The translations under genes were made by a program, and so were the position numbers. Source: Curtobacterium sp. MCSS17_015 (GTDB taxonomy: Bacteria > Actinomycetota > Actinomycetes > Actinomycetales > Microbacteriaceae). Taken from it: 64,000 bases of DNA. Shown piece by piece: positions 1 to 64,000 of this stretch. How positions within the stretch are numbered: the stretch's first letter is position 1; each line of letters opens with the position of its first letter. The notes under the pieces were generated by a model. It saw only the letters and a list, made by a program, of their open reading frames with translations, was not told where the DNA came from and made no database searches. The stretch is from positions 682,001 through 746,000 of the forward strand of contig NZ_CP126256.1 in the NCBI RefSeq assembly GCF_003234265.2, given 5' to 3'.

Positions 1-21
1 GGGGACGGGGAGCGCGTCCCC
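1..21. terminator. possible terminator hairpin after the epimerase gene
   Basis: Bases 1-7 and 15-21 form a perfect 7-bp stem with a 7-base loop, lying just past the 3' end of the minus-strand epimerase gene. The stem is short, there is no T tract, and the window edge cuts off the context. Confidence 0.35.
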
Positions 22-58
22 CGACGGCCGTCCTGCGACGGCGTGCGGCGTGGCGGCG

Positions 59-1129
59 CTAGCGCACGGCCGCCCGGAGCGGCGCGGTCGCGAACTCCCG
101 CATCCCGCGCGTGAAGTCCACCTGCGCACGCCAGCCCAGCTCGTCGGCGATGCGCGCCGAGGACGCCGTGACGTGGCGGACGTCGCCGAGACGGTACTCA
201 CCCGTCACCACCGGCTGCGGACCGTCCGGCCCCGCGATCGCCGCGGCCATCTCACCGATCGTGTGCACCGTGCCGGACCCGACGTTGAACGCGCGGAACG
301 ACTCGGCCGGAGCGGTCCCGGTCGCGTCGATCGCCGCCAGGTTCGCACCGGCGACGTCGTCGACGTGCACGAAGTCGCGGCGCTGTGCCCCGTCCTCGAA
401 GACCCGCGGTGCCTCGCCCCGCGCCAACGCCGAGCGGAACAGGGACGCGACCCCGGCGTACGGCGTGTTCGCGGGCATGCCGGGGCCGTACACGTTGTGG
501 TAGCGGAGCGCGACGGACCGGCCGCCGGTGGCACGCGACCACGACGAGGCGAGCTGCTCCTGTGCCACCTTCGTCTGCGCGTAGACGTTCCGCGGGTCGA
601 GGGCGGCGGACTCGTCGATGAGCCCCGGCAGGAGCGGACGGCCGTCGGGGTCGATCGGGTCGAAGCGGCCGGCGTCGAGGTCCTCGCGGCGGCGGGCCGG
701 CGGGCGCATCGGCTCACCGTCGGCGGTGCTGTACGCACCCTCACCGTAGACGACCATCGAACTCGCGACCACGAGTCGGCCGATGTCCATCCGGTCCATC
801 GCGGCGAGCACGTGCGCGGTGCCGGCGTCGTTGCTCGAGACGTAGTCGGGGGCGTCCTGGAAGTCGACGCCGAGGCCGACCTTCGCGGCCTGGTGGCACA
901 CCACGTCGACGTCGTGCAGCGCGGCGTCGAGGGCGACCCGGTCGCGGACGTCGCCGTGCACGAGCTCGATGCCCGCGGTGCGGTGTGCGGTCACGACGGC
1001 GTCGGGGTCCCCGTGCACGTCGGTGCGCAGGGAGTCGAGGACGCGCACCTCGTGCCCGGCGGCCAGGGCCTGGCGGACGATCGTCGAGCCGATGAAGCCC
1101 GCGCCGCCGGTGACGAGCAGCCGGGTCAC
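59..1129 (-). CDS. NAD-dependent epimerase/dehydratase (extended SDR)
   Basis: A 356-residue extended short-chain dehydrogenase, probably acting on a nucleotide sugar in the cytoplasm. The N-terminus has the Rossmann motif GGAGFIGS, and the active site YAQTK matches the YxxxK pair of the family, with an upstream SSMVVYG segment typical of UDP-glucose 4-epimerase relatives. The GTG start overlaps the stop of the upstream phosphorylase gene by four bases (GTGA), so the two are probably translated from one message. The substrate cannot be told from sequence. Family call firm, substrate open. Confidence 0.88.
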   Translation of the reverse strand: MTRLLVTGGAGFIGSTIVRQALAAGHEVRVLDSLRTDVHGDPDAVVTAHRTAGIELVHGDVRDRVALDAALHDVDVVCHQAAKVGLGVDFQDAPDYVSSNDAGTAHVLAAMDRMDIGRLVVASSMVVYGEGAYSTADGEPMRPPARRREDLDAGRFDPIDPDGRPLLPGLIDESAALDPRNVYAQTKVAQEQLASSWSRATGGRSVALRYHNVYGPGMPANTPYAGVASLFRSALARGEAPRVFEDGAQRRDFVHVDDVAGANLAAIDATGTAPAESFRAFNVGSGTVHTIGEMAAAIAGPDGPQPVVTGEYRLGDVRHVTASSARIADELGWRAQVDFTRGMREFATAPLRAAVR

Positions 1130-1965
1130 GGCCGGAGCTCCATCACGCGGGCGGAGGCACTCGCCGGGACGAGTTCGCGCGGGGTGTAGCAGTCGGGGAC
1201 GGCGGCGACGATCGAGCCGATGGCGCGGACGATGACCTCGTTGGCTCGGGCCAGGCGGTCCATGACGGCCTGGTGGGTGACCGGGGCCTCGGAGCTCGTG
1301 TCGTCGGCGACCGGGGCCAGGCCGGCATCGGCGTCGGTCACGAAGGACAGGTTCACCGTGCCGATGCCGAGCTCCGCGGCGAGCGGGACCTCGGGGGTCA
1401 TCGTCATGTTGATCGTGTGGCCACCGGCCTCACGCATCCACACCGACTCGGCGCGGCTCGAGAACCGCGGGCCCTGGATGACGACGCACGTGCCGGTCGG
1501 ACGGAAGGGCACGTCGAGCGCCGCGACGGCGTCGATCGCCGCACGACGGAGCACCGGGTCGAACGGGTCGGCGAAGGAGAGGTGCTGCACCTCGTCCTCG
1601 AAGTAGGTGTCGGCGCGGCCCCAGGTCCGGTCGATGAGCTGGTCCGTCACCACGAAGGTGCCGGGGGCGTAGTCCGGGTGCAGGCCACCGACGGCACTCG
1701 ACGAGACGACGGCGCGGACGCCCAGGGAGCGCAGCGCCCAGAGGTTCGCGCGGTGCTCGATGCGGTGGGGCGCAACCGAGTGTGCCCGGCCGTGGCGGGT
1801 GAGGAAGGCGACACGACGGCCGGACATCGTGCCGATGCTGATCGGACTCGAGGTCGGTCCGAACGGCGTCGGCACGTCCACCTCGTCCGCGGTGCCGGGT
1901 TCGAACAGTTCGTACAGGCCCGAGCCGCCGATCACACCGATCGTCGTCGTCTTCTCGTTGTCCAC
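1126..1965 (-). CDS. mtnP: S-methyl-5'-thioadenosine phosphorylase / purine nucleoside phosphorylase family
   Basis: A 279-residue phosphorylase of the MTAP/PNP family, which splits 5'-methylthioadenosine or a related purine nucleoside with phosphate, releasing the base and a pentose 1-phosphate (methionine or purine salvage). Visible hallmarks are the N-terminal GVIGGSGLY, TRHGRAHSVAPHRIEHRAN, the QGPRFSSRAES phosphate/ribose region, and NMTMTPEVPLAAELG followed by TDADAG in the base pocket. The GTG start is set by a strong GGAGGA five bases upstream. First gene of a two-gene minus-strand unit with the epimerase. MTA versus other purine specificity is inferred. Confidence 0.85.
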   Translation of the reverse strand: MDNEKTTTIGVIGGSGLYELFEPGTADEVDVPTPFGPTSSPISIGTMSGRRVAFLTRHGRAHSVAPHRIEHRANLWALRSLGVRAVVSSSAVGGLHPDYAPGTFVVTDQLIDRTWGRADTYFEDEVQHLSFADPFDPVLRRAAIDAVAALDVPFRPTGTCVVIQGPRFSSRAESVWMREAGGHTINMTMTPEVPLAAELGIGTVNLSFVTDADAGLAPVADDTSSEAPVTHQAVMDRLARANEVIVRAIGSIVAAVPDCYTPRELVPASASARVMELRP

Positions 1966-2005
1966 AGGTCCTCCGGTCGTCCTCGGCGCTGGTCGGCGCC
2001 GTCGT

Positions 2006-2011
2006 TACGCT
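2006..2011 (+). promoter_or_regulatory. -10 box for the molybdenum cofactor operon
   Basis: TACGCT fits the actinobacterial TANNNT -10 consensus and lies between the divergent phosphorylase and moeA genes. It would give a transcript start near 2018 and a leader of about 70 bases ending in the GGAGG before moeA. No clear -35 was found. Confidence 0.4.
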
Positions 2012-2090
2012 ACAGATGCGGGCCAGGAACGGCCCGCGCGCGGTGCCGTCGTCCCCGTCGGCGCCACGTCAGGATCATTCGGAGGCGCGC

Positions 2091-3350
2091 GTGCGAACGA
2101 TCGGTCAGCACCGGGACGCGGTCCGGGCGCTCGTGGGTCCGGCCCTGCCGACTGCGGTGTCGCCGGGGACGGTCGAGTCGTCATCGGTCGTCGCGCTGGC
2201 CGCCGGGTCCGCAGCCGGCCACGGGTACCGCGTCCTCGCCACCACCGTGCTCGCGCCGACGCCCCTGCCGGCCTTCGACAACAGCCAGATGGACGGGTTC
2301 GCCGTGCGCGCTGCCGACGCCGGAGCGATCGTCCGCGTGAGCGCACCGATCCCGGCCGGCGTCGTGCCCCCACCGCTCGAGTCGGGCACCGCGGCCCCGA
2401 TCATGACCGGAGCGCGGATCCCGGTGGGAGCGGACGCCGTCTTCCCGGTCGAGTCCACGCCAGCCGGGTCATTCCCCGCCGCGCTCGGGTCCGACCACGT
2501 GCCGGTACCGATCGACCTCGTGCCCGGGTCCTTCGTGCGTGTCGCCGGCTCCGACCTGGCCGCGGGAGCTCCGATCGCCCGGGCCGGGCAACCCCTCACG
2601 CCGGCCGTACTCGGGGCGCTCGCCGGTGCCGGGGTCACGACCGTCGACGTCCTGCGGCGCCCGCGGGTGCTCGTCGTGTCGACCGGCAGCGAGCTGCTCG
2701 ATCCCGGCTCGACGGCCGACGCCGACCTCAGCGCCGGTGCCGCCATCGGCGATGCGAACGGGGTGGCGCTGTCCGCCGCGCTCGCCGAGGTCGGTGTCGA
2801 CACGCGGCGGGTCCGGGTCCCCGATGACCCCGACCGGTTCCTCGGCGCCCTCGACGACGCCGTGGGGGACTGGGCGGATCTCGTGCTCACCACCGGGGGG
2901 ATCAGCGCGGGGGCGTACGAGGTCGTCCGGCAGGCCCTCGAACCCCGCGGACTCGTCGTGACCTCGGTCGCGATGCAGCCGGGCGGGCCGCAGGCGCTCG
3001 GCACCGTGCAGGTCGCGGGACGATCGGTGCCGGTGGTCGCCTTCCCCGGCAACCCGGTCTCGGCACTCGTCTCGTTCGAGGTGTTCCTCCGCCCGGTCCT
3101 CGCCCCTGCCGTCGGGCTGCCGGAGCACCGCCCGACCGTGGACCTGCCGGCCGCCGAGTCCGCGTCGTCGCCGGCGGCCAAGCACCAGGTCCGTCGCGGG
3201 ACCGTCGTCGACGGCCGCGTCCACTTCGTCGGTGGGCCGAGTTCGCACCTGCTCTGGCACTACGCCGAAGCCACCCACCTCGTCCACGTCCCCGTCGGCA
3301 CCACCAGCGTCGAGCCGGGCGACCCCCTGACCGTCTGGAGCATCCGATGA
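2091..3350 (+). CDS. moeA: molybdopterin molybdotransferase MoeA
   Basis: About 419 residues, the usual MoeA length. MoeA inserts molybdate into adenylylated molybdopterin in the last step of molybdenum cofactor synthesis. Seen: PLPAFDNSQMDGFAVRA (the MoeA N-terminal signature), a central VVSTGSELLDPG, TTGGISAGAYE of the MoCF-binding domain, and AFPGNPVSALVSFE near the C-terminus. An upstream in-frame ATG at 2016 exists, but I chose the GTG at 2091 because GGAGG sits six or seven bases before it and homology begins there. Its stop overlaps moaC by four bases, so it heads a coupled four-gene operon. Confidence 0.92.
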   Translation: MRTIGQHRDAVRALVGPALPTAVSPGTVESSSVVALAAGSAAGHGYRVLATTVLAPTPLPAFDNSQMDGFAVRAADAGAIVRVSAPIPAGVVPPPLESGTAAPIMTGARIPVGADAVFPVESTPAGSFPAALGSDHVPVPIDLVPGSFVRVAGSDLAAGAPIARAGQPLTPAVLGALAGAGVTTVDVLRRPRVLVVSTGSELLDPGSTADADLSAGAAIGDANGVALSAALAEVGVDTRRVRVPDDPDRFLGALDDAVGDWADLVLTTGGISAGAYEVVRQALEPRGLVVTSVAMQPGGPQALGTVQVAGRSVPVVAFPGNPVSALVSFEVFLRPVLAPAVGLPEHRPTVDLPAAESASSPAAKHQVRRGTVVDGRVHFVGGPSSHLLWHYAEATHLVHVPVGTTSVEPGDPLTVWSIR

Positions 3351-3817
3351 CCGACCTGTCCCACGTCCGCGCCGACGGCAGCGCGCACATGGTCGACGTC
3401 TCCGACAAGGACGTCACCGCGCGGTCCGCGACCGCCACCGCCACGCTCGTCACCCGCCCCGACGTCGTCGAACGCATCCTCGACGGCTCGCTGCCCAAGG
3501 GCGAGGTCATCGGCACTGCCCGCATCGCCGCGATCATGGCGGTCAAGAAGACCTCCGACCTCATCCCGCTCTGCCACCCGCTGCCGATCGCCGGGGTCGA
3601 GGTCGACATCTCCGGCGCGGACGACCGCGTCGTCATCGAGGTCTCCGTGCGCACCACCTCCCGCACCGGCGTCGAGATGGAAGCCCTCACCGGCGCGAGC
3701 GTCGCCGCGCTCACCGTCTACGACATGGTGAAGGCGGTCGACAAGACGGCGTCGATCACCGACGTCCGCGTGCTCGAGAAGCACGGCGGACGTTCCGGCG
3801 ACTGGAGCGCACGATGA
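3347..3817 (+). CDS. moaC: cyclic pyranopterin monophosphate synthase MoaC
   Basis: A 156-residue MoaC, which converts the MoaA product (3',8-cyclo-GTP) to cyclic pyranopterin monophosphate. The sequence shows HMVDVSDKDVTARSA at the N-terminus, KGEVIGTARIAAIMAVKKTSDLIPLCHPL in the centre (a conserved MoaC stretch named here only by its ends, KGEV and CHPL) and GVEMEALTGASVAALTVYDM near the end. The ATG overlaps the moeA stop by four bases and the gene in turn overlaps moaB. No moaA or moaD is present in the window, so the pathway needs genes elsewhere. Confidence 0.95.
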   Translation: MTDLSHVRADGSAHMVDVSDKDVTARSATATATLVTRPDVVERILDGSLPKGEVIGTARIAAIMAVKKTSDLIPLCHPLPIAGVEVDISGADDRVVIEVSVRTTSRTGVEMEALTGASVAALTVYDMVKAVDKTASITDVRVLEKHGGRSGDWSAR

Positions 3818-4332
3818 GCGGCTCCGGCGTCCCGGACCGGGGGCGCGCCTCCGTCGTCGTGGTCTCGACCTCGGCCGCAGCGGACCCTGCCCTCGACCGC
3901 ACCGGGCCCGTCATCGCCGACTGGCTGCGTGAGCGGGCGTTCGACGTCGGTGAACCGGTCATCGTCGCCGACCGTGGTCCCGTCGCCGACACGCTCGCCG
4001 CGGCCGTCACGGGCGGCGCACGCGTCGTCATCACCACGGGCGGCACCGGTGTCACACCGACCGATCGCACGCCCGAGGCCGTCGCACCCCTGCTCGACCT
4101 CGAACTCCCCGGCATCGTCGAGGAGATCCGCCGACGCGGACTGTCCGGAGCCGGACCGACCGCGCTGCTCAGTCGGGGCGTCGCCGGCATCATCGGCGGC
4201 GGCACGTTCGTCGTCACGCTGCCCGGATCACGCGGCGGAGTCGCGGACGGCCTGGCCGTGCTCGACGGGCTGCTCGACCACCTGCTCGCCCAACTGCACG
4301 GCGACGGCCACGCTCCCCGGAGCGCATCGTGA
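3814..4332 (+). CDS. moaB: molybdopterin adenylyltransferase-type protein (MoaB/Mog family)
   Basis: A 172-residue single-domain MoCF-binding protein. Family members adenylylate molybdopterin so that MoeA can load molybdate. Seen: VITTGGTGVTPTDRTPE (the GGTG and TPTDxTPE signatures) and TLPGSRGGVADGL near the C-terminus. The N-terminal about 15 residues are extra and low-complexity. It overlaps moaC and moaE by four bases each, placing it firmly in the operon. The MoaB versus Mog label is naming only; both share this fold. Confidence 0.9.
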   Translation: MSGSGVPDRGRASVVVVSTSAAADPALDRTGPVIADWLRERAFDVGEPVIVADRGPVADTLAAAVTGGARVVITTGGTGVTPTDRTPEAVAPLLDLELPGIVEEIRRRGLSGAGPTALLSRGVAGIIGGGTFVVTLPGSRGGVADGLAVLDGLLDHLLAQLHGDGHAPRSAS

Positions 4333-4766
4333 GCGCCGGAGCCGCGGACCGCGTCGTCGTCGCGGACGTCGTCGACCGGGCCATCGCCGTGGACGAGGTC
4401 TCCCGCGTCGTCGCCTCCGACCACGAGGGCGCGGTCGTCACCTTCGCCGGGGTCGTCCGCGACCACGACGGTGGGAAGGGCGTCACCGCGCTCGACTACG
4501 AACGGCACCCGAGCGCCGGGGAGGTCATGGCGGAAGTCGCCCGGACGATCGCCGAGCAGCACCCGGAGGTCCGCATCGCCGTGCTGCACCGCGTCGGTGC
4601 GCTCGGCATCGGGGACGTGGCGCTCGCGGCGGCGGTGGCGTCCGGGCACCGCGCCGAGGCGTTCGCTGCGTGTGGGGCCCTCGTCGACCTCGTCAAGGAG
4701 CGGGTGCCGATCTGGAAGCACCAGCGGTTCACCGACGGGTCGGACGAGTGGGTGGCGGCGCTCTGA
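4329..4766 (+). CDS. moaE: molybdopterin synthase catalytic subunit MoaE
   Basis: A 145-residue MoaE, the large subunit of molybdopterin synthase. With thiocarboxylated MoaD it puts two sulfurs on cyclic pyranopterin monophosphate. Visible motifs are VVTFAGVVRDHDGGKGV, LDYERHPSAGEVM, HRVGALGIGDVAL, and the C-terminal VPIWKHQRFTDGSDEWV with the catalytic lysine region. Last gene of the coupled operon; its partner moaD is not adjacent, which is unusual compared with clusters that keep moaD beside moaE. Confidence 0.93.
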   Translation: MSAGAADRVVVADVVDRAIAVDEVSRVVASDHEGAVVTFAGVVRDHDGGKGVTALDYERHPSAGEVMAEVARTIAEQHPEVRIAVLHRVGALGIGDVALAAAVASGHRAEAFAACGALVDLVKERVPIWKHQRFTDGSDEWVAAL

Positions 4767-4883
4767 CGAAGGAAGAGCTCGACGCAGATCACTCACCGTG
4801 TAAGTCCCCCGAACTGGTGACAGTGAATGCCTCGTAGCTGAGGTCGGCTCCATTAGCGTTTCTTCATCAGCAAAGGGGAAACG

Positions 4884-5993
4884 ATGGAGTTCGAAGAGCG
4901 GCTCGCCGCACTCGCCACGAAGGTGCAGAACCAGCGTGAAGCGATCCAGACCGAGGAAGCGACGAAGAACGCTTTCGTGATGCCGTTCATCTCGACGATC
5001 CTCGGGTACGACGTCTTCAACCCGCTCGAGGTGGTGCCCGAGTTCACCGCGGACGTCGGCGTGAAGCGCGGTGAGAAAGTCGACTACGCGATCATGCGCG
5101 ATGGAGAGGTGCAGATCCTCATTGAGTGCAAGAAGTCGGCCGAGCCGCTGAAGGTCGAGCATGCGTCGCAGCTGTTCCGGTACTTCTCCGTCACGAACGC
5201 CAGGATCGCAGTACTGACCAACGGCGAGGTCTACAACTTCTACACCGACCTCGACGCTCCGAACAAGATGGACGACAAGCCCTTCCTCGTCCTTGACTTG
5301 GGTGACATCGACGAGACGCTTCTCGCGGAGCTTCAGAAGTTGAGCAAAGAGAACTTCGACCTCGACTCAGTGATCAGTGCTGCTGAGGAGCTCAAGTACG
5401 TCGGAGCGCTCAAGCGGGCGCTCGGCGGACAACTCCGCGAACCGTCCGATGAATTCGTGAAGTTCCTGACGACGAAGGTCTACGACGGCTCCTACACCCA
5501 GAAGGTCAGGGAACAGTTCAACCCGCTCGTGGCCAAGGCCATCAAGCAATTCCTGAACGAGCAGGTGAACGACCGGCTCAAGACGGCTCTTGGGTCATCC
5601 TTCATCGGCAGCAGCCGGATGGAGGCGCCGGCTGCCGTCGTGGAGAGCGAGGGGGCTGTTGAGGAGAACCTCGAGGGCGATAGTGGAATCGTCACCACGC
5701 AGGAGGAGCTCGACGGCTACCAGATCGTCAAGGCGATCGCATGCAGCGAAGTGAAGCCCTACCGCGTCGCCCATCGGGACTCAAAGTCCTACTTCGCGAT
5801 CCTGCTCGACGACAACAACCGGAAGCCGATCGCGCGGTTGTGGTTCAACGGCAAGAAGCAGAAGTACCTCGGCCTCTTCGACGAGAACAAGGTCGAGACG
5901 AAGCACCCGCTGGACAACCTCGAGGACATCTACAGTCACGCGTCGGAGATCCGTGATTCGGTCTCGCGCTACGAGGCGCAGGCATCGGTTTGA
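4884..5993 (+). CDS. stand-alone type I restriction HsdR-N-like nuclease-fold protein
   Basis: A 369-residue cytoplasmic protein. Residues about 20-150 resemble the type I restriction enzyme R-subunit N-terminal domain: GEKVDYAIM and then ILIECKK give the D...ExK core of the PD-(D/E)XK nuclease fold. There is no helicase domain and no HsdM or HsdS next to it. The C-terminal part (VKAIACSEVKPYRVAHRDSK through KYLGLFDENKVE) looks like a second small alpha/beta domain. RBS AAAGGGG precedes the ATG. Codon use is less GC-biased than its neighbours, suggesting acquisition. Such solo proteins are frequent in bacteria, and their role (defence or otherwise) is unknown. Confidence 0.8.
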   Translation: MEFEERLAALATKVQNQREAIQTEEATKNAFVMPFISTILGYDVFNPLEVVPEFTADVGVKRGEKVDYAIMRDGEVQILIECKKSAEPLKVEHASQLFRYFSVTNARIAVLTNGEVYNFYTDLDAPNKMDDKPFLVLDLGDIDETLLAELQKLSKENFDLDSVISAAEELKYVGALKRALGGQLREPSDEFVKFLTTKVYDGSYTQKVREQFNPLVAKAIKQFLNEQVNDRLKTALGSSFIGSSRMEAPAAVVESEGAVEENLEGDSGIVTTQEELDGYQIVKAIACSEVKPYRVAHRDSKSYFAILLDDNNRKPIARLWFNGKKQKYLGLFDENKVETKHPLDNLEDIYSHASEIRDSVSRYEAQASV

Positions 5994-6008
5994 GAGGACG
6001 AGCGCCCG

Positions 6009-6033
6009 CGTTGGTCTTCCAGGCCGACCAACG
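6009..6033 (+). terminator. hairpin downstream of the HsdR-N-like gene
   Basis: Bases 6009-6016 and 6026-6033 form a perfect 8-bp stem with a 9-base loop, starting 16 bases after the stop codon. Possible terminator or 3' stabilising hairpin. Confidence 0.45.
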
Positions 6034-6109
6034 TTCCGACGACGGATCTGAACGACCGGAGGTCGTGGCGACGTCGGTCCCACCGTGGTGTCACGCTTGA
6101 TCCGGCGCC

Positions 6110-6154
6110 AAAGCGACAGATGAGCACGAGGATCGCGCTTCCATCTGTCGCTTT
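6110..6154. terminator. 13-bp perfect inverted repeat, possible intrinsic terminator
   Basis: Bases 6110-6122 and 6142-6154 are perfect reverse complements separated by 19 bases. The right arm ends in TTT and the left arm begins AAA, so it can act as an intrinsic terminator on either strand. It is richer in A and T than the surrounding DNA, like the nuclease-like gene upstream. The remaining bases of the 271-bp gap (5994-6264) show no gene. Confidence 0.5.
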
Positions 6155-6251
6155 CGCGAAGGAGACGGGCCCGCGGGCGAGCTCGGGCCATGTCCGTGGC
6201 TGCGCCACCGACCCACGAACACGGGCGTAGCGCCACCACCTCGAGACTCCC

Positions 6252-6257
6252 TAGTAT
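6252..6257 (+). promoter_or_regulatory. leaderless -10 box for the PLDc_N membrane gene
   Basis: TAGTAT is followed by seven bases and then the ATG at 6265, with no Shine-Dalgarno. This is the spacing expected when transcription starts on the start codon. Confidence 0.6.
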
Positions 6258-6264
6258 CCGGACC

Positions 6265-6663
6265 ATGGGAATCCTGCTGTCCGGCGTGAGCGTCGTCCTG
6301 CTCGTGTTCGCCCTGATCGACATCATCACGCGCCCCGACAGCGAGGTCCGGGGCCTGCCGAAGGTCGCCTGGATCATCCTCGTGATCCTGTTGCCGTTCG
6401 TCGGCAGCATCGTGTGGTTCGCGATCGGACACGACTGGAGCGCAGGGTCTCGGAACCACGGCCGCTACCTCGAGCCGAAGCGGCACGAGGACGGGTACGC
6501 CACGCTCGGCGCCGCGAAGGCCGCACACGGGGACAAGCGGGTCTCGAGCACGGAGCAGGAACTCGCCGAGCTCGAGCGTGAGATCGAGTACTGGGAAGCG
6601 CAGGCGCGCCTGAAGCGGGCGAAGGAAGCCGCTGGCGAGGGTGACCCGACCCCCGCGAGCTGA
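6265..6663 (+). CDS. small membrane protein with PLDc_N-type domain
   Basis: A 132-residue protein. Two membrane helices (about residues 2-20 and 33-54) surround the motif LPKVAWIILVILLP, and the second helix ends GSIVWFAIG, as in the phospholipase D N-terminal (PLDc_N) family. These short proteins are not lipases themselves. A cytoplasmic C-terminal tail contains a charged helix (SSTEQELAELEREIEYWEAQ). The start at 6265, not an upstream ATG at 6190, is favoured by the leaderless TAGTAT box and because homology begins there. Function unknown; the envelope location is inferred. Confidence 0.75.
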   Translation: MGILLSGVSVVLLVFALIDIITRPDSEVRGLPKVAWIILVILLPFVGSIVWFAIGHDWSAGSRNHGRYLEPKRHEDGYATLGAAKAAHGDKRVSSTEQELAELEREIEYWEAQARLKRAKEAAGEGDPTPAS

Positions 6664-6699
6664 ACCGGGCCTCCCGGCGCGCGCTGCCAGACTGATCGC

Positions 6700-7365
6700 A
6701 TGCCCGACTCCCGCCCCTGGTCCGACGTGCCGGTCATCGACCCGCTGGACCGGCACTGGGACCTCATCGATGCCCGGACACGGGGACTGCCCACCCAGGT
6801 CGCCGCGCAGCGACGCGCTCGTCGCAAGCGTTTCGCCATCGTCGCGATGACGACGGTGCTCGCGCTCGTTGTCGGTCTGGTCATCGGGACGACCCGATCT
6901 GAGGAGACGTCCTGGCTGGACTCGTCGCGCGACCGACGATCCGACGCCGCGACAGTCTTCGGCGTCCTGATGTCACTGACAGGCGTCGCTCTGTGGGTCG
7001 TCGGTGTCGTGCAAGTGCTGCGGAAGGGCCGCTTCGCCGAGCTGTGGTCAGATCCTCTGTCCGGCATCCCGTGGCGAGATCGTCGTTCGATCGAACGGAA
7101 ACTCAGGAGTGCGGCTCCGCCAGAGCCTGGACGAGCACCGGTCCTCCGGCGGCTGGCGGCGCTGCGCCTGCGGCAGACGGAATGGACGATCTGGTTCCTC
7201 GCGGGCTGGGTCCCCTTCGCTGGTGGCCAGGCGATCGCGTCACCGTTCGAGTTCTTCCGTTGGATGCAGACCGGCGGTGTGCTGCTGTTCCTGGTGGTGT
7301 TCATGCTGTCTGTCCGTCAGCGGGCGCGATGGCGAGCACTGATCGACGTGACCGAGCCCGACTGA
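6700..7365 (+). CDS. hypothetical integral membrane protein
   Basis: A 221-residue protein I do not recognise. It has a cytoplasmic-looking N-terminus (about 42 residues with ArgArgAlaArgArgLysArg before the first helix) and probably four membrane segments: about 44-64, 84-107, 158-175 and 186-205. The ATG at 6700 is preceded by CAGACT with a six-base gap, a weak version of the leaderless arrangement used by the gene before it. It lies 36 bases after that gene on the same strand. No enzyme motif is visible. Confidence 0.65.
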   Translation: MPDSRPWSDVPVIDPLDRHWDLIDARTRGLPTQVAAQRRARRKRFAIVAMTTVLALVVGLVIGTTRSEETSWLDSSRDRRSDAATVFGVLMSLTGVALWVVGVVQVLRKGRFAELWSDPLSGIPWRDRRSIERKLRSAAPPEPGRAPVLRRLAALRLRQTEWTIWFLAGWVPFAGGQAIASPFEFFRWMQTGGVLLFLVVFMLSVRQRARWRALIDVTEPD

Positions 7366-7506
7366 CCCGGGTCGGTGCGGGTGCGCCAGGGGAGCCGGGC
7401 AGCAGGAGCCGCAGTCGCCTTGCGGGGACCGAGGTGGCCGCACGGTTCGCGGGCGGTCGCGAGTCGCCTCCGCTCCGCCCTGGCGCAGAGCGCCCCCGCG
7501 CCCGCC

Positions 7507-7512
7507 TACCCT
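7507..7512 (+). promoter_or_regulatory. leaderless -10 box for the ABC-F gene
   Basis: TACCCT is followed by six bases and then the GTG at 7519. This both fixes the start codon of the ABC-F gene and indicates a leaderless message. Confidence 0.6.
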
Positions 7513-7518
7513 GGTCAG

Positions 7519-9387
7519 GTGGCTCATCTCCTCGGCGCCGAGAACGTGCATCTCGAGTTCCCCACCCGTGTCGTCTTCGACAGCGTGACCATCGGCCTCG
7601 ACGAGGGCGACCGGATCGGCGTCGTCGGGCGCAACGGCGACGGCAAGTCGACGCTGCTCGCCCTCCTGGCGCAGCGACTCGAACCGGACTCCGGGCGGGT
7701 GACGCACCGCCGCGGGGTCACGATCGGGTACCTCGACCAGCGTGACGTCCTGCCCGAGGGCATGACCGTCGGGCAGGTCGTCGTCGGCGACCTCGCCGAG
7801 CACGAGTGGGCGGGCGACCCGAAGATCCGCGACGTCATCGGCGGCCTCGTGTCGGACATCCCGTGGGACGAGACGGTCGACGAACTGTCCGGTGGTCAGC
7901 GTCGGCGGGTGGCGTTGGCGCGCCTGTTGGTCGGCGACTGGGACGTGCTGTTCCTCGACGAGCCGACGAACCACCTGGACGTCGAGGGCATCCAGTGGCT
8001 CGCCGAGCACATCAACCGCCGCTGGTCGTCGAACCAGGGCGGCATGGTCGTCGTCACCCACGACCGGTGGTTCCTCGACGCGGTGTCGACCGACACGTGG
8101 GAGGTGCACGACGGCGTCGTCGAGCCGTTCGAGGGCGGCTACGCGGCGTACATCCTGCAGCGCGTCGAACGTGACCGGCAGGCAGCGTCGAGCGAGCAGC
8201 GCCGGCAGAACCTGGCCCGCAAGGAGCTCGCGTGGCTCCGGCGGGGTGCACCGGCGCGGACGAGCAAGCCGAAGTTCCGCATCGACGCGGCCAACGCGCT
8301 CATCGACGACGTGCCGCCGATCCGCGACACGGTCGCGCTGTCCCAGATGGCGACGGCTCGCCTGGGCAAGGACGTCGTCGACCTCATCGACGCGGGCGTG
8401 TCCTTCGACGGCACGATGATCATCGAGGGCGTCGAGTGGCGCATCGCCCCGGGGGAGCGGACCGGCATCCTCGGCCCGAACGGCGCCGGCAAGTCGACGC
8501 TGCTCAACCTGGTCTCCGGCAAGCTCCAGCCGACCTCGGGCCGGGTGAAGACCGGTAAGACGGTGCAGATCGCGGTCCTCGACCAGCAGCTCGCCGACCT
8601 CCAGCAGTACGCCGAGGACCGCGTCCGCGAGGTCGTCGCCCGCAAGAAGACGAGCTACGTCGCCGACGGCAAGGAGATGACGCCGTCGCAGCTGCTCGAG
8701 CGGCTCGGCTTCACCTCGGAGCAGCTGTCGACCCCGGTCAAGGACCTGTCCGGTGGGCAGAAGCGCCGCCTGCAGCTCATGCTCATCCTGCTCGACGAGC
8801 CGAACGTCCTCATCCTCGACGAGCCGACGAACGACCTCGACACCGACATGCTCGCCGCCATGGAGGACCTGCTCGACACCTGGCCCGGCACGCTCCTCGT
8901 CGTGAGCCACGACCGGTACCTGCTCGAGCGCGTCACCGACCAGCAGTACGCCGTCCTCGGCGGGCACCTGCGCCACCTGCCCGGCGGCGTCGACGAGTAC
9001 ATGCGCCTGCACGCCTCCGGCAGCGGTGGCACGACGGCGTCGGCGGCTGCTGCCGCATCGGCCGGGAGGCCCGACACCGCCGGTGCGTCCGCGGTCGCCG
9101 CCGCCTCGGGGCTGCGTCCGGCAGCGGGGTCCGGTTCGGCTCCGGCGGCTGCGCCGACCCTGTCCGGCTCCGAGCGCCGCACGGTCGAGAAGGAGATGTC
9201 AGCCCTCGACCGCCGGATCGCCAAGCTCGGGGACGACCGGAAGAAACTGCTCGACTCGTTCGCGACGCACGACCAGTCCGACTACGAGGGGCTCGGAGCG
9301 CTGCAGGGGCGGCTCGCCGACCTCGACGCCGAGGTGGAGCAGCTCGAGGAGCGGTGGCTCGAGGTGGCGGAGCAGCTCGGGGTGTAG
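7519..9387 (+). CDS. ABC-F family ribosome-associated ATPase (Uup-like)
   Basis: About 622 residues with two ABC ATPase domains and no membrane segments: an ABC-F protein, a family that acts on ribosomes in translation quality control or antibiotic protection. Walker A motifs are GRNGDGKST and GPNGAGKST, signatures LSGGQRRRVAL and LSGGQKRRL, Walker B LDEPTNHLD and LDEPTNDLD. The alanine/glycine-rich linker (about residues 505-545) leads to a C-terminal coiled coil (SERRTVEKEMSALDRRI onward), the layout of Uup. The long in-frame extension back to 7375 is rejected because the TACCCT box lies six bases before the GTG and homology starts with AHLLGAENV. Confidence 0.88.
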   Translation: MAHLLGAENVHLEFPTRVVFDSVTIGLDEGDRIGVVGRNGDGKSTLLALLAQRLEPDSGRVTHRRGVTIGYLDQRDVLPEGMTVGQVVVGDLAEHEWAGDPKIRDVIGGLVSDIPWDETVDELSGGQRRRVALARLLVGDWDVLFLDEPTNHLDVEGIQWLAEHINRRWSSNQGGMVVVTHDRWFLDAVSTDTWEVHDGVVEPFEGGYAAYILQRVERDRQAASSEQRRQNLARKELAWLRRGAPARTSKPKFRIDAANALIDDVPPIRDTVALSQMATARLGKDVVDLIDAGVSFDGTMIIEGVEWRIAPGERTGILGPNGAGKSTLLNLVSGKLQPTSGRVKTGKTVQIAVLDQQLADLQQYAEDRVREVVARKKTSYVADGKEMTPSQLLERLGFTSEQLSTPVKDLSGGQKRRLQLMLILLDEPNVLILDEPTNDLDTDMLAAMEDLLDTWPGTLLVVSHDRYLLERVTDQQYAVLGGHLRHLPGGVDEYMRLHASGSGGTTASAAAAASAGRPDTAGASAVAAASGLRPAAGSGSAPAAAPTLSGSERRTVEKEMSALDRRIAKLGDDRKKLLDSFATHDQSDYEGLGALQGRLADLDAEVEQLEERWLEVAEQLGV

Positions 9388-9514
9388 CGCGGCACGGCGT
9401 CGGCGAGACGTGGCCGCGTTGCACCCTGCCGGTGACGTCGCGCCCTGTCGGGGCGGGGCCCGATGACCGGAGTGGGGCGCGATCGAGCGGCCGTCGAACG
9501 CAGGCCGGCGGGTG

Positions 9515-10009
9515 CTAGTCGCCGAGGCCGAGGATGAGGCGCCGCAGCAGCCCCGCGAGCTGCCCCTGCTCGTCGTCGGACACCCCGGCCAGGATGGCGC
9601 GCTCGGCCCGGAGCAGGTCTGCGATCGCAGCATCGACCGCAGCCCGGCCGGCCACCGTCAGGGACACGAGGATGCCCCGGCCGTCACGCGGATCCGTCCG
9701 GCGAGCGACGAGCCCGCGCGCGGCGAGGCGGTCCACCCGGTTCGTCATCGTGCCGCTCGTCACAAGGGTCTGCTGGAGCAGCACCTTCGGGCTCAGCTCG
9801 TACGGCTCACCCGCGCGCCGGAGTGCCGACAGGACGTCGAACTCCCACGGCTCCATCCCGCCCGCCTCGAACGCCTGACGTCGGGCGCGGTCCAGGTGCC
9901 GGGCGAGCCGGTCCACCCGCGACAGCACGTCGAGCGGCGCGAAGTCCAGATCAGGGCGTTCTCGGCCCCACGCCGCGACGATCCGGTCGACCTCGTCCTC
10001 TGGCGGCAT
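9515..10009 (-). CDS. MarR family transcriptional regulator
   Basis: A 164-residue winged-helix regulator. The central part (SALRRAGEPYELSPKVLLQQ, then SGTMTNRVDRLAARGLVAR and RTDPRDGRGILVSLT) is the MarR DNA-binding core with its wing. Flanking helices would form the dimer interface. The ATG at 10009 is preceded by CATGAT with a six-base spacer, a leaderless-like start. It is convergent with the ABC-F gene, so its target is not obvious from context. Confidence 0.85.
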   Translation of the reverse strand: MPPEDEVDRIVAAWGRERPDLDFAPLDVLSRVDRLARHLDRARRQAFEAGGMEPWEFDVLSALRRAGEPYELSPKVLLQQTLVTSGTMTNRVDRLAARGLVARRTDPRDGRGILVSLTVAGRAAVDAAIADLLRAERAILAGVSDDEQGQLAGLLRRLILGLGD

Positions 10010-10088
10010 CCGTCCATCATGGCGTGGATCGGCAGCGCACGACCAGTGCCGGGCACATGGGAGGATGGTCGGGCTCCTCCGGGAGCGT

Positions 10089-10160
10089 TCCGCCTTGGTG
10101 TAATGGCAGCACGACGGCCTTTGGTGCCGTTAGGTCCGGGTTCGAATCCTGGAGGCGGAG
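10089..10160 (+). tRNA. tRNA-Gln (anticodon TTG)
   Basis: A 72-base cloverleaf. Acceptor arms TCCGCCT (10089-10095) and AGGCGGA (10153-10159) pair perfectly, with a G discriminator. The anticodon stem is 10114-10118 with 10126-10130, the seven-base loop is CTTTGGT, and the anticodon TTG lies at 10121-10123. The T-loop reads TTCGAAT. The CCA end is not encoded. The adjacent minus-strand toxin remnant makes this a plausible insertion spot, but I saw no repeat of the tRNA 3' end. Confidence 0.95.
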
Positions 10161-10200
10161 CGATCGGCCTTCACCGGATGGCGTTTGCCGAGCAACTCGA

Positions 10201-10572
10201 TCACTCCGCCGAGGAGCGCGGGCGAGCGCTCATCTCATGCGCGTGCGCGTCTGCCTTGGTCTTGTAGATCTCGCCCCATGCGGGGCTCGCGGGCAAGGCA
10301 TCAGCTCGCAGATCCACGTCAGGCAGACAGATCTGCACGAAGTGCGGGAAGGCGGGGAAGGTCCAGAGGTCTTCGTCCTCGAACCGACTCCAGAGCAGCA
10401 ACTCCCCGATGCCGAGCAGGTGACCGAGCTCCTGACCGTTCACCGGCGGATCGCAGCTGACCATCAGCGCATGGTGACCGTTCGGGAGCTCGATCGGTCG
10501 TTCCACCTCGCACCGGAAGACGGACGAGAACCGCTTGCTGTCCATGGACGAGAGGAAGAAGACGTCGTGCAT
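10201..10572 (-). CDS. candidate immunity protein, second tandem copy
   Basis: A 123-residue soluble protein of no family I recognise. It is a close paralog of the gene just upstream: over 82 aligned residues I count about 60 identities, including PNGHHAL, VSCDPP, LLLWSRFE and FVQICLPDV. It starts one base after the stop of that copy (TGA, C, ATG). Both follow a decayed Rhs-type toxin C-terminus on the same strand, the normal place for an immunity gene, so the pair is most simply read as duplicated immunity genes kept after the toxin died. Base composition is more mixed than in neighbouring genes. The immunity role is inference. Confidence 0.6.
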   Translation of the reverse strand: MHDVFFLSSMDSKRFSSVFRCEVERPIELPNGHHALMVSCDPPVNGQELGHLLGIGELLLWSRFEDEDLWTFPAFPHFVQICLPDVDLRADALPASPAWGEIYKTKADAHAHEMSARPRSSAE

Positions 10573-10573
10573 G

Positions 10574-10987
10574 TCAGGACTCTCGATCGACGCCGTCGAC
10601 GTCTCCGCCGGTCCGACACGGGGTCGGTATGTGCGGGCGCTCGGTCATGGACTGCACCGTCCCGTCCGCCTCGGTTGCATAGAGCTCGCCCCACGCAATG
10701 CTGGCCGGCATGCTCGTGGGCGGGACGACAACGTCAGGGAGGCAGATCTGCACGAACTGCGGGAAGGTCGGGAAGGTCCACAAGTCGTCGCCCTCGAAAC
10801 GGCTCCAGAGGAGGAGCCGAGTGATCCCCTGGGGATGGCCGAGGTCCTGTCCGAGCGCTGGTGGGTCACAACTGACGATGAGAGCGTGGTGTCCGTTGGG
10901 GAGTTCGACTCTCGACTCCAGTTCGCACCGGAACACGGAATCGAATCGGTCGTCTTCCATCGACGAAAGGTAGTAGGTCGGTTTCAC
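10574..10987 (-). CDS. candidate immunity protein, first tandem copy
   Basis: A 137-residue protein starting at a GTG (VKPTYYLSSMEDD) with GGAG upstream; an ATG at 11023 is less likely because that stretch codes for the end of the toxin remnant in another frame. The start lies two bases before the remnant's stop at 10989. It shares about 60 of 82 residues with the next gene downstream. Its C-terminal tail (about residues 100-137) is not shared and looks low-complexity. No known domain seen. Position directly after a polymorphic-toxin C-terminus suggests immunity; its partner toxin is no longer intact. Confidence 0.6.
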   Translation of the reverse strand: MKPTYYLSSMEDDRFDSVFRCELESRVELPNGHHALIVSCDPPALGQDLGHPQGITRLLLWSRFEGDDLWTFPTFPQFVQICLPDVVVPPTSMPASIAWGELYATEADGTVQSMTERPHIPTPCRTGGDVDGVDRES

Positions 10988-10988
10988 T

Positions 10989-11448
10989 TCAGAACTCCGG
11001 GTTGACTCCACTGACGGCGGCATCGGGGTCGATCAGAGTGCCCTCGATGAGGAAGCGACCCGAATTCGTGCTGTACCCGGATTCGGCGAGGCCGGATGGG
11101 AGGCCGGCGACGTCACGGTGGTCGGACACCGATCCTGGGTGCGTCGGCGACCAGGAAGCACCCGTCCACGTTGCGTTCCCACCGTACAGACGGTAGATCT
11201 CCTGGCCGCCGAACGGGAAGGCGATCTCGTCACCGAGGTTCGCTGCCGACCGCTCCGAACGCATCGCTGACCACGACCTGTCCCCAGTCGACCCCACCCG
11301 TCGTGGCCTTCTGTGCGTCGACGTGCACCGCAGTGTCGACGCCGTCGCGAGAGATCCGCTCGGTGGTCCTCCCCGGGGCGATGCGGCTTCCCGCAATCCC
11401 GTGGTGCGGTTTTCCCCCCTTGTGAGGGATCCGAACCCGCGAGTACGT
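10989..11448 (-). pseudogene. remnant of an Rhs-type polymorphic toxin C-terminus
   Basis: Reading the minus strand from 11448, one frame gives QKATTGGVDWGQVVVSDAFGAV, named here by its motifs QKAT, VDWGQV and DAFGAV, and stops at 11230-11232. A second frame picks up at about 11245 with AANLGDEIAFPFGGQEIYRL and runs to the stop at 10989, ending in VSGVNPEF. The first part matches the pre-toxin region of the intact Rhs protein in this window (QKATKGTVDWGQVAVDTAV), so the pieces are one toxin tip broken by a single-base indel and lacking all N-terminal repeats. The tail (RLYGGNATW, NSGRFLIEGTL, GVNPEF) recalls ADP-ribosyltransferase-like toxin tips from memory, unverified. Two immunity-like genes follow. 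Confidence 0.6.
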
Positions 11449-11662
11449 TCAGCGAAACGATCCGCTCGGAGTCGAGCCGGACTCGTGGATCTCCTCTCTT
11501 GCTCCGCCGCGTTGCCTCACCCCGTCTGCCGGTGTGCCCGACGGCTCCGCCATCGCACGCCTTCCGCGCCTCCTGTGCCGCCCTGCACCGGACGCTGCGC
11601 CGTGCTGCCCATCCGCGGCCGCCCGTACCCGTACCCGAACCCGCACGAAGGACCCGAACCTC

Positions 11663-13027
11663 ATGCAACCGCTCGTCCTCCTCGCGTCGCAGACATCGAC
11701 CCAGGTCGTGCTCGACAACGTCGCCGCCTTCGGGCACGAAGCCCTCAAGTACTTCCCGATCGGCATCGCCGGGATCATCGTGTGGGCACTCTGGGTGTAC
11801 CGCGTGGTGTTGTCCGCCCGCGCGAAGCCGGTCGTCAACGGGTTCCGCACGTCGACCTCGGTCGTCGTCCCGTCCTTCCACGAGGACCCTGACATCCTGC
11901 TCCGTTGCCTGGAGACCTGGCGCGAGCAGCACCCGGACGAGATCATCATCGTGCTCGACATCGCGGACACCGACGCGTACCGGCGCATCGTCGCCGTCGG
12001 CGACCCGACCGTCAAGCCGGTCCTGTTCCACCACGTCGGCAAGCGCAGCGCTCTCGGTGAGGGGATCCGGCGGGCGAAGTACGACGTGCTCGTGCTCGTG
12101 GACTCCGACACCTCGTGGGAGCCGGGGTTGCTCGAGGCCGTGCAGATGCCGTTCGTCGACGAGCGCGTGGGCGGCGTCGGTACGCAGCAGAACGTGTACC
12201 AGCGCAACTCGAGCATCTGGCGGATCATCGCGGACTGGCTCGTCAACCTGCGCTACTACAACTACGTCCCGGCCATGGGTGCGGCCGGAGCCGTCCCGAT
12301 CCTGTCCGGTCGGACCGCCGCGTACCGTCGGTCGGCCGTGATGCCGGTGCTCGACAACCTGGAGAACGAGTTCTTCCTCGGTCGGCGCTGCATCGCCGGT
12401 GACGACGGCCGGCTCACGTGGTTGGTGATCGCGTCCGGGTTCCGGACCGTGCACCAGTCGACCGCGAAGGCACTGTCGATGTTCCCGGCCAGCGGCAAGG
12501 CGTTCTTCAAGCAGCGCATCCGCTGGAGCCGGAACTCGTACCGGACCTACCTCACCGCCATCGCGAAGGGTTGGGTCTGGCGCGTGCCGTTCGTGACGAA
12601 GATCACCGTGCTGCAGATCATCCTGACGCCCGTGACGATGGGCATCACGATGTGGTACCTGCTCTTCAGTCGGCTCGAGTTGAGCACGCTCGGGGTCCTG
12701 TTCACGATCGGCTGGTTGCTCTTCGGCCGCGCCGTCCGCGGCGCCTCGAACCTCAAGCGTCACCCGCTCGACTTCCTGGTGCTCCCGATGCTCGCTCTCG
12801 TGGTGATCGCTGTCGCCCTCCCGATCAAGGTGTACGCGTTCGTGACGATGAACAAGCAGGGCTGGCTCACCCGGCACGCCGACCAGATCGGCGGCGACGG
12901 CCAGCAGGCCCGGACCCTGCAGCCCGAGCCCGTCACCGAGACGCGCCGCTCGGCCCCCGGGGTGGTCGTCCAGCCCGGCGCGGTCGCGGCCTCCGCTTCC
13001 GCTGGCGACCAGGTGGTGGCCGCATGA
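11663..13027 (+). CDS. membrane glycosyltransferase family 2, hyaluronan-synthase-like
   Basis: A 454-residue processive GT2. An N-terminal membrane helix (about 33-52) precedes a cytosolic catalytic domain with VVVPSFHED, DSDTSW (about 147), GDDGRLTW (about 247) and QRIRW (about 283), and then three or four membrane helices. The GDDGRLT and QxxRW motifs group it with hyaluronan/chitin synthase-type enzymes that polymerise and extrude a sugar chain. I start at the ATG at 11663, with GAAGGA eleven bases upstream, not at 11534. It overlaps the following beta-helix gene (ATGA), and a UDP-glucose dehydrogenase lies downstream, so the product probably contains uronic acid. The exact polymer is not determinable. 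Confidence 0.85.
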   Translation: MQPLVLLASQTSTQVVLDNVAAFGHEALKYFPIGIAGIIVWALWVYRVVLSARAKPVVNGFRTSTSVVVPSFHEDPDILLRCLETWREQHPDEIIIVLDIADTDAYRRIVAVGDPTVKPVLFHHVGKRSALGEGIRRAKYDVLVLVDSDTSWEPGLLEAVQMPFVDERVGGVGTQQNVYQRNSSIWRIIADWLVNLRYYNYVPAMGAAGAVPILSGRTAAYRRSAVMPVLDNLENEFFLGRRCIAGDDGRLTWLVIASGFRTVHQSTAKALSMFPASGKAFFKQRIRWSRNSYRTYLTAIAKGWVWRVPFVTKITVLQIILTPVTMGITMWYLLFSRLELSTLGVLFTIGWLLFGRAVRGASNLKRHPLDFLVLPMLALVVIAVALPIKVYAFVTMNKQGWLTRHADQIGGDGQQARTLQPEPVTETRRSAPGVVVQPGAVAASASAGDQVVAA

Positions 13028-14946
13028 GCGCCGTGCGCACCTCGGTCCTGCGTGGCGCGACGGCACTGGCGATCGGCGCGGGCCTCGTCCTCGCCGGTCT
13101 GGCGGCAGCGCCGACCGCTGCTGCCGCTGCGACCCCGACCGGCAGCACGACGGTGTCGGCAGGCCGGCCGTACGCGGGTGACCCGGACAAGGAGGCGCGA
13201 CTCGTCGCCGCCGAGAACGACCGGATCTACAACGTGCGGGCCCTGGCGTCCGCCGCGCGCTGGAGCGGGCTGGCAGTGTCCCAGCCGTACCGGCTCGCCA
13301 CCGGGTCGTCGTACACCCTCGTGCTCGTGGCGCGCGGCGCCGCGTACACGATCGACGACCTCACCGAGCTCGCCCCGTCGACGTTCGTGAAGCAGCCGGA
13401 CGGCTCGTGGCTCCTCAGCGAGAACATCGTCGTCGAGAACGGCGCCACCCTCCGACTGGCGAGTCCGGACGGGCTGCGCGTCCACCTGGAGAGCAACCAC
13501 GAGGGCTTCGTGTCGATCGTGACGCAGGCCGGCGGAATCCAGGTCATCGGGTCCGCGAAGGCACCGGTCGCGATCGACGCCTGGGACCCGCAGGCCGGCG
13601 CCGTCGACGAGCAGACCTCCGACGGACGGGCCTACGTCCGGGTGCAGGGCGGCACCGCGACGCTGCAGCACGCCTCGTTCTCGCACCTCGGCTTCTGGAG
13701 CGGCACGACGGGCGGCGTCTCACTCACGGGCACCGACCTGACCACCCTCGACCGGGCCTCCGGCGACCAGGAGGGCAAGACGAAGCGGACCACGAAGGAC
13801 GTCTTCGGCAACGCCATCCTGCCGACCGGCGCGCTCCCCAGCACCGGAGAGGGGTCGGCGAACGCGGGCTCCTACAGTTACGTCTCGGCCCTCGTGCAGC
13901 ACGTCACGTTCGACGGGAACGCCTTCGGGCTGTTCCTGACGAGCGCCGACGGCGTGACGATGTCGGACGCCACCGTCAAGCGCTCCCTGATCGACGGGCT
14001 GGTGCTGCACCGGTACGTGACGAATTCGACGTTCACGTCCGTGCGGGCGACCGGCAACGCCATGGACGGCGTCAAGATGACGCGGGCGTCCACGGGGATC
14101 GTGTTCAGCCAGGTCCGGGCGACGGACAACGGGCGGAACGGGATCACGCTGAACGGCAGCGGCCTGGCGGCCGGTCCGAACGCCGCCGGCATGCCGACCA
14201 CCACCTACGGCAACAACGCCCTCACCGACAGCACGAGTTCCGACAACGGTCGCTACGGAGTCGAGGTGATCGGGGGGAAGAACGTGCGGGTCAGCGGGTC
14301 GACCGCGGCCGGCAACGAGATGGGGATCGTCGTGCGGCACGACGCCGACGACGTGGTCATCCGCAACAACGTCGTGAAGGACTCGGCGCAGAACGGCATC
14401 GCCGTGCTGGACGGACCGACCGCGACCGAGGTCTCGGAGAACTCGGTGAACGGTGCTGAGATCGGCGTGTACCTCCGCGAGAGCACCGCGTCGTCGGTGA
14501 CGGACAACACCATCAGCGCGGCGCGGGTGCACGGCGTCACCACGGTCGGGCCGTCCGCCGGCACCGCGATCGAGGACAACGCGGTGCGTGGATCGGGCCC
14601 GAGCGCCATCGACCTGGCCCGTTCCGACGGCGCAGCACAGGAGGGCAACACGACCGTGCAGTGGCACTCGACGAAGCCGCTGCTCGTGACGCTGCGAGCG
14701 GTCTTCCAGCCCCTGACCGTGCTCTGGCTCGTGCTGCTCACGGTGGTGCTGGTCGCTGCGGTCGGTGGTGTCCGTCGCCGTCGCCGCGCCGAGCCGGGCG
14801 AGCACCCCTACGCCAAGCTCGCACCGCTCTCGAGCTTCACCCGTGGTGCGATCGACCCGGCAACGCTCGGCCTGCCGCCGGCACCCGCACTGCAGGGCTC
14901 CCACGCTGCCGACACCGGCGCGTCCTCGTCGCGGACGGTGAGCTGA
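13024..14946 (+). CDS. membrane-anchored right-handed parallel beta-helix protein
   Basis: A 640-residue exported protein. A signal peptide (residues 1-37, ending AAAAATP) leads to an extracellular region. About residues 290-560 are parallel beta-helix (PbH1) repeats visible as recurring turns such as VTMSDATVKRSLIDG, VRVSGSTAAGNEMG and VVIRNNVVKDSAQNG. One C-terminal membrane helix (about 568-588) is followed by a basic cytoplasmic tail. The ATG overlaps the synthase stop by four bases. Beta-helix proteins beside polysaccharide synthases are often C5-epimerases or lyases, as AlgG is for alginate; that role is inferred, and no catalytic motif was assigned. Confidence 0.8.
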   Translation: MSAVRTSVLRGATALAIGAGLVLAGLAAAPTAAAAATPTGSTTVSAGRPYAGDPDKEARLVAAENDRIYNVRALASAARWSGLAVSQPYRLATGSSYTLVLVARGAAYTIDDLTELAPSTFVKQPDGSWLLSENIVVENGATLRLASPDGLRVHLESNHEGFVSIVTQAGGIQVIGSAKAPVAIDAWDPQAGAVDEQTSDGRAYVRVQGGTATLQHASFSHLGFWSGTTGGVSLTGTDLTTLDRASGDQEGKTKRTTKDVFGNAILPTGALPSTGEGSANAGSYSYVSALVQHVTFDGNAFGLFLTSADGVTMSDATVKRSLIDGLVLHRYVTNSTFTSVRATGNAMDGVKMTRASTGIVFSQVRATDNGRNGITLNGSGLAAGPNAAGMPTTTYGNNALTDSTSSDNGRYGVEVIGGKNVRVSGSTAAGNEMGIVVRHDADDVVIRNNVVKDSAQNGIAVLDGPTATEVSENSVNGAEIGVYLRESTASSVTDNTISAARVHGVTTVGPSAGTAIEDNAVRGSGPSAIDLARSDGAAQEGNTTVQWHSTKPLLVTLRAVFQPLTVLWLVLLTVVLVAAVGGVRRRRRAEPGEHPYAKLAPLSSFTRGAIDPATLGLPPAPALQGSHAADTGASSSRTVS

Positions 14947-14949
14947 CCG

Positions 14950-16119
14950 ATGGCGACACCTCTGCAAGGACTCCGCTCCCACCTGGTGGTCGGTGCTGCC
15001 GGTGTGGTGCTCGGCGCGGTCGTGGTCGGTGGGGTCTGGGTCGCGACGAGCACGCCCGGCGAACCCCGCGCGGCGGCGTCCGCCCCGTCGTCCGACAGCG
15101 ACCGGACGCCGTCGCCGGACCGGACCGGAACGAGGACTCCGGCCCCGGCGCCGACAGCGGTCCCGACGACGGCACCGACGACGGCCCCGACCTCGGCACC
15201 GGACGCACGCCGCGCGGCCGTCTCGTGCACCGCCGACGCGACCACGACGGTCTCGACGGCCGAGGAGCTCACGTCGGCACTCGCGAAGGCGGCGCCGGGG
15301 CAGGTCATCGCCATGGCGCCCGGCACCTACACGGGCACCTTCACCGGGTCCGCCGCGGGTACGTCCGCGCAGCCGATCACCCTCTGTGGGTCGGCCGACG
15401 CCGTGCTGGACGGCGGGACCACCGACAAGGGCTACGTCCTGCACCTCGACGGGGCGTCGCACTGGCGGCTCGCCGGGTTCACCGTCCGCAACGGGCAGAA
15501 GGGCGTCATGTTCGACGGCGTCCAGCACTCCAGCGTCGAGGGGATCACCGTCACCGAGATCGGTGACGAGGGCATCCACCTGCGCGCCGGCAGCAGTGAC
15601 AACACCGTGAGCGGGAACGCCGTCACGAAGACCGGGCTCCGCAAGCCCCAGTTCGGCGAGGGGATCTACGTCGGGTCCTCGAAGAGCAACTGGTGCCGGG
15701 TCTCGGACTGCCAGGAGGACCGGAGCGACCGCAACGTCGTGACCGGGAACACGATCTCCGACACGGCGGCCGAGAACGTCGACATCAAGGAGGGGACGAC
15801 GGGCGGGACACTGTCCGACAACTCCTTCGACGGCACCGGCATGCAGGGCGAGAACCACGCCGACTCGTGGGTCGACGTCAAGGGGAACGGCTGGACCGTC
15901 TCGGGCAACCGGGGCGTCGACTCACCGCTCGACGGGTTCCAGACGCATGAGCTGCTCTCGGGCTGGGGGACCGACAACACCTTCACCGACAACACCGTCG
16001 ACCTCGGCAACCCCGAGGGCGTGGCGTTCGCCTTCCGGCCCGTCGAGGGCAACACGGTGTCCTGCGACAACACCGTCGTCGGGACGAACGAGCTGAGCAC
16101 CACGAGCTGCACGGGCTGA
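14950..16119 (+). CDS. secreted right-handed parallel beta-helix protein
   Basis: A 389-residue protein beginning three bases after the previous stop. Residues 14-35 are a signal anchor or signal peptide, followed by a Ser/Thr/Pro/Ala-rich linker (about 36-90) and a beta-helix domain opening with TVSTAEELTSALAKAAPGQ and VIAMAPGTYTG, the typical entry of pectate-lyase-like chondroitinase B or PbH1 proteins. Later turns include GVMFDGVQHSSVEGITV and GIHLRAGSSDNTVSGNAV. Likely acts on the polymer made by the upstream synthase, as lyase, epimerase or binding protein. Catalytic residues not identified. Confidence 0.8.
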   Translation: MATPLQGLRSHLVVGAAGVVLGAVVVGGVWVATSTPGEPRAAASAPSSDSDRTPSPDRTGTRTPAPAPTAVPTTAPTTAPTSAPDARRAAVSCTADATTTVSTAEELTSALAKAAPGQVIAMAPGTYTGTFTGSAAGTSAQPITLCGSADAVLDGGTTDKGYVLHLDGASHWRLAGFTVRNGQKGVMFDGVQHSSVEGITVTEIGDEGIHLRAGSSDNTVSGNAVTKTGLRKPQFGEGIYVGSSKSNWCRVSDCQEDRSDRNVVTGNTISDTAAENVDIKEGTTGGTLSDNSFDGTGMQGENHADSWVDVKGNGWTVSGNRGVDSPLDGFQTHELLSGWGTDNTFTDNTVDLGNPEGVAFAFRPVEGNTVSCDNTVVGTNELSTTSCTG

Positions 16120-16197
16120 CCGCGCCGCGACCCGCACCCCGCCCTCCGAGCTCCACGACCGCACCGCGCCCGTCGCGCGGCACCACCCGTGCGCTCA

Positions 16198-16221
16198 GGA
16201 CGTCCCGTCACCGGGACGTCC
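16198..16221 (+). terminator. hairpin between the beta-helix gene and ugd
   Basis: Bases 16198-16207 and 16212-16221 form a perfect 10-bp stem with a 4-base loop. It lies in the 152-bp gap before ugd and may terminate or attenuate transcription, so ugd could have separate or reduced expression. Confidence 0.5.
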
Positions 16222-16271
16222 GCCCCTCCCCGTCACACCATGTCCCCGCTACCCGAAAGCGAGCGTGCACC

Positions 16272-17702
16272 ATGTCCGCATCCGTCACCCCGATCTCGAC
16301 CCGGGACCTCCCGCCCGTCGCCGAACAGCCCCGCCTGACCGTGATCGGCACCGGCTACCTCGGCGCCACCCACGCCGTCTCGATGGCCGTCCTCGGCTAC
16401 GAGGTCCTCGGCGTCGACGTCGACCCGTCGAAGGTCGAGGCCCTCGTCGCCGGCCGTGTCCCGTTCCACGAGCCCGGCCTGCCGGAGAAGCTGGTCGAGG
16501 CGCTGGCATCCGGACGGCTCCGGTTCTCGTCGTCGATGCAGGAGGCCGCCGAGTTCGGCGACGTGCACTTCGTCTGCGTCGGCACCCCGCAGCAGCGCGG
16601 GTCGAACGCCGCCGACCTCACCTTCGTGGACGGCGCGTTCCGTGAGCTGGCCAGCCACATCACCCGCCGCGCACTCGTCGTCGGGAAGTCGACGGTGCCG
16701 GTGGGCACCGCCGCCCGCCTCGCCGAGCTCGTCCGTGAGGTCGCCCCGGCCGGTGCCGATGTGGAAGTCGCCTGGAACCCCGAGTTCCTGCGCGAGGGCT
16801 ACGCCGTCCAGGACACGCTCCACCCCGACCGCCTGGTGTTCGGCGTGGAGTCGGCGTGGGCCGAGGCGCAGCTGCGCGCGGCCTTCCGGCCGGTCCTCGA
16901 CGAGGGCACACCCCTCGTCGTCGCGGACCTGCCGACCTCGGAGCTCGTCAAGGTCGCCGCCAACTCGTTCCTCGCCACGAAGATCTCCTTCATCAACGCG
17001 ATGGCGGAGATCTGCGAGGCGACCGGCGCCGACGTCAGCCTGCTCGCGAGCGCCCTGTCGCACGACACGCGCATCGGCGGGCGGTTCCTCAAGCCGGGCC
17101 TCGGCTTCGGTGGCGGGTGCCTGCCGAAGGACATCCGGGCCTTCTCGGCTCGCGCCGACGAGCTCGGTGTCGGCCAGGCCGTGCGCTTCCTCGACGAGGT
17201 CGACGCGATCAACCTCCGTCGACGGCAGCGCACCGTGGACCTGATCGCCGAGATGGCCGACGGGGAGCTGGCCGGCAAGAAGGTCGCCGCGCTCGGTGCC
17301 GCGTTCAAGCCGAACTCCGACGACATCCGCGACGCCCCGGCCCTCGACGTCGCCCGCATGCTCCGCGAGGCCGGCGCCATCGTCACGGTCTACGACCCGG
17401 AGGCCATGGCGAACGCCGCGCGCGTCCGTCCCGAACTCCGGTACGCACCGTCCATGACCGCGGCGGTCATCGACGCCGACGTCGTGGTGCTGCTCACGGA
17501 GTGGCAGCAGTTCCGGGACGTCGACCCGGAGGACCTCGGCGCCCTCGTGCACACCCGGCGGATCGTCGACGGCCGGCACGCGCTCGACGCGGACCGGTAC
17601 CGCGCGGCGGGCTGGGAGTACCGGGCCCTGGGCCGGCCGGTCGCGTCGCGCACGGTCGAGATCGCGGTCGACGAGCAGGACCGGCTCCAGCGCTCCGCGT
17701 GA
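16272..17702 (+). CDS. ugd: UDP-glucose 6-dehydrogenase
   Basis: A 476-residue nucleotide-sugar dehydrogenase that oxidises UDP-glucose to UDP-glucuronate with two NAD+. Seen: Rossmann motif VIGTGYLGATHAVSMA, STVPVGTA, NPEFLREGYAVQDTLHPDR, the lysine region ELVKVAANSFLATKISFINA, catalytic cysteine in GFGGGCLPKDIRAF, and KPNSDDIRDAPALDVARML. Length and motif order match the Ugd family. It follows the synthase/beta-helix genes on the same strand and would supply their uronic acid precursor. UDP-glucose rather than GDP-mannose specificity is inferred from overall motifs. Confidence 0.9.
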   Translation: MSASVTPISTRDLPPVAEQPRLTVIGTGYLGATHAVSMAVLGYEVLGVDVDPSKVEALVAGRVPFHEPGLPEKLVEALASGRLRFSSSMQEAAEFGDVHFVCVGTPQQRGSNAADLTFVDGAFRELASHITRRALVVGKSTVPVGTAARLAELVREVAPAGADVEVAWNPEFLREGYAVQDTLHPDRLVFGVESAWAEAQLRAAFRPVLDEGTPLVVADLPTSELVKVAANSFLATKISFINAMAEICEATGADVSLLASALSHDTRIGGRFLKPGLGFGGGCLPKDIRAFSARADELGVGQAVRFLDEVDAINLRRRQRTVDLIAEMADGELAGKKVAALGAAFKPNSDDIRDAPALDVARMLREAGAIVTVYDPEAMANAARVRPELRYAPSMTAAVIDADVVVLLTEWQQFRDVDPEDLGALVHTRRIVDGRHALDADRYRAAGWEYRALGRPVASRTVEIAVDEQDRLQRSA

Positions 17703-17710
17703 CCCTCGCG

Positions 17711-17758
17711 CTCCCCGGTCGCGCCGAGCGGACCGGGGAGCGGGAGGACTCCCGGTCC
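17711..17758 (+). terminator. terminator hairpin(s) after ugd
   Basis: Bases 17711-17720 pair perfectly with 17731-17740 (10 bp). An alternative stem pairs 17730-17737 with 17751-17758. The two are mutually exclusive. Position just after the ugd stop supports termination of the polysaccharide locus. Confidence 0.6.
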
Positions 17759-17850
17759 GCGCACGTCTGAGCACGCAGCGGCACGGCCGTGTTGCCCTGT
17801 GTGACGCCGTGTCGGGAATACCGAACGCCACTCTGCGATTCTCGTCCCCG

Positions 17851-18591
17851 ATGAGCATCACCGACCCCGACACGACGCACGACGCCCCCGCCTCCTGGGA
17901 CGCCTGGCGCGCAGCCCGCCGCGAGCGGGTCACCGGCGCGCAGGGCGACCTGGCGCTGATCCGCACCGAGTGGCTCCCGATCGGCCAGGAGCCCGACCTC
18001 GACGCGGCGCTCGCCGACCAGCCGGAGACGGTCACCGCGACCCGAGTGCGTCGGATCGACCTGGACACCGGTGCGCCGCAGCACGGCCACCGCCTGTGGG
18101 ACGCGGACTCCCCGGCGATCCGCTCGTACGTCGACACCCCGGTGTTCCCGTACGACCCGTCGTGGCGGATCACCGCGCACTTCACGCCCGCCGAGCCCGG
18201 CCGGACGATCCCGTACGAGCACCTCCGCGACGCCGCCGGTGCCACCCGCGACCTCGTCGTCCCCGGGGACATCACGGCGACGATCGGTGACCGCGAGTAC
18301 ACCCTCAGCGCCTTCGACGACGACGGCACCCTGCTGCTGGTGTTCGGCGACCCGACGAACCGCAGCACCGACGAGTCCGAGCGCACCTACGGCACGGGCC
18401 GCTTCCTGTTCGTCGAGCGCCCGGACGGGTCGTCGACGGGCGAGGAGTCGGACGTCGTCCTCGACTTCAACCAGGCGTTCGTGCCGCCGTGCGGGTTCAG
18501 CGACCAGTACAACTGCCCGCTCCCGCCGTTCCAGAACCGCGTGCACGTGCCCGTCCACGCCGGCGAGCGGTACGTCGCGCACCGCGACTGA
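17851..18591 (+). CDS. DUF1684 domain protein
   Basis: About 246 residues, cytoplasmic, of the DUF1684 family, whose function is not established. Recognisable stretches are SWDAWRAARRERVTGAQGDL near the start, TYGTGRFLFVE, and the C-terminal DFNQAFVPPCGFSDQYNCPLPP with two conserved cysteines. I prefer the ATG at 17851 (MSITDPDTT); a longer GTG start at 17809 is possible. It precedes the ABC importer by 110 bases on the same strand, but nothing links them functionally. Confidence 0.8.
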   Translation: MSITDPDTTHDAPASWDAWRAARRERVTGAQGDLALIRTEWLPIGQEPDLDAALADQPETVTATRVRRIDLDTGAPQHGHRLWDADSPAIRSYVDTPVFPYDPSWRITAHFTPAEPGRTIPYEHLRDAAGATRDLVVPGDITATIGDREYTLSAFDDDGTLLLVFGDPTNRSTDESERTYGTGRFLFVERPDGSSTGEESDVVLDFNQAFVPPCGFSDQYNCPLPPFQNRVHVPVHAGERYVAHRD

Positions 18592-18701
18592 CGCGCCACA
18601 CGACCGCCGGCCGCACGCGCGGACACGGCGCCACGCGGTCACCCGGCCGCACAGCCAGACCCTGCAAGCCCCCCCACCTCCCCCTAAGTACCAGGAGCCC
18701 C

Positions 18702-20201
18702 GTGAAGACCCGTATCGTCGCGCTCGCCGCGTCCGGCATCGCCCTCAGCCTCGCCCTCGCCGGCTGCTCGTCCTCCGGCGGCGGATCGTCTTCCGGGGCG
18801 GACGCCACCGTGGCGATCGGTTCGCTGTACGAGCCGACCAACCTGTCGAACGTCGACGGCGGCGGCCAGGGCGTCAACGAGGCGTTCCAGGACAACGTCT
18901 ACGAGGGGCTGTTCCGCCTCGGTGACGACGGCGAGGTGACGCCGCTGCTGGCGGAGTCGTACGACACGTCGTCCGACGGGCTCACCTACACGTTCACGCT
19001 CCGGAAGGGCGTCGAGTTCCACAGTGGCGCGGAGCTCACCAGCGCCGACGTGAAGAGCTCCATCGAGCGCGTCACCGCAGAGGACTCGCAGTCCTCCCGC
19101 AAGTCGAGCCTCGCCGTCGTGGAGTCGATCGAGACCCCCGACGACGAGACCGTCGTGGTGCACCTGTCCGAGCGGTCGATCTCGTTCGTCTACAACCTGT
19201 CGTACGTCTGGATCGTCCCCGCCGACGAGAAGGACCTCAAGACCGAGGAGGACGGCACCGGCCCGTACACCCTCGGCGCGTTCAAGCGCGGCTCCTCCCT
19301 CACCCTCGAGCCCTTCGACGGCTACTGGGGCGAGAAGCCCGCGAACGGCGGGGTCGAGTTCGACTACTTCACCAGCGCCTCGACGCTGTCGAACGCGCTC
19401 GCGAGCGGCCAGGTCGACGTCGTCACGAGCATCCAGTCGCCCGACGCCCTGTCCCGGTTCACCGCGGACAAGTCGAAGTACACGGTCAGCGAGGGCGACT
19501 CCACGACCAAGGAACTCCTGGCGTTCAACGACGCGGAGGGCCCCTTCACCGACGTGAAGCTCCGCCAGGCGATCTCGGCCGCGATCGACCGGAAGGCCCT
19601 GTTGCAGGCGATCTGGGGCGACTACGGCACCGTGAACGGCTCGATGGTCCCGCCGACCGACCCCTGGTACGAGGACCTGACGAGCGTCAACGCGTACGAC
19701 CCGGCGAAGGCGAAGCGACTCCTTGCCGAGTCCGGCCACGCCGACGGGTTCTCCTTCACGCTCGACACCCCGTCGTACGACCCGCACCCGGCTGTCGCGC
19801 AGTACCTGCAGAGCGCGCTGAAGAAGGTCGGCGTGACCGTCGACATCAACACGATCAGCGCCGACGAGTGGTACACGAAGGTGTACCAGCAGCACGACTT
19901 CGAGGCGACGCTGCAGGAGCACGTCAACGACCGCGACGTCGTCTTCTACGGCAACCCGGACTTCTACTTCGGGTACGACGATGCGCAGGTCCAGAAGGAC
20001 ATCACGGACGCCGAGCAGGCCACGTCCGAGGACCAGCAGACCGACCTGCTGAAGCAGGCGAACGAGCAGATCGTGCGGGACGCTGCGAGTGCCTGGCTGT
20101 ACCTGTACCCGCAGATCGTCGTGTCGGACAGGGACGTCACGGGATACTGGAAGAACGGGCTGAACTCGCAGTTCCCCGTCTCCGACATCACCGTCTCCTA
20201 G
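18702..20201 (+). CDS. ABC transporter substrate-binding lipoprotein, family 5 (peptide/nickel)
   Basis: A 499-residue extracellular binding lipoprotein. The GTG start follows AGGAG by five or six bases. A lipoprotein signal ends LALAGC, so Cys20 would be lipidated. The mature part has family-5 features: DNVYEGLFRLGDDGEVTPLLAESY, YTFTLRKGVEFHSGAELTSADV (given as two shorter motifs DNVYEGLF and TFTLRKGVEF), and LRQAISAAIDRKAL. It feeds the four genes that follow. Ligand unknown: oligopeptides are usual, but nickel or sugar dimers are also carried by this family. Confidence 0.88.
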   Translation: MKTRIVALAASGIALSLALAGCSSSGGGSSSGADATVAIGSLYEPTNLSNVDGGGQGVNEAFQDNVYEGLFRLGDDGEVTPLLAESYDTSSDGLTYTFTLRKGVEFHSGAELTSADVKSSIERVTAEDSQSSRKSSLAVVESIETPDDETVVVHLSERSISFVYNLSYVWIVPADEKDLKTEEDGTGPYTLGAFKRGSSLTLEPFDGYWGEKPANGGVEFDYFTSASTLSNALASGQVDVVTSIQSPDALSRFTADKSKYTVSEGDSTTKELLAFNDAEGPFTDVKLRQAISAAIDRKALLQAIWGDYGTVNGSMVPPTDPWYEDLTSVNAYDPAKAKRLLAESGHADGFSFTLDTPSYDPHPAVAQYLQSALKKVGVTVDINTISADEWYTKVYQQHDFEATLQEHVNDRDVVFYGNPDFYFGYDDAQVQKDITDAEQATSEDQQTDLLKQANEQIVRDAASAWLYLYPQIVVSDRDVTGYWKNGLNSQFPVSDITVS

Positions 20202-20231
20202 CACCCGACCGGACAGGATCCGCACTCCCGT

Positions 20232-21194
20232 ATGACCGCGTACGTCCTCCGTCGCCTCGGCATCCTCGTGCTCTCGCTCGTGGTCGCCCTGGTGGTGGTG
20301 TTCGCGCTCCTGCGGATCCTGCCCGGCGACCCGGCCAACGCGCTCCTCGCGGCGAACGCGACGCCCGACCAGATCGCCGCCGCCCGGCGGGCGGTCGGCT
20401 CCGACCTCCCGCTGGCGCAGCAGTTCGTGCAGTGGATCGGTCAGATGCTGCACTTCGACCTCGGCACGTCGTTCACGAGCGGACTGCCGGTGCTGCCCGA
20501 CCTCGCGCAGCGTCTGGTCGTCACCGTGCCGCTCACCCTCATCGCGTTCGGCATCGCCGTCGTCGTGGCCTGCGTCGTCGGCTTCGTGGCAGCGGCCCGC
20601 GCCGACCGCTGGTACGGCGTGCTGCTGTCCGGCGTCACGCAGCTCGGCATCGCGGTCCCGGTGTTCTGGATCGGCATCCTGCTCGTGCAGGTGGTGTCGC
20701 TGCAGTGGGGTCTGCTGCCGTCGAGCGGCTTCCCCCGCGACGACTGGACGTACCCGGGCGACGCGCTCGAGTCGCTCGCCCTGCCGATCATCACCGTGGC
20801 GGTCGTGATGACGGCGTCGATCGCCCGGTACGTGCGGAGCGCGGTCCTCGACGTCCTCGGCGCCGACCACATCCGCACGGCCAGGGCGCTCGGTGCGTCC
20901 ACCGCGTCCGCGTTCCTCCGGCACGGCGTCCGGTCCGCGGTCGTCCCGGTGATCGCGGTGCTCGGCATCGAGCTCGCGTCGACGTTCCTCGGCGCGGTCG
21001 TCGTCGAGAGCGTCTTCGCCCTGCCCGGCCTGGGCAGCATGCTCATCACCGGCATCGAGCAGCACGACTACCCGAGCATCCAGGGCGTCCTGCTCGTCTC
21101 CACCGTCGCGGTGCTCGTCATCGGCTTCGTCGCCGACGTCGTGCAGCGCATCGTCGACCCGCGCCTGCGCACGAGCGTCTCGGGGAACCGATGA
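20232..21194 (+). CDS. ABC transporter permease, DppB/OppB type
   Basis: A 320-residue inner-membrane permease with six predicted helices. It starts YVLRRLGILVLSLVVALVVV, as is typical of DppB, carries LRILPGDPANALLAANATP in the first loop, and has the ATPase-contact EAA-like segment around DHIRTARALGASTASAFLRH. The C-terminus overlaps the next permease gene by four bases. Forms the channel with the following gene. Confidence 0.9.
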   Translation: MTAYVLRRLGILVLSLVVALVVVFALLRILPGDPANALLAANATPDQIAAARRAVGSDLPLAQQFVQWIGQMLHFDLGTSFTSGLPVLPDLAQRLVVTVPLTLIAFGIAVVVACVVGFVAAARADRWYGVLLSGVTQLGIAVPVFWIGILLVQVVSLQWGLLPSSGFPRDDWTYPGDALESLALPIITVAVVMTASIARYVRSAVLDVLGADHIRTARALGASTASAFLRHGVRSAVVPVIAVLGIELASTFLGAVVVESVFALPGLGSMLITGIEQHDYPSIQGVLLVSTVAVLVIGFVADVVQRIVDPRLRTSVSGNR

Positions 21195-22126
21195 GCGCCC
21201 GCCGGTCGGTGTCCCTGACCACGGGCATCGTGCTCGTCGGTGTGGTCGTCGTCGCCGCGGTCGTCTCCCTCGTCTGGCTGCCGTACTCGCTCTACGACAC
21301 CTCGGGCGGCCGGCTCACCCCGCCGGGTGCCGCGCACTGGCTCGGCACCGACACGCTCGGCCGCGACCTCGCCACGCAGCTGCTCATCGGCGCCCGCATC
21401 GCGCTCGCGACCGGCCTCGGCGCCGTCCTGGTCGGTGGCGTCCTCGGCACGGTGATCGGCTTGGCGGCGGCGTTCGCCCGACCGTGGCTCGACGACACGC
21501 TGTCCGCCGTGCTCGACATCGTCATCGCGTTCCCGACGCTGCTCGTCGCGATGCTCCTCGTCGCCGCCCGCGGTGCGTCGCTCGGCACGGCGATCGTCGC
21601 GATCGGACTCGTCATGGCCGCGGTCGTCGCCCGGCTCGTCCGGATCCTGGCCCGGCGGGTGCTCCGCCAGGACTACGTCACGGCGGCGCGGACCTCCGGG
21701 ACGGCCTGGCCGCGGATCATCACCCAGCACGTGCTCCCGAACATCTGGCCGACCCTGGCGGTGAACCTCGCGCTGCAGTTCGGCCTCGCCGTCCTCGCCG
21801 AGGCGAGCCTGTCGTACCTGGGGCTCGGTGCACCGCCGCCGAACGCGTCCTGGGGGCGGATGCTCCAGGACGCCCAGCAGACCGCGTTCGAGGCGCCCGC
21901 CGGTGTCCTCGCGCCGGGCCTCGCGCTCGTCGTGCTGGTCATCGGCGCGAACCTGCTGGCGGACGGGCTCCGCGACGTCGCGGACCCGACCCGTCGTGGA
22001 CGGCGAGCGGGGCGCGGTGCCGCCCCGGGCCTCCCGGCCGGTGCACCGGTCGCCGGTGACGGCGTCGGCACCGCGATCGGCCCGGACGCGTCCGCCACCG
22101 ACGAGCCGGACGGGAGGCCCGCATGA
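21191..22126 (+). CDS. ABC transporter permease, DppC/OppC type
   Basis: A 311-residue permease starting at the ATG that overlaps the dppB-like stop. It has an N-terminal helix, then HWLGTDTLGRDLATQLLIGA, the DppC signature, and the EAA loop QDYVTAARTSGTAWPRIITQ. The sequence AEASLSYLGLGAPPPNASWG is also diagnostic. The cytoplasmic tail after about residue 275 is alanine- and glycine-rich. It overlaps the downstream ATPase gene by four bases. Confidence 0.9.
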   Translation: MSARRSVSLTTGIVLVGVVVVAAVVSLVWLPYSLYDTSGGRLTPPGAAHWLGTDTLGRDLATQLLIGARIALATGLGAVLVGGVLGTVIGLAAAFARPWLDDTLSAVLDIVIAFPTLLVAMLLVAARGASLGTAIVAIGLVMAAVVARLVRILARRVLRQDYVTAARTSGTAWPRIITQHVLPNIWPTLAVNLALQFGLAVLAEASLSYLGLGAPPPNASWGRMLQDAQQTAFEAPAGVLAPGLALVVLVIGANLLADGLRDVADPTRRGRRAGRGAAPGLPAGAPVAGDGVGTAIGPDASATDEPDGRPA

Positions 22127-22935
22127 CGTCCGCCATCGAGGTCACCGACCTCCGCATCACCTCCGCCGACGGCACCCCGCTCGTCGACGGTGTCTCGTTC
22201 TCCGTCGACGTCGGTGACCGCCTCGGCATCGTCGGCGAGTCCGGCAGTGGCAAGTCGCTCACCGCGCTCGCGGTCATGGGGCTGCTGCCGACGGGGCTGA
22301 CCGCCAGCGGCTCGGTCCGGGTCGGTGGCGTCGAGGTGCTCGACGCGCGCGAGCGGAGCCTGCGTGAGGTCCGTGGCGCAGTCGTCGCTCCCGTCTTCCA
22401 GGAGCCGATGACCGCGCTCGACCCCCTCATGCGTGCCGGCGACCAGATCGCCGAGCCGCTCCGGCGGCACCGTGGACTCCGTGGGGAGGCCCTTCGTGCC
22501 GCGGTGCGCGAGGCGATCGCCGACGTCGCCCTCGCCGACCCGGACCGCGTCGCCGGGTCGTTCCCGTGGGAGCTGTCCGGCGGGCAGCGGCAGCGTGTCG
22601 CGATCGCGATGGCGCTCGCGTGCCGGCCACGGGTCCTCATCGCGGACGAGCCGACCACGGCGCTCGACGTCACGGTGCAGGCGCAGGTGCTCGACCTCCT
22701 CGACCGGGCCGTGACCGAGCGGGGGATGGGCCTGCTGTTCATCAGCCACGACCTGCCCGTGGTCGCTCGGACGGTGGACCGCGTGCTCGTGCTCGAACAC
22801 GGTCGTGCCGTCGAGCAGGGACCCGTCCGCGACGTCATCGCCGCGCCGACCCACCCGTACACGCAGCGGCTCGTCGGCAGCGCCCGGGCACTGCAGGACG
22901 CCCTCGACGCCGGCCGACGCGGAGGTGCGCGATGA
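22123..22935 (+). CDS. ABC transporter ATP-binding protein, DppD type
   Basis: A 270-residue ATPase of the peptide importer. Walker A GESGSGKS, Q-loop at PVFQEPMTALDPLMRAG, signature LSGGQRQRVAIAMALA, Walker B VLIADEPTTALDV, and H-loop FISHDLPVVA. The C-terminal HPYTQRLVGSAR is typical of Dpp/Opp ATPases, although the cysteine-rich iron-sulfur motif of some DppD proteins is absent. It overlaps both neighbours by four bases. Confidence 0.9.
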   Translation: MTSAIEVTDLRITSADGTPLVDGVSFSVDVGDRLGIVGESGSGKSLTALAVMGLLPTGLTASGSVRVGGVEVLDARERSLREVRGAVVAPVFQEPMTALDPLMRAGDQIAEPLRRHRGLRGEALRAAVREAIADVALADPDRVAGSFPWELSGGQRQRVAIAMALACRPRVLIADEPTTALDVTVQAQVLDLLDRAVTERGMGLLFISHDLPVVARTVDRVLVLEHGRAVEQGPVRDVIAAPTHPYTQRLVGSARALQDALDAGRRGGAR

Positions 22936-23735
22936 CCGCCATGCTCGAGCTGTCGGACGTCACGTTCCGGTACCCCGGCCGTGGTGCCCGCCGCACCGGT
23001 GGCACCGGCCGTAGCGGCGGCGCGGGGCTGGCGCTCGACGGTGTCTCCTTCGCCGTGCAGCCGGGTCAGCACCTCGGCATCGTGGGGGAGTCCGGCGCGG
23101 GCAAGACCACCGTGCTCCGGATGCTCCTCGGGCTCGCGGCGCCGGACAGCGGCACGGTGTCGTTCGACGGAGCGCCCCTCGACCTCGGTGACCGCGCCGC
23201 GCTCCGCCGGTTCCGGACCGCCGTGCAGCCCGTGTTCCAGGATCCGTACTCGTCCCTCGACCCCCGACAGCGCGTCGACCGCATCGTGGGGGAGCCGCTG
23301 CGCTCCCTCCAGGTGGCGTCGGGGTCGGAGGCGTCCGACCGGGTCGCCGCCGCGTTGCAGGACGTCGGGCTCGGTGCCGATGCCGGTCGGCGGTACCCGC
23401 ACGAGTTCTCGGGCGGACAGCGGCAGCGCATCGCCATCGCCCGCGCGGTCGTGTCCGGCCCACGGGTGCTGGTGGCCGACGAGCCGGTGAGCGCACTCGA
23501 CCTGACGACCCGGGTCACCGTCCTCGAGTTGTTCGAGCGGCTCGCCGAGGAGCACGGGATGACGATCGTGCTCGTGTCGCACGACCTCGCGGTGGTCGCC
23601 CGACTCTGCACGGCGACCGTGGTCCTCCGCGGAGGTCGGGTCGAGGAGCAGGGCGACACCGGTGCGGTCCTGGCGTCGCCGCGGTCGGACTACACCCGGG
23701 CGCTGCTCGACGCGGTGCCGCGGCTGCCGCGTTGA
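22932..23735 (+). CDS. ABC transporter ATP-binding protein, DppF type
   Basis: A 267-residue second ATPase of the importer, starting at the ATG that overlaps the DppD-like stop. Walker A GESGAGKTT, FQDPYSSLDPRQRVDRIVGE (the DppF Q-loop), signature FSGGQRQRIAIARA, Walker B VLVADEPVSALDL and H-loop VSHDLAVVARLC. An inserted glycine/arginine-rich stretch follows residue 15 (GRGARRTGG). Last gene of the five-gene importer operon. Confidence 0.9.
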   Translation: MTAMLELSDVTFRYPGRGARRTGGTGRSGGAGLALDGVSFAVQPGQHLGIVGESGAGKTTVLRMLLGLAAPDSGTVSFDGAPLDLGDRAALRRFRTAVQPVFQDPYSSLDPRQRVDRIVGEPLRSLQVASGSEASDRVAAALQDVGLGADAGRRYPHEFSGGQRQRIAIARAVVSGPRVLVADEPVSALDLTTRVTVLELFERLAEEHGMTIVLVSHDLAVVARLCTATVVLRGGRVEEQGDTGAVLASPRSDYTRALLDAVPRLPR

Positions 23736-23898
23736 GGCGGTGTGCCCGGGCGTCCATGAGCACCGCCGACGTGTAGGGCGGCGGTCGAACGACCTCCCTG
23801 CTCCACGCTGTTGACGGAGGGCGGGTGCGGCGCGCGGTGGGGCGACGACCCGATCGGACATCGCGGTGTGCTGCGGCGGTTGCTGTGAGGCTCTCCGC

Positions 23899-24273
23899 CT
23901 AGCCGGCGGTCGGCTTGCTGAACAGGTTGACGACGTTGCCGTCGGGATCACGGACCAGTGCGGAGCGGTTGCCCCAGGGCATCGTGGTCGGTTTGAGGAT
24001 GACGTCCTCGCTCTCGGGCTTGAGCTTGGCGAAGTCGCCGTCGACGTCAGCGACTTCGAACTCGATGAACACGGATCGGTTCGTGGCAGGGGTGAGAGCG
24101 CCACCGAGCATCGCGACGGTCGCGGTGCTGGCGATCGCGAGGTTCGCGCCAGGGCCGCTGAACTGCGCGAAGACCGGGGCGGGGCGCTCGGCCTGCCGGC
24201 CGGTGACCTGCTCGTAGAACGCGATGAGACCTTCGAGGTCGTCGGTGACGATGCGGATGGATGCGAACGACAT
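23899..24273 (-). CDS. VOC family protein (glyoxalase/bleomycin-resistance fold)
   Basis: A 124-residue VOC protein with the paired beta-alpha-beta-beta-beta modules. N-terminal SIRIVTDDLEGLIAFYEQVTG, middle FIEFEVADVDGDFAKLK and C-terminal NRSALVRDPDGNVVNLFSKP are standard. RBS AAGGAG precedes the ATG. It sits 98 bases downstream of the WYL regulator on the same strand and could be its target. Substrate unknown; members may be dioxygenases, isomerases or binding proteins. Confidence 0.88.
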   Translation of the reverse strand: MSFASIRIVTDDLEGLIAFYEQVTGRQAERPAPVFAQFSGPGANLAIASTATVAMLGGALTPATNRSVFIEFEVADVDGDFAKLKPESEDVILKPTTMPWGNRSALVRDPDGNVVNLFSKPTAG

Positions 24274-24371
24274 GGGGCTCCTTCAGTGGCGCTGGTGAGG
24301 TGGAAGCACCAGCGTCGCTGGTCGTCGCGACACCGTCCTGTCGGTGTTTCGTGGAAGACGTCGGATGGCGA

Positions 24372-25067
24372 TCAGTCGTCGACGACGGACCTGAGTCGTC
24401 CGTACTGGATCGCGAGGTCCTCGGCGCGGAGTGTGCGCATCGGAGGCCGTTCATCGGTGACCCTGACCGAGAGCATCCGATCTCCACGGAACGCCCGCAC
24501 ACCCTGTCGGAGCCGGCACCAGGCGACCAGGTACCACTGCCCTCCCTTCTCGATCGACCCCAACGGCTCGACGTCCCGACAGGACTCCGCACCGCCGGCG
24601 TCCTGGTAGCGCAGCTGCACGACACGGTCCGCTCGCAGGGCCTCTGCGAACTCGACCGGCGCGGCCGTGTCCTCTTCACGCTCCAGGAAGTGCACCCGGG
24701 ATGCGAAGGCCCTGGCACGTGTCGCGTCCCGGTCCGGCATGACCGCGAGCATCTTCCGGGCGGCAGTCCGAGCAGAGTGCCGGAAGGGGCTGTGGCGGAG
24801 CGAGCCGAGCCCGATCAGCACCGCAAGCGCCTCATCCAGCGTGAACCCTGCCGGGCCGAGCGTCGCTGACGCGTCGATGACGTACCCACCCGTTCGGCCG
24901 GGCTCCGCCCAGATCGGCAGACCCGACTGCTGCAACGCGGCGAGATCGCGCTCGATGGTCCGCACGGACACCTCGAAGCGTTCTGCGAGACGACGCGCGC
25001 TTCGCGGACGCGGCGACACAGCTCGCAGTTCCTCCACGAGACCGTAGAGACGATCGGTCCGGTTCAC
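24372..25067 (-). CDS. WYL-domain transcriptional regulator (YafY type)
   Basis: About 231 residues. An N-terminal helix-turn-helix (SARRLAERFEVSVRTIERDL) is followed by a wing with GRTGGYVID and a C-terminal WYL-type domain (PLGSIEKGGQWYLVAWCRLR and GVRAFRGDRMLSVRVT). I prefer the GTG at 25067 to the GTG at 25085, because GATGAT lies six bases upstream in the leaderless spacing used elsewhere here. WYL proteins sense small ligands or nucleic acid. Likely regulates itself and the downstream VOC gene. Confidence 0.85.
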   Translation of the reverse strand: MNRTDRLYGLVEELRAVSPRPRSARRLAERFEVSVRTIERDLAALQQSGLPIWAEPGRTGGYVIDASATLGPAGFTLDEALAVLIGLGSLRHSPFRHSARTAARKMLAVMPDRDATRARAFASRVHFLEREEDTAAPVEFAEALRADRVVQLRYQDAGGAESCRDVEPLGSIEKGGQWYLVAWCRLRQGVRAFRGDRMLSVRVTDERPPMRTLRAEDLAIQYGRLRSVVDD

Positions 25068-25172
25068 CGACCCATCATCCGACACGACGCCTCCCCGGCG
25101 CCGGAAGCCACTCCACCTGCTTCCACCGCGTCCGATCCATGCCTGCTCCGACGCGTGCTCGCGTCGCCGCGC

Positions 25173-26897
25173 TCAGCGCACCCGCACCGTCACGGTCTCG
25201 ATGCCCGCGTTGCCGTGCCCGTCCATCGCGTACACCGCGAGCTTCCAGTTGCCGGCCGTCGACGGCGCGGTGATGCGCAGCGTCCCGTCACCCGCCGACG
25301 TCACCGGTGTCGGCCGGAGCGCCCCGTCGCCGTTGATCCAGCGGCTCGTCACCGACACCCGGTAGGTCACGGCGTCGCCGTCCGGGTCCACTGCCGGGGC
25401 CGTCACGGTCACCGTCGACCCGGGTGCGACACCCGTCGAGGGCGATGCGGCGATCCGCTGGATGACGGGCGGCCGGTTGCCGGTCACGGGTCCGCCGTAC
25501 GCCTGTTGCACCGCGTAGTACGACAGGCGCTTGAGACCACCGGTGCGGAGGTTCAGCCACACGCCCTGCTCGTCGTCCTCGACGCCGTAGTGGAACATCG
25601 TCGCACCGAGGGCCACCCCGGGCGCGGCGGTGACGGCCTTCCACGCGTCGGTGTACGAGCGCGCGGCAGCGGTGTCGCTCGGCTGCTGCGGGACACCGTT
25701 CGCGTCCGCGGGGACCTCCCACGACCCGGCCGGTCCGGTCTCGGTGACCAGGTACGGCTTCGTGTAGCCGCCGTCCCGCCACTTCTGCTGTACCCAGCCG
25801 ATGCCGCCGTAGGTGTTCACCGCGTAGAGGTCGAGGCTCGGCGTGTACTGCCGGTAGTAGTCCCAGGCCTCGGTCGTGGCGTCGGTCGACGTCACCGGGT
25901 GCGCGGGGTCCGCGGCGTGGATCGCCTTCGTGACCTGTTCCACGTACTTCGCGTAGGCGACGCGCTGCGCCTCGCCCTGCCCGAGCATGACCTCGTTGCC
26001 GACGTCCCACATGAGGAGCCCGCCGTGGTCACGGTAGCTCGTGACGGTCTTCGTGATGCTCGCGAGCGTGTTCGACTTGTACGCGGAGTCGTTCACGTAG
26101 TCGGCGCCCTGGTTCAGCCAGAGTCCGGCGACGACCCGGATGCCGTGGGCCTTCGCGGCGTCGAACAGCTGCCCCGAGGACGCGTCGGTGCCCCACGTCC
26201 GGATCGTGTTCACGCCCATGCCGGCGATGTCCGCCATGTACGACGAGGCCTCGGCGTTCGGGGGCCCGTAGGTCACGCCCTTGACGAGCCACGGCTTGCC
26301 GTCGACGGTCAGCTGCCACGCACCCTGCGTACCGGTGACCCGGACACCGGTGGCCGGCGGCGGCGGCGTCGGGGCAGCGGGAGCAACGGGGGCACCCGGC
26401 GTCCCGGTGACCTGGAACTCCCAGAGCGAGTACCCGTGCTGGGTCCCGCGCTTGATGCCGAGCATGCGCACGTACCGCCCCGTCGCCGACACGTTCGTCC
26501 GGACGACGCCGCCCTTGCCGGCCGTCACGTTCGACACCGTCCCCCAGGTATTGCCGTCGCGTGACACCTGCAGTCGGTAGGCCTTGGCGTACGCGACCTC
26601 CCACCGCAGGGTGATGGTCGAGATCTTCGCCGTGCTGCCCAGGTCGACGCGCAACCACTGGGAGTCCGTGCGGGCGCTGGCCCAGCGGGTGGTGGTGTTC
26701 CCGTCGACCGCCTTCGCAGGCGTGCGCGCGGTCGAGTCGCTGGACGACGCGGTGGCGGGCCGGCCCGACGACAGCACCGTCGGGGCGGCGCTGGCCGACG
26801 GGGACCGGAGCGCCACGAGGAGCGCGGCGAGCAGGACGACGGCGACGACCGCCGCAGCAAGCCGGACGGTCGTGGTGGCGGTGCTGATGGCGCGCAT
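25173..26897 (-). CDS. secreted clan GH-A glycosidase with discoidin (F5/8C) and Ig-like domains
   Basis: A 574-residue exported enzyme; GGAGGA six bases before the ATG fixes the start. Residues 1-37 form a signal peptide. About 38-165 is an F5/8 type C (CBM32-like) sugar-binding domain (ASSSDSTARTPAKAVDGN, VDLGSTAKISTITLRW). About 185-445 is a TIM barrel opening GKPWLVKGVTYGPP, with acid/base in WDVGNEVM and nucleophile in VTETGP. A beta-sandwich follows (ASPSTGVAPGSTVTV onward). The glutamate pair places it in clan GH-A; it recalls beta-1,3-glucan-acting families, but the exact family and substrate are open. Confidence 0.8.
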   Translation of the reverse strand: MRAISTATTTVRLAAAVVAVVLLAALLVALRSPSASAAPTVLSSGRPATASSSDSTARTPAKAVDGNTTTRWASARTDSQWLRVDLGSTAKISTITLRWEVAYAKAYRLQVSRDGNTWGTVSNVTAGKGGVVRTNVSATGRYVRMLGIKRGTQHGYSLWEFQVTGTPGAPVAPAAPTPPPPATGVRVTGTQGAWQLTVDGKPWLVKGVTYGPPNAEASSYMADIAGMGVNTIRTWGTDASSGQLFDAAKAHGIRVVAGLWLNQGADYVNDSAYKSNTLASITKTVTSYRDHGGLLMWDVGNEVMLGQGEAQRVAYAKYVEQVTKAIHAADPAHPVTSTDATTEAWDYYRQYTPSLDLYAVNTYGGIGWVQQKWRDGGYTKPYLVTETGPAGSWEVPADANGVPQQPSDTAAARSYTDAWKAVTAAPGVALGATMFHYGVEDDEQGVWLNLRTGGLKRLSYYAVQQAYGGPVTGNRPPVIQRIAASPSTGVAPGSTVTVTAPAVDPDGDAVTYRVSVTSRWINGDGALRPTPVTSAGDGTLRITAPSTAGNWKLAVYAMDGHGNAGIETVTVRVR

Positions 26898-27036
26898 CGG
26901 GATCCTCCGGTCGTGTGCCGGCAACGCTACGGAGCGACGGCACCGCGGGTCAACGGCGTGGTGCCGCCCCAGTCCGAGGGACCTCGTGCCAGCGGCGCGT
27001 GTCGCTCTCAGGACGGACGCGCGCCGCTCCGGGTCG

Positions 27037-27672
27037 TCAGACCGTGATCGTCTCCCCGTCGGCCAGCGTGACGAGATCGACCCCGGTGAGCTGCCCGGCG
27101 AACTGCGCGAACGACCCCTTGCCGACCTCGCTGAGCATGAGGTCGTGGATCTGCACGGCACGGGAGGGCTGGACCGCACGGACGAAGTCGACGAGTTCGC
27201 CGAGTTTCACCCACGGACCCGACGTCGGGACGAGCAGCGTCTCGACGGGGACCCCGGGGGCCGCGTACGAGTCGCCAGGGTGGAAGAGCCGGCCGTCGAC
27301 CAGGTACCCGACGTTGTCCGTACGCGGGAGGTCCGCGTGGATGACCGCGTGGGCACCGCCGGACACCGTGACGTCGAAGCCGGCCGGCCGGATGGTGTCA
27401 CCGGCAGCGACGGCGGTGACGCGTCCGTCGTGCTCGCCGAGCGCGGCGACGACGCTCGCGGGCGCCCAGACCCGGAGCCCCGGCTGCGCATCGAGGGCCG
27501 CGGTGAGCGCGTCCACATCGAGGTGGTCGGGGTGGTCGTGGGTGACGAGCACCGCGTCGGTGCCGGCGACGAGGTCGGCCGAGTTCGGCGTGTAGGCACC
27601 CGGGTCGATGACGAGGGTGCGATCACCGTCGCGGAGGGCAACGGTGGCGTGGGTGTGCTTGGTGAGTTCCAT
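27037..27672 (-). CDS. MBL-fold metal-dependent hydrolase (UlaG-like)
   Basis: A 211-residue metallo-beta-lactamase-fold protein. Metal ligands are visible in VTHDHPDHLDVDAL (HxHxDH) and in the later LFHPGDSY and IHDLM. The short form without extra domains resembles UlaG-like lactonases and other L-ascorbate/phosphonate-type hydrolases; the substrate is unknown. The ATG has no Shine-Dalgarno but a TACAGT -10 box seven bases upstream. It is divergent from a marR gene only 37 bases away and shares its operator, so it is very likely that regulator's target. Confidence 0.82.
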   Translation of the reverse strand: MELTKHTHATVALRDGDRTLVIDPGAYTPNSADLVAGTDAVLVTHDHPDHLDVDALTAALDAQPGLRVWAPASVVAALGEHDGRVTAVAAGDTIRPAGFDVTVSGGAHAVIHADLPRTDNVGYLVDGRLFHPGDSYAAPGVPVETLLVPTSGPWVKLGELVDFVRAVQPSRAVQIHDLMLSEVGKGSFAQFAGQLTGVDLVTLADGETITV

Positions 27673-27679
27673 GACCGGA

Positions 27680-27702
27680 ACTGTACAGGCAACCTGTACA
27701 CT
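27680..27702. promoter_or_regulatory. shared divergent promoter and palindromic MarR operator
   Basis: A perfect inverted repeat TGTACAGG-CAA-CCTGTACA occupies 27682-27700. TACACT (27697-27702) lies seven bases before the marR ATG. On the other strand TACAGT (27685-27680) lies seven bases before the hydrolase ATG. Each -10 box overlaps one operator arm, so a bound dimer would block both leaderless promoters at once. Confidence 0.75.
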
Positions 27703-27709
27703 TTCGTCC

Positions 27710-28153
27710 ATGGCCCTCCGTCCCTTCACCCTCGACGACGCCAACGCGCTGCGGCGCGCGATCGGCGACAGCACCCGCGCGGTCCGCCGGTCCGAGACCG
27801 AGCCCGAGGGCCAGGTCGAGGTGCTCGGCTTCCTGGTGCGGGACGGTGCGCAGAGCATCGCCGGCCTCGCACGCCTCCGGCGTGTACGACACCAGACGAT
27901 GCGTGTGACGGTCGCCGACCTCGAAGCCCAGGGGCTCGTCGAGCGGACCCCGGACCCTGCCGACGCCCGCGGCGTGCTCATCTCGCTGACGGACGCCGGT
28001 CGGGTGACCATCGAGGAGCTGCGGACGCGCCGATCGGCTCGCGTCCTCGCGGCGGCCGAGCGGGTGCTCACGCCCGAGGAGCGGGCGGTCCTCGCGGACG
28101 CGGCCGACGTCATCGTCAAGCTGACCGCAGCGCTCGAGACGGACGGCAGCTGA
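27710..28153 (+). CDS. MarR family transcriptional regulator
   Basis: A 147-residue MarR protein. The DNA-binding region runs from about residue 50 (SIAGLARLRRVRHQTMRVTV, ADLEAQGLVERTPDPADARG, VLISLTDAGR), with terminal helices for dimerisation. The ATG at 27710 is leaderless. A perfect palindrome of the MarR operator type lies between it and the divergent metallo-hydrolase gene, which implies autoregulation and control of that hydrolase. A GGGAGGC-type terminator follows. Confidence 0.85.
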   Translation: MALRPFTLDDANALRRAIGDSTRAVRRSETEPEGQVEVLGFLVRDGAQSIAGLARLRRVRHQTMRVTVADLEAQGLVERTPDPADARGVLISLTDAGRVTIEELRTRRSARVLAAAERVLTPEERAVLADAADVIVKLTAALETDGS

Positions 28154-28172
28154 CCGCTCCGGCGGGTCGAGC

Positions 28173-28217
28173 CCGGACGGGAGGCGCGGAGTCGCCCGCC
28201 CCGCGCCTCCCGTCCGG
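28173..28217. terminator. terminator of the GGGAGGC palindrome family
   Basis: Bases 28173-28189 and 28201-28217 form a perfect 17-bp stem with an 11-base loop, 19 bases after the marR stop. Confidence 0.7.
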
Positions 28218-28442
28218 AGGACATCGGTTCGTCCGGCGTCCGCACCGCTCGGACCCCGCGTCCGCGCCGTGCTCGGGTGCCGTGTAGCGTTGTGCGCGTA
28301 CGGACCATCCCGATGCGTGCGTTCCCGACGAGACCGTTGCCCTGCCTCCGGTTGCGGGTGCTCCGCCTCCCGGTGGAGTCCACCCGCCCACACCCCGCCG
28401 GCCTCCGCCGAGCGCGCATCGAACTGGTCAGAACCGGTTCCC

Positions 28443-28736
28443 ATGAAGTACGTCGTCTACGGACTGACCTCCGTCCTCACCAGCACGACAGCGGCCACCG
28501 CGGTCATGCACTACGCCGTGGCGCTCGTCCGGACCGGCGGCAGCGACCTGGTCGCCGTCCCCGCGGTCGACATCGCCGGGGTGCCGATCACCGTCGAGAT
28601 CGTGCTCGGTCCGGGCATCGGCGTGCTGGCCGAGCCTGCAGCCGACGACCTGCTCGAGCCCGAGCACCGTGAGTTCGTGGCCGACATCACCGAGCGGACG
28701 AGGACCGCCCTGGAACGACGGCCCGAGCGCGCCTGA
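28443..28736 (+). CDS. hypothetical protein, 97 residues
   Basis: A short protein (KYVVYGLTSVLTSTTAATAV at the N-terminus, then VDIAGVPITVEIVLGPG) with no family I recognise. The first part could be weakly amphipathic or beta; the C-terminal helix is charged (EPEHREFVADITERTRTALE). The ATG is directly preceded by the 10-base palindrome GAACCGGTTC (28431-28440). A TAGCGT box at 28285-28290 could be the promoter, giving a leader of about 145 bases. Coding composition supports it as a real gene. Confidence 0.55.
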   Translation: MKYVVYGLTSVLTSTTAATAVMHYAVALVRTGGSDLVAVPAVDIAGVPITVEIVLGPGIGVLAEPAADDLLEPEHREFVADITERTRTALERRPERA

Positions 28737-28803
28737 CGCACGTCGGCGTTCGACCGACGCGGTCGCCCGACCGGCGCTGAGACCGGTGTGGGCGCGTCCT
28801 CTA

Positions 28804-28851
28804 CTGCGACTGCGACTGCGACTGCGCCTGCGACTGCGACTGCGACTGCGA
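28804..28851. repeat. (CTGCGA)8 hexanucleotide tandem repeat
   Basis: Eight six-base units from 28804 to 28851, seven identical and the fourth CTGCGC. It lies between two convergent genes, 17 bases past the stop of the minus-strand gene at 28868. If that stop were lost, one frame of the repeat would add a Ser-Gln or Ser-Arg dipeptide repeat. Confidence 0.9.
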
Positions 28852-28867
28852 CCGCCGCCGGCCGCCG

Positions 28868-29191
28868 TCACCGGGGCGCGACGACCAGGGTCCCGCGGCC
28901 GAACGGCAGCAGACCCGCCCGGTACTCGAGCACGGCACCGGCACCGGCAGCCGCGGCCTCGACCCGCACCGACGCCGCGCCGAACCGCCAGCCCCGGTTG
29001 ATGCCGTAGACGCCGAACTCCACGGCGCGCCCGTCCGGCAGGGCCCACGTCCCGGTGCCCCACTGCGCCGGGTTCCCCACGCCGTCCACGGTGACCGTCG
29101 GCCGCGCACCCCACGCGAACCAGGGCTTCCGGAGCCGCAGCTCGACCCGGCGTCTGGTGGTGCCCGAGGGCAGCGGAGCCGGGTTCACCAC
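28868..29191 (-). CDS. hypothetical protein downstream of DUF427
   Basis: A 107-residue beta-rich protein starting at GTG GTG within the last codons of the DUF427 gene (overlap 4-7 bases), so translation is probably coupled. Visible segments are RVELRLRKPWFAWGARPTVT, NPAQWGTGTW and GINRGWRFGAASVRVEA. I do not recognise the family. No signal peptide or membrane helix. A hexanucleotide repeat lies just past its stop. Real coding sequence is likely from the coupling and the aromatic motifs; function unknown. Confidence 0.6.
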   Translation of the reverse strand: MVNPAPLPSGTTRRRVELRLRKPWFAWGARPTVTVDGVGNPAQWGTGTWALPDGRAVEFGVYGINRGWRFGAASVRVEAAAAGAGAVLEYRAGLLPFGRGTLVVAPR

Positions 29192-29697
29192 CCGAGGGTC
29201 CCGGGTTCGCCCTTGAACGGCCCGACGACGTCGGCCGTGATCCAGCCCCCGTAGAAGTCGCCCGCCTGCGCCCGCACGGTCTCGCCGGCGACCTCGCACG
29301 AGTCCATCCGTGACGGGTACACCGCCACGTGGTCGCGCAGCTCGCCGTACCCTGCCCACGGCGTCCGGTAGGTCCAGGCACCGCGCGGCACGACCTCGTC
29401 CCCGCCGTGCACGTCGAAGTACGAGGCGCTGCCCTTGAACTCGCACATGCTCGACCCCGTGGTCGGGACGAGGGCGTCGGGCGCGAAGTCGGCGATCGGC
29501 AGGTAGTAGACGGGCGGGTGGCTGGTCTCGAGGACGCGGACGGCTCCGGTGGTGTCGGCGATGACCCGTCCGCCCAGGCGCACGACGACCCGGGCACCGG
29601 TCCGCTCGACCCGCGGTGGTCGTGGGTAGTCCCAGACGGATTCCTGGCCGGGGCCGGGCTGCACGGGGGAGGGGTGGCCGGGGCTGCGTCGCGTCAT
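29185..29697 (-). CDS. DUF427 domain protein
   Basis: A 170-residue protein of the DUF427 family, small beta-barrel proteins of unknown function common in actinobacteria. Characteristic stretches are VVRLGGRVIADTTGAVRVLE, PVYYLPIADF, TTGSSMCEFKGSASYFDV and AGDFYGGWITADVVGPFKG. The ATG has TAGAAC six bases upstream (near-leaderless). It overlaps a 107-residue gene downstream and is divergent from the GH43 gene. Confidence 0.85.
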   Translation of the reverse strand: MTRRSPGHPSPVQPGPGQESVWDYPRPPRVERTGARVVVRLGGRVIADTTGAVRVLETSHPPVYYLPIADFAPDALVPTTGSSMCEFKGSASYFDVHGGDEVVPRGAWTYRTPWAGYGELRDHVAVYPSRMDSCEVAGETVRAQAGDFYGGWITADVVGPFKGEPGTLGW

Positions 29698-29790
29698 GAT
29701 CCTGTTCTACCCGCCGGCCCGCACGGACTGGAGGCTCGTCACCAGCTGGCAGCGAGCCTCCGGTCCGCGGTACCGATCGCAACCGGACCC

Positions 29791-29819
29791 TGGCGACGGG
29801 AGCGGGGCGGGGCTACGCT
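29791..29819 (+). promoter_or_regulatory. promoter for the GH43 arabinanase gene
   Basis: TGGCGA (29791-29796), a 17-base spacer and TACGCT (29814-29819) fit a vegetative promoter. The start codon lies 38 bases downstream. Confidence 0.45.
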
Positions 29820-29856
29820 CGCGATCACCACCTCCTCAACGACGAGAGGCTGTCCC

Positions 29857-31767
29857 GTGCGCCGAACCATCGCGATCACCCTCGCGGCCGTGAGCATCGT
29901 CGGGGCGCAGGCCCTGGCCGGGCCCGCGACCGCCGCACCACCCGCCGCTCCCGCACCACCCGCCGCTGCGGCGGCCGGTGCCGCGCCGACGATCACCGCG
30001 CGCGGTCACGCGCCGACGGCGACGCACCGGAACCCGATGGCGCTGCGCCTCCCGGACGGTGAGACGGCCGCGAGCTGCGCCGACCCGACCGCCCTCCACG
30101 GTGCCGGACGCGACCGGAACTGGTACCTGTACTGCACGACGGACGCGCTGACGGAGACGGAGCAGACGCCCGACGGTGCGCTCGTGCAGCACAGCGTCCC
30201 GACCTACCGGTCGACCGACCTGACGAACTGGACGTACGTCGGGGACGCCTTCGACACCAAGCCCGCGTGGGTCGGTGCGGCGAACGGCATCTGGGCCCCG
30301 GACGTCGTGTACCGCGCCGGAGCGCACGGGAGGCCGGGCACCTGGTTCCTCTACTACACGGCGTCGGACACCCCCTCGGCGACCGGCCCGACCGGCGGCG
30401 GATCGGCGATCGGCGTCGCGACGAGCAGCAGCCCGACCGGTCCCTGGACGGACTCCGGCGGTCCCGTCGTGGCACCGCAGACGGCGCCGAACGGCGACGG
30501 CTTCCGCTGGTCGTTCGACCCCGAGGTCATCACCGACTCGGGCCGCACCTACCTGTACTTCGGCAGCTACTTCGGCGGGGTGCACGTGCGGCAGCTCACG
30601 GCCGACGGCCTGCGCTCACGGCCGGAGACCGAGCGTCAGATCGCGATCGACAACCGCTACGAGGGGTCGTACCTCATGCGGCACGGCGGCTGGTGGTACT
30701 ACATGGGCTCGGCGACGAACTGCTGCAACGGCTCGCTGACCGGGTACGGCGTCTTCGTCGCCCGCTCGAAGAGCCCGCTCGGACCGTTCCGGGACCGTGA
30801 CGGGGTGGCGATCACCGACACCCGGGTGGGTGGCTCGCCCCTCCTCGCGCAGAACGGCAACCGCTGGGTGGGCACCGGTCACAACACCGTCGTCACCGAC
30901 TTCGCCGGCCAGGACTGGATGATCTACCACGCCGTCGACCGGACCGACCCGTACTACGCCGGGCAGACCGGGTACACGAAGCGCCCGGCCCTCATCGACC
31001 CGATCGACTGGGTCGGTGGGTGGCCGGTGGTCCGCGGGGGAGCGGGCCCCTCGGACTCGGTCGAGCCGGCTCCGGCGGCACAGCCCGGGCAGCGGTCGGC
31101 GTACCGGCCGCGGCTCGCCCCGGTCGACGTCCCGGCGCGGCCGATCCGGTCGCTGTCCACCGAGTTCGACGGCGGGGCCCTCCCACCGACGCTCACGTGG
31201 ACCCGGCAGCCGGACCCCGCGACGTTCGGGGTCTCCGGCGGCGCATTCCGGTGGCGCACCCAGGCCGCCGACCTGCACCCGCCGCAGACCCCGCTCGCCT
31301 CGGTGCTGACCGAAGCGGCCCCCGCCGGGGACTACGTGGTCGAGACCCGGGTACGGATGGACACCCCGTCGACCGGTGACACGTTCAACTACCGGCAGGG
31401 CGGGCTCGTCGTGTACGGCGACGACGGGAACTACGTCCGACTGGTGTCGAACTCGATCTTCAACACCCGGCAGACCGAGTTCGGCAAGCAGGTCAGCGGG
31501 CAGCCGGAGGGGGCGCCGAGCTACGGCAACATGGTCGTCGGTCCGGTGGGGGACACCACCACGCTCCGCATCGTGCACCGGGTCGTCGACGGGGAACACC
31601 GCTACACGGCGTACACGAGCGTCGACGGTCGGCGCTTCGTGCGCGGCGGGACGTGGACGGCGGACCTCGGGTCGACCCCGCGGATCGGGCTCATCTCGCT
31701 CGGCGGTGCCGGGTCGACGAGCACCTTCGAGCACCTTCGGGTGAGCACGGTGCGATCGATGCGGTAG
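29857..31767 (+). CDS. secreted GH43 arabinan-degrading enzyme with C-terminal DUF1349-like sandwich
   Basis: A 636-residue exported glycosidase; GTG start. Residues 1-28 are a signal peptide, followed by an Ala/Pro linker. About 60-400 is a five-bladed propeller of family GH43: catalytic base in SCADPTALH (about 74), pKa-modulating Asp in WSFDPEV, and acid in YEGSYLMRHGGWWYYMGS. About 440-636 is a beta-sandwich like DUF1349/concanavalin-type modules (FNYRQGGLVVYGDDGNYVRL). Probably cuts plant arabinan outside the cell; the exact endo/exo mode is inferred only from the family. Convergent with an AraC gene that may regulate sugar genes. Confidence 0.85.
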   Translation: MRRTIAITLAAVSIVGAQALAGPATAAPPAAPAPPAAAAAGAAPTITARGHAPTATHRNPMALRLPDGETAASCADPTALHGAGRDRNWYLYCTTDALTETEQTPDGALVQHSVPTYRSTDLTNWTYVGDAFDTKPAWVGAANGIWAPDVVYRAGAHGRPGTWFLYYTASDTPSATGPTGGGSAIGVATSSSPTGPWTDSGGPVVAPQTAPNGDGFRWSFDPEVITDSGRTYLYFGSYFGGVHVRQLTADGLRSRPETERQIAIDNRYEGSYLMRHGGWWYYMGSATNCCNGSLTGYGVFVARSKSPLGPFRDRDGVAITDTRVGGSPLLAQNGNRWVGTGHNTVVTDFAGQDWMIYHAVDRTDPYYAGQTGYTKRPALIDPIDWVGGWPVVRGGAGPSDSVEPAPAAQPGQRSAYRPRLAPVDVPARPIRSLSTEFDGGALPPTLTWTRQPDPATFGVSGGAFRWRTQAADLHPPQTPLASVLTEAAPAGDYVVETRVRMDTPSTGDTFNYRQGGLVVYGDDGNYVRLVSNSIFNTRQTEFGKQVSGQPEGAPSYGNMVVGPVGDTTTLRIVHRVVDGEHRYTAYTSVDGRRFVRGGTWTADLGSTPRIGLISLGGAGSTSTFEHLRVSTVRSMR

Positions 31768-31777
31768 TGCGCACGGG

Positions 31778-31808
31778 GCGGGCCCGGCGCCTGGAGCGCC
31801 GGGCCCGC
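31778..31808. terminator. bidirectional terminator between GH43 and AraC genes
   Basis: Bases 31778-31790 and 31796-31808 form a perfect 13-bp GC stem with a 5-base loop between the convergent genes. Confidence 0.7.
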
Positions 31809-31815
31809 TGCCACG

Positions 31816-32820
31816 TCAGCTGCGGAGGGTCGCGCGCGGGTACTCGCCGAACTCGTCCCGGTAGGCCGCGGAGAACCGGCCGAGGTGCGCGAACCCCCAC
31901 CGGCGGGCGACGGCCTGGACCGAGGTCGTCGTGGGGTCCGCCTGCAGCAGGTCACGGCGCACGTGCTCGAGCCGGGTCCGGAGCAGGTACGTCATCGGTG
32001 TCTGGTCGAGGTGTCGCTGGAAGGCCTCCTGCGTGGCCCGGACGCTGAGGCCCGCGGCTCCGGCGATGTCGGAGACGCACATGGGTTCGGCGACGTGCTC
32101 GTGGACGTACTCGACGGCGGCGCGGAGGCGGGCGCGTCGGGGCAGGAGCACGGCGGGCGGCAGGGCCGTGACGGTCGGCGGGTACATCCGGAGGAACGCT
32201 GCGGCGGTGCCGCGGGTCAGGGTGTGCCAGAGGAGGGTGTCGACGCCGCCGGTGCGGAGTTCGCGGGAGAGCAGGGCCAGGCTGTTGCGCCACTGGGTCA
32301 CGGCGGCCGGGTCCAGTTCCCGGAGGTGGTCGAGGCCGAGGTCCCGGACGTCGCCGGTGTGGAACTGCTCGTCGGCGACCTCGTGCACGAGTCGGCGGGA
32401 CAGGTGCACCAGCCGCTGGTCGTGGTCCTGGTACTCGAACAGGAAGTCACGGCCGGTCGGGAAGAGCATCGGTACGTCGATCTGCAGCGGGACGCGGTCC
32501 TGCACGACGTCCGGGACCCCGTGGCCGCTCGTGATCCACTGCACGATGTAGTCCTCGGAACGGGGGACGACCCCGCGGATGAACCCACCGATCTGCGACC
32601 GGCGGAGCGTGACGTCACGGTCGCCGACGGCGCTGTACCGGTACGCGAAGGGGTGGTCGGTGGCCCGCGCCGTCCACTCCCGGCCGTCGTAGAGCCGACC
32701 GATGTCCGCCACCGCCGCGTCCGTCGACGTCCCCGAGGCCTCGATGCGGACCGCCCGGACCGATGACCGAGGGCGCGTGCCGGATGCCCGCCTGGTGTCG
32801 ACGTCGAGCGTGCTGGTCAT
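31816..32820 (-). CDS. AraC family transcriptional regulator
   Basis: A 334-residue regulator. An N-terminal effector-like domain (FAYRYSAVGDRDVTLRRSQI, RSEDYIVQWITSGHG) leads to a C-terminal AraC double helix-turn-helix (MCVSDIAGAAGLSVRATQEA, FQRHLDQTPMTYLLRTRLEH, ARRWGFAHLGRFSAAYRDEF). The start at 32820 has GGGAG seven bases upstream. It belongs with two related AraC genes at 36902 and 38392 that share the same N-terminal pattern. Ligand and targets unknown. Confidence 0.85.
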   Translation of the reverse strand: MTSTLDVDTRRASGTRPRSSVRAVRIEASGTSTDAAVADIGRLYDGREWTARATDHPFAYRYSAVGDRDVTLRRSQIGGFIRGVVPRSEDYIVQWITSGHGVPDVVQDRVPLQIDVPMLFPTGRDFLFEYQDHDQRLVHLSRRLVHEVADEQFHTGDVRDLGLDHLRELDPAAVTQWRNSLALLSRELRTGGVDTLLWHTLTRGTAAAFLRMYPPTVTALPPAVLLPRRARLRAAVEYVHEHVAEPMCVSDIAGAAGLSVRATQEAFQRHLDQTPMTYLLRTRLEHVRRDLLQADPTTTSVQAVARRWGFAHLGRFSAAYRDEFGEYPRATLRS

Positions 32821-32990
32821 GACGGACTCCCTGCTGTCCTGGTCGCGGTGCCCCGACCGGTCTCGCAGACGAGCGGACGACGGGGCGCGTTGCCTGGAAC
32901 TGTACGCATCTGTCCGGCAGACGATCAGGGGTTGACCGCAGCAGTCTCGGGTGGTAGAACCGCGAGGCGAGCGTCGGCTCCACGTTGCTG

Positions 32991-33030
32991 GACGGGAGGC
33001 TCCACGCACGTCGCGTCGAGGCCTCCCGTC
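32991..33030 (-). terminator. GGGAGGC-type hairpin after the GMC oxidoreductase operon
   Basis: GACGGGAGGC (32991-33000) and GCCTCCCGTC (33021-33030) pair perfectly across a 20-base loop, just past the GMC stop. The rest of the 230-bp gap to the AraC start shows no gene. Confidence 0.6.
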
Positions 33031-33050
33031 CGTCCGCAGGCCGGCTCGGC

Positions 33051-34640
33051 TCAGGCGGCCACGGCCCTTCCGGCGCTGCGGTCGGCAGCCGCGTCTCCGC
33101 GCAGCATGCGTTCCGCGGTCCGGAGGGACAGCGCCATGATCGTCAGGGCCGGGTTGGCGATGACCGCACTCGGGAACACCGAGTTGTCCGCGATCCAGAG
33201 GTTCGGGACGTCCCACGAGCGACCGGCGGCGTCGACCACCGAGCTGTCGCCGTGCGCGCCCATGCGAGCCGTGCCGATGGTGTGCGCGGTCCGCTCCAGC
33301 ACCCGGACGTCCTGACCGCCCGCTGCCTCGACGATCGCGGTCATGGAGCGGACCGCATGCCGACGGATGGCCTCCTCGTTGGCGCCGGGCGTGAAGGTGA
33401 CGGTCGCCTTGCGGACCCCGTGCTCGTCGACCTCGTCCCCGAGCACGAGCCGGTTGTCCTCGTACGGCAGGCACTCGGCGTTGATGCCGACACCGGCCAT
33501 GTACGGGTAGTCGCGCATCGCCGCGACCAGGGCAGCACCACGGAGCCCGCCGCCCCGCACCAGGGACGTGGCGAAGGTGAGCGGCTGCACGCCGAGGCTC
33601 TGGATGAGGTACCCGCCGGCGAAGTCCGCGTCGGTGGGCCGGACGAAGTCCTCGCTGATGATCGAGGACGGGTACCCGCGGTAGGACCGCATCGACTCAT
33701 CGAACCGTGCCCAGACCTGGGTCGCACCGTGCGCGGTGAAGTTCCGCCCGACCTGCCCACTGCTGTTCGCGATCCCGGTGTGCAGCAGCAGACGCGGCGT
33801 CTCGACCCCGCCGGCGGCGAGGACGAGTGCTCGGGTGCGCTGGCGGTGGTCACGGCCGTCCTGACGGTAGACGACCGCCCCGACCTCGCCGCGGGCGTCG
33901 AGCTCGATGCCGTGCACGAAGGACTCCGGGCGGATCTCGGCGCCGAACGCCACGGCAGTGGGCAGGTACGTGGTGTCCATCGACACCTTCGCCCCGTTCC
34001 GGCAGCCCTGGTGGCACGAGCCGCACGAGACGCAGGCGTGCCGGAGCCCGTGGTGCTCCTGCTGGCGGTCCTCGGTGGTCAGGGCGACGGGCGCGTCGGT
34101 CGCGGTGATCCCGGCCGCCGCGGCACCGCGCACCATCATGTCGGACGAGGCGTTCCGACCGGGCGGACGCATCGAGTACCGCCGGGCGGGGTCCCACGGG
34201 TAGTGTTCCGGGCCCGCGACACCCACGTCGTGTTCGACCTGCTCGATGGAGCGGACGAGTTCGGCGTGGTCGACCGGCCAGTCGTGACCGTACCCGGACT
34301 CCGTCGCCAGGCGCAGGTCGTGGGCGCTCGGGCGGGGCGTGAAGGCACCCCAGTGCAGTGTGGACCCACCGACTCCGGTACCGCTGTTGTTCGGACCGAA
34401 CGCGGTCGGAGTGCCGCCGCCGCTGATCCGCTCCTCCATCCAGTTGATGTCGGCCGGAGCCACGACCTCGTCGGGCAGGTGGTCGCCCGGCTCGGTGTTG
34501 CGACCGGCCTCGAGCGCGACGACCCGGAGGCCGGCGCGCGCGAGGGTCGCGAGGAGGGGCGCCCCACCCGCTCCGGTCCCGACGACGACCACGTCGACGG
34601 TCTCGTCCTCGCCGTACCGACGCTGGTGGTCGAGCCTCAT
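33051..34640 (-). CDS. GMC family FAD-dependent oxidoreductase
   Basis: A 529-residue flavoprotein of the glucose-methanol-choline family, in the branch of large subunits of gluconate- and sorbitol-type dehydrogenases. FAD motif VVVVGTGAGGAPLLATLARA, then GVGGSTLHWGAFTPRPS, a cysteine-rich stretch CVSCGSCHQGC, and the C-terminal NLWIADNSVFPSAVIANPAL. It overlaps the stop of the upstream hydrolase fusion gene by four bases. That gene carries a domain like the small subunit such dehydrogenases need, so the two probably form one enzyme. No cytochrome subunit is adjacent. Substrate unknown (sugar or alcohol). Confidence 0.87.
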   Translation of the reverse strand: MRLDHQRRYGEDETVDVVVVGTGAGGAPLLATLARAGLRVVALEAGRNTEPGDHLPDEVVAPADINWMEERISGGGTPTAFGPNNSGTGVGGSTLHWGAFTPRPSAHDLRLATESGYGHDWPVDHAELVRSIEQVEHDVGVAGPEHYPWDPARRYSMRPPGRNASSDMMVRGAAAAGITATDAPVALTTEDRQQEHHGLRHACVSCGSCHQGCRNGAKVSMDTTYLPTAVAFGAEIRPESFVHGIELDARGEVGAVVYRQDGRDHRQRTRALVLAAGGVETPRLLLHTGIANSSGQVGRNFTAHGATQVWARFDESMRSYRGYPSSIISEDFVRPTDADFAGGYLIQSLGVQPLTFATSLVRGGGLRGAALVAAMRDYPYMAGVGINAECLPYEDNRLVLGDEVDEHGVRKATVTFTPGANEEAIRRHAVRSMTAIVEAAGGQDVRVLERTAHTIGTARMGAHGDSSVVDAAGRSWDVPNLWIADNSVFPSAVIANPALTIMALSLRTAERMLRGDAAADRSAGRAVAA

Positions 34641-35986
34641 CGTGTCACTCCGTCCGGTTCCCACGCTTCGCGCTGCCCGGCTCCGAGCAGCTGGAAGCCC
34701 TGCTTGCGCACCCCGTCCCCGCCGTTGGCGAAGCCGTCGTAGTCGATCCCGGCCATCGTCGCCGGGTGTGCGAGCCACTGTCGGACGAGGTCGACGCCGG
34801 CGTCCTCCGACCACGCGCGGAGCTGCCCGGCGTCGAGGGTTCCGGCGGCGGGCGTGTACCCACCGGCGTCGATCGCGTCGAGCACGTCGGCGAGGTGCTC
34901 GTCGGAGACGGCCGCTTCCGGTGCGAGGGTGTCGAGGGCAGCCCGGTAGGCGTCCGGGTCGGCCGGCAGCCCGTCCCGGCGCCAGCCGTCACCCTCTCCC
35001 GCGGCGAGTTGCGCGTCGACGCGGAGTGCCAGGTCGATCCCCCGGTCACCGTGCTGCGGCACGACCACACGGGCGACGGCGCGGAGGACGTCGAGCTGCG
35101 CCGGGGTGAGGGCACGCGGTGACGCTGCCGGATCGTCGGGCAGAGCGCGCGCTGCGAGGACCCCGCGGGTCCTCGCGCTCACCCGCGGCGAGGCGATCAC
35201 CCGCGCGGACGCGGTCGGGACGACGGGCCCGTGGTCCACGCGACGCTCCCAGAACGAGCGGATCCGGTCGGCGACGGCGTCGGGCTGTTCCCACGGCAGG
35301 AGGTGGGCGGCACCGGGGACGACGTCGAACTCGCCCTGCGGCCAGTGCGGCAGGGTCAGGCGGCGCTGGGCGTCGGGTCCGAGGTCGCCGTCCTCGGCAC
35401 CGGCGAGCACGAGTGCTGGCACCGGGTTCGGGTCGACGGTGTCGGACCAGTCCTCCCGGCTGCCGCGGAGGAGCCATGCAGTCCACGCGGCCGGATCGGC
35501 GCGCTGCACGTCGTGCACGGCCGTGGCGTACGGCTCGGGCGGCAACTGGTCGGCCGTGTTCGCGTCGACGAACTCGGCGGCCTCGTCGGGTCCGATCTCG
35601 TGGTCCGCCGCCCACGCGAGCATCCGCGTCCGACGAGCCTCCTCCATCGGTTCGGGGGAGAGTGGGGAGGCGGCGAGGAGCACGACCGCCCGCAGGCCGA
35701 ACAGCCCGTTCGTGCCGCTCATGGTGCGGTCGGCGACCACCGCGGCGACCTTGCCGCCCATCGAGTGGCCGACGAGGGCCCACTCCGTCGCGCCGCTCGT
35801 CCCGATCGCCCGCTCGACGAGCTCGGCCATCTCCTCGACGGTCGTGCCGGTCACCGCCGAGCTCGTCCCGAAGCCCGGCAGGTCGATGCCGACCAGGTCG
35901 ATGGTGCCGCCGAGGCGCGCGCGCAGTGCCACGAACTCCTCGGAGCTGGACCCGAGGGCGTGGAGGCAGAACGCGGTCGCCGTCAT
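34637..35986 (-). CDS. alpha/beta hydrolase fused to a gluconate-2-dehydrogenase subunit-3-like domain
   Basis: A 449-residue two-domain protein. Residues 1 to about 245 are an alpha/beta hydrolase (nucleophile elbow GHSMGGK at about 74, acid near AGAEDGDLG, His in VPGAAHLLPWEQPDAV). After a linker, about 270-449 resembles the gluconate 2-dehydrogenase small subunit (LTPAQLDVLRAVARVVVPQH, and the ending VRQWLAHPATMAGIDYDGF). That small subunit normally stands alone beside the GMC large subunit; here it is fused to a hydrolase and overlaps the GMC gene by ATGA. A lactonase-type role on the dehydrogenase product is a reasonable guess, unproven. Confidence 0.75.
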   Translation of the reverse strand: MTATAFCLHALGSSSEEFVALRARLGGTIDLVGIDLPGFGTSSAVTGTTVEEMAELVERAIGTSGATEWALVGHSMGGKVAAVVADRTMSGTNGLFGLRAVVLLAASPLSPEPMEEARRTRMLAWAADHEIGPDEAAEFVDANTADQLPPEPYATAVHDVQRADPAAWTAWLLRGSREDWSDTVDPNPVPALVLAGAEDGDLGPDAQRRLTLPHWPQGEFDVVPGAAHLLPWEQPDAVADRIRSFWERRVDHGPVVPTASARVIASPRVSARTRGVLAARALPDDPAASPRALTPAQLDVLRAVARVVVPQHGDRGIDLALRVDAQLAAGEGDGWRRDGLPADPDAYRAALDTLAPEAAVSDEHLADVLDAIDAGGYTPAAGTLDAGQLRAWSEDAGVDLVRQWLAHPATMAGIDYDGFANGGDGVRKQGFQLLGAGQREAWEPDGVTR

Positions 35987-36198
35987 GCGTCGTTCCTACC
36001 TCCGGGATCGCCCCGGTCCACAGCACGGTGTACCCCGTCACCGGAGGCGCGCGCGGCACCCTCGAAGCCGAGGCGGGCGGTCTGAGTCGGGACGCCACGG
36101 GCCTCCCGGTCCTCGTCACGACGCGATCGCAGCGGCCCGACGTGGCGTCCCGCGGATGGGGGACCGGATTTCATCCGCATAACGCACCATCAGGTGTG

Positions 36199-36204
36199 TA
36201 GTCT
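36199..36204 (+). promoter_or_regulatory. -10 box for the 38-residue peptide gene
   Basis: TAGTCT, the only good TANNNT box in the 282-bp gap upstream of the small gene. No clear -35. It gives a leader of about 60 bases. Confidence 0.35.
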
Positions 36205-36268
36205 GCCTAACTACTGATCCAGGAGCATGCTGGAGCGGTACACGCAGCAACCCGGAAGGATCCGTCAG

Positions 36269-36385
36269 ATGCACACGAAGCCCGCGACGCAGTCGTTCGT
36301 GGACGGGGACACCCCCACCGAAGCGATCGACATGAGCGCACTCTTCGCCGAACAGGCCCGCGAGAGCCTGGTCGACTCCATCTGA
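36269..36385 (+). CDS. small acidic peptide, 38 residues
   Basis: An ATG with GGAAGGA nine bases upstream opens a 38-codon frame: MHTKPATQSFVDGDTPTEAI, then DMSALFAEQARESLVDSI. Its own hairpin of the GGGAGGC type follows 17 bases after the stop, and a TAGTCT box lies upstream, so it looks like a complete small gene. The second half can form an amphipathic acidic helix. No cysteine, no signal peptide, no membrane helix. I do not recognise it; a regulatory or modified peptide precursor are both possible. Confidence 0.5.
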   Translation: MHTKPATQSFVDGDTPTEAIDMSALFAEQARESLVDSI

Positions 36386-36401
36386 TCGGACCGTCCGGTC
36401 C

Positions 36402-36423
36402 GGGAGGCCGGTACCGGTCTCCC
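36402..36423 (+). terminator. terminator after the 38-residue peptide gene
   Basis: Bases 36402-36411 and 36414-36423 pair over 10 bp with one G-T wobble and a central GGTACC palindrome, 17 bases after the stop. Confidence 0.5.
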
Positions 36424-36490
36424 CGTCGCCTCACGAGGTGACACCCCTGCACCACAACGGCACTCCGTGCCCGTCTCGAAAGGCACTCCC

Positions 36491-36760
36491 ATGAGCTTCC
36501 TCGGCTTCATCCTCCTCGGCCTCATCGCCGGCGCCATCGCCAAGCTGATCCTCCCCGGTCGCCAGGGTGGCGGCTGGATCGCCACGCTCGTCCTCGGTGT
36601 CATCGGCGCCCTCATCGGCGGTTGGCTCGGCGGCCTCATCTTCAACGTGGGCTACGACGGCTTCTTCAGCATCCAGTCGTGGATCATCGCGATCGTCGGC
36701 GCCATCATCGTCCTGCTCATCTGGGGCGCGATCACCGGTCGCCGCGGCGCCCGCGCCTGA
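36491..36760 (+). CDS. GlsB/YeaQ/YmgE family stress-associated membrane protein
   Basis: An 89-residue membrane protein with three helices rich in glycine (FLGFILLGLIAGAIAKLILP, WIATLVLGVIGALIGGWLGG, WIIAIVGAIIVLLIWGAITG). This matches the GlsB/YeaQ/YmgE (transglycosylase-associated) family, induced by stress in several bacteria; function unclear. The LPGRQGGGW turn after helix one is the family signature. RBS AAAGG. Followed by a strong terminator. Confidence 0.88.
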   Translation: MSFLGFILLGLIAGAIAKLILPGRQGGGWIATLVLGVIGALIGGWLGGLIFNVGYDGFFSIQSWIIAIVGAIIVLLIWGAITGRRGARA

Positions 36761-36788
36761 CCGACCCCGCGGCACACGCCGCCGAGAC

Positions 36789-36822
36789 GACGAGCCCCGC
36801 ACCGTCAGGTGCGGGGCTCGTC
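36789..36822 (+). terminator. strong terminator after the GlsB-like gene
   Basis: Bases 36789-36803 and 36808-36822 form a perfect 15-bp stem with the 4-base loop GTCA. Confidence 0.8.
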
Positions 36823-36901
36823 TGCGTCCGGGGCGGACCCGCTCCGGTGATGCTGCCCGCCCGGCTGCGACTGTCGGTGGTGCGCGTCAGGCTGACCGTG
36901 C

Positions 36902-37867
36902 ATGGACTCCGTCGAACAACCCCTCGTGCACGTCGACCACCGCGGCTTCGCCGTCGATGAAGCGGTCGCGTTCTACGAGCGCGTCTACTCGAGCCACGAC
37001 ATCCACATCGGCGAGCCCGCGGCCGAGGGGTTCTCCTGGCGCTACCGAGCGGTCGGCGACGACGACGTCACCGTCGGCACGTCGTCGGTGGCAGCGCGCC
37101 GCTGGGGCACGGTCGAACCCGGCGACGACTACGTGCTCGCCTGGGCGTCGGCACCCGGAATCCGGCTCGACACCGGGTCAGCGGACCCGATCGAGATGCA
37201 GCCCGGCGTACCCGTGATGTACCCGGCGGGGCGCGCGTTCGCGTTCGACGCCGCTCCGACCGCCCAGCACGTCATCCGCTTCGACCGGTCCTTCCTCGAG
37301 TCCGTCGCCGCCGCGCGAGAGGGCGACCTTCCGGCACCGCTGCGCTTCGCGCGCGACCCGGACCCTGACGCCCTGCACCGTCTGCGCACGGTGATCGCGG
37401 GAGCAGCGGCAGCGCTGCTCGACCCGCGCACCGACCGTGACCGCCGGACCGCACTGAACACGACCGTCGCCGAGGCCGTCGTCGACACCTTCCGAGCTGC
37501 TCCCGCCGCGCCGTCCGGACTCCTGAGCGACGGTCCGGCGACGATGCGGATCGCCCAGGAGTGGATGGTCGCGAACGCTCGGCGACCGATCACGATCACC
37601 GACGTCAGCGAGGCCGCCGGGGTCGCCGTGCGGTCCCTGCAGGCGTCGTTCCGTCGGCACACCGGTGCGTCGCCGATGCACTTCCTCCGGCAGGTGCGGT
37701 TGCACCGGGTCCGGGCCGAACTCACCGCGGCCGACCCCGACGTCACGACGGTCGCACAGGTCGCCCTCGGGTGGGGCGTCGGGCACCTCGGGCGGTTCTC
37801 GGGGACCTACGCGGCGACCTTCGGTGAGCCGCCGTCGGTGACGCTGCGCCGTCGCCGGACCGTCTGA
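36902..37867 (+). CDS. AraC family transcriptional regulator
   Basis: A 321-residue regulator with an N-terminal sensing domain (FSWRYRAVGDDDVTVGTSSV, VEPGDDYVLAWASAPG) and a C-terminal AraC DNA-binding domain (ITDVSEAAGVAVRSLQASFR, HFLRQVRLHRVRAELTAADP, GVGHLGRFSGTYAATFGEPP). The ATG lacks a Shine-Dalgarno and has CAGGCT eight bases upstream. It is related to the AraC proteins at 31816 and 38392. Targets unknown. Confidence 0.85.
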   Translation: MDSVEQPLVHVDHRGFAVDEAVAFYERVYSSHDIHIGEPAAEGFSWRYRAVGDDDVTVGTSSVAARRWGTVEPGDDYVLAWASAPGIRLDTGSADPIEMQPGVPVMYPAGRAFAFDAAPTAQHVIRFDRSFLESVAAAREGDLPAPLRFARDPDPDALHRLRTVIAGAAAALLDPRTDRDRRTALNTTVAEAVVDTFRAAPAAPSGLLSDGPATMRIAQEWMVANARRPITITDVSEAAGVAVRSLQASFRRHTGASPMHFLRQVRLHRVRAELTAADPDVTTVAQVALGWGVGHLGRFSGTYAATFGEPPSVTLRRRRTV

Positions 37868-38048
37868 CCCGCCCTCCTCACGAGCAGTCAGGGTGCTGCC
37901 GATGCGCGCAGCGGACACGGTGTCCCGTCGACGTACTCCCGCGAGTCCACCTACGCCGTCTTCTTCGCGGGCGTCTGACCCGACGTTGCGCACCCGGACC
38001 GCGTGCGGCGGCCCCGTTGCCAGGCGCACCGCCGCCGGGCCGCGTGCG

Positions 38049-38054
38049 TAGGCT
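38049..38054 (+). promoter_or_regulatory. leaderless -10 box for the 86-residue gene
   Basis: TAGGCT, seven bases, then the ATG at 38062; no Shine-Dalgarno. Confidence 0.55.
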
Positions 38055-38061
38055 GGACGGC

Positions 38062-38322
38062 ATGTCCGACTTCACCGCAGACCAGGCCGCCGTCGTCCGT
38101 GTCGAACGCGCAGAGGAGGGCCGCTGGGACCTCACGATCGTGAGTGACAGCGGTGTCGCCATGGGCCACGGGATCCACCTCTTCGACCGTTCCCAGGACG
38201 ACGGGGTCGACGAACTCGCCGCCGCCGCGGAGTTCGTCCGCGGCTACGGCTTCCGGTTCGAGGGGGACGCCGTGCAGCAGGACGGCCCGGACGCGTTCTG
38301 GGCACCGCTCATCCGCAGCTGA
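38062..38322 (+). CDS. hypothetical protein, 86 residues
   Basis: A small acidic cytoplasmic protein (DFTADQAAVVRVERAEEGRW, DLTIVSDSGVAMGHGIHLFD, then FWAPLIRS) of no family I recognise. The predicted pattern is beta strands and one helix. A clean leaderless promoter (TAGGCT, seven bases, ATG) and biased codon positions support it as a gene. It lies between two AraC genes on the same strand. Confidence 0.6.
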   Translation: MSDFTADQAAVVRVERAEEGRWDLTIVSDSGVAMGHGIHLFDRSQDDGVDELAAAAEFVRGYGFRFEGDAVQQDGPDAFWAPLIRS

Positions 38323-38391
38323 CCGCTCCCGACCGTCCCTGAGCGGGTGACGGTCGGTCGCCGGGTGGTCCCCGGATGGGATGATGGCCGG

Positions 38392-39600
38392 GTGCCACCG
38401 ACCGACGACGACAACGGGTTCCGCAAACAGCGGTTCACGGACGCCGGCGGCTCGGACTACACGGCGATCTTCCGATCGGAGTACTCCGAGCGGGGACTCA
38501 CCGACGCCACCTCGACGGTCACCGGCACCTTCGCGACCGAGGGCACCCGCTTCGAGTACTTCCTCATCGGCGACGCCGACCTGACCCTGCGGACGATGAA
38601 CGCGCACGGCGGTCGTCGTGGCGGGGTGATCGGGCCGCGGGACGACCACGTGCTGTTCTGGCTCCAGCAAGGCCGCCTCGAGATGCACTTCGCGGACCGG
38701 TCCCGGGTGGTCGAGCCGGGGAGCCCCTACATCGCGTCGGCGTCCGAGGCGTACCGCTTCGCGTCCGAGGGCACCGTCTACAACGGCGTGCACATCTCCG
38801 ACGCGTTCCTCCGGAAGACCGCGGCCGAGCTCGGGTACCGGATGCCGGACGGGCCGGTGCTGTTCGACCAGCAGGACGAGCGGGTCGCCCGCCACGGGCC
38901 GCTGCGTCGCCTGCTGGGCGAGGTCAGCCCGACGCTCATGGACGACCGGGTACGTGGGGCGATGCGGACGGCGCTGAACCGTCGGCTCGCGACCGTCGTC
39001 CTCGACACCTTCCCGCTCCGCGACCGGGGCGACGACGTCCCGACCGCGAGTCGTCTCCGTGACGCCATCGCGTTCATCGAGGAGCACGCGCGTGACCGGC
39101 CCTCGGTCCCGGCCATCGCGGCGGCGGCGGGGCTGAGCGAGCGCGGCCTGCAGGAGGTCTTCGCCCGGACGCTCGGGGTCACTCCGAACGGGTTCCTCCG
39201 CGACCAGCGGCTCGACGAGGTGCGCCGGGAGCTCCTCCGGGGAGCGTCCCCGAACAGCGTGCTCGAGGTCGCGCGGAAGTGGCGCTTCACGAACCCGAGC
39301 CGTTTCGCGGTCGCCTACCGCGCCCGTCACGGCGAGGACCCGTCGGCGACGCTCCGGGCGTCGACGTCGCAACGGTCCGACGGTCGCTCGTCGTGGCGGA
39401 TCCGGCGCGCGGTGGAGTACATCGAGGCGCACCTGGACGGGCCGTGCTCGGTGGCGGACATCGCCGCGGCGGCCGGCCTCCGGCCGCGCCGCCTGCAGCA
39501 GCTCTTCAAGGAGGAGCGGGCCACGACACCGACAGCGTTCCTCCGCGAGCTCCGAGCGCTGCGGCGCGCTGGCGGGGACTGGCCGGACCGGCGCTCCTGA
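38392..39600 (+). CDS. AraC family regulator with an extra partial DNA-binding domain
   Basis: A 402-residue regulator, longer than its two paralogs. The N-terminal sensing domain (FEYFLIGDADLTLRTMNAHG, GPRDDHVLFWLQQG) leads to a complete AraC domain at about 220-325 (VPAIAAAAGLSERGLQEVFA, RTLGVTPNGFLRDQRLDEVR, KWRFTNPSRFAVAYRARHGE). A second, partial copy then starts (AVEYIEAHLDGPCSVADIAA, AAGLRPRRLQQLFKEERATT, PTAFLRELRALRRAGG) and stops after the first helix-turn-helix. The GTG at 38392 has GATGAT six bases upstream. The duplication may alter DNA contacts. Targets unknown. Confidence 0.82.
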   Translation: MPPTDDDNGFRKQRFTDAGGSDYTAIFRSEYSERGLTDATSTVTGTFATEGTRFEYFLIGDADLTLRTMNAHGGRRGGVIGPRDDHVLFWLQQGRLEMHFADRSRVVEPGSPYIASASEAYRFASEGTVYNGVHISDAFLRKTAAELGYRMPDGPVLFDQQDERVARHGPLRRLLGEVSPTLMDDRVRGAMRTALNRRLATVVLDTFPLRDRGDDVPTASRLRDAIAFIEEHARDRPSVPAIAAAAGLSERGLQEVFARTLGVTPNGFLRDQRLDEVRRELLRGASPNSVLEVARKWRFTNPSRFAVAYRARHGEDPSATLRASTSQRSDGRSSWRIRRAVEYIEAHLDGPCSVADIAAAAGLRPRRLQQLFKEERATTPTAFLRELRALRRAGGDWPDRRS

Positions 39601-39631
39601 GACCCGTCCCGGTCCCTGGAGCGTGACCGGC

Positions 39632-39679
39632 GCCGGACGGGAGGCGCGGCTTGGGGCCGTCCCGGGCCTCCCGTCCGGC
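39632..39679. terminator. bidirectional terminator of the GGGAGGC family
   Basis: Bases 39632-39645 and 39666-39679 form a perfect 14-bp stem with a 20-base loop between the convergent AraC and TetR genes; its right arm reaches the TetR stop. Confidence 0.65.
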
Positions 39680-40344
39680 TACTCGGGCTGCTGCGGCGCG
39701 GCCGTGGCGAGCGCGACCATCTCGGCGACGACGGCGCGGAGGCGGGCGGCGAGGTCGGCCTGGGACTGCACACTGAAACGGTGCGCGGCCTCGGACAGCG
39801 CGGACATGACGAGGGCGACGGCGGTGCGGGCGGTGTCCTCGTCGGTCCGGGTGGTGACGACCGCGATGAGGGCCTGACGGGACTCGGCCATCCACCGCAT
39901 CACCATCGACGTCATCTCGGGGCGCCGGACGAGGAGTTCCTTGGCGCGGGCGCGGTCCGCCGAGAGCGGGACGGTGTCGGCGACCAGCTCGCAGACGTCG
40001 TCGATGAGCCGACCGTCAGCCGTCGCGAAGCGGTCACGGACGGCGTCGGGGACCTCGACGGTGTCGAGCCCGATGGCCGCGTGGGCCTTCGACGAGAAGT
40101 AGTTGAAGAACGTCCTGGGGGAGACGTCGGCGTCCGCGCAGATCTGCTCGACCGTGACGCCGTCGAGACCCTGCTCGGTGATCCGGGTGAGTGCGGCGTC
40201 GTGGATCGCCTGACGGGTCTGCTGCTTCTTGCGTTCCCGGAGCGTGCAGGGTCCGGTGCTGCCGGGGCGGACGCTGCCGTACCGTGTGGTGTCGGACGAT
40301 CCGCCGGTGTCGGCGTGCTGTGCGGGTGTTGCCGTGGTGGGCAC
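39679..40344 (-). CDS. TetR family transcriptional regulator
   Basis: A 221-residue TetR protein. After a 35-residue low-complexity start, the helix-turn-helix reads TRQAIHDAALTRITEQGLDG, VTVEQICADADVSPRTFFNY, FSSKAHAAIG. The C-terminal domain is all-helical. GTG start with GGAGGT six bases upstream. It follows the MFS exporter on the same strand but is separated from it by a strong hairpin, so it may have its own promoter. Likely represses the exporter. Confidence 0.86.
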   Translation of the reverse strand: MPTTATPAQHADTGGSSDTTRYGSVRPGSTGPCTLRERKKQQTRQAIHDAALTRITEQGLDGVTVEQICADADVSPRTFFNYFSSKAHAAIGLDTVEVPDAVRDRFATADGRLIDDVCELVADTVPLSADRARAKELLVRRPEMTSMVMRWMAESRQALIAVVTTRTDEDTARTAVALVMSALSEAAHRFSVQSQADLAARLRAVVAEMVALATAAPQQPE

Positions 40345-40374
40345 GGTGCGACCTCCGTTGGGGGGAGACGACGG

Positions 40375-40408
40375 CGGGCCGTCCGCTCGTGGTCGAGCGG
40401 ACGGCCCG
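40375..40408 (-). terminator. terminator between the MFS exporter and tetR
   Basis: Bases 40375-40389 and 40394-40408 form a perfect 15-bp stem with a 4-base loop. Confidence 0.75.
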
Positions 40409-40413
40409 GATGG

Positions 40414-42558
40414 TCACCGACGCTGGGTCGGCGTGGAACCGGTCATCGGGCCGGTGAAGGACCCGGCCTCGGCAGCGGCCAGACCGGCTTCGGACTCGAG
40501 CTGCGCCTGCGCGGACAGGTCCGCCTGCTCCTGCAGGGCCGAGCGCTGACGCAGCGGCGGCACCTTGAAGAACCAGGTGAGCACGAACGCGAGCAGGATC
40601 ACGCCGAGTCCGACCCAGTAGATCGTCACGGACGAGGCGTTGAAGCCGGCCATGAACGGGCGGGTCAGACGGGCGTCGGCACCGGTCAGGAACGAGGTGT
40701 CGTTCGTGGCCGAGGCGCTCGAGTCGTCGTTCGCGCCCGCGTCGATCTGCTCGACCAGGTCCGGGACGACCTGGTGGACCCAGTAGGTGCGCTGTCCGGC
40801 GTCCGTCCAGTCGACCGCGAGCCGTCCGTCGACGACGCTGGCGTGCGCCTGGTCGGCGGCCGTTGCGAGGGCGGTGGCCTCGGCCTGCGGGGTGGCGTCG
40901 GCGACCTGCTGGGCGATCACGGTCGGGGCGGCTGCCGCCGGGATCGTGCCGGCGGCGACCTGCGCTTGGACGGCGGCGGTGACCTGCTGGGTGACGGCCT
41001 GGTCGGCGGCCTGCTTCGCGGCGGTGGTGCCGCGGGCGAGCCCGGAGTCGATGCTGTCCTGGATCGGGTCGACGATCGGGTTCCAGATCTGGTCCATGAC
41101 GCCCTGGTTCGCCTTCGCGCTGGCGACGGTCGGGTTGAGCGCCGCGTCGAGTGCGTCGGTCAGGTCGGCCTTGTCCGCGGTGGCGTGCACGATGTTGGCG
41201 GGCATCACCGAGAACAGGATCGACAGCAGCACCGCGGTGCCGAGCGTGCCACCGATCTGGCGGAAGAAGGTCGCAGAGCTGGTCGCGACGCCCATGTCCC
41301 GGGCCTCGACCGAGCCCTGCGACGCGAGGGTCAGGGACTGCATGACGGAGCCGAGCCCGAGCCCGATGAGGAACATGCCGATCATGAGGAACCAGAGCGG
41401 CTTGTCGATCGTCATGAACGTCAGCACGACGTAGCCGGCCGAGACGAGCGCGGTGCCGATGACGGGGAACACCCGGTAGCGACCGACCCGCGCGACGATC
41501 TGGCCCGACACGATCGAGGCGATCATGAGGCCACCGACGAGGGGCAACGTGGCGAAGCCGGACTCGGTCGGGCTGAGGCCGACGACGATCTGCAGGTACA
41601 GCGGGATGGTCAGCATGGCACCGAACATCGCGAAGCCGACGAGGAACCCGATGACGGTCGCCATCGAGAACGTGCCCGAGCGGAAGAGCTTCAGCGGGAT
41701 GATCGCCGCATCGCCCATCTTCGACTCGATGAGCAGGAGCGCGACGAGGCCGACGGCGCCGATGACGTAGCACGCGACGGCGGCCGCGGAGCCCCAGCCC
41801 CACGTGCGGCCCTGTTCGGCGACGAGGAGCAGCGGGACGAGGGTGACGATGACCGAGGTCGCGCCCCACCAGTCGACGACCGGCTTGTCCTTGGTGTCGT
41901 GCACCTTCGGCAGGTGCAGGAAGACGATCACCATGACGAGCGCGGCGACGCCGATCGGCACGTTGATGAGGAGCACCCAGCGCCAGCCGGTGATGAAGAG
42001 GATCTCGGACGCGCCGGCGAGCAGCCCGCCGATGAGCGGACCGATGACCGAGGAGATGCCGAAGACGGCGAGGAAGTACCCTTGGTACTTGGCGCGTTCA
42101 CGCGGGGCGAGGATGTCGCCCATGATCGCCAGCGGCAGGGACATGAGCGCGCCGGCACCGATGCCCTGCACGGCGCGGAAGGCCGCGAGCATGAGCATCG
42201 ACGTGGACATCGACGACAGCACGGCACCGACGATGAACACCACGATGCCGAAGATGTAGAGCGGACGGCGCCCGAAGATGTCGGAGAGCTTGCCGTAGAT
42301 CGGCGTGGCGATCGTCGAGGTGATGAGGTACGCCGTGGTGACCCAGGCCTGCTGGTCGAGCCCGTGCAGGTCGTCACCGATGGTGCGGATCGCCGTGCCG
42401 AAGACGGTCTGTCCGAGCGAGGACAGGAACATGCCCGCCATCAGGCCGTAGATGACGAGCAGGATCTGACGGTGGGTCATCAGGGGGTGCTGACCGGGTG
42501 TACCGGGCGTGGCGGCGCTCCGGCCCGGCATCGGCGTCGGTGCGGTGACTGTTGACAA
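40414..42558 (-). CDS. MFS multidrug exporter, DHA2 (14-helix) type
   Basis: About 714 residues, a proton-driven drug exporter of the DHA2 family. It has FLSSLGQTVFGTAIRTIGDD in helix 1, WVTTAYLITSTIATPIYGKL, and SDIFGRRPLYIFG in the loop 2-3 motif. An unusually long alanine/aspartate-rich, probably extracytoplasmic segment (about 490-640) lies before the last helix (VTIYWVGLGVILLAFVLTWF). I favour the TTG at 42558 (LSTVTAP), preceded by GAAGGA, over the GTG at 42633, which has no ribosome site. Flanking TetR and MarR genes and a half-site array at its promoter suggest induction by a toxic ligand. Confidence 0.85.
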   Translation of the reverse strand: MSTVTAPTPMPGRSAATPGTPGQHPLMTHRQILLVIYGLMAGMFLSSLGQTVFGTAIRTIGDDLHGLDQQAWVTTAYLITSTIATPIYGKLSDIFGRRPLYIFGIVVFIVGAVLSSMSTSMLMLAAFRAVQGIGAGALMSLPLAIMGDILAPRERAKYQGYFLAVFGISSVIGPLIGGLLAGASEILFITGWRWVLLINVPIGVAALVMVIVFLHLPKVHDTKDKPVVDWWGATSVIVTLVPLLLVAEQGRTWGWGSAAAVACYVIGAVGLVALLLIESKMGDAAIIPLKLFRSGTFSMATVIGFLVGFAMFGAMLTIPLYLQIVVGLSPTESGFATLPLVGGLMIASIVSGQIVARVGRYRVFPVIGTALVSAGYVVLTFMTIDKPLWFLMIGMFLIGLGLGSVMQSLTLASQGSVEARDMGVATSSATFFRQIGGTLGTAVLLSILFSVMPANIVHATADKADLTDALDAALNPTVASAKANQGVMDQIWNPIVDPIQDSIDSGLARGTTAAKQAADQAVTQQVTAAVQAQVAAGTIPAAAAPTVIAQQVADATPQAEATALATAADQAHASVVDGRLAVDWTDAGQRTYWVHQVVPDLVEQIDAGANDDSSASATNDTSFLTGADARLTRPFMAGFNASSVTIYWVGLGVILLAFVLTWFFKVPPLRQRSALQEQADLSAQAQLESEAGLAAAEAGSFTGPMTGSTPTQRR

Positions 42559-42648
42559 TGCGGGTCCTTCTGGTTCGACGTGCCGGACGGCGAGTGCGTC
42601 GTCGGGCGGAGGCGAGGCGGGTGCGGGGGCCACGGGAAGGGCCGCTGC

Positions 42649-42705
42649 GCAACCTGAAACCTTGCAGGCTCCGCAACTTTACATCCGTTGCGTTCTGGAA
42701 GCAAC
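42649..42705 (-). promoter_or_regulatory. MFS promoter with an array of GCAAC/GTTGC half-sites
   Basis: On the minus strand TTGCTT (42704-42699), a 17-base spacer and TAAAGT (42681-42676) form a good promoter. GCAAC occurs at 42649, 42673 and 42701, TTGC at 42662, and GTTGC at 42687, with nine-base gaps in 649/662, 673/687 and 687/701. Half-sites cover both promoter boxes, as for a repressor. Confidence 0.6.
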
Positions 42706-42720
42706 CATCTCCGCGCACCG

Positions 42721-42726
42721 TACGAT
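42721..42726 (+). promoter_or_regulatory. leaderless -10 box for the marR gene
   Basis: TACGAT, six bases, then the GTG at 42733; no Shine-Dalgarno. Confidence 0.6.
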
Positions 42727-42732
42727 GACGGC

Positions 42733-43218
42733 GTGTCCCAGGACGATCGCCCCGAGGCCGAACGACTGCTCCGCCGCCAACTCGACCGGCTGTGGGTGCG
42801 GCAGACCCTCCGCACCGTGCTCATCGAGCAGTCCGGCGGGCTCGACCCCACCGCGCGGGTGATCCTGCGCGCCGTCGAGCGGCTCGGCGAGGTGCGGTCG
42901 ACCGTCGTCGCCGAGCGAACCGGCCTGTCCCGCCCCGTCGTCAGTCGTCGGGTGGCCGGGCTCGTCGAGGCGGGCTACGTCCGGACGACGCCGGACCCCG
43001 CCGATGGTCGCGCGGCCCTCCTCGCCCTCGCACCGGCCGGTCGGGCGCTGCTCGACGAGCTCGATGCACAGGGGGACGCGGTGTTCGACGACGTCACGAG
43101 CGTGTTCGACGGCGACGAACTGCGCGACCTGGCCCGACTGCTGGCCCGCTTCAACGACCGGGCAGCCGAGGTGCTGGGGACGGGAGACGAGGCTGCCGGG
43201 GCGGCGCAGGGGCAGTGA
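42733..43218 (+). CDS. MarR family transcriptional regulator
   Basis: About 161 residues. The core reads VILRAVERLGEVRSTVVAER, TGLSRPVVSRRVAGLVEAGY, VRTTPDPADGRAALLALAPA, a standard MarR winged helix. The GTG at 42733 is chosen because of TACGAT six bases upstream. It is divergent from the MFS exporter, with a half-site array in the shared 174-bp gap, so exporter control by this protein or by the TetR downstream is likely. Confidence 0.86.
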   Translation: MSQDDRPEAERLLRRQLDRLWVRQTLRTVLIEQSGGLDPTARVILRAVERLGEVRSTVVAERTGLSRPVVSRRVAGLVEAGYVRTTPDPADGRAALLALAPAGRALLDELDAQGDAVFDDVTSVFDGDELRDLARLLARFNDRAAEVLGTGDEAAGAAQGQ

Positions 43219-43239
43219 GCGGTCGGTGGCTCCGGCTGC

Positions 43240-43809
43240 TCAGCCCAGCTCGGCCAGCACCCCGTCGACGACCTCCTCCGGCCCACCCTCGCCGTGCCGG
43301 GCCCACCACGTGAGCGCCGCGTCGGCCGCCGCCGCGAACACCGCGCACCGCACCTGGACGCCGAGGTCGTCCTCCGGCACGCCGTCACGGGCGGCGACGA
43401 AGGCGACGAGGGTGTGCTCGAGTTCGGTGACGAAGAAGGCCCCCTCCTGTCGCAGGCTCGGGTTCGCCCCGATCACCCGGAGCCGCCGTCGCGTCACCTC
43501 GAGGGCGTCGGTGGGGAACGTCGCGGCGACCCGGTAGGCCCCGCGGAGTGCCGTGGCAGCGGGCTCGTCGGTGGGGCGGTCGGTCAGGGCGTCCTCGAAC
43601 CGCTCGCGGAACTCGTCGAGTCCGCCCCACACGAGGGCGCCCTTCGTCGGGAACAGCCGGAAGAGCGACCGTCGGCTGACCCCGGCCTCGGCAGCCACGT
43701 CGTCCATGGACACGCTGTCGTACCCGCGCTCGTCGAACAGCCGGAGGGCCACGAGGGACACCGCGTCGGGGTCGATCGTCCGCGGTCGGCCGGTCGGTCG
43801 GTCGTTCAT
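43240..43809 (-). CDS. TetR family transcriptional regulator
   Basis: A 189-residue TetR protein with AVSLVALRLFDERGYDSVSM and DDVAAEAGVSRRSLFRLFPT as helix-turn-helix. It resembles the TetR group found next to short-chain dehydrogenases. It is divergent from such an SDR gene, and GCACT-C-AGTGC lies between them. Likely represses itself and the SDR. Ligand unknown. Confidence 0.85.
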   Translation of the reverse strand: MNDRPTGRPRTIDPDAVSLVALRLFDERGYDSVSMDDVAAEAGVSRRSLFRLFPTKGALVWGGLDEFRERFEDALTDRPTDEPAATALRGAYRVAATFPTDALEVTRRRLRVIGANPSLRQEGAFFVTELEHTLVAFVAARDGVPEDDLGVQVRCAVFAAAADAALTWWARHGEGGPEEVVDGVLAELG

Positions 43810-43821
43810 GGCACCCTTTCG

Positions 43822-43832
43822 GCACTCAGTGC
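43822..43832. promoter_or_regulatory. candidate TetR operator
   Basis: GCACT-C-AGTGC, an 11-base perfect palindrome in the 68-bp divergent gap between tetR and the SDR gene. Confidence 0.5.
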
Positions 43833-43877
43833 TACAACTGTGGTGCGCAGTCAGCGCGACTCAGCGAGGAGACACCC

Positions 43878-44636
43878 ATGACCGACACCACCGCCGGACG
43901 CTTCGCCGGCTCCACCATCATCGTCACCGGAGCGGGCTCCGGCATCGGGCGCGCCACGGCGACCCGGATCGCACGGGAGGGCGGCCGCGTCATCGCCACG
44001 GACGTCGTCGCCGAGCGCCTCGACGACCTGCGTACCGAGCTCGACGGTCTCGACGTCGAGACCGTCGTCGGCGACGTCGCCGCGAGCGAGACCATCGACG
44101 CGCTCCTGGCCGCCGCGGGCGACCGCGTCGACGGGATCGCCAACGTCGCCGGGATCATGGATGCGTTCCTGCCGCCGGACGAGGTCGACGACGCCACCTG
44201 GGAGCGCGTGTTCAGCGTCAACGTCACCGGCCCGATGCGTCTCACCCGCGCCGTCCTGCCGCTCATGATCGCGGCCGGCAAGGGCTCGGTCGTCAACGTC
44301 GCCTCGGAGGCGGCGCTCAAGGCCTCCGCCGCGGGTGCCGCCTACACGTCCTCGAAGCACGCGATCGCCGGCTACACCAAGAGCGTCGCCTTCTTCCACG
44401 GTCCGCAGGGCATCCGCGCGAACGCGGTGGCACCCGGCGCCGTCGCCACGAACATCGAGGCCCCGATGCGGAGCGAGTACGCCGCTCGCCGGGTCGGCCC
44501 GATCATGCAGACCACGATCCCGCCGGTCGCCCAGCCGGAGCAGCTCGCGGCCGCCATCACCTGGCTGCTCAGCGACGACTCCGCGAACGTCAACGGAGCG
44601 GTCCTGCCGAGCGACGGCGGCTGGTCGGTCGTCTGA
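43878..44636 (+). CDS. short-chain dehydrogenase/reductase
   Basis: A 252-residue classical SDR. Cofactor motif TGAGSGIGRA, NVAGI after strand 4 in place of NAG, catalytic Ser in VNVASEAALKASAAG, and YTSSK giving the Tyr-Lys pair. Asp in the VIATDV segment after strand 2 suggests NAD(H). RBS GAGGAG. Controlled, by position, by the divergent TetR. Substrate unknown (alcohol or ketone). Confidence 0.9.
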   Translation: MTDTTAGRFAGSTIIVTGAGSGIGRATATRIAREGGRVIATDVVAERLDDLRTELDGLDVETVVGDVAASETIDALLAAAGDRVDGIANVAGIMDAFLPPDEVDDATWERVFSVNVTGPMRLTRAVLPLMIAAGKGSVVNVASEAALKASAAGAAYTSSKHAIAGYTKSVAFFHGPQGIRANAVAPGAVATNIEAPMRSEYAARRVGPIMQTTIPPVAQPEQLAAAITWLLSDDSANVNGAVLPSDGGWSVV

Positions 44637-44652
44637 GTCGGCCCCGGGGCGC

Positions 44653-44691
44653 ACGGGAGGTCCGTCGGCGACCCCGCCACGGGCCTCCCGT
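44653..44691 (+). terminator. GGGAGG-type hairpin after the SDR gene
   Basis: ACGGGAGG (44653-44660) pairs with CCTCCCGT (44684-44691), 17 bases after the stop, loop 23 bases. Confidence 0.5.
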
Positions 44692-44738
44692 CCGTCCGCT
44701 GCGCCCCGTGCCGTCTGGGGTGCAGCCGGAAAACGGGA

Positions 44739-44744
44739 TACCGT
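44739..44744 (+). promoter_or_regulatory. leaderless -10 box for the DEAD-box helicase
   Basis: TACCGT, seven bases, then the ATG at 44752. CCTCCT in the spacer is the anti-sense of a ribosome site, not one. Confidence 0.6.
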
Positions 44745-44751
44745 TCCTCCT

Positions 44752-46587
44752 ATGAGCACCGAGACGAACACCCCCACCGAAGCAGTCGACGAGGAGCCCG
44801 TGATCACCTTCGCCGACCTCGGGCTCAGCGACCCCGTCCTCAAGGCCGTCAAGGAGATCGGGTACGAGACCCCCTCCGCGATCCAGGCCGCCACCATCCC
44901 CACCCTGCTCGAGGGCCGCGACGTCGTCGGCCTCGCGCAGACCGGTACCGGCAAGACGGCGGCCTTCGCGCTGCCCGTCCTGAGCCGCATGGAGTCCGGC
45001 GCGAAGCTGCCGCAGGCGCTCGTGCTGTCCCCGACCCGTGAGCTCGCGCTCCAGGTCTGCGAGGCGTTCGAGCAGTACGCGTCGCACATGAAGAACGTCC
45101 ACGTCCTGCCCGTCTACGGCGGCCAGGCCTACGGCGTGCAGCTGTCCGCACTGCGCCGCGGCGTCGACGTCGTCGTGGGCACGCCCGGCCGTATCATGGA
45201 CCACATCGCGAAGGGCACGCTCGACCTGTCCGAGCTGAAGTACCTCGTGCTCGACGAGGCCGACGAGATGCTCAAGATGGGCTTCGCCGAGGACGTCGAG
45301 ACGATCCTCGCCGAGACCCCGGACACGAAGCAGGTGGCGCTGTTCTCGGCGACGATGCCCGCGCAGATCCGTCGCATCTCGAAGCAGTACCTCAACGACC
45401 CGGCCGAGATCACGGTCAAGGCGAAGACGACCACCTCGGCGAACACCACGCAGCGGTACCTGATCGTGTCGTACCCGCAGAAGGTCGACGCGCTCACCCG
45501 CATCCTCGAGGTCGAGGACTTCGAGGGCATGATCATCTTCGTCCGCACCAAGAGCGAGACCGAGACCCTGGCCGAGAAGCTCCGTGCCCGCGGGTACGCG
45601 GCAGCGGCGATCAGCGGTGACGTGGCGCAGGCCCAGCGTGAGCGCACCGTCAACCAGCTGAAGTCCGGCAAGCTCGACATCCTCGTCGCGACCGACGTCG
45701 CCGCCCGTGGGCTCGACGTCGACCGCATCACCCACGTGGTGAACTTCGACATCCCGGTCGACACCGAGTCCTACGTGCACCGCATCGGCCGCACCGGTCG
45801 TGCCGGTCGTTCGGGTGCCGCGATCAGCTTCGTCACCCCGCGCGAGCGTCGCCTGCTCACCGCGATCGAGCGGGCCACGCGGCAACCGCTCACGCAGATG
45901 CAACTGCCGAGCGTCGAGGACGTCAACTCGACGCGACTCACCCGCTTCGACGACGCCATCACCGCGGCCCTCGAGCAGCAGTCGCGCATCACGGCGTTCC
46001 GCGACATCATCGCCCACTACGTCGAGCACCACGACGTCCCCGAGTCCGACGTGGCCGCCGCCCTCGCCGTGGTCGCACAGGGGGACACCCCGCTCCTCCT
46101 CGACCCGTCCGACGACCGCGTCCGCCAGCAGGCCGAGCGCGACGACCGCCGCAGCCGCGACGACCGTCCCGCACGTGACGACGACGGCGACCGTGGGGAC
46201 CGTCGTCGCCGGTCGGTGCCGATGACGGCCTACCGCATCGAGGTCGGCCGACGTCACCGCGTCGAGCCCCGTCAGATCGTCGGCGCCCTCGCGAACGAGG
46301 GCGGCCTGCGTCGCGACGACTTCGGTGCCATCCAGATCCGGCCGGACTTCTCGATCGTGGAGCTGCCGACGGACATGGGCTCCGACGTCCTCGACCGGCT
46401 GCGGGACACCCGGATCAGCGGCAAGCTCATCGAGATCCAGCCCGACCGCCGCGGACCGATCCGCCGCGACAGCGGGACGCGCCGTGACGGCGGACGCTAC
46501 GGCGACCGTGACGACCGCGGTGGTCGTGACGACCGCGGCCACGGTGACGACCGCCCGTTCCGCAAGCCGCGGCAGACGCGCGACTGA
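44752..46587 (+). CDS. deaD: DEAD-box ATP-dependent RNA helicase, DeaD/CsdA type
   Basis: A 611-residue RNA helicase. Q motif FADLGLSDPVLKAVKEIGYE, Walker A AQTGTGKT, PTRELALQ, GTPGR, DEAD in VLDEADEML, SAT, then ARGLDVDRITHVVNFD and HRIGRTGRAG. About 470-560 holds a charged linker and a DbpA-like RNA-binding domain (RHRVEPRQIVGALANEGGLR), and an Arg/Asp/Gly-rich tail ends the protein. Helps ribosome assembly and mRNA decay, often at low temperature. Leaderless promoter in front and an 18-bp terminator behind. Confidence 0.93.
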   Translation: MSTETNTPTEAVDEEPVITFADLGLSDPVLKAVKEIGYETPSAIQAATIPTLLEGRDVVGLAQTGTGKTAAFALPVLSRMESGAKLPQALVLSPTRELALQVCEAFEQYASHMKNVHVLPVYGGQAYGVQLSALRRGVDVVVGTPGRIMDHIAKGTLDLSELKYLVLDEADEMLKMGFAEDVETILAETPDTKQVALFSATMPAQIRRISKQYLNDPAEITVKAKTTTSANTTQRYLIVSYPQKVDALTRILEVEDFEGMIIFVRTKSETETLAEKLRARGYAAAAISGDVAQAQRERTVNQLKSGKLDILVATDVAARGLDVDRITHVVNFDIPVDTESYVHRIGRTGRAGRSGAAISFVTPRERRLLTAIERATRQPLTQMQLPSVEDVNSTRLTRFDDAITAALEQQSRITAFRDIIAHYVEHHDVPESDVAAALAVVAQGDTPLLLDPSDDRVRQQAERDDRRSRDDRPARDDDGDRGDRRRRSVPMTAYRIEVGRRHRVEPRQIVGALANEGGLRRDDFGAIQIRPDFSIVELPTDMGSDVLDRLRDTRISGKLIEIQPDRRGPIRRDSGTRRDGGRYGDRDDRGGRDDRGHGDDRPFRKPRQTRD

Positions 46588-46617
46588 CGCCGTCGCTCGC
46601 AGACGCGAGCACCTGCT

Positions 46618-46656
46618 GACGGGAGGCCCGGTACCACTGGTACCGGGCCTCCCGTC
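46618..46656 (+). terminator. 18-bp perfect terminator after deaD
   Basis: Bases 46618-46635 and 46639-46656 are perfectly complementary with a 3-base loop. It is built on GGGAGGCCCGGTACC, the same core as the palindrome at 59085. Confidence 0.8.
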
Positions 46657-46696
46657 GTTCCTGGACGCACCCTGGTGCGCGTCGTCACGGATTGGG

Positions 46697-46702
46697 TATG
46701 GT
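46697..46702 (+). promoter_or_regulatory. -10 box for the WXG100-Rhs locus
   Basis: TATGGT in the gap between the deaD terminator and the WXG100 gene, about 70 bases before its ATG. Confidence 0.4.
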
Positions 46703-46771
46703 GGGCACCGTCAGAGCCTCCGGGGGATCTTCTGCGCGGGGGTGCAGGTACGAAGAGAAGAGGGGTTCACC

Positions 46772-47053
46772 ATGTCGCGTGTGCTTTCGACCGAACAGGC
46801 GAAGACCGCCATCCGTCAGATCCAGTCCATCGTGAACGGTGGGTTCACGGACCAGATCTCGCAGCTCGACGCCCAGGGGCGCATCCTGTCCGACTCGAAC
46901 GTGTGGGACGGCCCGCTCGCGGCGAACTTCCGTGGCTCGACGTGGCCGGAGACCAAGGCTGCGCTCGACAAGGCGAAGACCGAGCTCGAGCAGCTCCGCA
47001 CGCAGCTCGACAAGATCTCGCAGGACATCTTCACCGCGGGTGGCGGCGCGTAA
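46772..47053 (+). CDS. WXG100 family (ESAT-6-like) protein
   Basis: A 93-residue helical-hairpin protein with a WDG turn in place of WXG (SNVWDGPLAANFRG) between two long helices (TEQAKTAIRQIQSIVNGGF, and AALDKAKTELEQLRTQLDKI). Such proteins are exported by ESX/type VII machines and often pair with the N-terminal helices of large toxins. It lies 201 bases upstream of the Rhs gene. No ESX machinery is in the window. A hairpin after its stop could leave it made in excess of the toxin. Confidence 0.85.
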   Translation: MSRVLSTEQAKTAIRQIQSIVNGGFTDQISQLDAQGRILSDSNVWDGPLAANFRGSTWPETKAALDKAKTELEQLRTQLDKISQDIFTAGGGA

Positions 47054-47068
47054 CACCGCCCGTACAGT

Positions 47069-47101
47069 GCCCGGGTCGTCGACGAGCTCGACGGCCCGGG
47101 C
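47069..47101 (+). terminator. hairpin between WXG100 and rhs genes
   Basis: Bases 47069-47082 pair with 47088-47101 over 14 positions with one T-G wobble and a 5-base loop. Partial terminator or attenuator. Confidence 0.55.
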
Positions 47102-47126
47102 TGCTGTCGTCTCCGATGACCGGTCC

Positions 47127-47158
47127 CTGACCGCCGGAGAGCCTGACCGCCGGAGAGC
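47127..47158 (+). repeat. tandem 16-base direct repeat in the rhs leader
   Basis: CTGACCGCCGGAGAGC occurs twice head to tail at 47127-47142 and 47143-47158. A further 9-base repeat (three near-copies of ACGACCAGA) occupies about 47207-47233. Both lie in the 201-bp gap before rhs, and no gene is seen there. Confidence 0.8.
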
Positions 47159-47254
47159 ACGAGCAGCAGGACCAGCGCGGCCGGCAGGGCAGACGCGGCC
47201 GCGAGCACGACCAGAACGACCAGAACGACCAGCACGACGACCGGGGGACAGATC

Positions 47255-50200
47255 ATGGCCGACCTGCACGGAGCGGAACCGCTCGAGTTCGACAACGGCA
47301 CCGCCGACGCGCTCATCGCCGAGCTGACGTCCTCGGCCGACTCGATCGACGGGCAGGCAGGCAGCCGCTCCTCCTACGTCAGCACCGCCGCGCAGGAGTT
47401 CCGCGGGCACTTCGCCGACCTGTTCGGACAGAACGCCTCGACGGCCGCCAGCGACGCCACGCGCCTGACCGGGACGCTCCGCGAGGTCGCCGGATGGGTC
47501 CGGACGCTCAAGACCGCCGCCGAGCAGGAGAACGCCCGCCGCAAGCGAGCCCGTGACTGGCAGGCCGAGCACGACTCCCGCAACTGGTTCGAGCAGGGCC
47601 ACGACTGGCTCTTCGGCGAGGACAAGCCGCCGACGGAGGAAGCGGAACCGGCACCCGTGTTCCACGCGAGCACCCCGCCCACGACCGCTCGACAGACGCC
47701 GACGCCCGGTTCCGGTGGTGGTGGCGGCGGCGGGACGTCGTCCGCTCGCCCCGACGACCTGCGCTCCTTCGCCACGGGGTCGTCGTCGTTGAACGGACAG
47801 CTCTCCGGTCGTGGTTCCGCGCTGCGCGGCAAGCTCGACGACTTCGCCTCCCGCTGCAAGTGGGGGAGCATCAGCGCCCACGGTGTCGCGACCGCGATCG
47901 ACAAGTGGCTCGAGGCGAACGAGACCGACGTGTCCTGGGCGAACACGGTCGCCTCGGCCTTCGAGGCGGCGGGGGGCAGCGGCTCGGTGTCGACCGTGTC
48001 CGACGTGGCGCTCGCGGCCGCGTTGCAGGGCGCCGGGGTCTCGGCTGAGCGCTCCGGCCTGACCATCGAGCCGCCGCAGGCGTTCGGCGCGGTGCCGACC
48101 ACCGGCTACTCGATGGACCCCATCAACACCTCGACCGGCAACTTCCTCGAGTCGGAACTCGACCTCGGGTTCGCCGGAGCGTCCGAGTCGCTCCGGCTCA
48201 CCCGCATGTACAACTCGCTCGACGACCGTTCCGGACTGTTCGGGCCGGGCTGGGCATCCGTCCTCGAGACGCGGCTCGACGTCGACGACGAGGGCGTCTC
48301 CCTGACCCAGGCCGACGGCCGAGTCCTCCGCTTTCCCCGCGACGGGGACGGCTGGGCCACGGCGGTGGAGGAGTACCTGCGACTGACGCGCGAGGACGAC
48401 CGGCTCGTCGTCCGTGACTCCACCGGTGCGTGGTGGGCGTTCTCACCGGCCGGCACCTGGCTGGCAGCCGGATCCGGCCCCGGCACGACGATGACCGTCG
48501 AGCGGGACGCCGACGGTGCGCTGACGCGTCTCGCCCACGAGCGCGGGCGCTGGATCGACGTCGAGACGCTCGACGGACGGGTCGTCGTCGCCCGCGCCTC
48601 GGACGGGCGCCGGGTCGAGTACGCGTACGACGAGGCCGGGCGGCTCACGCACGTCCACGGCGCGACCGGCACCCGCACGTACGAGTGGGGCGACGCGGGG
48701 CTCGTCGTCGCGGTCGTCGACGAGGACGGTGTCGTCGAGGCCCGCAACACCTACGACGAACGGCGCCGCGTCGTCGAGCAGGTGAGCCCGCACGGCCGCA
48801 CGGTCCGGTTCGCCTACCTGCCAGGTCGGGTGACCGTCGTGTCCGACCCGGACGGCGGACGCTCGAACACCTGGATCTCCGACGCGAAGGGTCGGCTGGT
48901 CGGGGTCGTCGACACCGACGACGCCCGCCAGTCGATGCAGTACGACGCCCGCGGCCGCCTGGTCTCCGTCACCGACCGTTCCGGAGCCGTGACGGTCCAC
49001 GCGGTCGACGCCCGCGGCCGCCGCACCCGGACGGTGACGCCCTCAGGGGCGGACATCACCTACGGGTACGACGAACGCGACCGGGTGACCACCGTCGTCA
49101 CCGAGACCGGCTCCGTCGTCACCTACGAGTACGTCGGCGACGACCGGGACCCCTCCGTCGTCGTCGACCCCGAGGGCGGGCGGAGCGAACTCACATGGGA
49201 GCGGGGACTCCTGCGGCGCGCGGTGGACCCGACCGGGGTGGTCGTCGAGCTCGAGCACGACGAGCACGGCGAGCTCGTCGCCACCCGGAACGCCCTGGGC
49301 GACGTCATGCGGGTCGAGCGCGACCCCGCCGGACGCCCGACCGCCGTGGTGATGCCGTCCGGTGCGCGGACCGAGTACCGCTACGACCAAGCCGGCCGGG
49401 TGACCTCCCGCCGGGACGCGGACGGCGCGGTGTGGTCGTTCGAGCACGAGGGGACCCGCCTCGTCGCCACGACCGATCCGACCGGCGCACGGACGACCTA
49501 CGGGTACGGCACGAACGGCGAGTTCGAGCGCACGACCGACCCGCTCGGACGCACCACGTCCCGGACCTTCGACGACCTCGGCAACCTCGCCGCGCTCGAC
49601 CTGCCCGACGGCGGCCACTGGACCTTCGTCCACGACCCGCTCTCCCGCCTCCGCGAGACGGTCGACCCCGCGGGGCAGGTGTGGCGCCGCGACCACGACC
49701 GGAACGGCGACCTCACCGGCGTGACCGACCCCACCGGCCAGCGTGTCGAGGGCACCACGGACCTGTCGACGGGCGTCGCCACCCTCCGTGACGCGTTCGG
49801 CACCACGACGGTGCGCTCCGACCAGTACGGCCGACCGGTCGAGGTCGCGAGTGCGGACGGCACCGCCGAGCTCGTCACGTACGACCGCTGCGGCCGACCG
49901 GTCGAACTCGTCGACGGCGAGGGCGGACTGACCCGTCTCGAACGCGACCTCGCCGGCCGGGTGACCGCGGTCGTCGAGCCCTCGGGTGCCCGGACCACGT
50001 ACGAGTACGACGCCTGCGGCCGTCCGGTCGCGAGCACCGACTCGCTCGGCGCGCGGACGGAGCTCGGGTACGACGCCGACGGCCGGGTCGTCACGCGGAC
50101 CTTGCCCACCGGCGACGTCGAACGCACTGCCTACGACGCGGTGGGCCGACCGGTGTCGCGGACCACTCCGGGTGCCGGCACGTCCCGCTGGCGCTGGGAC

Positions 50201-52702
50201 GCCGCCGGACGACTCGTCGCCACGCAGGACGTCCGGTCCGGGCAGCGACGCTTCCGGTACGACGCCGCCGGACAGCTCGTCGAGGCCGTCGACGGACTCG
50301 GCGGGGTGACCCGGTTCGACCACGACCTCCGTGGGCGCGTGACGAGCGTCACCGACCCGCTCGGCGGCGTCACCCGGTACGAGTACGACCAGGCCGACCG
50401 GGTGGTGGCCGTGTCGGACCCGCTCGGCCGCAGGTCGACGGCGTCCTACGACGCGGCCGGTCGACAGACCGGGCAGACCGACCCCGACGGGCACACCACC
50501 ACGTGGACGTTCGAGGACGGCGGTCGGCAGACCACCGTGGCGGTGGACGGTCGCACGGTGTCCGAGGTGCGCGTCGACCGGGCGGCTCGGAGCATCGTGG
50601 TCACGGACCACAGCGGTGGTGCCGGTCGCGCGTTCGACCACGAACTCCGGTACGACCGGCGTGGGCTGCTCGTCTCGCGGAGCCGGGGGGACCGCGCCGT
50701 CGTCTGGGAGTACGACGCCGACGGCCGCAGGACCGCCCGGACCGACCCCGACGGCACCCGGACGGTGTACCGCCGCGACGCAGCCGGCCGGGTCGTCGCC
50801 GTCCAGCGGGCCGACCTGCCCGACGTCTCGTTCGTCCTCGACCCGGTCGGCCGACCGGTGCAGGCAGCGGCGGGCGACGTCGTGCACGCCTGGAGCTGGG
50901 AGCGCGGCCGGCTCGTCACGCACACCACCACGACGACCGACGGCGTCGAGGTCGCTCGCGTCGAACACGACGCCGAGGACCGGATCCGCGCGGTCGTGTA
51001 CGGGGACGGCACGACCTCGTACACGCACGACGCCGCCGGACAGCTCGTCCGCGCCGAGCGTCCCGACGGCAGCGTCTCCACCTGGGAGTACGACGCCGCC
51101 GGACGACTCGTCGCGGAGCGCTCCGGCGACACCTCCCTGCGCCACGAGCACGACGCCGCCGGGCAGCTCGTCGCGAGCACCGACGTCGCGACCGGCGCAC
51201 GGGTGGAGTACGTCTCCGACGGGCTCGGGCGACGGGCCCGACGGACCGCCGCCGACGGCTCGACGACCGAGTACGCGTGGGACGACCTCGGGTACCTCGC
51301 CGGCGTGGTCGAGCGGGACGCGACGTACGTCGAGACCGGCGGGCACCGTATCCGGGTGGACGTCCTCGGCGAACCGCTCGAGGTCGACGGTGCCGAGACC
51401 TGGTGGGACAGCGCCGCCCCGCTCCCGTCGCTGACGTCGATCGGCGGCACGGCGGTCCTGGGTCTGGCGGGTGGCATCACCGCGGTCGGGGGCACGTGGG
51501 CTGCTCCGTCGTGGCGACCGGGTCGGGCGACGGACCTCGCCGACCCGTGGCGTGCGTCCGGAGCGACGGCCGGTCCCGGGGCGACGGGCGCGGCCGACGC
51601 GCCCCCGGGCCTCCCTGCCGGTGTCGGCCTGAGCGTCACGGGCGGTCTGGCGATCGCCGGGCTCGAGTGGCTCGGCGCCCGCGTGTACGACCCGGTGGCG
51701 CGCGGCTTCCTGTCCGTCGACCCGCTGCCGCCTGTGATCGGGACGGCGTGGGCCGCGAACCCCTACGCGTACGCGGGGAACGACCCGCTGCACGCGGCCG
51801 ACCCGCTCGGGCTCCGGCCGGCGACGGACGCGGACCTGCAGGCGTACCAGGCGGAGCACGGCAGCCACTGGGAGTACGTGGCCGCCGGGGTCGTCGGCGC
51901 GATCGGCGTCGGCATCGGCGTGGCGCTGCTGTTCACCGGGGTGGGGGGACCCGCGGGCATCGCGCTCATGGCGGCGTCGGGCGCGATGGTCAGCGGAGCG
52001 ATCTCGACGGCGTCCCAGAAGGCCACCAAGGGCACGGTCGACTGGGGGCAGGTCGCGGTGGACACCGCAGTGGGCGGGATCACCGGTGCCGTCGGCGGCG
52101 GCGGGATGATGGTCGCGAGCCGGGCGGCGGCAGCAGCGTCGTCGACCAGCCGCTTGGCGGGTGCCGCGGCCGTCAACGCCTCGGTCAACGGTGCTGTCGG
52201 AGCCACGAGCAGCGGCGTCTCGTACGCCGTGAACCACGAGGGGGAGTGGAACAACCGTGACTTCCTCGCGCACGTGGCGGGTGGTGGCGCGAGTTCCGCG
52301 CTCGGCAGCATGGCGGGGCCGGCCGGGGGGACCTTCGCGCAGCGCTTCGGGCAGACGACCACCTCGGTGACCGCTCGCGTCGCGACGCTCGGGTTCGGCG
52401 GCGGGAGCAGCGTCATCGGCGGCGCCGCGGACAACCTCATCGCAGGCAAGCCCACGTCGGTGTCCGACGTCCTGTGGAACACCGGCACGGGCGTCGTCGG
52501 AGCGTCCGTACCGGGCGGGCAGTCTCCGAGCGCGTCGCTCAACCAGATGGCGCAGACGAACATCCGGACCTTCGAAGGCGTCTTCAGCGGGTCGACCAAC
52601 GCAGTTCGGCTGTGGCAGTCCGCGGGTGTCGGCGGCAGCCTCGGGGTCGGGACGGACGCGGCGCAGTCGTGGCTGAAGGACCAGGGGGTCTACCCTCAGT
52701 GA
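47255..52702 (+). CDS. Rhs/YD-repeat polymorphic toxin
   Basis: A 1815-residue toxin. Residues 1 to about 105 form a WXG-like helical region (ADLHGAEPLEFDNGTADALI), suiting type VII export with the WXG100 partner. After a Gly linker and a helical domain comes the DUF6531-like entry YSMDPINTSTGNFLESELDL (about 285), then a long series of YD repeats (YDAAGQLV, YDADGRVV) to about 1440, and the Rhs core GARVYDPVARGFLSVDPLPP to DPLGLRP (about 1475-1520). The last 295 residues are Gly/Ala-rich with membrane-like stretches (VAAGVVGAIGVGIGVALLFT) and VDWGQVAVD; no catalytic motif is seen. A pore-forming or membrane-acting tip is inferred. Confidence 0.88.
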   Translation: MADLHGAEPLEFDNGTADALIAELTSSADSIDGQAGSRSSYVSTAAQEFRGHFADLFGQNASTAASDATRLTGTLREVAGWVRTLKTAAEQENARRKRARDWQAEHDSRNWFEQGHDWLFGEDKPPTEEAEPAPVFHASTPPTTARQTPTPGSGGGGGGGTSSARPDDLRSFATGSSSLNGQLSGRGSALRGKLDDFASRCKWGSISAHGVATAIDKWLEANETDVSWANTVASAFEAAGGSGSVSTVSDVALAAALQGAGVSAERSGLTIEPPQAFGAVPTTGYSMDPINTSTGNFLESELDLGFAGASESLRLTRMYNSLDDRSGLFGPGWASVLETRLDVDDEGVSLTQADGRVLRFPRDGDGWATAVEEYLRLTREDDRLVVRDSTGAWWAFSPAGTWLAAGSGPGTTMTVERDADGALTRLAHERGRWIDVETLDGRVVVARASDGRRVEYAYDEAGRLTHVHGATGTRTYEWGDAGLVVAVVDEDGVVEARNTYDERRRVVEQVSPHGRTVRFAYLPGRVTVVSDPDGGRSNTWISDAKGRLVGVVDTDDARQSMQYDARGRLVSVTDRSGAVTVHAVDARGRRTRTVTPSGADITYGYDERDRVTTVVTETGSVVTYEYVGDDRDPSVVVDPEGGRSELTWERGLLRRAVDPTGVVVELEHDEHGELVATRNALGDVMRVERDPAGRPTAVVMPSGARTEYRYDQAGRVTSRRDADGAVWSFEHEGTRLVATTDPTGARTTYGYGTNGEFERTTDPLGRTTSRTFDDLGNLAALDLPDGGHWTFVHDPLSRLRETVDPAGQVWRRDHDRNGDLTGVTDPTGQRVEGTTDLSTGVATLRDAFGTTTVRSDQYGRPVEVASADGTAELVTYDRCGRPVELVDGEGGLTRLERDLAGRVTAVVEPSGARTTYEYDACGRPVASTDSLGARTELGYDADGRVVTRTLPTGDVERTAYDAVGRPVSRTTPGAGTSRWRWDAAGRLVATQDVRSGQRRFRYDAAGQLVEAVDGLGGVTRFDHDLRGRVTSVTDPLGGVTRYEYDQADRVVAVSDPLGRRSTASYDAAGRQTGQTDPDGHTTTWTFEDGGRQTTVAVDGRTVSEVRVDRAARSIVVTDHSGGAGRAFDHELRYDRRGLLVSRSRGDRAVVWEYDADGRRTARTDPDGTRTVYRRDAAGRVVAVQRADLPDVSFVLDPVGRPVQAAAGDVVHAWSWERGRLVTHTTTTTDGVEVARVEHDAEDRIRAVVYGDGTTSYTHDAAGQLVRAERPDGSVSTWEYDAAGRLVAERSGDTSLRHEHDAAGQLVASTDVATGARVEYVSDGLGRRARRTAADGSTTEYAWDDLGYLAGVVERDATYVETGGHRIRVDVLGEPLEVDGAETWWDSAAPLPSLTSIGGTAVLGLAGGITAVGGTWAAPSWRPGRATDLADPWRASGATAGPGATGAADAPPGLPAGVGLSVTGGLAIAGLEWLGARVYDPVARGFLSVDPLPPVIGTAWAANPYAYAGNDPLHAADPLGLRPATDADLQAYQAEHGSHWEYVAAGVVGAIGVGIGVALLFTGVGGPAGIALMAASGAMVSGAISTASQKATKGTVDWGQVAVDTAVGGITGAVGGGGMMVASRAAAAASSTSRLAGAAAVNASVNGAVGATSSGVSYAVNHEGEWNNRDFLAHVAGGGASSALGSMAGPAGGTFAQRFGQTTTSVTARVATLGFGGGSSVIGGAADNLIAGKPTSVSDVLWNTGTGVVGASVPGGQSPSASLNQMAQTNIRTFEGVFSGSTNAVRLWQSAGVGGSLGVGTDAAQSWLKDQGVYPQ
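52691..52696 (+). promoter_or_regulatory. possible internal leaderless promoter for the immunity gene
   Basis: TACCCT inside the last codons of rhs, eight bases before the ATG at 52705. It could allow immunity expression without the toxin. Confidence 0.4.
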
Positions 52703-52704
52703 CC

Positions 52705-53067
52705 ATGACGAAGGAGTGGCGAGGCCAGCGACAGCACCCCGTCACGCTGATCGCCGCCGTGGTCGGAGCGGGCGTCGGACTCCTCGTGCCGCTCATGGTC
52801 GTCGGGGACCAGGCCGGACGGGCCGCACCGTACCTGGCGGTCGGCTTCGTCGGGGGGCTGTTGCTCGGGGTCGTGGCGTTCTCCCTGCTCCGGCCGGGGT
52901 GGTCGGGACTCGTGCTCGTCGCGGCCATGTTCGCTGCCATGTTCCTGTTCAACCGGGTGCTCGACGGGTGGAGCGTGGCGCTGCCACCGTGGATCCTCGC
53001 CAGCTTCGCCGGGTCGGTCTTCGGTGCGCATCTCCGATGGCTGGCTGAGCGCAGGCGCCGGACCTGA
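52705..53067 (+). CDS. membrane protein, candidate Rhs immunity protein
   Basis: A 120-residue integral membrane protein starting two bases after the Rhs stop. Four membrane helices are likely: TLIAAVVGAGVGLLVPLMVV, YLAVGFVGGLLLGVVAFSLL, GLVLVAAMFAAMFLFNRVLD and PPWILASFAGSVFGAHLRWL. Direct position after a polymorphic toxin, and membrane location matching the membrane-like toxin tip, make immunity the best guess. A TACCCT box lies eight bases upstream. A partial second copy follows. Family not recognised. Confidence 0.65.
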   Translation: MTKEWRGQRQHPVTLIAAVVGAGVGLLVPLMVVGDQAGRAAPYLAVGFVGGLLLGVVAFSLLRPGWSGLVLVAAMFAAMFLFNRVLDGWSVALPPWILASFAGSVFGAHLRWLAERRRRT

Positions 53068-53287
53068 GTTCGTCGCGGGTCTCGTGTGGACGGGCGCCTT
53101 CGCCGTGTTCCGCCCGGCGACGGCGTCGCTGCTCCTCGTCGTGGGGATCGTCGGCGCGGTGTTCCTGTTCACCCGCGTCCTCGACGGGTGGGACGCCGCT
53201 CTGCTGCCGTGGATCATGTGCAGCTTCGCGGGCTCGGTGTTCGGAGCACACGTGCGCTGGCTCGTCAACGGTCGCGCACCGCGGTGA
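53024..53287 (+). pseudogene. truncated second copy of the membrane immunity gene
   Basis: An 87-codon frame whose last about 58 residues match the previous gene: VFLFTRVLDGWDAALLPWIM and CSFAGSVFGAHVRWLVNGR against MFLFNRVLDGWSVALPPWIL and ASFAGSVFGAHLRWLAERR. The first half (helices 1 and part of 2) is missing. The ATG at 53024 lies inside the end of the first copy in another frame; a GTG at 53084 is an alternative start. It may be a decayed duplicate or still made as a two-helix protein. Confidence 0.55.
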
Positions 53288-53422
53288 CCGACGCCGCACG
53301 ATCCTCGCGCGTGCGCGTGCGCGTGGTCACGCCGTGGCCCTGGTCGCTGCTGCTTGCCGGTCCGTCGTGGGCATCGCGGTCCCGGTGGGCATCCCCGGGG
53401 CCTCGTGGCCGCTGAGCCGCGG

Positions 53423-53842
53423 TCAGCGAGGGAGCGCGTGGACCCACTCGCGGAACGACTCCAGCGCCTCGCCCTGCAGCTGGACCGTCGGCGGCGTCTC
53501 CAGCGGGTCGACGAGCAGCGTCAGGCTCTCGGCGGGAGCGTGCCGGAGCCATCGCCCGGCGGGGGAGTCGTCGGCAGCGTCGTCCGGCCACATGAGGAAG
53601 GCGATCGGCGGCTGGTTGACGTTCTCGGCGGTGTTCAGGTCGTGGTCGACGAGCTGCTGGACCTCGCGCACCGCGAACACCGGTGAGACCGATCCGTCGA
53701 AGAGCATGACGCCGGGGATGGTCTTGCCTTTGCGGCCGATGGGCAACGGCACGCACCGGGCGGTGACGGCGTCGGACCGCCAGGGTTCCAGCGACCCGAG
53801 ATCGACCGGTTCCGCGTTCTGTCGTGCTCGCCCGAACAGCAT
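53423..53842 (-). CDS. hypothetical protein, 139 residues
   Basis: A soluble protein of no family I recognise (LFGRARQNAEPVDLGSLEPW, VMLFDGSVSPVFAVREVQQL, ESFREWVHALPR). It is mixed alpha/beta and convergent with the Rhs locus. TAGACT lies six bases before the ATG, a leaderless start. Perhaps an ordinary housekeeping gene rather than part of the toxin locus. Confidence 0.6.
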   Translation of the reverse strand: MLFGRARQNAEPVDLGSLEPWRSDAVTARCVPLPIGRKGKTIPGVMLFDGSVSPVFAVREVQQLVDHDLNTAENVNQPPIAFLMWPDDAADDSPAGRWLRHAPAESLTLLVDPLETPPTVQLQGEALESFREWVHALPR

Positions 53843-53848
53843 GTGCCG

Positions 53849-53854
53849 AGTCTA
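53849..53854 (-). promoter_or_regulatory. leaderless -10 box for the 139-residue gene
   Basis: TAGACT on the minus strand, six bases before the ATG at 53842. Confidence 0.55.
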
Positions 53855-53914
53855 GGCCTGGGATCCGGGGCGGGACGGGGAGCGGGACGCGCGTCCCCAG
53901 ATCGGGGCGTGGTG

Positions 53915-53978
53915 CTGACAGTGGTCGCCTGGCTGCGGTAGACAAGACAGCACGCCGACGTCGCCAGGGAGCGACGTC
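53915..53978 (+). promoter_or_regulatory. promoter and leader stem-loop of the second polysaccharide operon
   Basis: CTGACA (53915-53920), an 18-base spacer and TAGACA (53939-53944) suggest a promoter. Downstream, GACGTCGC (53957-53964) and GCGACGTC (53971-53978) form a perfect 8-bp hairpin at the very start of the roughly 170-base leader. Confidence 0.45.
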
Positions 53979-54084
53979 GCGCGGAGGGGAGCGACCGACG
54001 GGACCCGGGACCGCCGCCGACCCCGCTGCCACTCCCGTGCTCGGCAACCGCGCGCACGGGGCTTCGGGATCAGGAGGGGACGCC

Positions 54085-54123
54085 GTGCACAGCTTCCACG
54101 GTTCACCGGGGGCACGCCGATGA
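54085..54123 (+). CDS. 12-residue leader peptide coupled to the glycosyltransferase
   Basis: GTG at 54085 has a perfect AGGAGG (54072-54077) seven bases upstream and reads MHSFHGSPGARR before TGA. That TGA overlaps the glycosyltransferase ATG as ATGA. The glycosyltransferase itself lacks a good ribosome site, so its translation probably depends on ribosomes finishing this peptide. No amino-acid run typical of attenuators apart from two His. Confidence 0.6.
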   Translation: MHSFHGSPGARR

Positions 54124-56144
54124 CGGCGGTCGAGGTCGGGCGCCAGGACCGGCGACGACTCGAGGTCGGCACCCCTCGCCGCCGGCTCGTCGCCGTCCGG
54201 ACCGTCGCCGTGCTCGCGGCCGTCTCCGGTATCAACTACATCGCGTGGCGGTGGGTGGCCTCGGTGAACTGGCACTCGTGGTGGATCGCCGTGCCGTTGA
54301 TCCTCGCCGAGACGTACAGCGTCATCGACTCGGTGCTCTTCGCCTTCGGGGCGTGGAAGCTCCGGGAACGCGGCGAGCCACCGACCCCGCCGAAGGACCC
54401 GGTCACCGTCGACGTCTTCATCACGACGTACAACGAGCCGATCGACCTCGTCATGCGCACCGCGCGTGCAGCGAAGGCGATCCGCCACCCGCACGAGACG
54501 TGGATCCTCGACGACGGCAACCGTCCGGAGATGCGTGCCGCGGCGGAGGCCGAGGGGCTCGGCGTCATCACGCGCGGCAAGGACTGGGTGGACCGCCCAC
54601 GTCACGCCAAGGCCGGCAACCTCAACAACGCGCTGCTCGCCACGCAGGGCGAGTTCCTGCTCATCCTCGACGCCGACCAGGTGCCGGACCCTGCCATCCT
54701 CGACCGGACGCTCGGGTACTTCAAGGACGAGCGCATGGCGCTCGTGCAGACCCCGCAGTGGTTCGAGAACGTCCCGGAGTCCGACCCGCTCGGCAGCCAG
54801 GCGCCGCTGTTCTACGGGCCGATCCAGCAGTCGAAGGACGGCTGGAACGCGGCGTTCTTCTGCGGGTCCAACGCGATCCTCCGGCGGGAGGCCCTCATGC
54901 AGCTCGGCATCACGCGGTACGTCCGCGAGGTCGAGACGAGCGTGCAGCGCACGGTCAAGACCGCGAAGAAGCTCCTCGCCCGCGCGCGCGAGACCGAGAC
55001 CGACCCCCGCGTGCTCACCGCTCTCGACGACGCGGAGATCGTCGTCGACCAGGCGCGGGCGGACATCGCGGCGGGCGAGCCGCTCGGCGACGTCACCTAC
55101 CGGTTCCAGCGGGGCATCGACGCGATCGCGTTCCGGTTCGCCGCGGCGGACCTCGACGCAGTCCGCGCCGAACTGCAGGAACTCGCGGCGATGTCGACCG
55201 ACGCCAACACCTTCGCGGGTCTCGACGACGCCGCGCTGGACGTGCTCGGGCAGCGCGACGCGTCGCCGGTGGCGGCGATCGAGGCGATCGCCGTGCTGAC
55301 CCGCGCGCTCGACGTGAACCGTGACGACGAGGCGCAGCCGATCATGCCGCTGGCGACGATCTCGGTGACCGAGGACATGGCGACCGCCATGCGCCTGCAC
55401 GGTCTCGGCTGGAAGTCGGCGTACCACGACGAGATCCTCGCGAAGGGCCTGGCACCCGAGGACCTCCAGACGATGCTCGTGCAGCGGCTCCGCTGGGCGC
55501 AGGGCACCATGCAGGTGTTCTTCCGCGAGAACCCGCTCGTGCAGAAGGGCCTGTCGTTCGGGCAGCGCCTCATGTACTTCTCGACGATGTGGAGCTACCT
55601 GTCGGGTTTCGCCGCGGTCGTCTACATCGCCGCACCGGTCCTCTGCCTGTCCTTCGGCGTGGTGCCGGTCCAGGCGTACAGCGTCGACTTCTTCGCCCGG
55701 CTCATCCCGTTCCTGGTGCTCAACCAGTTGCTGTTCTGGGTGGTGGCCGCGGGCAGACCGACCTGGCGTGGGCAGCAGTACTCCCTCGCGCTGTTCCCGG
55801 TGTGGATCGAATCGGTGACGAGTGCGTTCGAGAACGTCTTCCGCGGCAAGCCCCTCGGCTTCCGTGTGACGCCGAAGGTGCGCGACGAGTCCGAGGCGCG
55901 ACCGCGGTGGGACCTGGTCAAGCCGCAGCTCATCGCGATGGGGGCGCTGGTCGCCGCACTCGTGATCATCGGGATCCGCTACCTGGCCGGGCAGGCCGAG
56001 GGCATCGCGCCGCTCGTCAACACCGCCTGGGTCGTCTTCGACCTGTTCATCTTCAGCATCGTCATCCGTGCGGTGCGCTACCGCGGGCCCGAGGCCGAGA
56101 TGCCCCTGGCCCACGAATCGACCACGGTCGGAGGACCCCTGTGA
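54120..56144 (+). CDS. cellulose-synthase-like membrane glycosyltransferase (GT2) with inserted helical domain
   Basis: A 674-residue processive GT2. Two N-terminal membrane helices, then D in WILDDGN (about 127), DADQVPD (about 184), GSNAILRREAL (about 250), TED (about 416) and QRLRW (about 456), followed by helices to about 655. In BcsA-like synthases the GS...RR and TED motifs are about 18 residues apart; here about 165 lie between, a largely helical charged insert (QRTVKTAKKLLARARETETD onward). No PilZ domain. It starts by coupling to a 12-codon leader peptide and overlaps the next gene by GTGA. Likely builds a beta-linked glucan or mannan; the polymer is not known. Confidence 0.85.
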   Translation: MTAVEVGRQDRRRLEVGTPRRRLVAVRTVAVLAAVSGINYIAWRWVASVNWHSWWIAVPLILAETYSVIDSVLFAFGAWKLRERGEPPTPPKDPVTVDVFITTYNEPIDLVMRTARAAKAIRHPHETWILDDGNRPEMRAAAEAEGLGVITRGKDWVDRPRHAKAGNLNNALLATQGEFLLILDADQVPDPAILDRTLGYFKDERMALVQTPQWFENVPESDPLGSQAPLFYGPIQQSKDGWNAAFFCGSNAILRREALMQLGITRYVREVETSVQRTVKTAKKLLARARETETDPRVLTALDDAEIVVDQARADIAAGEPLGDVTYRFQRGIDAIAFRFAAADLDAVRAELQELAAMSTDANTFAGLDDAALDVLGQRDASPVAAIEAIAVLTRALDVNRDDEAQPIMPLATISVTEDMATAMRLHGLGWKSAYHDEILAKGLAPEDLQTMLVQRLRWAQGTMQVFFRENPLVQKGLSFGQRLMYFSTMWSYLSGFAAVVYIAAPVLCLSFGVVPVQAYSVDFFARLIPFLVLNQLLFWVVAAGRPTWRGQQYSLALFPVWIESVTSAFENVFRGKPLGFRVTPKVRDESEARPRWDLVKPQLIAMGALVAALVIIGIRYLAGQAEGIAPLVNTAWVVFDLFIFSIVIRAVRYRGPEAEMPLAHESTTVGGPL

Positions 56145-56551
56145 ACGTGCACGCCAGCATCGACGTCCCCGCGGTCCCGGCGTCCCTCGACACCGTGCAG
56201 GACACGTTCGGGTCGTGGTGGGAGGGCCTGGCGATCGACGACGCCTCGCTGCGGTTCCGGTTCGAGACCGCGCTCGTCGAGATCGCGGCCAACGTGATCG
56301 AGCACACGCGCCGGTCGGACGTCGGCCAGGGCCGTCGGTTCCTGCTCGACCTCGGCACGGACGGCGACGACCTCGTCGCGGTCCTGTCCGACAACGGCAT
56401 GCCGGTCGACATCGACCTCAGCGAGGTCACCATGGCGGACCCGGAGGACGAAGGAGGCCGCGGGCTCGCCCTGGCCATCGCCGCCCTCGACCACCTCGAG
56501 CACAGTCACCAGGGTGGCCGCAACGTCTGGACGCTGGTGTGCGCTCGTTGA
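56141..56551 (+). CDS. RsbW-like ATP-binding (HATPase) protein
   Basis: A 136-residue GHKL ATPase domain without a histidine. N box FETALVEIAANVIEHT, G1 VLSDNGMPVDID and G2 EGGRGLALA match anti-sigma-factor kinases of the RsbW/SpoIIAB type. It overlaps both neighbours and has no STAS partner or sigma factor nearby. In this operon it may control the synthase by partner switching or phosphorylation, inferred from position alone. Confidence 0.85.
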   Translation: MNVHASIDVPAVPASLDTVQDTFGSWWEGLAIDDASLRFRFETALVEIAANVIEHTRRSDVGQGRRFLLDLGTDGDDLVAVLSDNGMPVDIDLSEVTMADPEDEGGRGLALAIAALDHLEHSHQGGRNVWTLVCAR

Positions 56552-59040
56552 AGCGGCACGCGGCGAAGGCCGTCGCGCTCCTCGTCACGCTCGGCGTGCT
56601 CCTGCTCGGGGGAGCACTGCCAGCAGAGGCGGTGACGCCCGGTGTCCGCGAGCCCGCGAGCGGCAAGACCTGGTTCGGTCCGGACCTCGACTGGGGCTCG
56701 GACTCCCCGGACGGCTACGAGGGACGACTCGGCGCGACGCCGTCGATGTACGGCGTCGAGGTCGCGTACCCGATCGACCGGTCCGCTGAACGGGAACTCC
56801 TGCGTGCGACCCGCGCGGCTGCCGCGCAGGGTGCCGTGCTCGTGGTGAGCCTCGAGCCCGACCGTGCGCTCCGGACCCTCACGAAGGCGGACGCACGCCG
56901 GGCGAACACGCTCCTGCAGGAGATCAACCGGCAGTACGGCACGCAGCTGCTGGTCCGCTTCGCCCCGCAGATGAACGGCACGTGGGTGCGCTGGGGGCAA
57001 CAGCCGACGCAGTTCATCCGGGCCTTCCGGGCGCTCGCGGCCCAGGTGCACGCGGGCGATTCGCACGCCCGCATGGTGTGGCAGCCGTCGTACGGCGCCG
57101 GCTACCCCTTCGGCTCCTCCGCCGGGCGACTGGCCGACCTGTCGGCGACCGACACCGACAAGCTCGACACGAGCGGCGACGGGCAACTCACCGAGGCTGA
57201 CGACCCGTACCTGCCCTACTGGCCGGGCGATGCGTCCGTCGACTGGGTCGGGCTGTCGATGTTCTACTTCGGCAAGGGGGCGGCGACGCAGGCCGCCGGA
57301 CGTGACGTCCCGCTGACCCGGAACGACGTGCCCGAGTCCGACGAGGTCGCGCAGCGCTTCGCCGAGACGTGGGGCTACCAACGGCCCCAGTCGGAGACGT
57401 TCACCGAGCGCTTCGCCGAGGGCCGGGACCTGCCGATGCTCCTCGACACCGGCGCGCTCTACGACCACTCGCTCCGCGGGGATGCAGAACTGCCCGTCAA
57501 GCAGGGGTGGTGGCGGCAGGTCATCGACTCCGTCCGGGACCACCCGGAGATCCGCGGTGTGACGTACATCGACGCGATCCGGCGCGAGCCCGAAGCGGGC
57601 AACCGGCCCGCGGACTGGCGGTTCGCGAAGGCGCCCGGGGTCGCCGGGTCCTTCCGCACCGACATGCAGGAGTCCGACCGCTTCGTCTTCGGCCCCGTCA
57701 CCGACCGGGTCACCCCGCAGCAGGGCGCCGAGGCCACCAACCAGCAGCTCGACACCGGCGGCGACCAGATGGCGTGGATCGTCTGGCTGGCGGCCGGCCT
57801 CGCGGTCGTGTTCGTGCTGAGCGGACTGGTCGGGCGGCTCGTGCCGAGCTGGCGGTACCCCGACGACGGCAAGCCCGGACGCGATCTGCGCCTCGACCTG
57901 TTCCGCGGGTTCATCATCCTCGCGGTGGTGATCACGCACATCGAGGTGTCCGGTCCGTACTCGTACCTCACGCTGCACGCGGTGGGCGCGATCACCGGCG
58001 CCGAGATGTTCGTGTTCCTGTCCGGCATGGTCCTCGGCATGGTCTACCCGCTCGGTGTCGCGAAGTTCGGCGAGTGGGCCTCCGCGATCGGTGCGTTCAA
58101 ACGCGCGCGGAAGCAGTACGTCGTGACGCTCGTGGTGATCCTCGTCGTCTTCGCACTGAGCTTCGTCCCGTTCCTCAACACGGACGCGATCACGACGTTC
58201 ACCGACCGCGGCACCGGGACGGACGGTGTGCAGGCCGAGGGCCGCATCTACGACCTGTACCCGAACGCGATGCAGCTGCTCGCCTACCCGCCGCCCTGGT
58301 ACGCGATCCGGCAGTTCCTGCTGCTCGAGATGGGCCCGTGGCCGTTCAACATCATGGGCCTGTTCGTGGTGCTGAGCCTGTTCATCCCGGTGTTCATGTG
58401 GGTCATCCGCCGCGGGTTCTGGTGGGCGCTGCTCATCGTCAGCTGGGCGCTCTACGTGTTCCAGGTGCTGAACCCGGCGTTCAAACCGGTCAACGCCCAG
58501 TTCGACGCGGTGTTCCCGCTGTTCATCTGGCAGGTCGTGTTCACGCACGGTCTCGTGCTCGGGTACTACCGACGCCAGATCACGCGGGCACTGACCGGAC
58601 GGCTCGGCAAGGTCATCGTCGGCGTCCTGGTCTGCGGGTACGCGGCCTTCCTCGTCTACGTCTGGGCGGGGGACCGCTTCGGGTTCACCCCGGTGCCCTT
58701 CCCCGACGAGATGTACCGCGAGCTCTACAACACGGCGTACCAGCGCGTGGACCTGCAGTGGGGTCGTCTGGTCGACATCGCGTTCTTCGCGACGGTGTCG
58801 TACGCGATCCTCACGGTGTTCTGGAAGCCCGTGAACGCCGTCATCGGGTGGCTGTGGATCCCGCTCGGACAGGCCAGCCTCTACGTGTTCGTGTGGCAGG
58901 TGTTCTTCGCGCTCGTGATCGCCTCGATCCCCGTCGACTACGGCAACGTCTGGATCGGCACGATCACCCACACGGTGCTCATCCTGCTCGTCTGGTACAT
59001 GGTGCGGAAGAAGTTCATGTTCTCGGTCATCCCACGCTGA
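56539..59040 (+). CDS. GH26-like domain fused to an OpgC-type acyltransferase
   Basis: An 833-residue membrane protein. A signal anchor (about 8-30) leads to an outside domain (about 35-400) resembling GH26 mannanases (WFGPDLDWGSDSPDGYEGRL, RFAPQMNGTWVRWG, WQPSYGAGYPFG). Where GH26 has HEMNG with the acid/base Glu, this has PQMNG (Gln144), and the nucleophile position reads LDTGA (Asp303), so it is probably a binding domain or altered enzyme. About 410-430 is a membrane helix, and 450-833 is an OpgC acyltransferase (LRLDLFRGFIILAVVITHIE, with multiple helices). The GTG at 56539 or TTG at 56548 could start it. Likely acylates the polymer made by the operon. Confidence 0.8.
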   Translation: MRSLKRHAAKAVALLVTLGVLLLGGALPAEAVTPGVREPASGKTWFGPDLDWGSDSPDGYEGRLGATPSMYGVEVAYPIDRSAERELLRATRAAAAQGAVLVVSLEPDRALRTLTKADARRANTLLQEINRQYGTQLLVRFAPQMNGTWVRWGQQPTQFIRAFRALAAQVHAGDSHARMVWQPSYGAGYPFGSSAGRLADLSATDTDKLDTSGDGQLTEADDPYLPYWPGDASVDWVGLSMFYFGKGAATQAAGRDVPLTRNDVPESDEVAQRFAETWGYQRPQSETFTERFAEGRDLPMLLDTGALYDHSLRGDAELPVKQGWWRQVIDSVRDHPEIRGVTYIDAIRREPEAGNRPADWRFAKAPGVAGSFRTDMQESDRFVFGPVTDRVTPQQGAEATNQQLDTGGDQMAWIVWLAAGLAVVFVLSGLVGRLVPSWRYPDDGKPGRDLRLDLFRGFIILAVVITHIEVSGPYSYLTLHAVGAITGAEMFVFLSGMVLGMVYPLGVAKFGEWASAIGAFKRARKQYVVTLVVILVVFALSFVPFLNTDAITTFTDRGTGTDGVQAEGRIYDLYPNAMQLLAYPPPWYAIRQFLLLEMGPWPFNIMGLFVVLSLFIPVFMWVIRRGFWWALLIVSWALYVFQVLNPAFKPVNAQFDAVFPLFIWQVVFTHGLVLGYYRRQITRALTGRLGKVIVGVLVCGYAAFLVYVWAGDRFGFTPVPFPDEMYRELYNTAYQRVDLQWGRLVDIAFFATVSYAILTVFWKPVNAVIGWLWIPLGQASLYVFVWQVFFALVIASIPVDYGNVWIGTITHTVLILLVWYMVRKKFMFSVIPR

Positions 59041-59084
59041 CGCGTGGAGCGCGACGCACGGCCTCCGACACCCGACGGGCGCCA

Positions 59085-59132
59085 GACGGACGGGAGGCCC
59101 GGTACCAGCTGGTACCGGGCCTCCCGTCCGTC
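59085..59132. terminator. 48-base perfect palindrome, bidirectional terminator
   Basis: Bases 59085-59106 and 59111-59132 form a perfect 22-bp stem around AGCT, itself palindromic. It lies between convergent genes and shares its GGGAGGCCCGGTACC core with the terminator at 46618. Confidence 0.85.
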
Positions 59133-59150
59133 AGGTCGTCGGTCCGTCGG

Positions 59151-60042
59151 TCAGCGCGACGCGATCGGCGTCGGGTCCACCGGGTCCGGCGGCACCGGCA
59201 GGGAGCCGCGGACCTGGTTCTGCGCCTGGCAGTCACTCGTGCAGTTCGTCGCACCCGCGCTCAGCTCGACGGCGTCCTCGCCGAGCACCCCGCCCATGCG
59301 TCCGCCCGGCTGCACGGTCCAGGTCGTGGTGGTGGCCGTCTGCGAGGTCTTCGTCGCGACCTGCGGGCTGTCCTTGCCGAGGAGCATCTGGTGCGTGCCG
59401 CTGCCCGAGGTCACCGCCGCGGTGCCGTCGCCGAAGTTGACCTTGCCCGTGTACGGGTTGACGAAGTAGAACAGGCCGGCGCCGAGGGTGTGCGTGAACG
59501 TCACCGGTCCGGCGAACTCGGTCTCCATCTGGAAGACGCCGCCCTGTGCACCGTCCTTGGCCTGGACCTTGAACTTGCCGGCGCCGGTGCTGAAGATCGC
59601 GACCAGGGTGTCGTCGCGGACCTCGAGCGAGGAGAGTCGTGTGCCGGCGAGCTGGGCGGCGGTCAGCGCCGGGACCTTCGAGGCGAACACGACGGTCGGC
59701 TTCGTCACCATCCGCTGGGTGTCCGGAGCGCCGGTGAGCGTGTAGTCGTACACCCCGAGGTCGGCGAGACGGATGTCGAATCCGTTGTGCTTGCCACGGA
59801 CGGCGATCGTGCCGGACACCGCGGTGTCGCGGAGCCTGAAGTCCTTGCCGACCGCGGGGTTCGTCGTGGTGCCGTTGACGGTGACGGCGTAGTCCCCGCC
59901 GGTCGAGGTCTTGCCGGATGCCTGCGCCGGGGTGACCCCGACGAGGGGCGACCGCGGCGACCGCTGCGGCGACGACGGTGGCGGCGATGCCGACCGTGCG
60001 GCGACCCGCGGTGCGTGCGCGGTGGGTGGTCGTGGTGTCCAT
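59151..60042 (-). pseudogene. secreted protein gene with a frameshift at the end of the signal peptide
   Basis: ATG at 60042 with AGGAGG six bases upstream starts a clear signal peptide (RRTVGIAATVVAAAVAAVA). That frame then gives nonsense to a stop at 59233. From about 59950 a second frame reads PLVGVTPAQASGKTS and continues as a well-formed mature protein of about 265 residues (TLTGAPDTQRMVTKPTVVFA, GLFYFVNPYTGKVNFGDG, CTSDCQAQNQVRGSLP) to 59151. Removing one base near 59945-59952, in or beside a GGGG run, joins them. The mature family is not recognised. Either a true mutation, a phase-variable site, or a sequencing error. Confidence 0.7.
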
Positions 60043-60123
60043 GGTGTGCCTCCTGTGCTCGGGGGCGGTGCGTCCCCTGGGCACGATCGTCGCCGGTCCG
60101 GCGGGACGGCACCATCGGACCTT

Positions 60124-60135
60124 GGTACTAGTACC
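60124..60135. promoter_or_regulatory. 12-base palindrome GGTACTAGTACC
   Basis: Perfect palindrome in the gap between the response regulator stop and the frameshifted secreted gene's start. Candidate binding site for the adjacent LuxR-type regulator. Confidence 0.35.
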
Positions 60136-60162
60136 CGGATCCCGGACGGCGGGCGCCCACCA

Positions 60163-60840
60163 TCACCACCCGTGGTCCCGGGCCCAGAGGGCCGCACTCG
60201 TCCGGTCGGCGACACCGATCCGCCGGAAGACGCTGCCGACGTGCACCTTCACGGTCCGTTCGGCGATGCCGAGTTCCGAGGCGATCTGCCGGTTCGACAG
60301 ACCGCGGGCCAGGCGCACCAGCACGTCGCGCTCGCGCGGGGGCAGGTCCGGAGCGTTCCGGTCGGCCTCGGCCCGGACGGGACCACCGGCGCCGTTCCGG
60401 GCAGGACCACCGGCACCGTGACCATCGCCACCGCGCGGGAGGAGGCCCCGGGCGATCCGCGGGTCGAGGGGCACCTCGTCCCGCGCCGTCGCCCGCACGG
60501 CGCGGACCACGTCGTCGGGGTCGGCGTCCTTGAGCAGGTAGCCGGTCGCCCCGGCGGTCAGCGCCGCGCGCACCCGTGCGTCGTCCGCGAACGTCGTGAG
60601 CACGAGCACCCGTGCCGTCGGGACCCGCTCGCGGAGTGCGGCTGTCGCGGCCACCCCGCCCGCGCCCGGCATCGACAGGTCCATCACCACGACGTCGGGC
60701 TGCAGGTCCTCAGCGAGTTCGACGGCCGCCTCACCCGTTCCGGCCTCACCGACCACCGTGCAGTCCGCTGTCGTGTCGAGCACCGCACGCAACCCGTTGC
60801 GGACGAGTGCGTGGTCGTCGGCGAGCAACACCCTCACCAC
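60163..60840 (-). CDS. LuxR/NarL family response regulator
   Basis: A 225-residue regulator. Receiver domain VRVLLADDHALVRNGLRAVL with the phospho-accepting Asp in VVVMDLSMPG, then a Gly/Ala linker and a LuxR helix-turn-helix (LPPRERDVLVRLARGLSNRQ, IASELGIAERTVKVHVGSVF). The start is one of two GTG codons (60840 or 60837) overlapping the kinase stop, so the pair is coupled. Likely targets are the secreted-protein gene just downstream or the divergent sugar importer. Confidence 0.9.
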   Translation of the reverse strand: MVRVLLADDHALVRNGLRAVLDTTADCTVVGEAGTGEAAVELAEDLQPDVVVMDLSMPGAGGVAATAALRERVPTARVLVLTTFADDARVRAALTAGATGYLLKDADPDDVVRAVRATARDEVPLDPRIARGLLPRGGDGHGAGGPARNGAGGPVRAEADRNAPDLPPRERDVLVRLARGLSNRQIASELGIAERTVKVHVGSVFRRIGVADRTSAALWARDHGW

Positions 60841-62249
60841 CGGTCGCCCCGCACCGGCAGGGCGAACTCCCACGTGGTCCCGGCTCCCGGCGCGGTCCGG
60901 AGGTGCAGGGACCCGCCGGAGTCCTCGGCCACCTGTCGGAGCAGCGTGGTGCCGAGGTGGCCTTCCCGCCGGGTCGCGAGCACCGTCAGCGGGTCGAACC
61001 CGACGCCGTCGTCGGCCACCCGCACCGTCAGGTCCGCGTCTCGCCGCCGGACGACCACTTCGACCTGCGAGGCTCCGGCGTGCCGCACCGTGTTGGACAC
61101 CGCCTCCCGCACGAACCGCACGGCCGCCGTGAGTGCGGCCGGCGGGGCGTCCACCCGGTCCGGTACGTCCAGGACGGTGGCGATGCCGGAGGCGTGGGCG
61201 CGCGCGGTGGCGTCGGCGAGCGCGGCACCGAGGCCGTCGCGGTCCGGGGCCGCCGGTTGCACCGCCGACATCACCGAGCGCAGCGCGGAGACCGCCCTGC
61301 GGAGGGTCGAGGCGGCGGCGTCGAGCGCTGTGGCGCTCGGTCCCGTCGCACCCCGCGCCACCGCGCCGAGCGAGAACGCGAGCCCGGCGACGTCCTGCAC
61401 CGGTCCGTCGTGCAGGTCCGCGGCGATCCGGCGGCGCTCGGCGGTCTCGGCGTCCAGCGCACGGACCAGCAGCCGCTCGCGGTCCCGCTGGCCGGAGCGC
61501 AGGCGCAGCAGCAGCCAGAGGAGCACCGGCAGGAGCAGACCGATCACGACGGTCACCGTGCCGAAGGCGAGCGCCGCGAACGCGGTCCGCAGCGATGCCG
61601 AACTCTCCAGCACGGCGTCGTAGGGGTAGTAGACCTCGAGCAGCAGCGGGGCGCCGGAGGGGACGTGGACCGCCTGGTAGGCCTCGAGGAGCGGACCCTG
61701 CCCCCGCTCGTAGCGGTTCTCGGGTGCGGTCAGGTCGGACACCTCGGCATCGGACCGGTCCTCGGCGAGTGCTTCGAGGTCCTCGTCGGACAGGGTGAAG
61801 CGTTCGCCCGTCAGTCTGGGTTCATCGGACCAGAGCACGGTCCCGTCCGGTGCCCAGAGCTTGACGCGGACGGCGGCGCTCGCCGCGGTGGCACGGCGGA
61901 CGGCGCGGTCGAGGCCGTCCAGCGCCTGGCGACGTTCGGCGGCGTCCGCATCCGGCTCGGCGATCGCGTCGCGGAGCGCGGGTTCGACGACGATCCGGGC
62001 GACGGTCGCGGTGTCGCGGCTGGCGTCCTCGACGGCGAAGCGTTCGGCGGTCCGCTGCGACACGAGCGTCCCGGCTGCGGCGACCGCGGTCCCGCCGAAC
62101 ACCGCCGCGAGCACGACCCCCACCAGGACTCGACGCCATGGGGTCGCGCGGGCGGGACGTCGACGTGGGTCGGGGGACACGACGACCACGGCCCTCGGTG
62201 CGCGGTCGGCGTCGTCGGGCGCTGGCTCCGTCGTCCGTCGTCCGCGCAC
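60834..62249 (-). CDS. sensor histidine kinase, HisKA_3 type
   Basis: A 471-residue sensor kinase. Two membrane helices (about 40-62 and 222-246) enclose an extracytoplasmic sensing region. The dimerisation box is AERRRIAADLHDGPVQDVAG with the phosphorylated His, and the ATPase has VREAVSNTVRHAGA, DDGVGFDP and a final GAGTTWEFALP. The GTG at 62249 has TACGGT six bases upstream, so the message is leaderless. It overlaps the regulator gene and is divergent from a sugar-binding lipoprotein gene. Confidence 0.9.
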   Translation of the reverse strand: MRGRRTTEPAPDDADRAPRAVVVVSPDPRRRPARATPWRRVLVGVVLAAVFGGTAVAAAGTLVSQRTAERFAVEDASRDTATVARIVVEPALRDAIAEPDADAAERRQALDGLDRAVRRATAASAAVRVKLWAPDGTVLWSDEPRLTGERFTLSDEDLEALAEDRSDAEVSDLTAPENRYERGQGPLLEAYQAVHVPSGAPLLLEVYYPYDAVLESSASLRTAFAALAFGTVTVVIGLLLPVLLWLLLRLRSGQRDRERLLVRALDAETAERRRIAADLHDGPVQDVAGLAFSLGAVARGATGPSATALDAAASTLRRAVSALRSVMSAVQPAAPDRDGLGAALADATARAHASGIATVLDVPDRVDAPPAALTAAVRFVREAVSNTVRHAGASQVEVVVRRRDADLTVRVADDGVGFDPLTVLATRREGHLGTTLLRQVAEDSGGSLHLRTAPGAGTTWEFALPVRGDRW

Positions 62250-62255
62250 CCGGTC

Positions 62256-62261
62256 ACCGTA
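62256..62261 (-). promoter_or_regulatory. leaderless -10 box for the histidine kinase
   Basis: TACGGT on the minus strand, six bases before the GTG at 62249. Confidence 0.55.
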
Positions 62262-62462
62262 ACCCGAGCCGTGTCCGGCACGGCTCCGGGGGGTCGATGG
62301 GTGCGCCGGGCGGACGGGACGGAAGGGCGTCGACGCAGGTGCGGCGCGGTGCTCGGCGGACTCCCAGGCGCGATCGTGTGGGCAGGGGTTGAGTGGGCGC
62401 ACAGCTTCGCGCGCCCGCTCAGACGGTGGCCGGGGGTGCGGACCGGACGTCAAGGAGGACGG

Positions 62463-63782
62463 ATGGACATCGACCGCAGGCTGTTCCTGCTCGGAGGCAC
62501 GGGGGTGCTGCTGCTCGCCGGCTGCTCCACGCGGCCCGAGCGCACCGAGGTCGCCGACTGGCCGACCGACCCGCCGGAGGGCCCCGCCACCATCAGCTGG
62601 TGGGCCGGCCAGGTGGCGTCGAAGGACGGCGGGGACCTGCGTCGCAGGCTCATCGCGGAGTTCCAGAAGGAGCACCCCGACATCCGCGTCCGCATCGTCA
62701 GCGCCCCGAGTGACACCGACACGAACCGGACCTCGCTGACGACGCAGATCGCCGCCGGGTCGCCGACCCCGGACGTGTACCTGGGCGACGTCGCCTGGCC
62801 CGGGCAGTTCGCGAAGAACAAGCTCGCGACACCGGTGAACACGCTCGTGGGGGAGGACTTCTTCGAGCAGTTCCCCGAGGGGCTCCGGCTCGCCGCCAGC
62901 GTCGACGGCACGTACTACATGTTCCCGCTGTACATCGACGAGTCGTTCTTCCTGTACCGCAAGGACCTGCTCGACAAGCACGGCTTCCAGGTGCCGGGTT
63001 CGTGGGAGGAGGTCCGTGAGACCGCCGCGAAGCTCGTCGACACCGGGGACGTCTCCTACGGGTTCGCGTTCCAGGGCGACGTGTACGAGGGGCTGACCTG
63101 CAACGTCACCGAGTTCGTGGCCGACGCGGGCGGATCGCTCCTCGACGACGGCCTCGAGAACGCGACGACGACGAGTTCCGAGACCCGGCGGGCGTTCGAG
63201 TTCATGCGTTCGCTCGTCACCTCCGGCGCCAGCCCGCGGGCGACGCTCACGTACCAGGAGCAGGACACGAACGACGCGTTCTCCGGCGGTCGTGCCGCGT
63301 TCCTCCGCAACTGGTCCTACGCGTGGGGCATCGCGAACGGCCCGGACAGTGCGGTCCAGGGCAAGGTCGGGCTCGCCGCCCGTCCGACCTTCGACGGGAT
63401 GGACGACCACCACTCGACGATCGGCGGATGGGGGAACTACATCAACCCGCACACGCAGCAGCCGGCGGCGGCGCTCACCTTCGCCCGCTGGATGTCGAGC
63501 GAGACCGCGCAGCAGTTCCTCACGCGCGAGGGCGGGGTCCTGCCGGCCCGCTCCGCGTCGCTCGTCAGCGCCGACGCGAAGCGCCAGCAGCGGCCGACGT
63601 ACGACACGGCGGCCGGCATCACGCTCGTGCCCCGTCCGACGTCGACGGCCTACTACCCGAAGGTCTCGCAGGGGGTCTACCAGAACGGCAACGGCATCCT
63701 CGGCGGGCAGCGCACCGTCGACGGCGGGACGAGCGCGATGGCGGACGCCATCGACCTCGCGCTCCGGGGAGCAGCGCTGTGA
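62463..63782 (+). CDS. sugar ABC transporter substrate-binding lipoprotein, family 1
   Basis: A 439-residue extracellular binding lipoprotein; AAGGAGG precedes the ATG. A Tat/lipoprotein-like signal (DRRLFLLGGTGVLLLAGC) puts the lipid on Cys21. The mature part has family-1 features: TISWWAGQVASKDG, FQKEHPDIRVRIVSAP, TTQIAAGSPTPDVYLGDVAW and GWGNYINPHTQQPAAALTFA. It overlaps the first permease gene by four bases. Ligand probably a mono- or oligosaccharide; perhaps controlled by the divergent two-component pair. Confidence 0.9.
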   Translation: MDIDRRLFLLGGTGVLLLAGCSTRPERTEVADWPTDPPEGPATISWWAGQVASKDGGDLRRRLIAEFQKEHPDIRVRIVSAPSDTDTNRTSLTTQIAAGSPTPDVYLGDVAWPGQFAKNKLATPVNTLVGEDFFEQFPEGLRLAASVDGTYYMFPLYIDESFFLYRKDLLDKHGFQVPGSWEEVRETAAKLVDTGDVSYGFAFQGDVYEGLTCNVTEFVADAGGSLLDDGLENATTTSSETRRAFEFMRSLVTSGASPRATLTYQEQDTNDAFSGGRAAFLRNWSYAWGIANGPDSAVQGKVGLAARPTFDGMDDHHSTIGGWGNYINPHTQQPAAALTFARWMSSETAQQFLTREGGVLPARSASLVSADAKRQQRPTYDTAAGITLVPRPTSTAYYPKVSQGVYQNGNGILGGQRTVDGGTSAMADAIDLALRGAAL

Positions 63783-64000
63783 GCGCCGCGACCGACGTCC
63801 GGACACCGACCCGTCCGGGAGGCCCGACCCGGCCCGACCCCGTCGCTCGCCGGAGCGGACGCAACCGTCTCGACCGCCTCCGCGCCCGGAGCGCCTGGGG
63901 CTTCGCCGCCCCGGCCCTCCTGGTCGTCGCCGCGGTGACGATCTTCCCCGTCGTGTACTCGATCGTCCTCAGCTTCGCGGACGTCGAGATCGGCTACGAC
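63779..64000 (+). CDS. sugar ABC transporter permease (partial, cut by window end)
   Basis: The GTG overlaps the binding-protein stop (GTGA). 74 codons are present: a charged, Pro-rich cytoplasmic start (about 36 residues) and a first membrane helix (GFAAPALLVVAAVTIFPVVY, SIVLSFADVEIG) typical of MalF-type sugar permeases. The rest lies beyond the window. Confidence 0.8.
   Translation, partial: MSAATDVRTPTRPGGPTRPDPVARRSGRNRLDRLRARSAWGFAAPALLVVAAVTIFPVVYSIVLSFADVEIGYD

Follow-up and report, generated by a model that had tools for sequence, protein, structure and literature searches.

Rhs toxins whose tips act in membranes, and membrane toxins of type VII secretion systems countered by polytopic immunity proteins, are already known kinds. 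Tse5, a pore-forming Rhs effector delivered by the T6SS of Pseudomonas, is described as holding its C-terminal toxin, a 16-kDa fragment, inside an Rhs shell and as carrying a PAAR-like domain in a Gram-negative host (PMC10684867); its site of action is the cytoplasmic membrane, and its immunity protein Tsi5 is membrane-bound (PMC10684867, PMC12744356). As to type VII systems, the pairs TspA/TsaI, EsxX/ExiCD and TelE/TipE are characterized by a glycine-rich toxin end, and for TspA and EsxX by polytopic membrane immunity, with five TM helices predicted for TsaI and six for ExiC and ExiD, and by tandem and orphan immunity genes (PMC12744356, PMC9484751). Immunity to channel-forming effectors is stated to involve polytopic membrane proteins in almost all cases, and the LXG proteins EsxX and TelE are reported to use soluble DUF5085 immunity as well (PMC12744356). 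For TsaI, receptor-mediated immunity was discussed, with the immunity to lactococcin A serving as the analogue (PMC9484751). CDI ionophores, borne by a CdiA carrier in Gram-negative bacteria, combine an entry domain with a predicted helical bundle containing GxxxGxxxG, and their polymorphic cognate hydrophobic CdiI proteins (72-100 residues) are predicted to form two-helix hairpins (PMC11630599). The type VII variant T7SSd, consisting of an FHA-ATPase, a kinase, WXG100, TsdH and TsdI, was described in Actinomycetota including Olsenella and Bifidobacterium; in Olsenella uli it goes with an Rhs protein accompanied by WXG100-related genes, having a tip of unknown kind and an immunity candidate predicted to be cytoplasmic (PMC11217815). 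Curtobacterium is not named in the main text of that paper (PMC11217815).

Here we analyzed a window of 64,000 nucleotides from the genome of Curtobacterium sp. MCSS17_015 (3.32 Mb, one contig). On its forward strand, to which all coordinates below refer, a WXG100-like gene (46772..47053, 93 aa, a probable co-secretion partner) is followed by an Rhs gene (47255..52702, 1815 aa, no internal stop), by the gene of a 120-aa membrane protein (52705..53067) and by another copy of the latter, truncated at its 5' end (53069..53287, its open reading frame being listed from 53024). For the WXG100-Rhs locus of the original prediction, the presence and arrangement of all three genes were confirmed; the interval also contains the truncated copy.

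The locus resembles Tse5/Tsi5 in its Rhs shell, presumably with the C-terminal toxin inside, and in a protein that by hydropathy is membrane-integral, a candidate for immunity, encoded directly downstream; a shared mode of action is presumed. In contrast to Tse5, its partner is WXG100-like and its immunity candidate has several spans. With TspA, EsxX and TelE it has in common a probable type VII setting, the glycine-rich toxin end and the tandem and orphan immunity genes, and with the first two also the multi-span immunity candidate; unlike EsxX and TelE, its Rhs protein has no LXG match, and directly behind the 14 tips of the window's class counted below a multi-span protein is found. TspA, too, we take to be an LXG protein. 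None of these three toxins is known to contain Rhs repeats. The 120-aa protein, with three to four spans, differs in topology from TsaI, ExiC and ExiD as well as from the CdiI hairpins. With the CDI ionophores, the locus would nevertheless share a C-terminus of two parts, a predicted helical end placed after a possible entry domain, and hydrophobic immunity proteins that are polymorphic. As for T7SSd of O. uli, our genome likewise combines Rhs and WXG100-related genes with an FHA EssC-like ATPase and a Ser/Thr kinase, whereas the immunity candidate of O. uli is of another kind.

Rhs chassis and extent of the exchangeable tip

The Rhs protein contains 24 RHS repeat stretches (Pfam PF05593, E 7e-116), a DUF6531 domain (residues 288-360, 48116..48334; PF20148, E 8e-21) and an Rhs-associated core, whose end (residues 1469-1520, 51659..51814) scores above the cut-off of NCBIfam TIGR03696 (E 3.8e-10) and includes the DPLGL junction, which bears on a possible self-cleavage that would free the tip. 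With its repeats and core, a variable tip on a conserved chassis and a cognate gene next to it, the protein is, as judged from its sequence, a polymorphic toxin of the Rhs/YD type.

The N-terminal region (residues 1-130, 47255..47644), a proposed targeting domain, had been described as WXG-like; neither residues 1-130 nor residues 1-230, however, gave any profile match to a WXG/LXG-type targeting domain. As Pfam contained no LXG match for the whole protein at E<=1 or for its N-terminus at E<=5, membership in the LXG toxins was rejected. The gene ahead of the Rhs gene, predicted to belong to the WXG100 family, is indeed present and its product has the WDG turn, but the scores against TIGR03930 (E 1e-3) and PF06013 (E 0.015) are both under the curated cut-offs. 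At or near full length, and with 91-100% identity, this gene recurs in 22 of the 29 named loci of our comparison; it is partial in one and was not found in six, some of them on short or broken contigs.

According to the original prediction, the toxin comprised the last 295 or so residues, rich in Gly and Ala, whose membrane-like stretches were read as the sign of a membrane-acting tip. The two strong hydrophobic stretches (residues 1542-1560 and 1567-1585), however, both lie in a module (residues 1516-1620, 51800..52114) that, with 38-59% identity, precedes all 24 tips of class II, class III and other kinds compared, soluble-looking ones among them. The maximum hydropathy of this module is 1.70-2.40 in front of tips of class I, to which the window tip belongs (n=19), 1.86-2.33 in class II (n=13), 2.02-2.09 in class III (n=5) and 1.88-2.26 in other tips (n=6). 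DNA homology of the window to loci at the same chromosomal site stops at 52097 (L055) and at 52204 (L042), and the identity to L061, the same-site locus of Curtobacterium sp. MCBD17_032, falls between about 52099 and 52150. Since the module is common to other tips and the DNA homology ends at these points, the exchangeable tip on the conserved Rhs chassis is, by these comparisons, about residues 1621-1815 (52115..52699). The whole 295-residue end was therefore rejected as the toxin: without the first ~105 residues, which also occur before other tips, about 195 remain, and the stretches lose their value as a sign of membrane action.

Tip classes and the genes that follow them

Altogether, 39 loci (29 named and 10 others) were compared, the window included. 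They split into 14 loci of class I (window-like), 17 of class II and 6 of class III; outside these counts are L080, which is masked, so that no neighbour is callable, and L087, an orphan tip fragment counted among the additional tips below. With an automatic choice of the neighbour (by codon score first and hydropathy second), the gene behind the tip encodes a protein with two or more spans in 14/14 class I loci, with exactly one span in 17/17 class II loci and without spans in 6/6 class III loci; comparing class I with both other classes by Fisher's exact test yields p 1.6e-10, although the loci are related and the counts are not independent. Some class I tips are near-identical (L064, L084, G016 and G008 at 93-99%; L065 and G041 at 96%), and G388, being the same locus as L070, was counted once. 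An AGPAGGT-type motif (residues 1687-1693, 52313..52333, overlapping the zipper-type stretch GSMAGPAGG at 1684-1692 of the window tip) is found in 19 of 20 class I tips and in none of 13 class II and 5 class III tips, and invariant columns are present in the alignments of the tip family.

Another seven class I tips whose 3' end is intact (L087, G598, G743, G084, G196, the orphan G012 and the fragment G019), which come from the same genus, other genera and another family and include one on a non-Rhs-like carrier, also have multi-span neighbours; their neighbour frames were chosen by eye with the span counts visible, which could favour membrane proteins. The exception is G058, a decayed class I tip remnant lacking its 3' end and followed by a single-span protein. 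This remnant aside, the unrelated neighbours that would have refuted the original prediction did not turn up, each of these tips of the window class being followed by a multi-span protein. In G196 (L107), the matched tip comes after 150 residues of low-complexity, non-Rhs-like sequence, and the tip-neighbour pair may be movable between carriers.

As for the other classes, class II neighbours are proteins of 139-163 aa with one span and a recurring outer domain of the YD..H...C...GVT type (L066-L068, L073, L074, L076, L077, L081-L083, L085, L086, L088, L089), which suggests immunity outside the membrane. Class III tips (L069, L072, L075, L078, L079, L055) have neighbours of 105-114 aa without any span; two of these tips, L069 and L075, were scanned and gave no Pfam match. 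In PDB, phage T7 gp16 came up as a weak match of the profile built on class II tips (E 0.006).

The profile of the class I tip matches 14 of 66 genomes of the genus, in 11 of them on an intact frame of Rhs length; in wider samples, own genome included, it matches at least 5 of 398 genomes of the family, at least 3 of 396 of the order and at least 1 of 394 of the class, these being lower bounds, since no more than 8 candidates per genome were scored. The homologue search with residues 1621-1815 recovered the query alone among 7986 scored candidates, probably owing to the limit of word matching in Gly/Ala-rich sequence. The immunity profile (A2) matches 11 of the 66 genus genomes, 7 of which also have a tip match; divergent multi-span neighbours missed by it were found by direct reading. 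Its match to a 287-aa six-span protein in G062 (E 5e-7) was set aside as probably unrelated, no Rhs having been called in 16 kb.

The 120-aa protein of the window looks like an integral membrane protein: it has three strong hydrophobic spans and one weaker, which count as four at hydropathy thresholds of 1.2-1.3 and as three at 1.5-1.8 (by hydropathy only). Five database relatives are 59-64% identical to it. Its ATG (52705) lies two bases past the Rhs stop, whereas an alternative GTG (52699), giving the 122-aa form represented by the database copy P0005, would overlap this stop by 4 bases. Of the four-helix membrane protein predicted at two bases from the stop, the spacing from the ATG thus stands, and the fourth helix is the weaker span. 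Against PDB, the immunity profile gave weak matches to NADH-quinone oxidoreductase subunit J (E 0.06) and nothing else.

Several lines of comparison bear on the pairing of this protein with the tip. Between the window and L061, identity is 91% in the core, 96% in the module, 64% in the tip and 57% in the neighbour, and between the window and L062 (Curtobacterium sp. MCPF17_052) it is 83, 76, 35 and 12%, respectively; the Rhs chassis changes far more slowly than tip and neighbour. Over the 66 pairs of 12 loci, which are not independent of each other, the Spearman coefficient is 0.49 for tip and neighbour versus 0.31 for core and neighbour; for G050, G041, G016 and G008 the neighbour was taken as the frame with spans, which could favour membrane proteins. 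Displacement is seen as well. The window block 52702-53292, comprising the immunity gene and the truncated copy, aligns with positions 7897-8482 of L061, where a 91%-identical copy of the window membrane protein follows that locus's own pair of tip and immunity gene and one more multi-span gene; the truncated copy in the window is 85% identical to the C-terminal part of the cognate immunity protein of L061 and 89% to the database protein P0008. At the same site, G012 (L056) has the WXG100 and membrane genes with the Rhs gene missing between them, and G044 has a class III Rhs gene, a soluble neighbour and then a class I immunity gene. In C. flaccumfaciens UCD-AKU (L064), the neighbour is fused to Imm1 (PF14430; 23.5 bits versus the Pfam cut-off of 22.4), which is above cut-off in this one of six neighbours of other loci scanned and absent from the close homologue of the L064 neighbour in L084 and from the 120-aa protein of the window.

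By these comparisons, the tip and the gene behind it, which encodes a multi-span membrane protein, move and diverge as a unit, and orphan membrane genes persist in places that have lost the matching tip. Co-divergence, displacement, orphans and the Imm1 fusion make the 120-aa protein probably the cognate immunity protein, or at least a good candidate for it, and point to a cognate toxin-immunity pair.

Candidate delivery system

A second WXG100-Rhs locus, with a class II tip, is located in the same genome at ~2.94 Mb (L097 and L101, at about 2.91-2.95 Mb). Its Rhs gene is followed by the genes of a ~896-aa protein without a Pfam match, a single-span protein of 453 aa whose periplasmic-binding match is weak, a 1427-aa ATPase and, read from the other strand, a Ser/Thr kinase of 704 aa. 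The ATPase has FHA and FtsK/SpoIIIE domains above the Pfam cut-offs; its match to EssC (TIGR03928: 464 bits, E 9e-139) is below the cut-off of 778, and its strong EccC matches are below the cut-offs, too. EccCb scores above cut-off in 22 of the 66 genus genomes, our genome not being among them; a weak match alone is not diagnostic, as the EccCb search gives matches in 66/66 genomes and in 8/14 controls, and the EccB search, silent in the genomes and in its own controls alike, carries no information. Together, the FHA ATPase, the kinase and the WXG100-like gene near the second Rhs gene make up a T7SSd-like set, in which TsdH and TsdI were not identified.

This ATPase, adjoining the other Rhs gene, is 2.19 Mb away from the window locus along the contig. 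The WXG100-like proteins of the two loci differ at only 1 of 93 residues, which makes shared delivery of both Rhs proteins plausible; by analogy with T7SSd, it is plausible that the window Rhs is delivered by this system encoded elsewhere in the genome. A third Rhs gene (L096, ~1.89 Mb, 1254 aa called) has a soluble-looking tip, and no WXG100-like gene was found in the 15 kb around it.

Proposed mode of action and alternative explanations

We consider it rather probable that these genes code for an antibacterial Rhs toxin of the polymorphic kind and for its immunity protein, the tip acting at the target membrane and the partner protecting there. In this case, the Rhs shell would cage the tip inside the producer, and the Rhs protein would be exported with its WXG100 partner through a type VII-like machine. 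The hydrophobic module common to the tip classes (residues 1516-1620) could help to bring the tip to or into the cytoplasmic membrane of the target, where the all-helical, Gly/Ala-rich tip would insert or assemble and dissipate the membrane potential, while the immunity protein in the owner's membrane would block its insertion or assembly. The pairing rests on comparison, whereas all the steps from export on are inferred from Tse5, TspA, EsxX and the CDI ionophores. Of the predicted membrane toxin neutralized in the membrane, the multi-span immunity candidate holds and the argument from membrane-like stretches falls; membrane attack by the tip is what we infer from the membrane location of its partner.

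Of the properties of the tip itself, some speak for this explanation and some against it. The last 180 residues contain 44% Gly+Ala+Ser and 8% charged residues. The best 19-residue hydropathy over 19 class I tips is 0.97-1.53, under the usual TM levels, the window tip having the lowest value (0.97), and its mean hydropathy (0.06) overlaps class II. Glycine zippers were rejected as diagnostic, being barely above composition in class I (6.4 versus 4.9 in shuffles) and above it in class III (strict GxxxGxxxG, 2.6 versus 0.56 in shuffles). The structure model of the tip is all-helical and has no strands, at moderate confidence (pLDDT 67.8, pTM 0.52); the model of a longer construct (A4) was discarded as too poor (pLDDT 47). 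No family match to the tip was found in Pfam, NCBIfam or the PADLOC models, and Foldseek gave no PDB match at E<=0.001; the alignment to a soluble enzymatic toxin fold that would have refuted the original prediction was thus not seen. A soluble enzyme fold was therefore rejected, within the confidence that this model allows. No known pore-forming toxin is among the Foldseek and VIA-align matches listed either, which excludes nothing.

The low hydropathy of the tip leaves room for another explanation, which we regard as possible but considerably less than likely: the tip may be toxic to something located in the membrane or beyond it, be it the Sec machinery, a transporter, a lipid precursor or a cytosolic target, the multi-span protein shielding the membrane target or blocking entry of the tip. 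Polytopic immunity may work via a receptor, as discussed for TsaI (PMC9484751), and since the window tip is the least hydrophobic of its class, this explanation becomes slightly stronger and membrane action of the tip slightly weaker. However, the tip has no catalytic or known-fold match, and, in our judgement, its Gly/Ala/Ser content and low charge look unusual for an enzyme. From the lack of a recognized toxin domain one might also suspect an inactive or degenerate end that survives by chance; this is quite improbable, considering that the signature is kept in nearly all tips of several genera, that the alignments have invariant columns and that the tip co-diverges with an intact neighbour. 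Equally, as the decayed G058 remnant has a different neighbour, the membrane protein might be a secretion accessory or a chance neighbour rather than immunity for the window tip. But the neighbour type tracks the tip class even at one chromosomal site, orphans are retained and displacement is matched, an Imm1 fusion exists, and a pair is found on a non-Rhs-like carrier, which makes this explanation the most improbable of those considered here. Against membrane action of the tip, which we still favour, we count its low hydropathy, the weak zipper excess, the moderate confidence of the model and the distant ATPase, as well as Imm1 in only one of the six neighbours, the relatedness of the loci and the single-span neighbour of G058.

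A more specific form of membrane action, to which we give very little credence, is that class I tips have a four-helix, glycine-packed fold like that of Tim17/22/23 and plant themselves in the target membrane by means of it. Aligned to PDB, the tip model of moderate confidence has as its nine best matches seven complex I chains, TIM22 and one chain of the TIM23 core, and the three best matches of one sequence profile, though weak (E 0.08-0.11), are to NDUFA11, as which PDB entry 8uca was named in that search; the remaining complex I chains are presumably NDUFA11-type subunits. Such subunits share the Tim17 superfamily. However, the structural and the sequence signal are both weak, the NDUFA11 match was not reproduced by the tip-only profile, and the Pfam Tim17 model (PF02466) does not match class I tips. 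Elsewhere, in G005 (C1:3436129-3436404), a 1812-residue open frame ~13 kb from an EccC-like match weakly matches Pfam Tim17 (E 0.04). If the class I tip were Tim17-like, it would be a bacterial weapon built like the core of the mitochondrial translocase.

In our searches of the open-licence full-text literature, we did not find the tip family of the window, its immunity family or the match between tip class and immunity topology, nor any title or abstract on a membrane-acting Rhs toxin in WXG100-associated systems of Microbacteriaceae. One Rhs chassis carries three classes of tips, whose neighbours are multi-span, single-span with an outer domain, or soluble. If the topology of the immunity protein reports the site of toxin action, the compartment attacked by uncharacterized tips would be predictable from the next gene, and, if our explanation is true, membrane-acting Rhs toxins would extend to the WXG100-associated systems of Microbacteriaceae.
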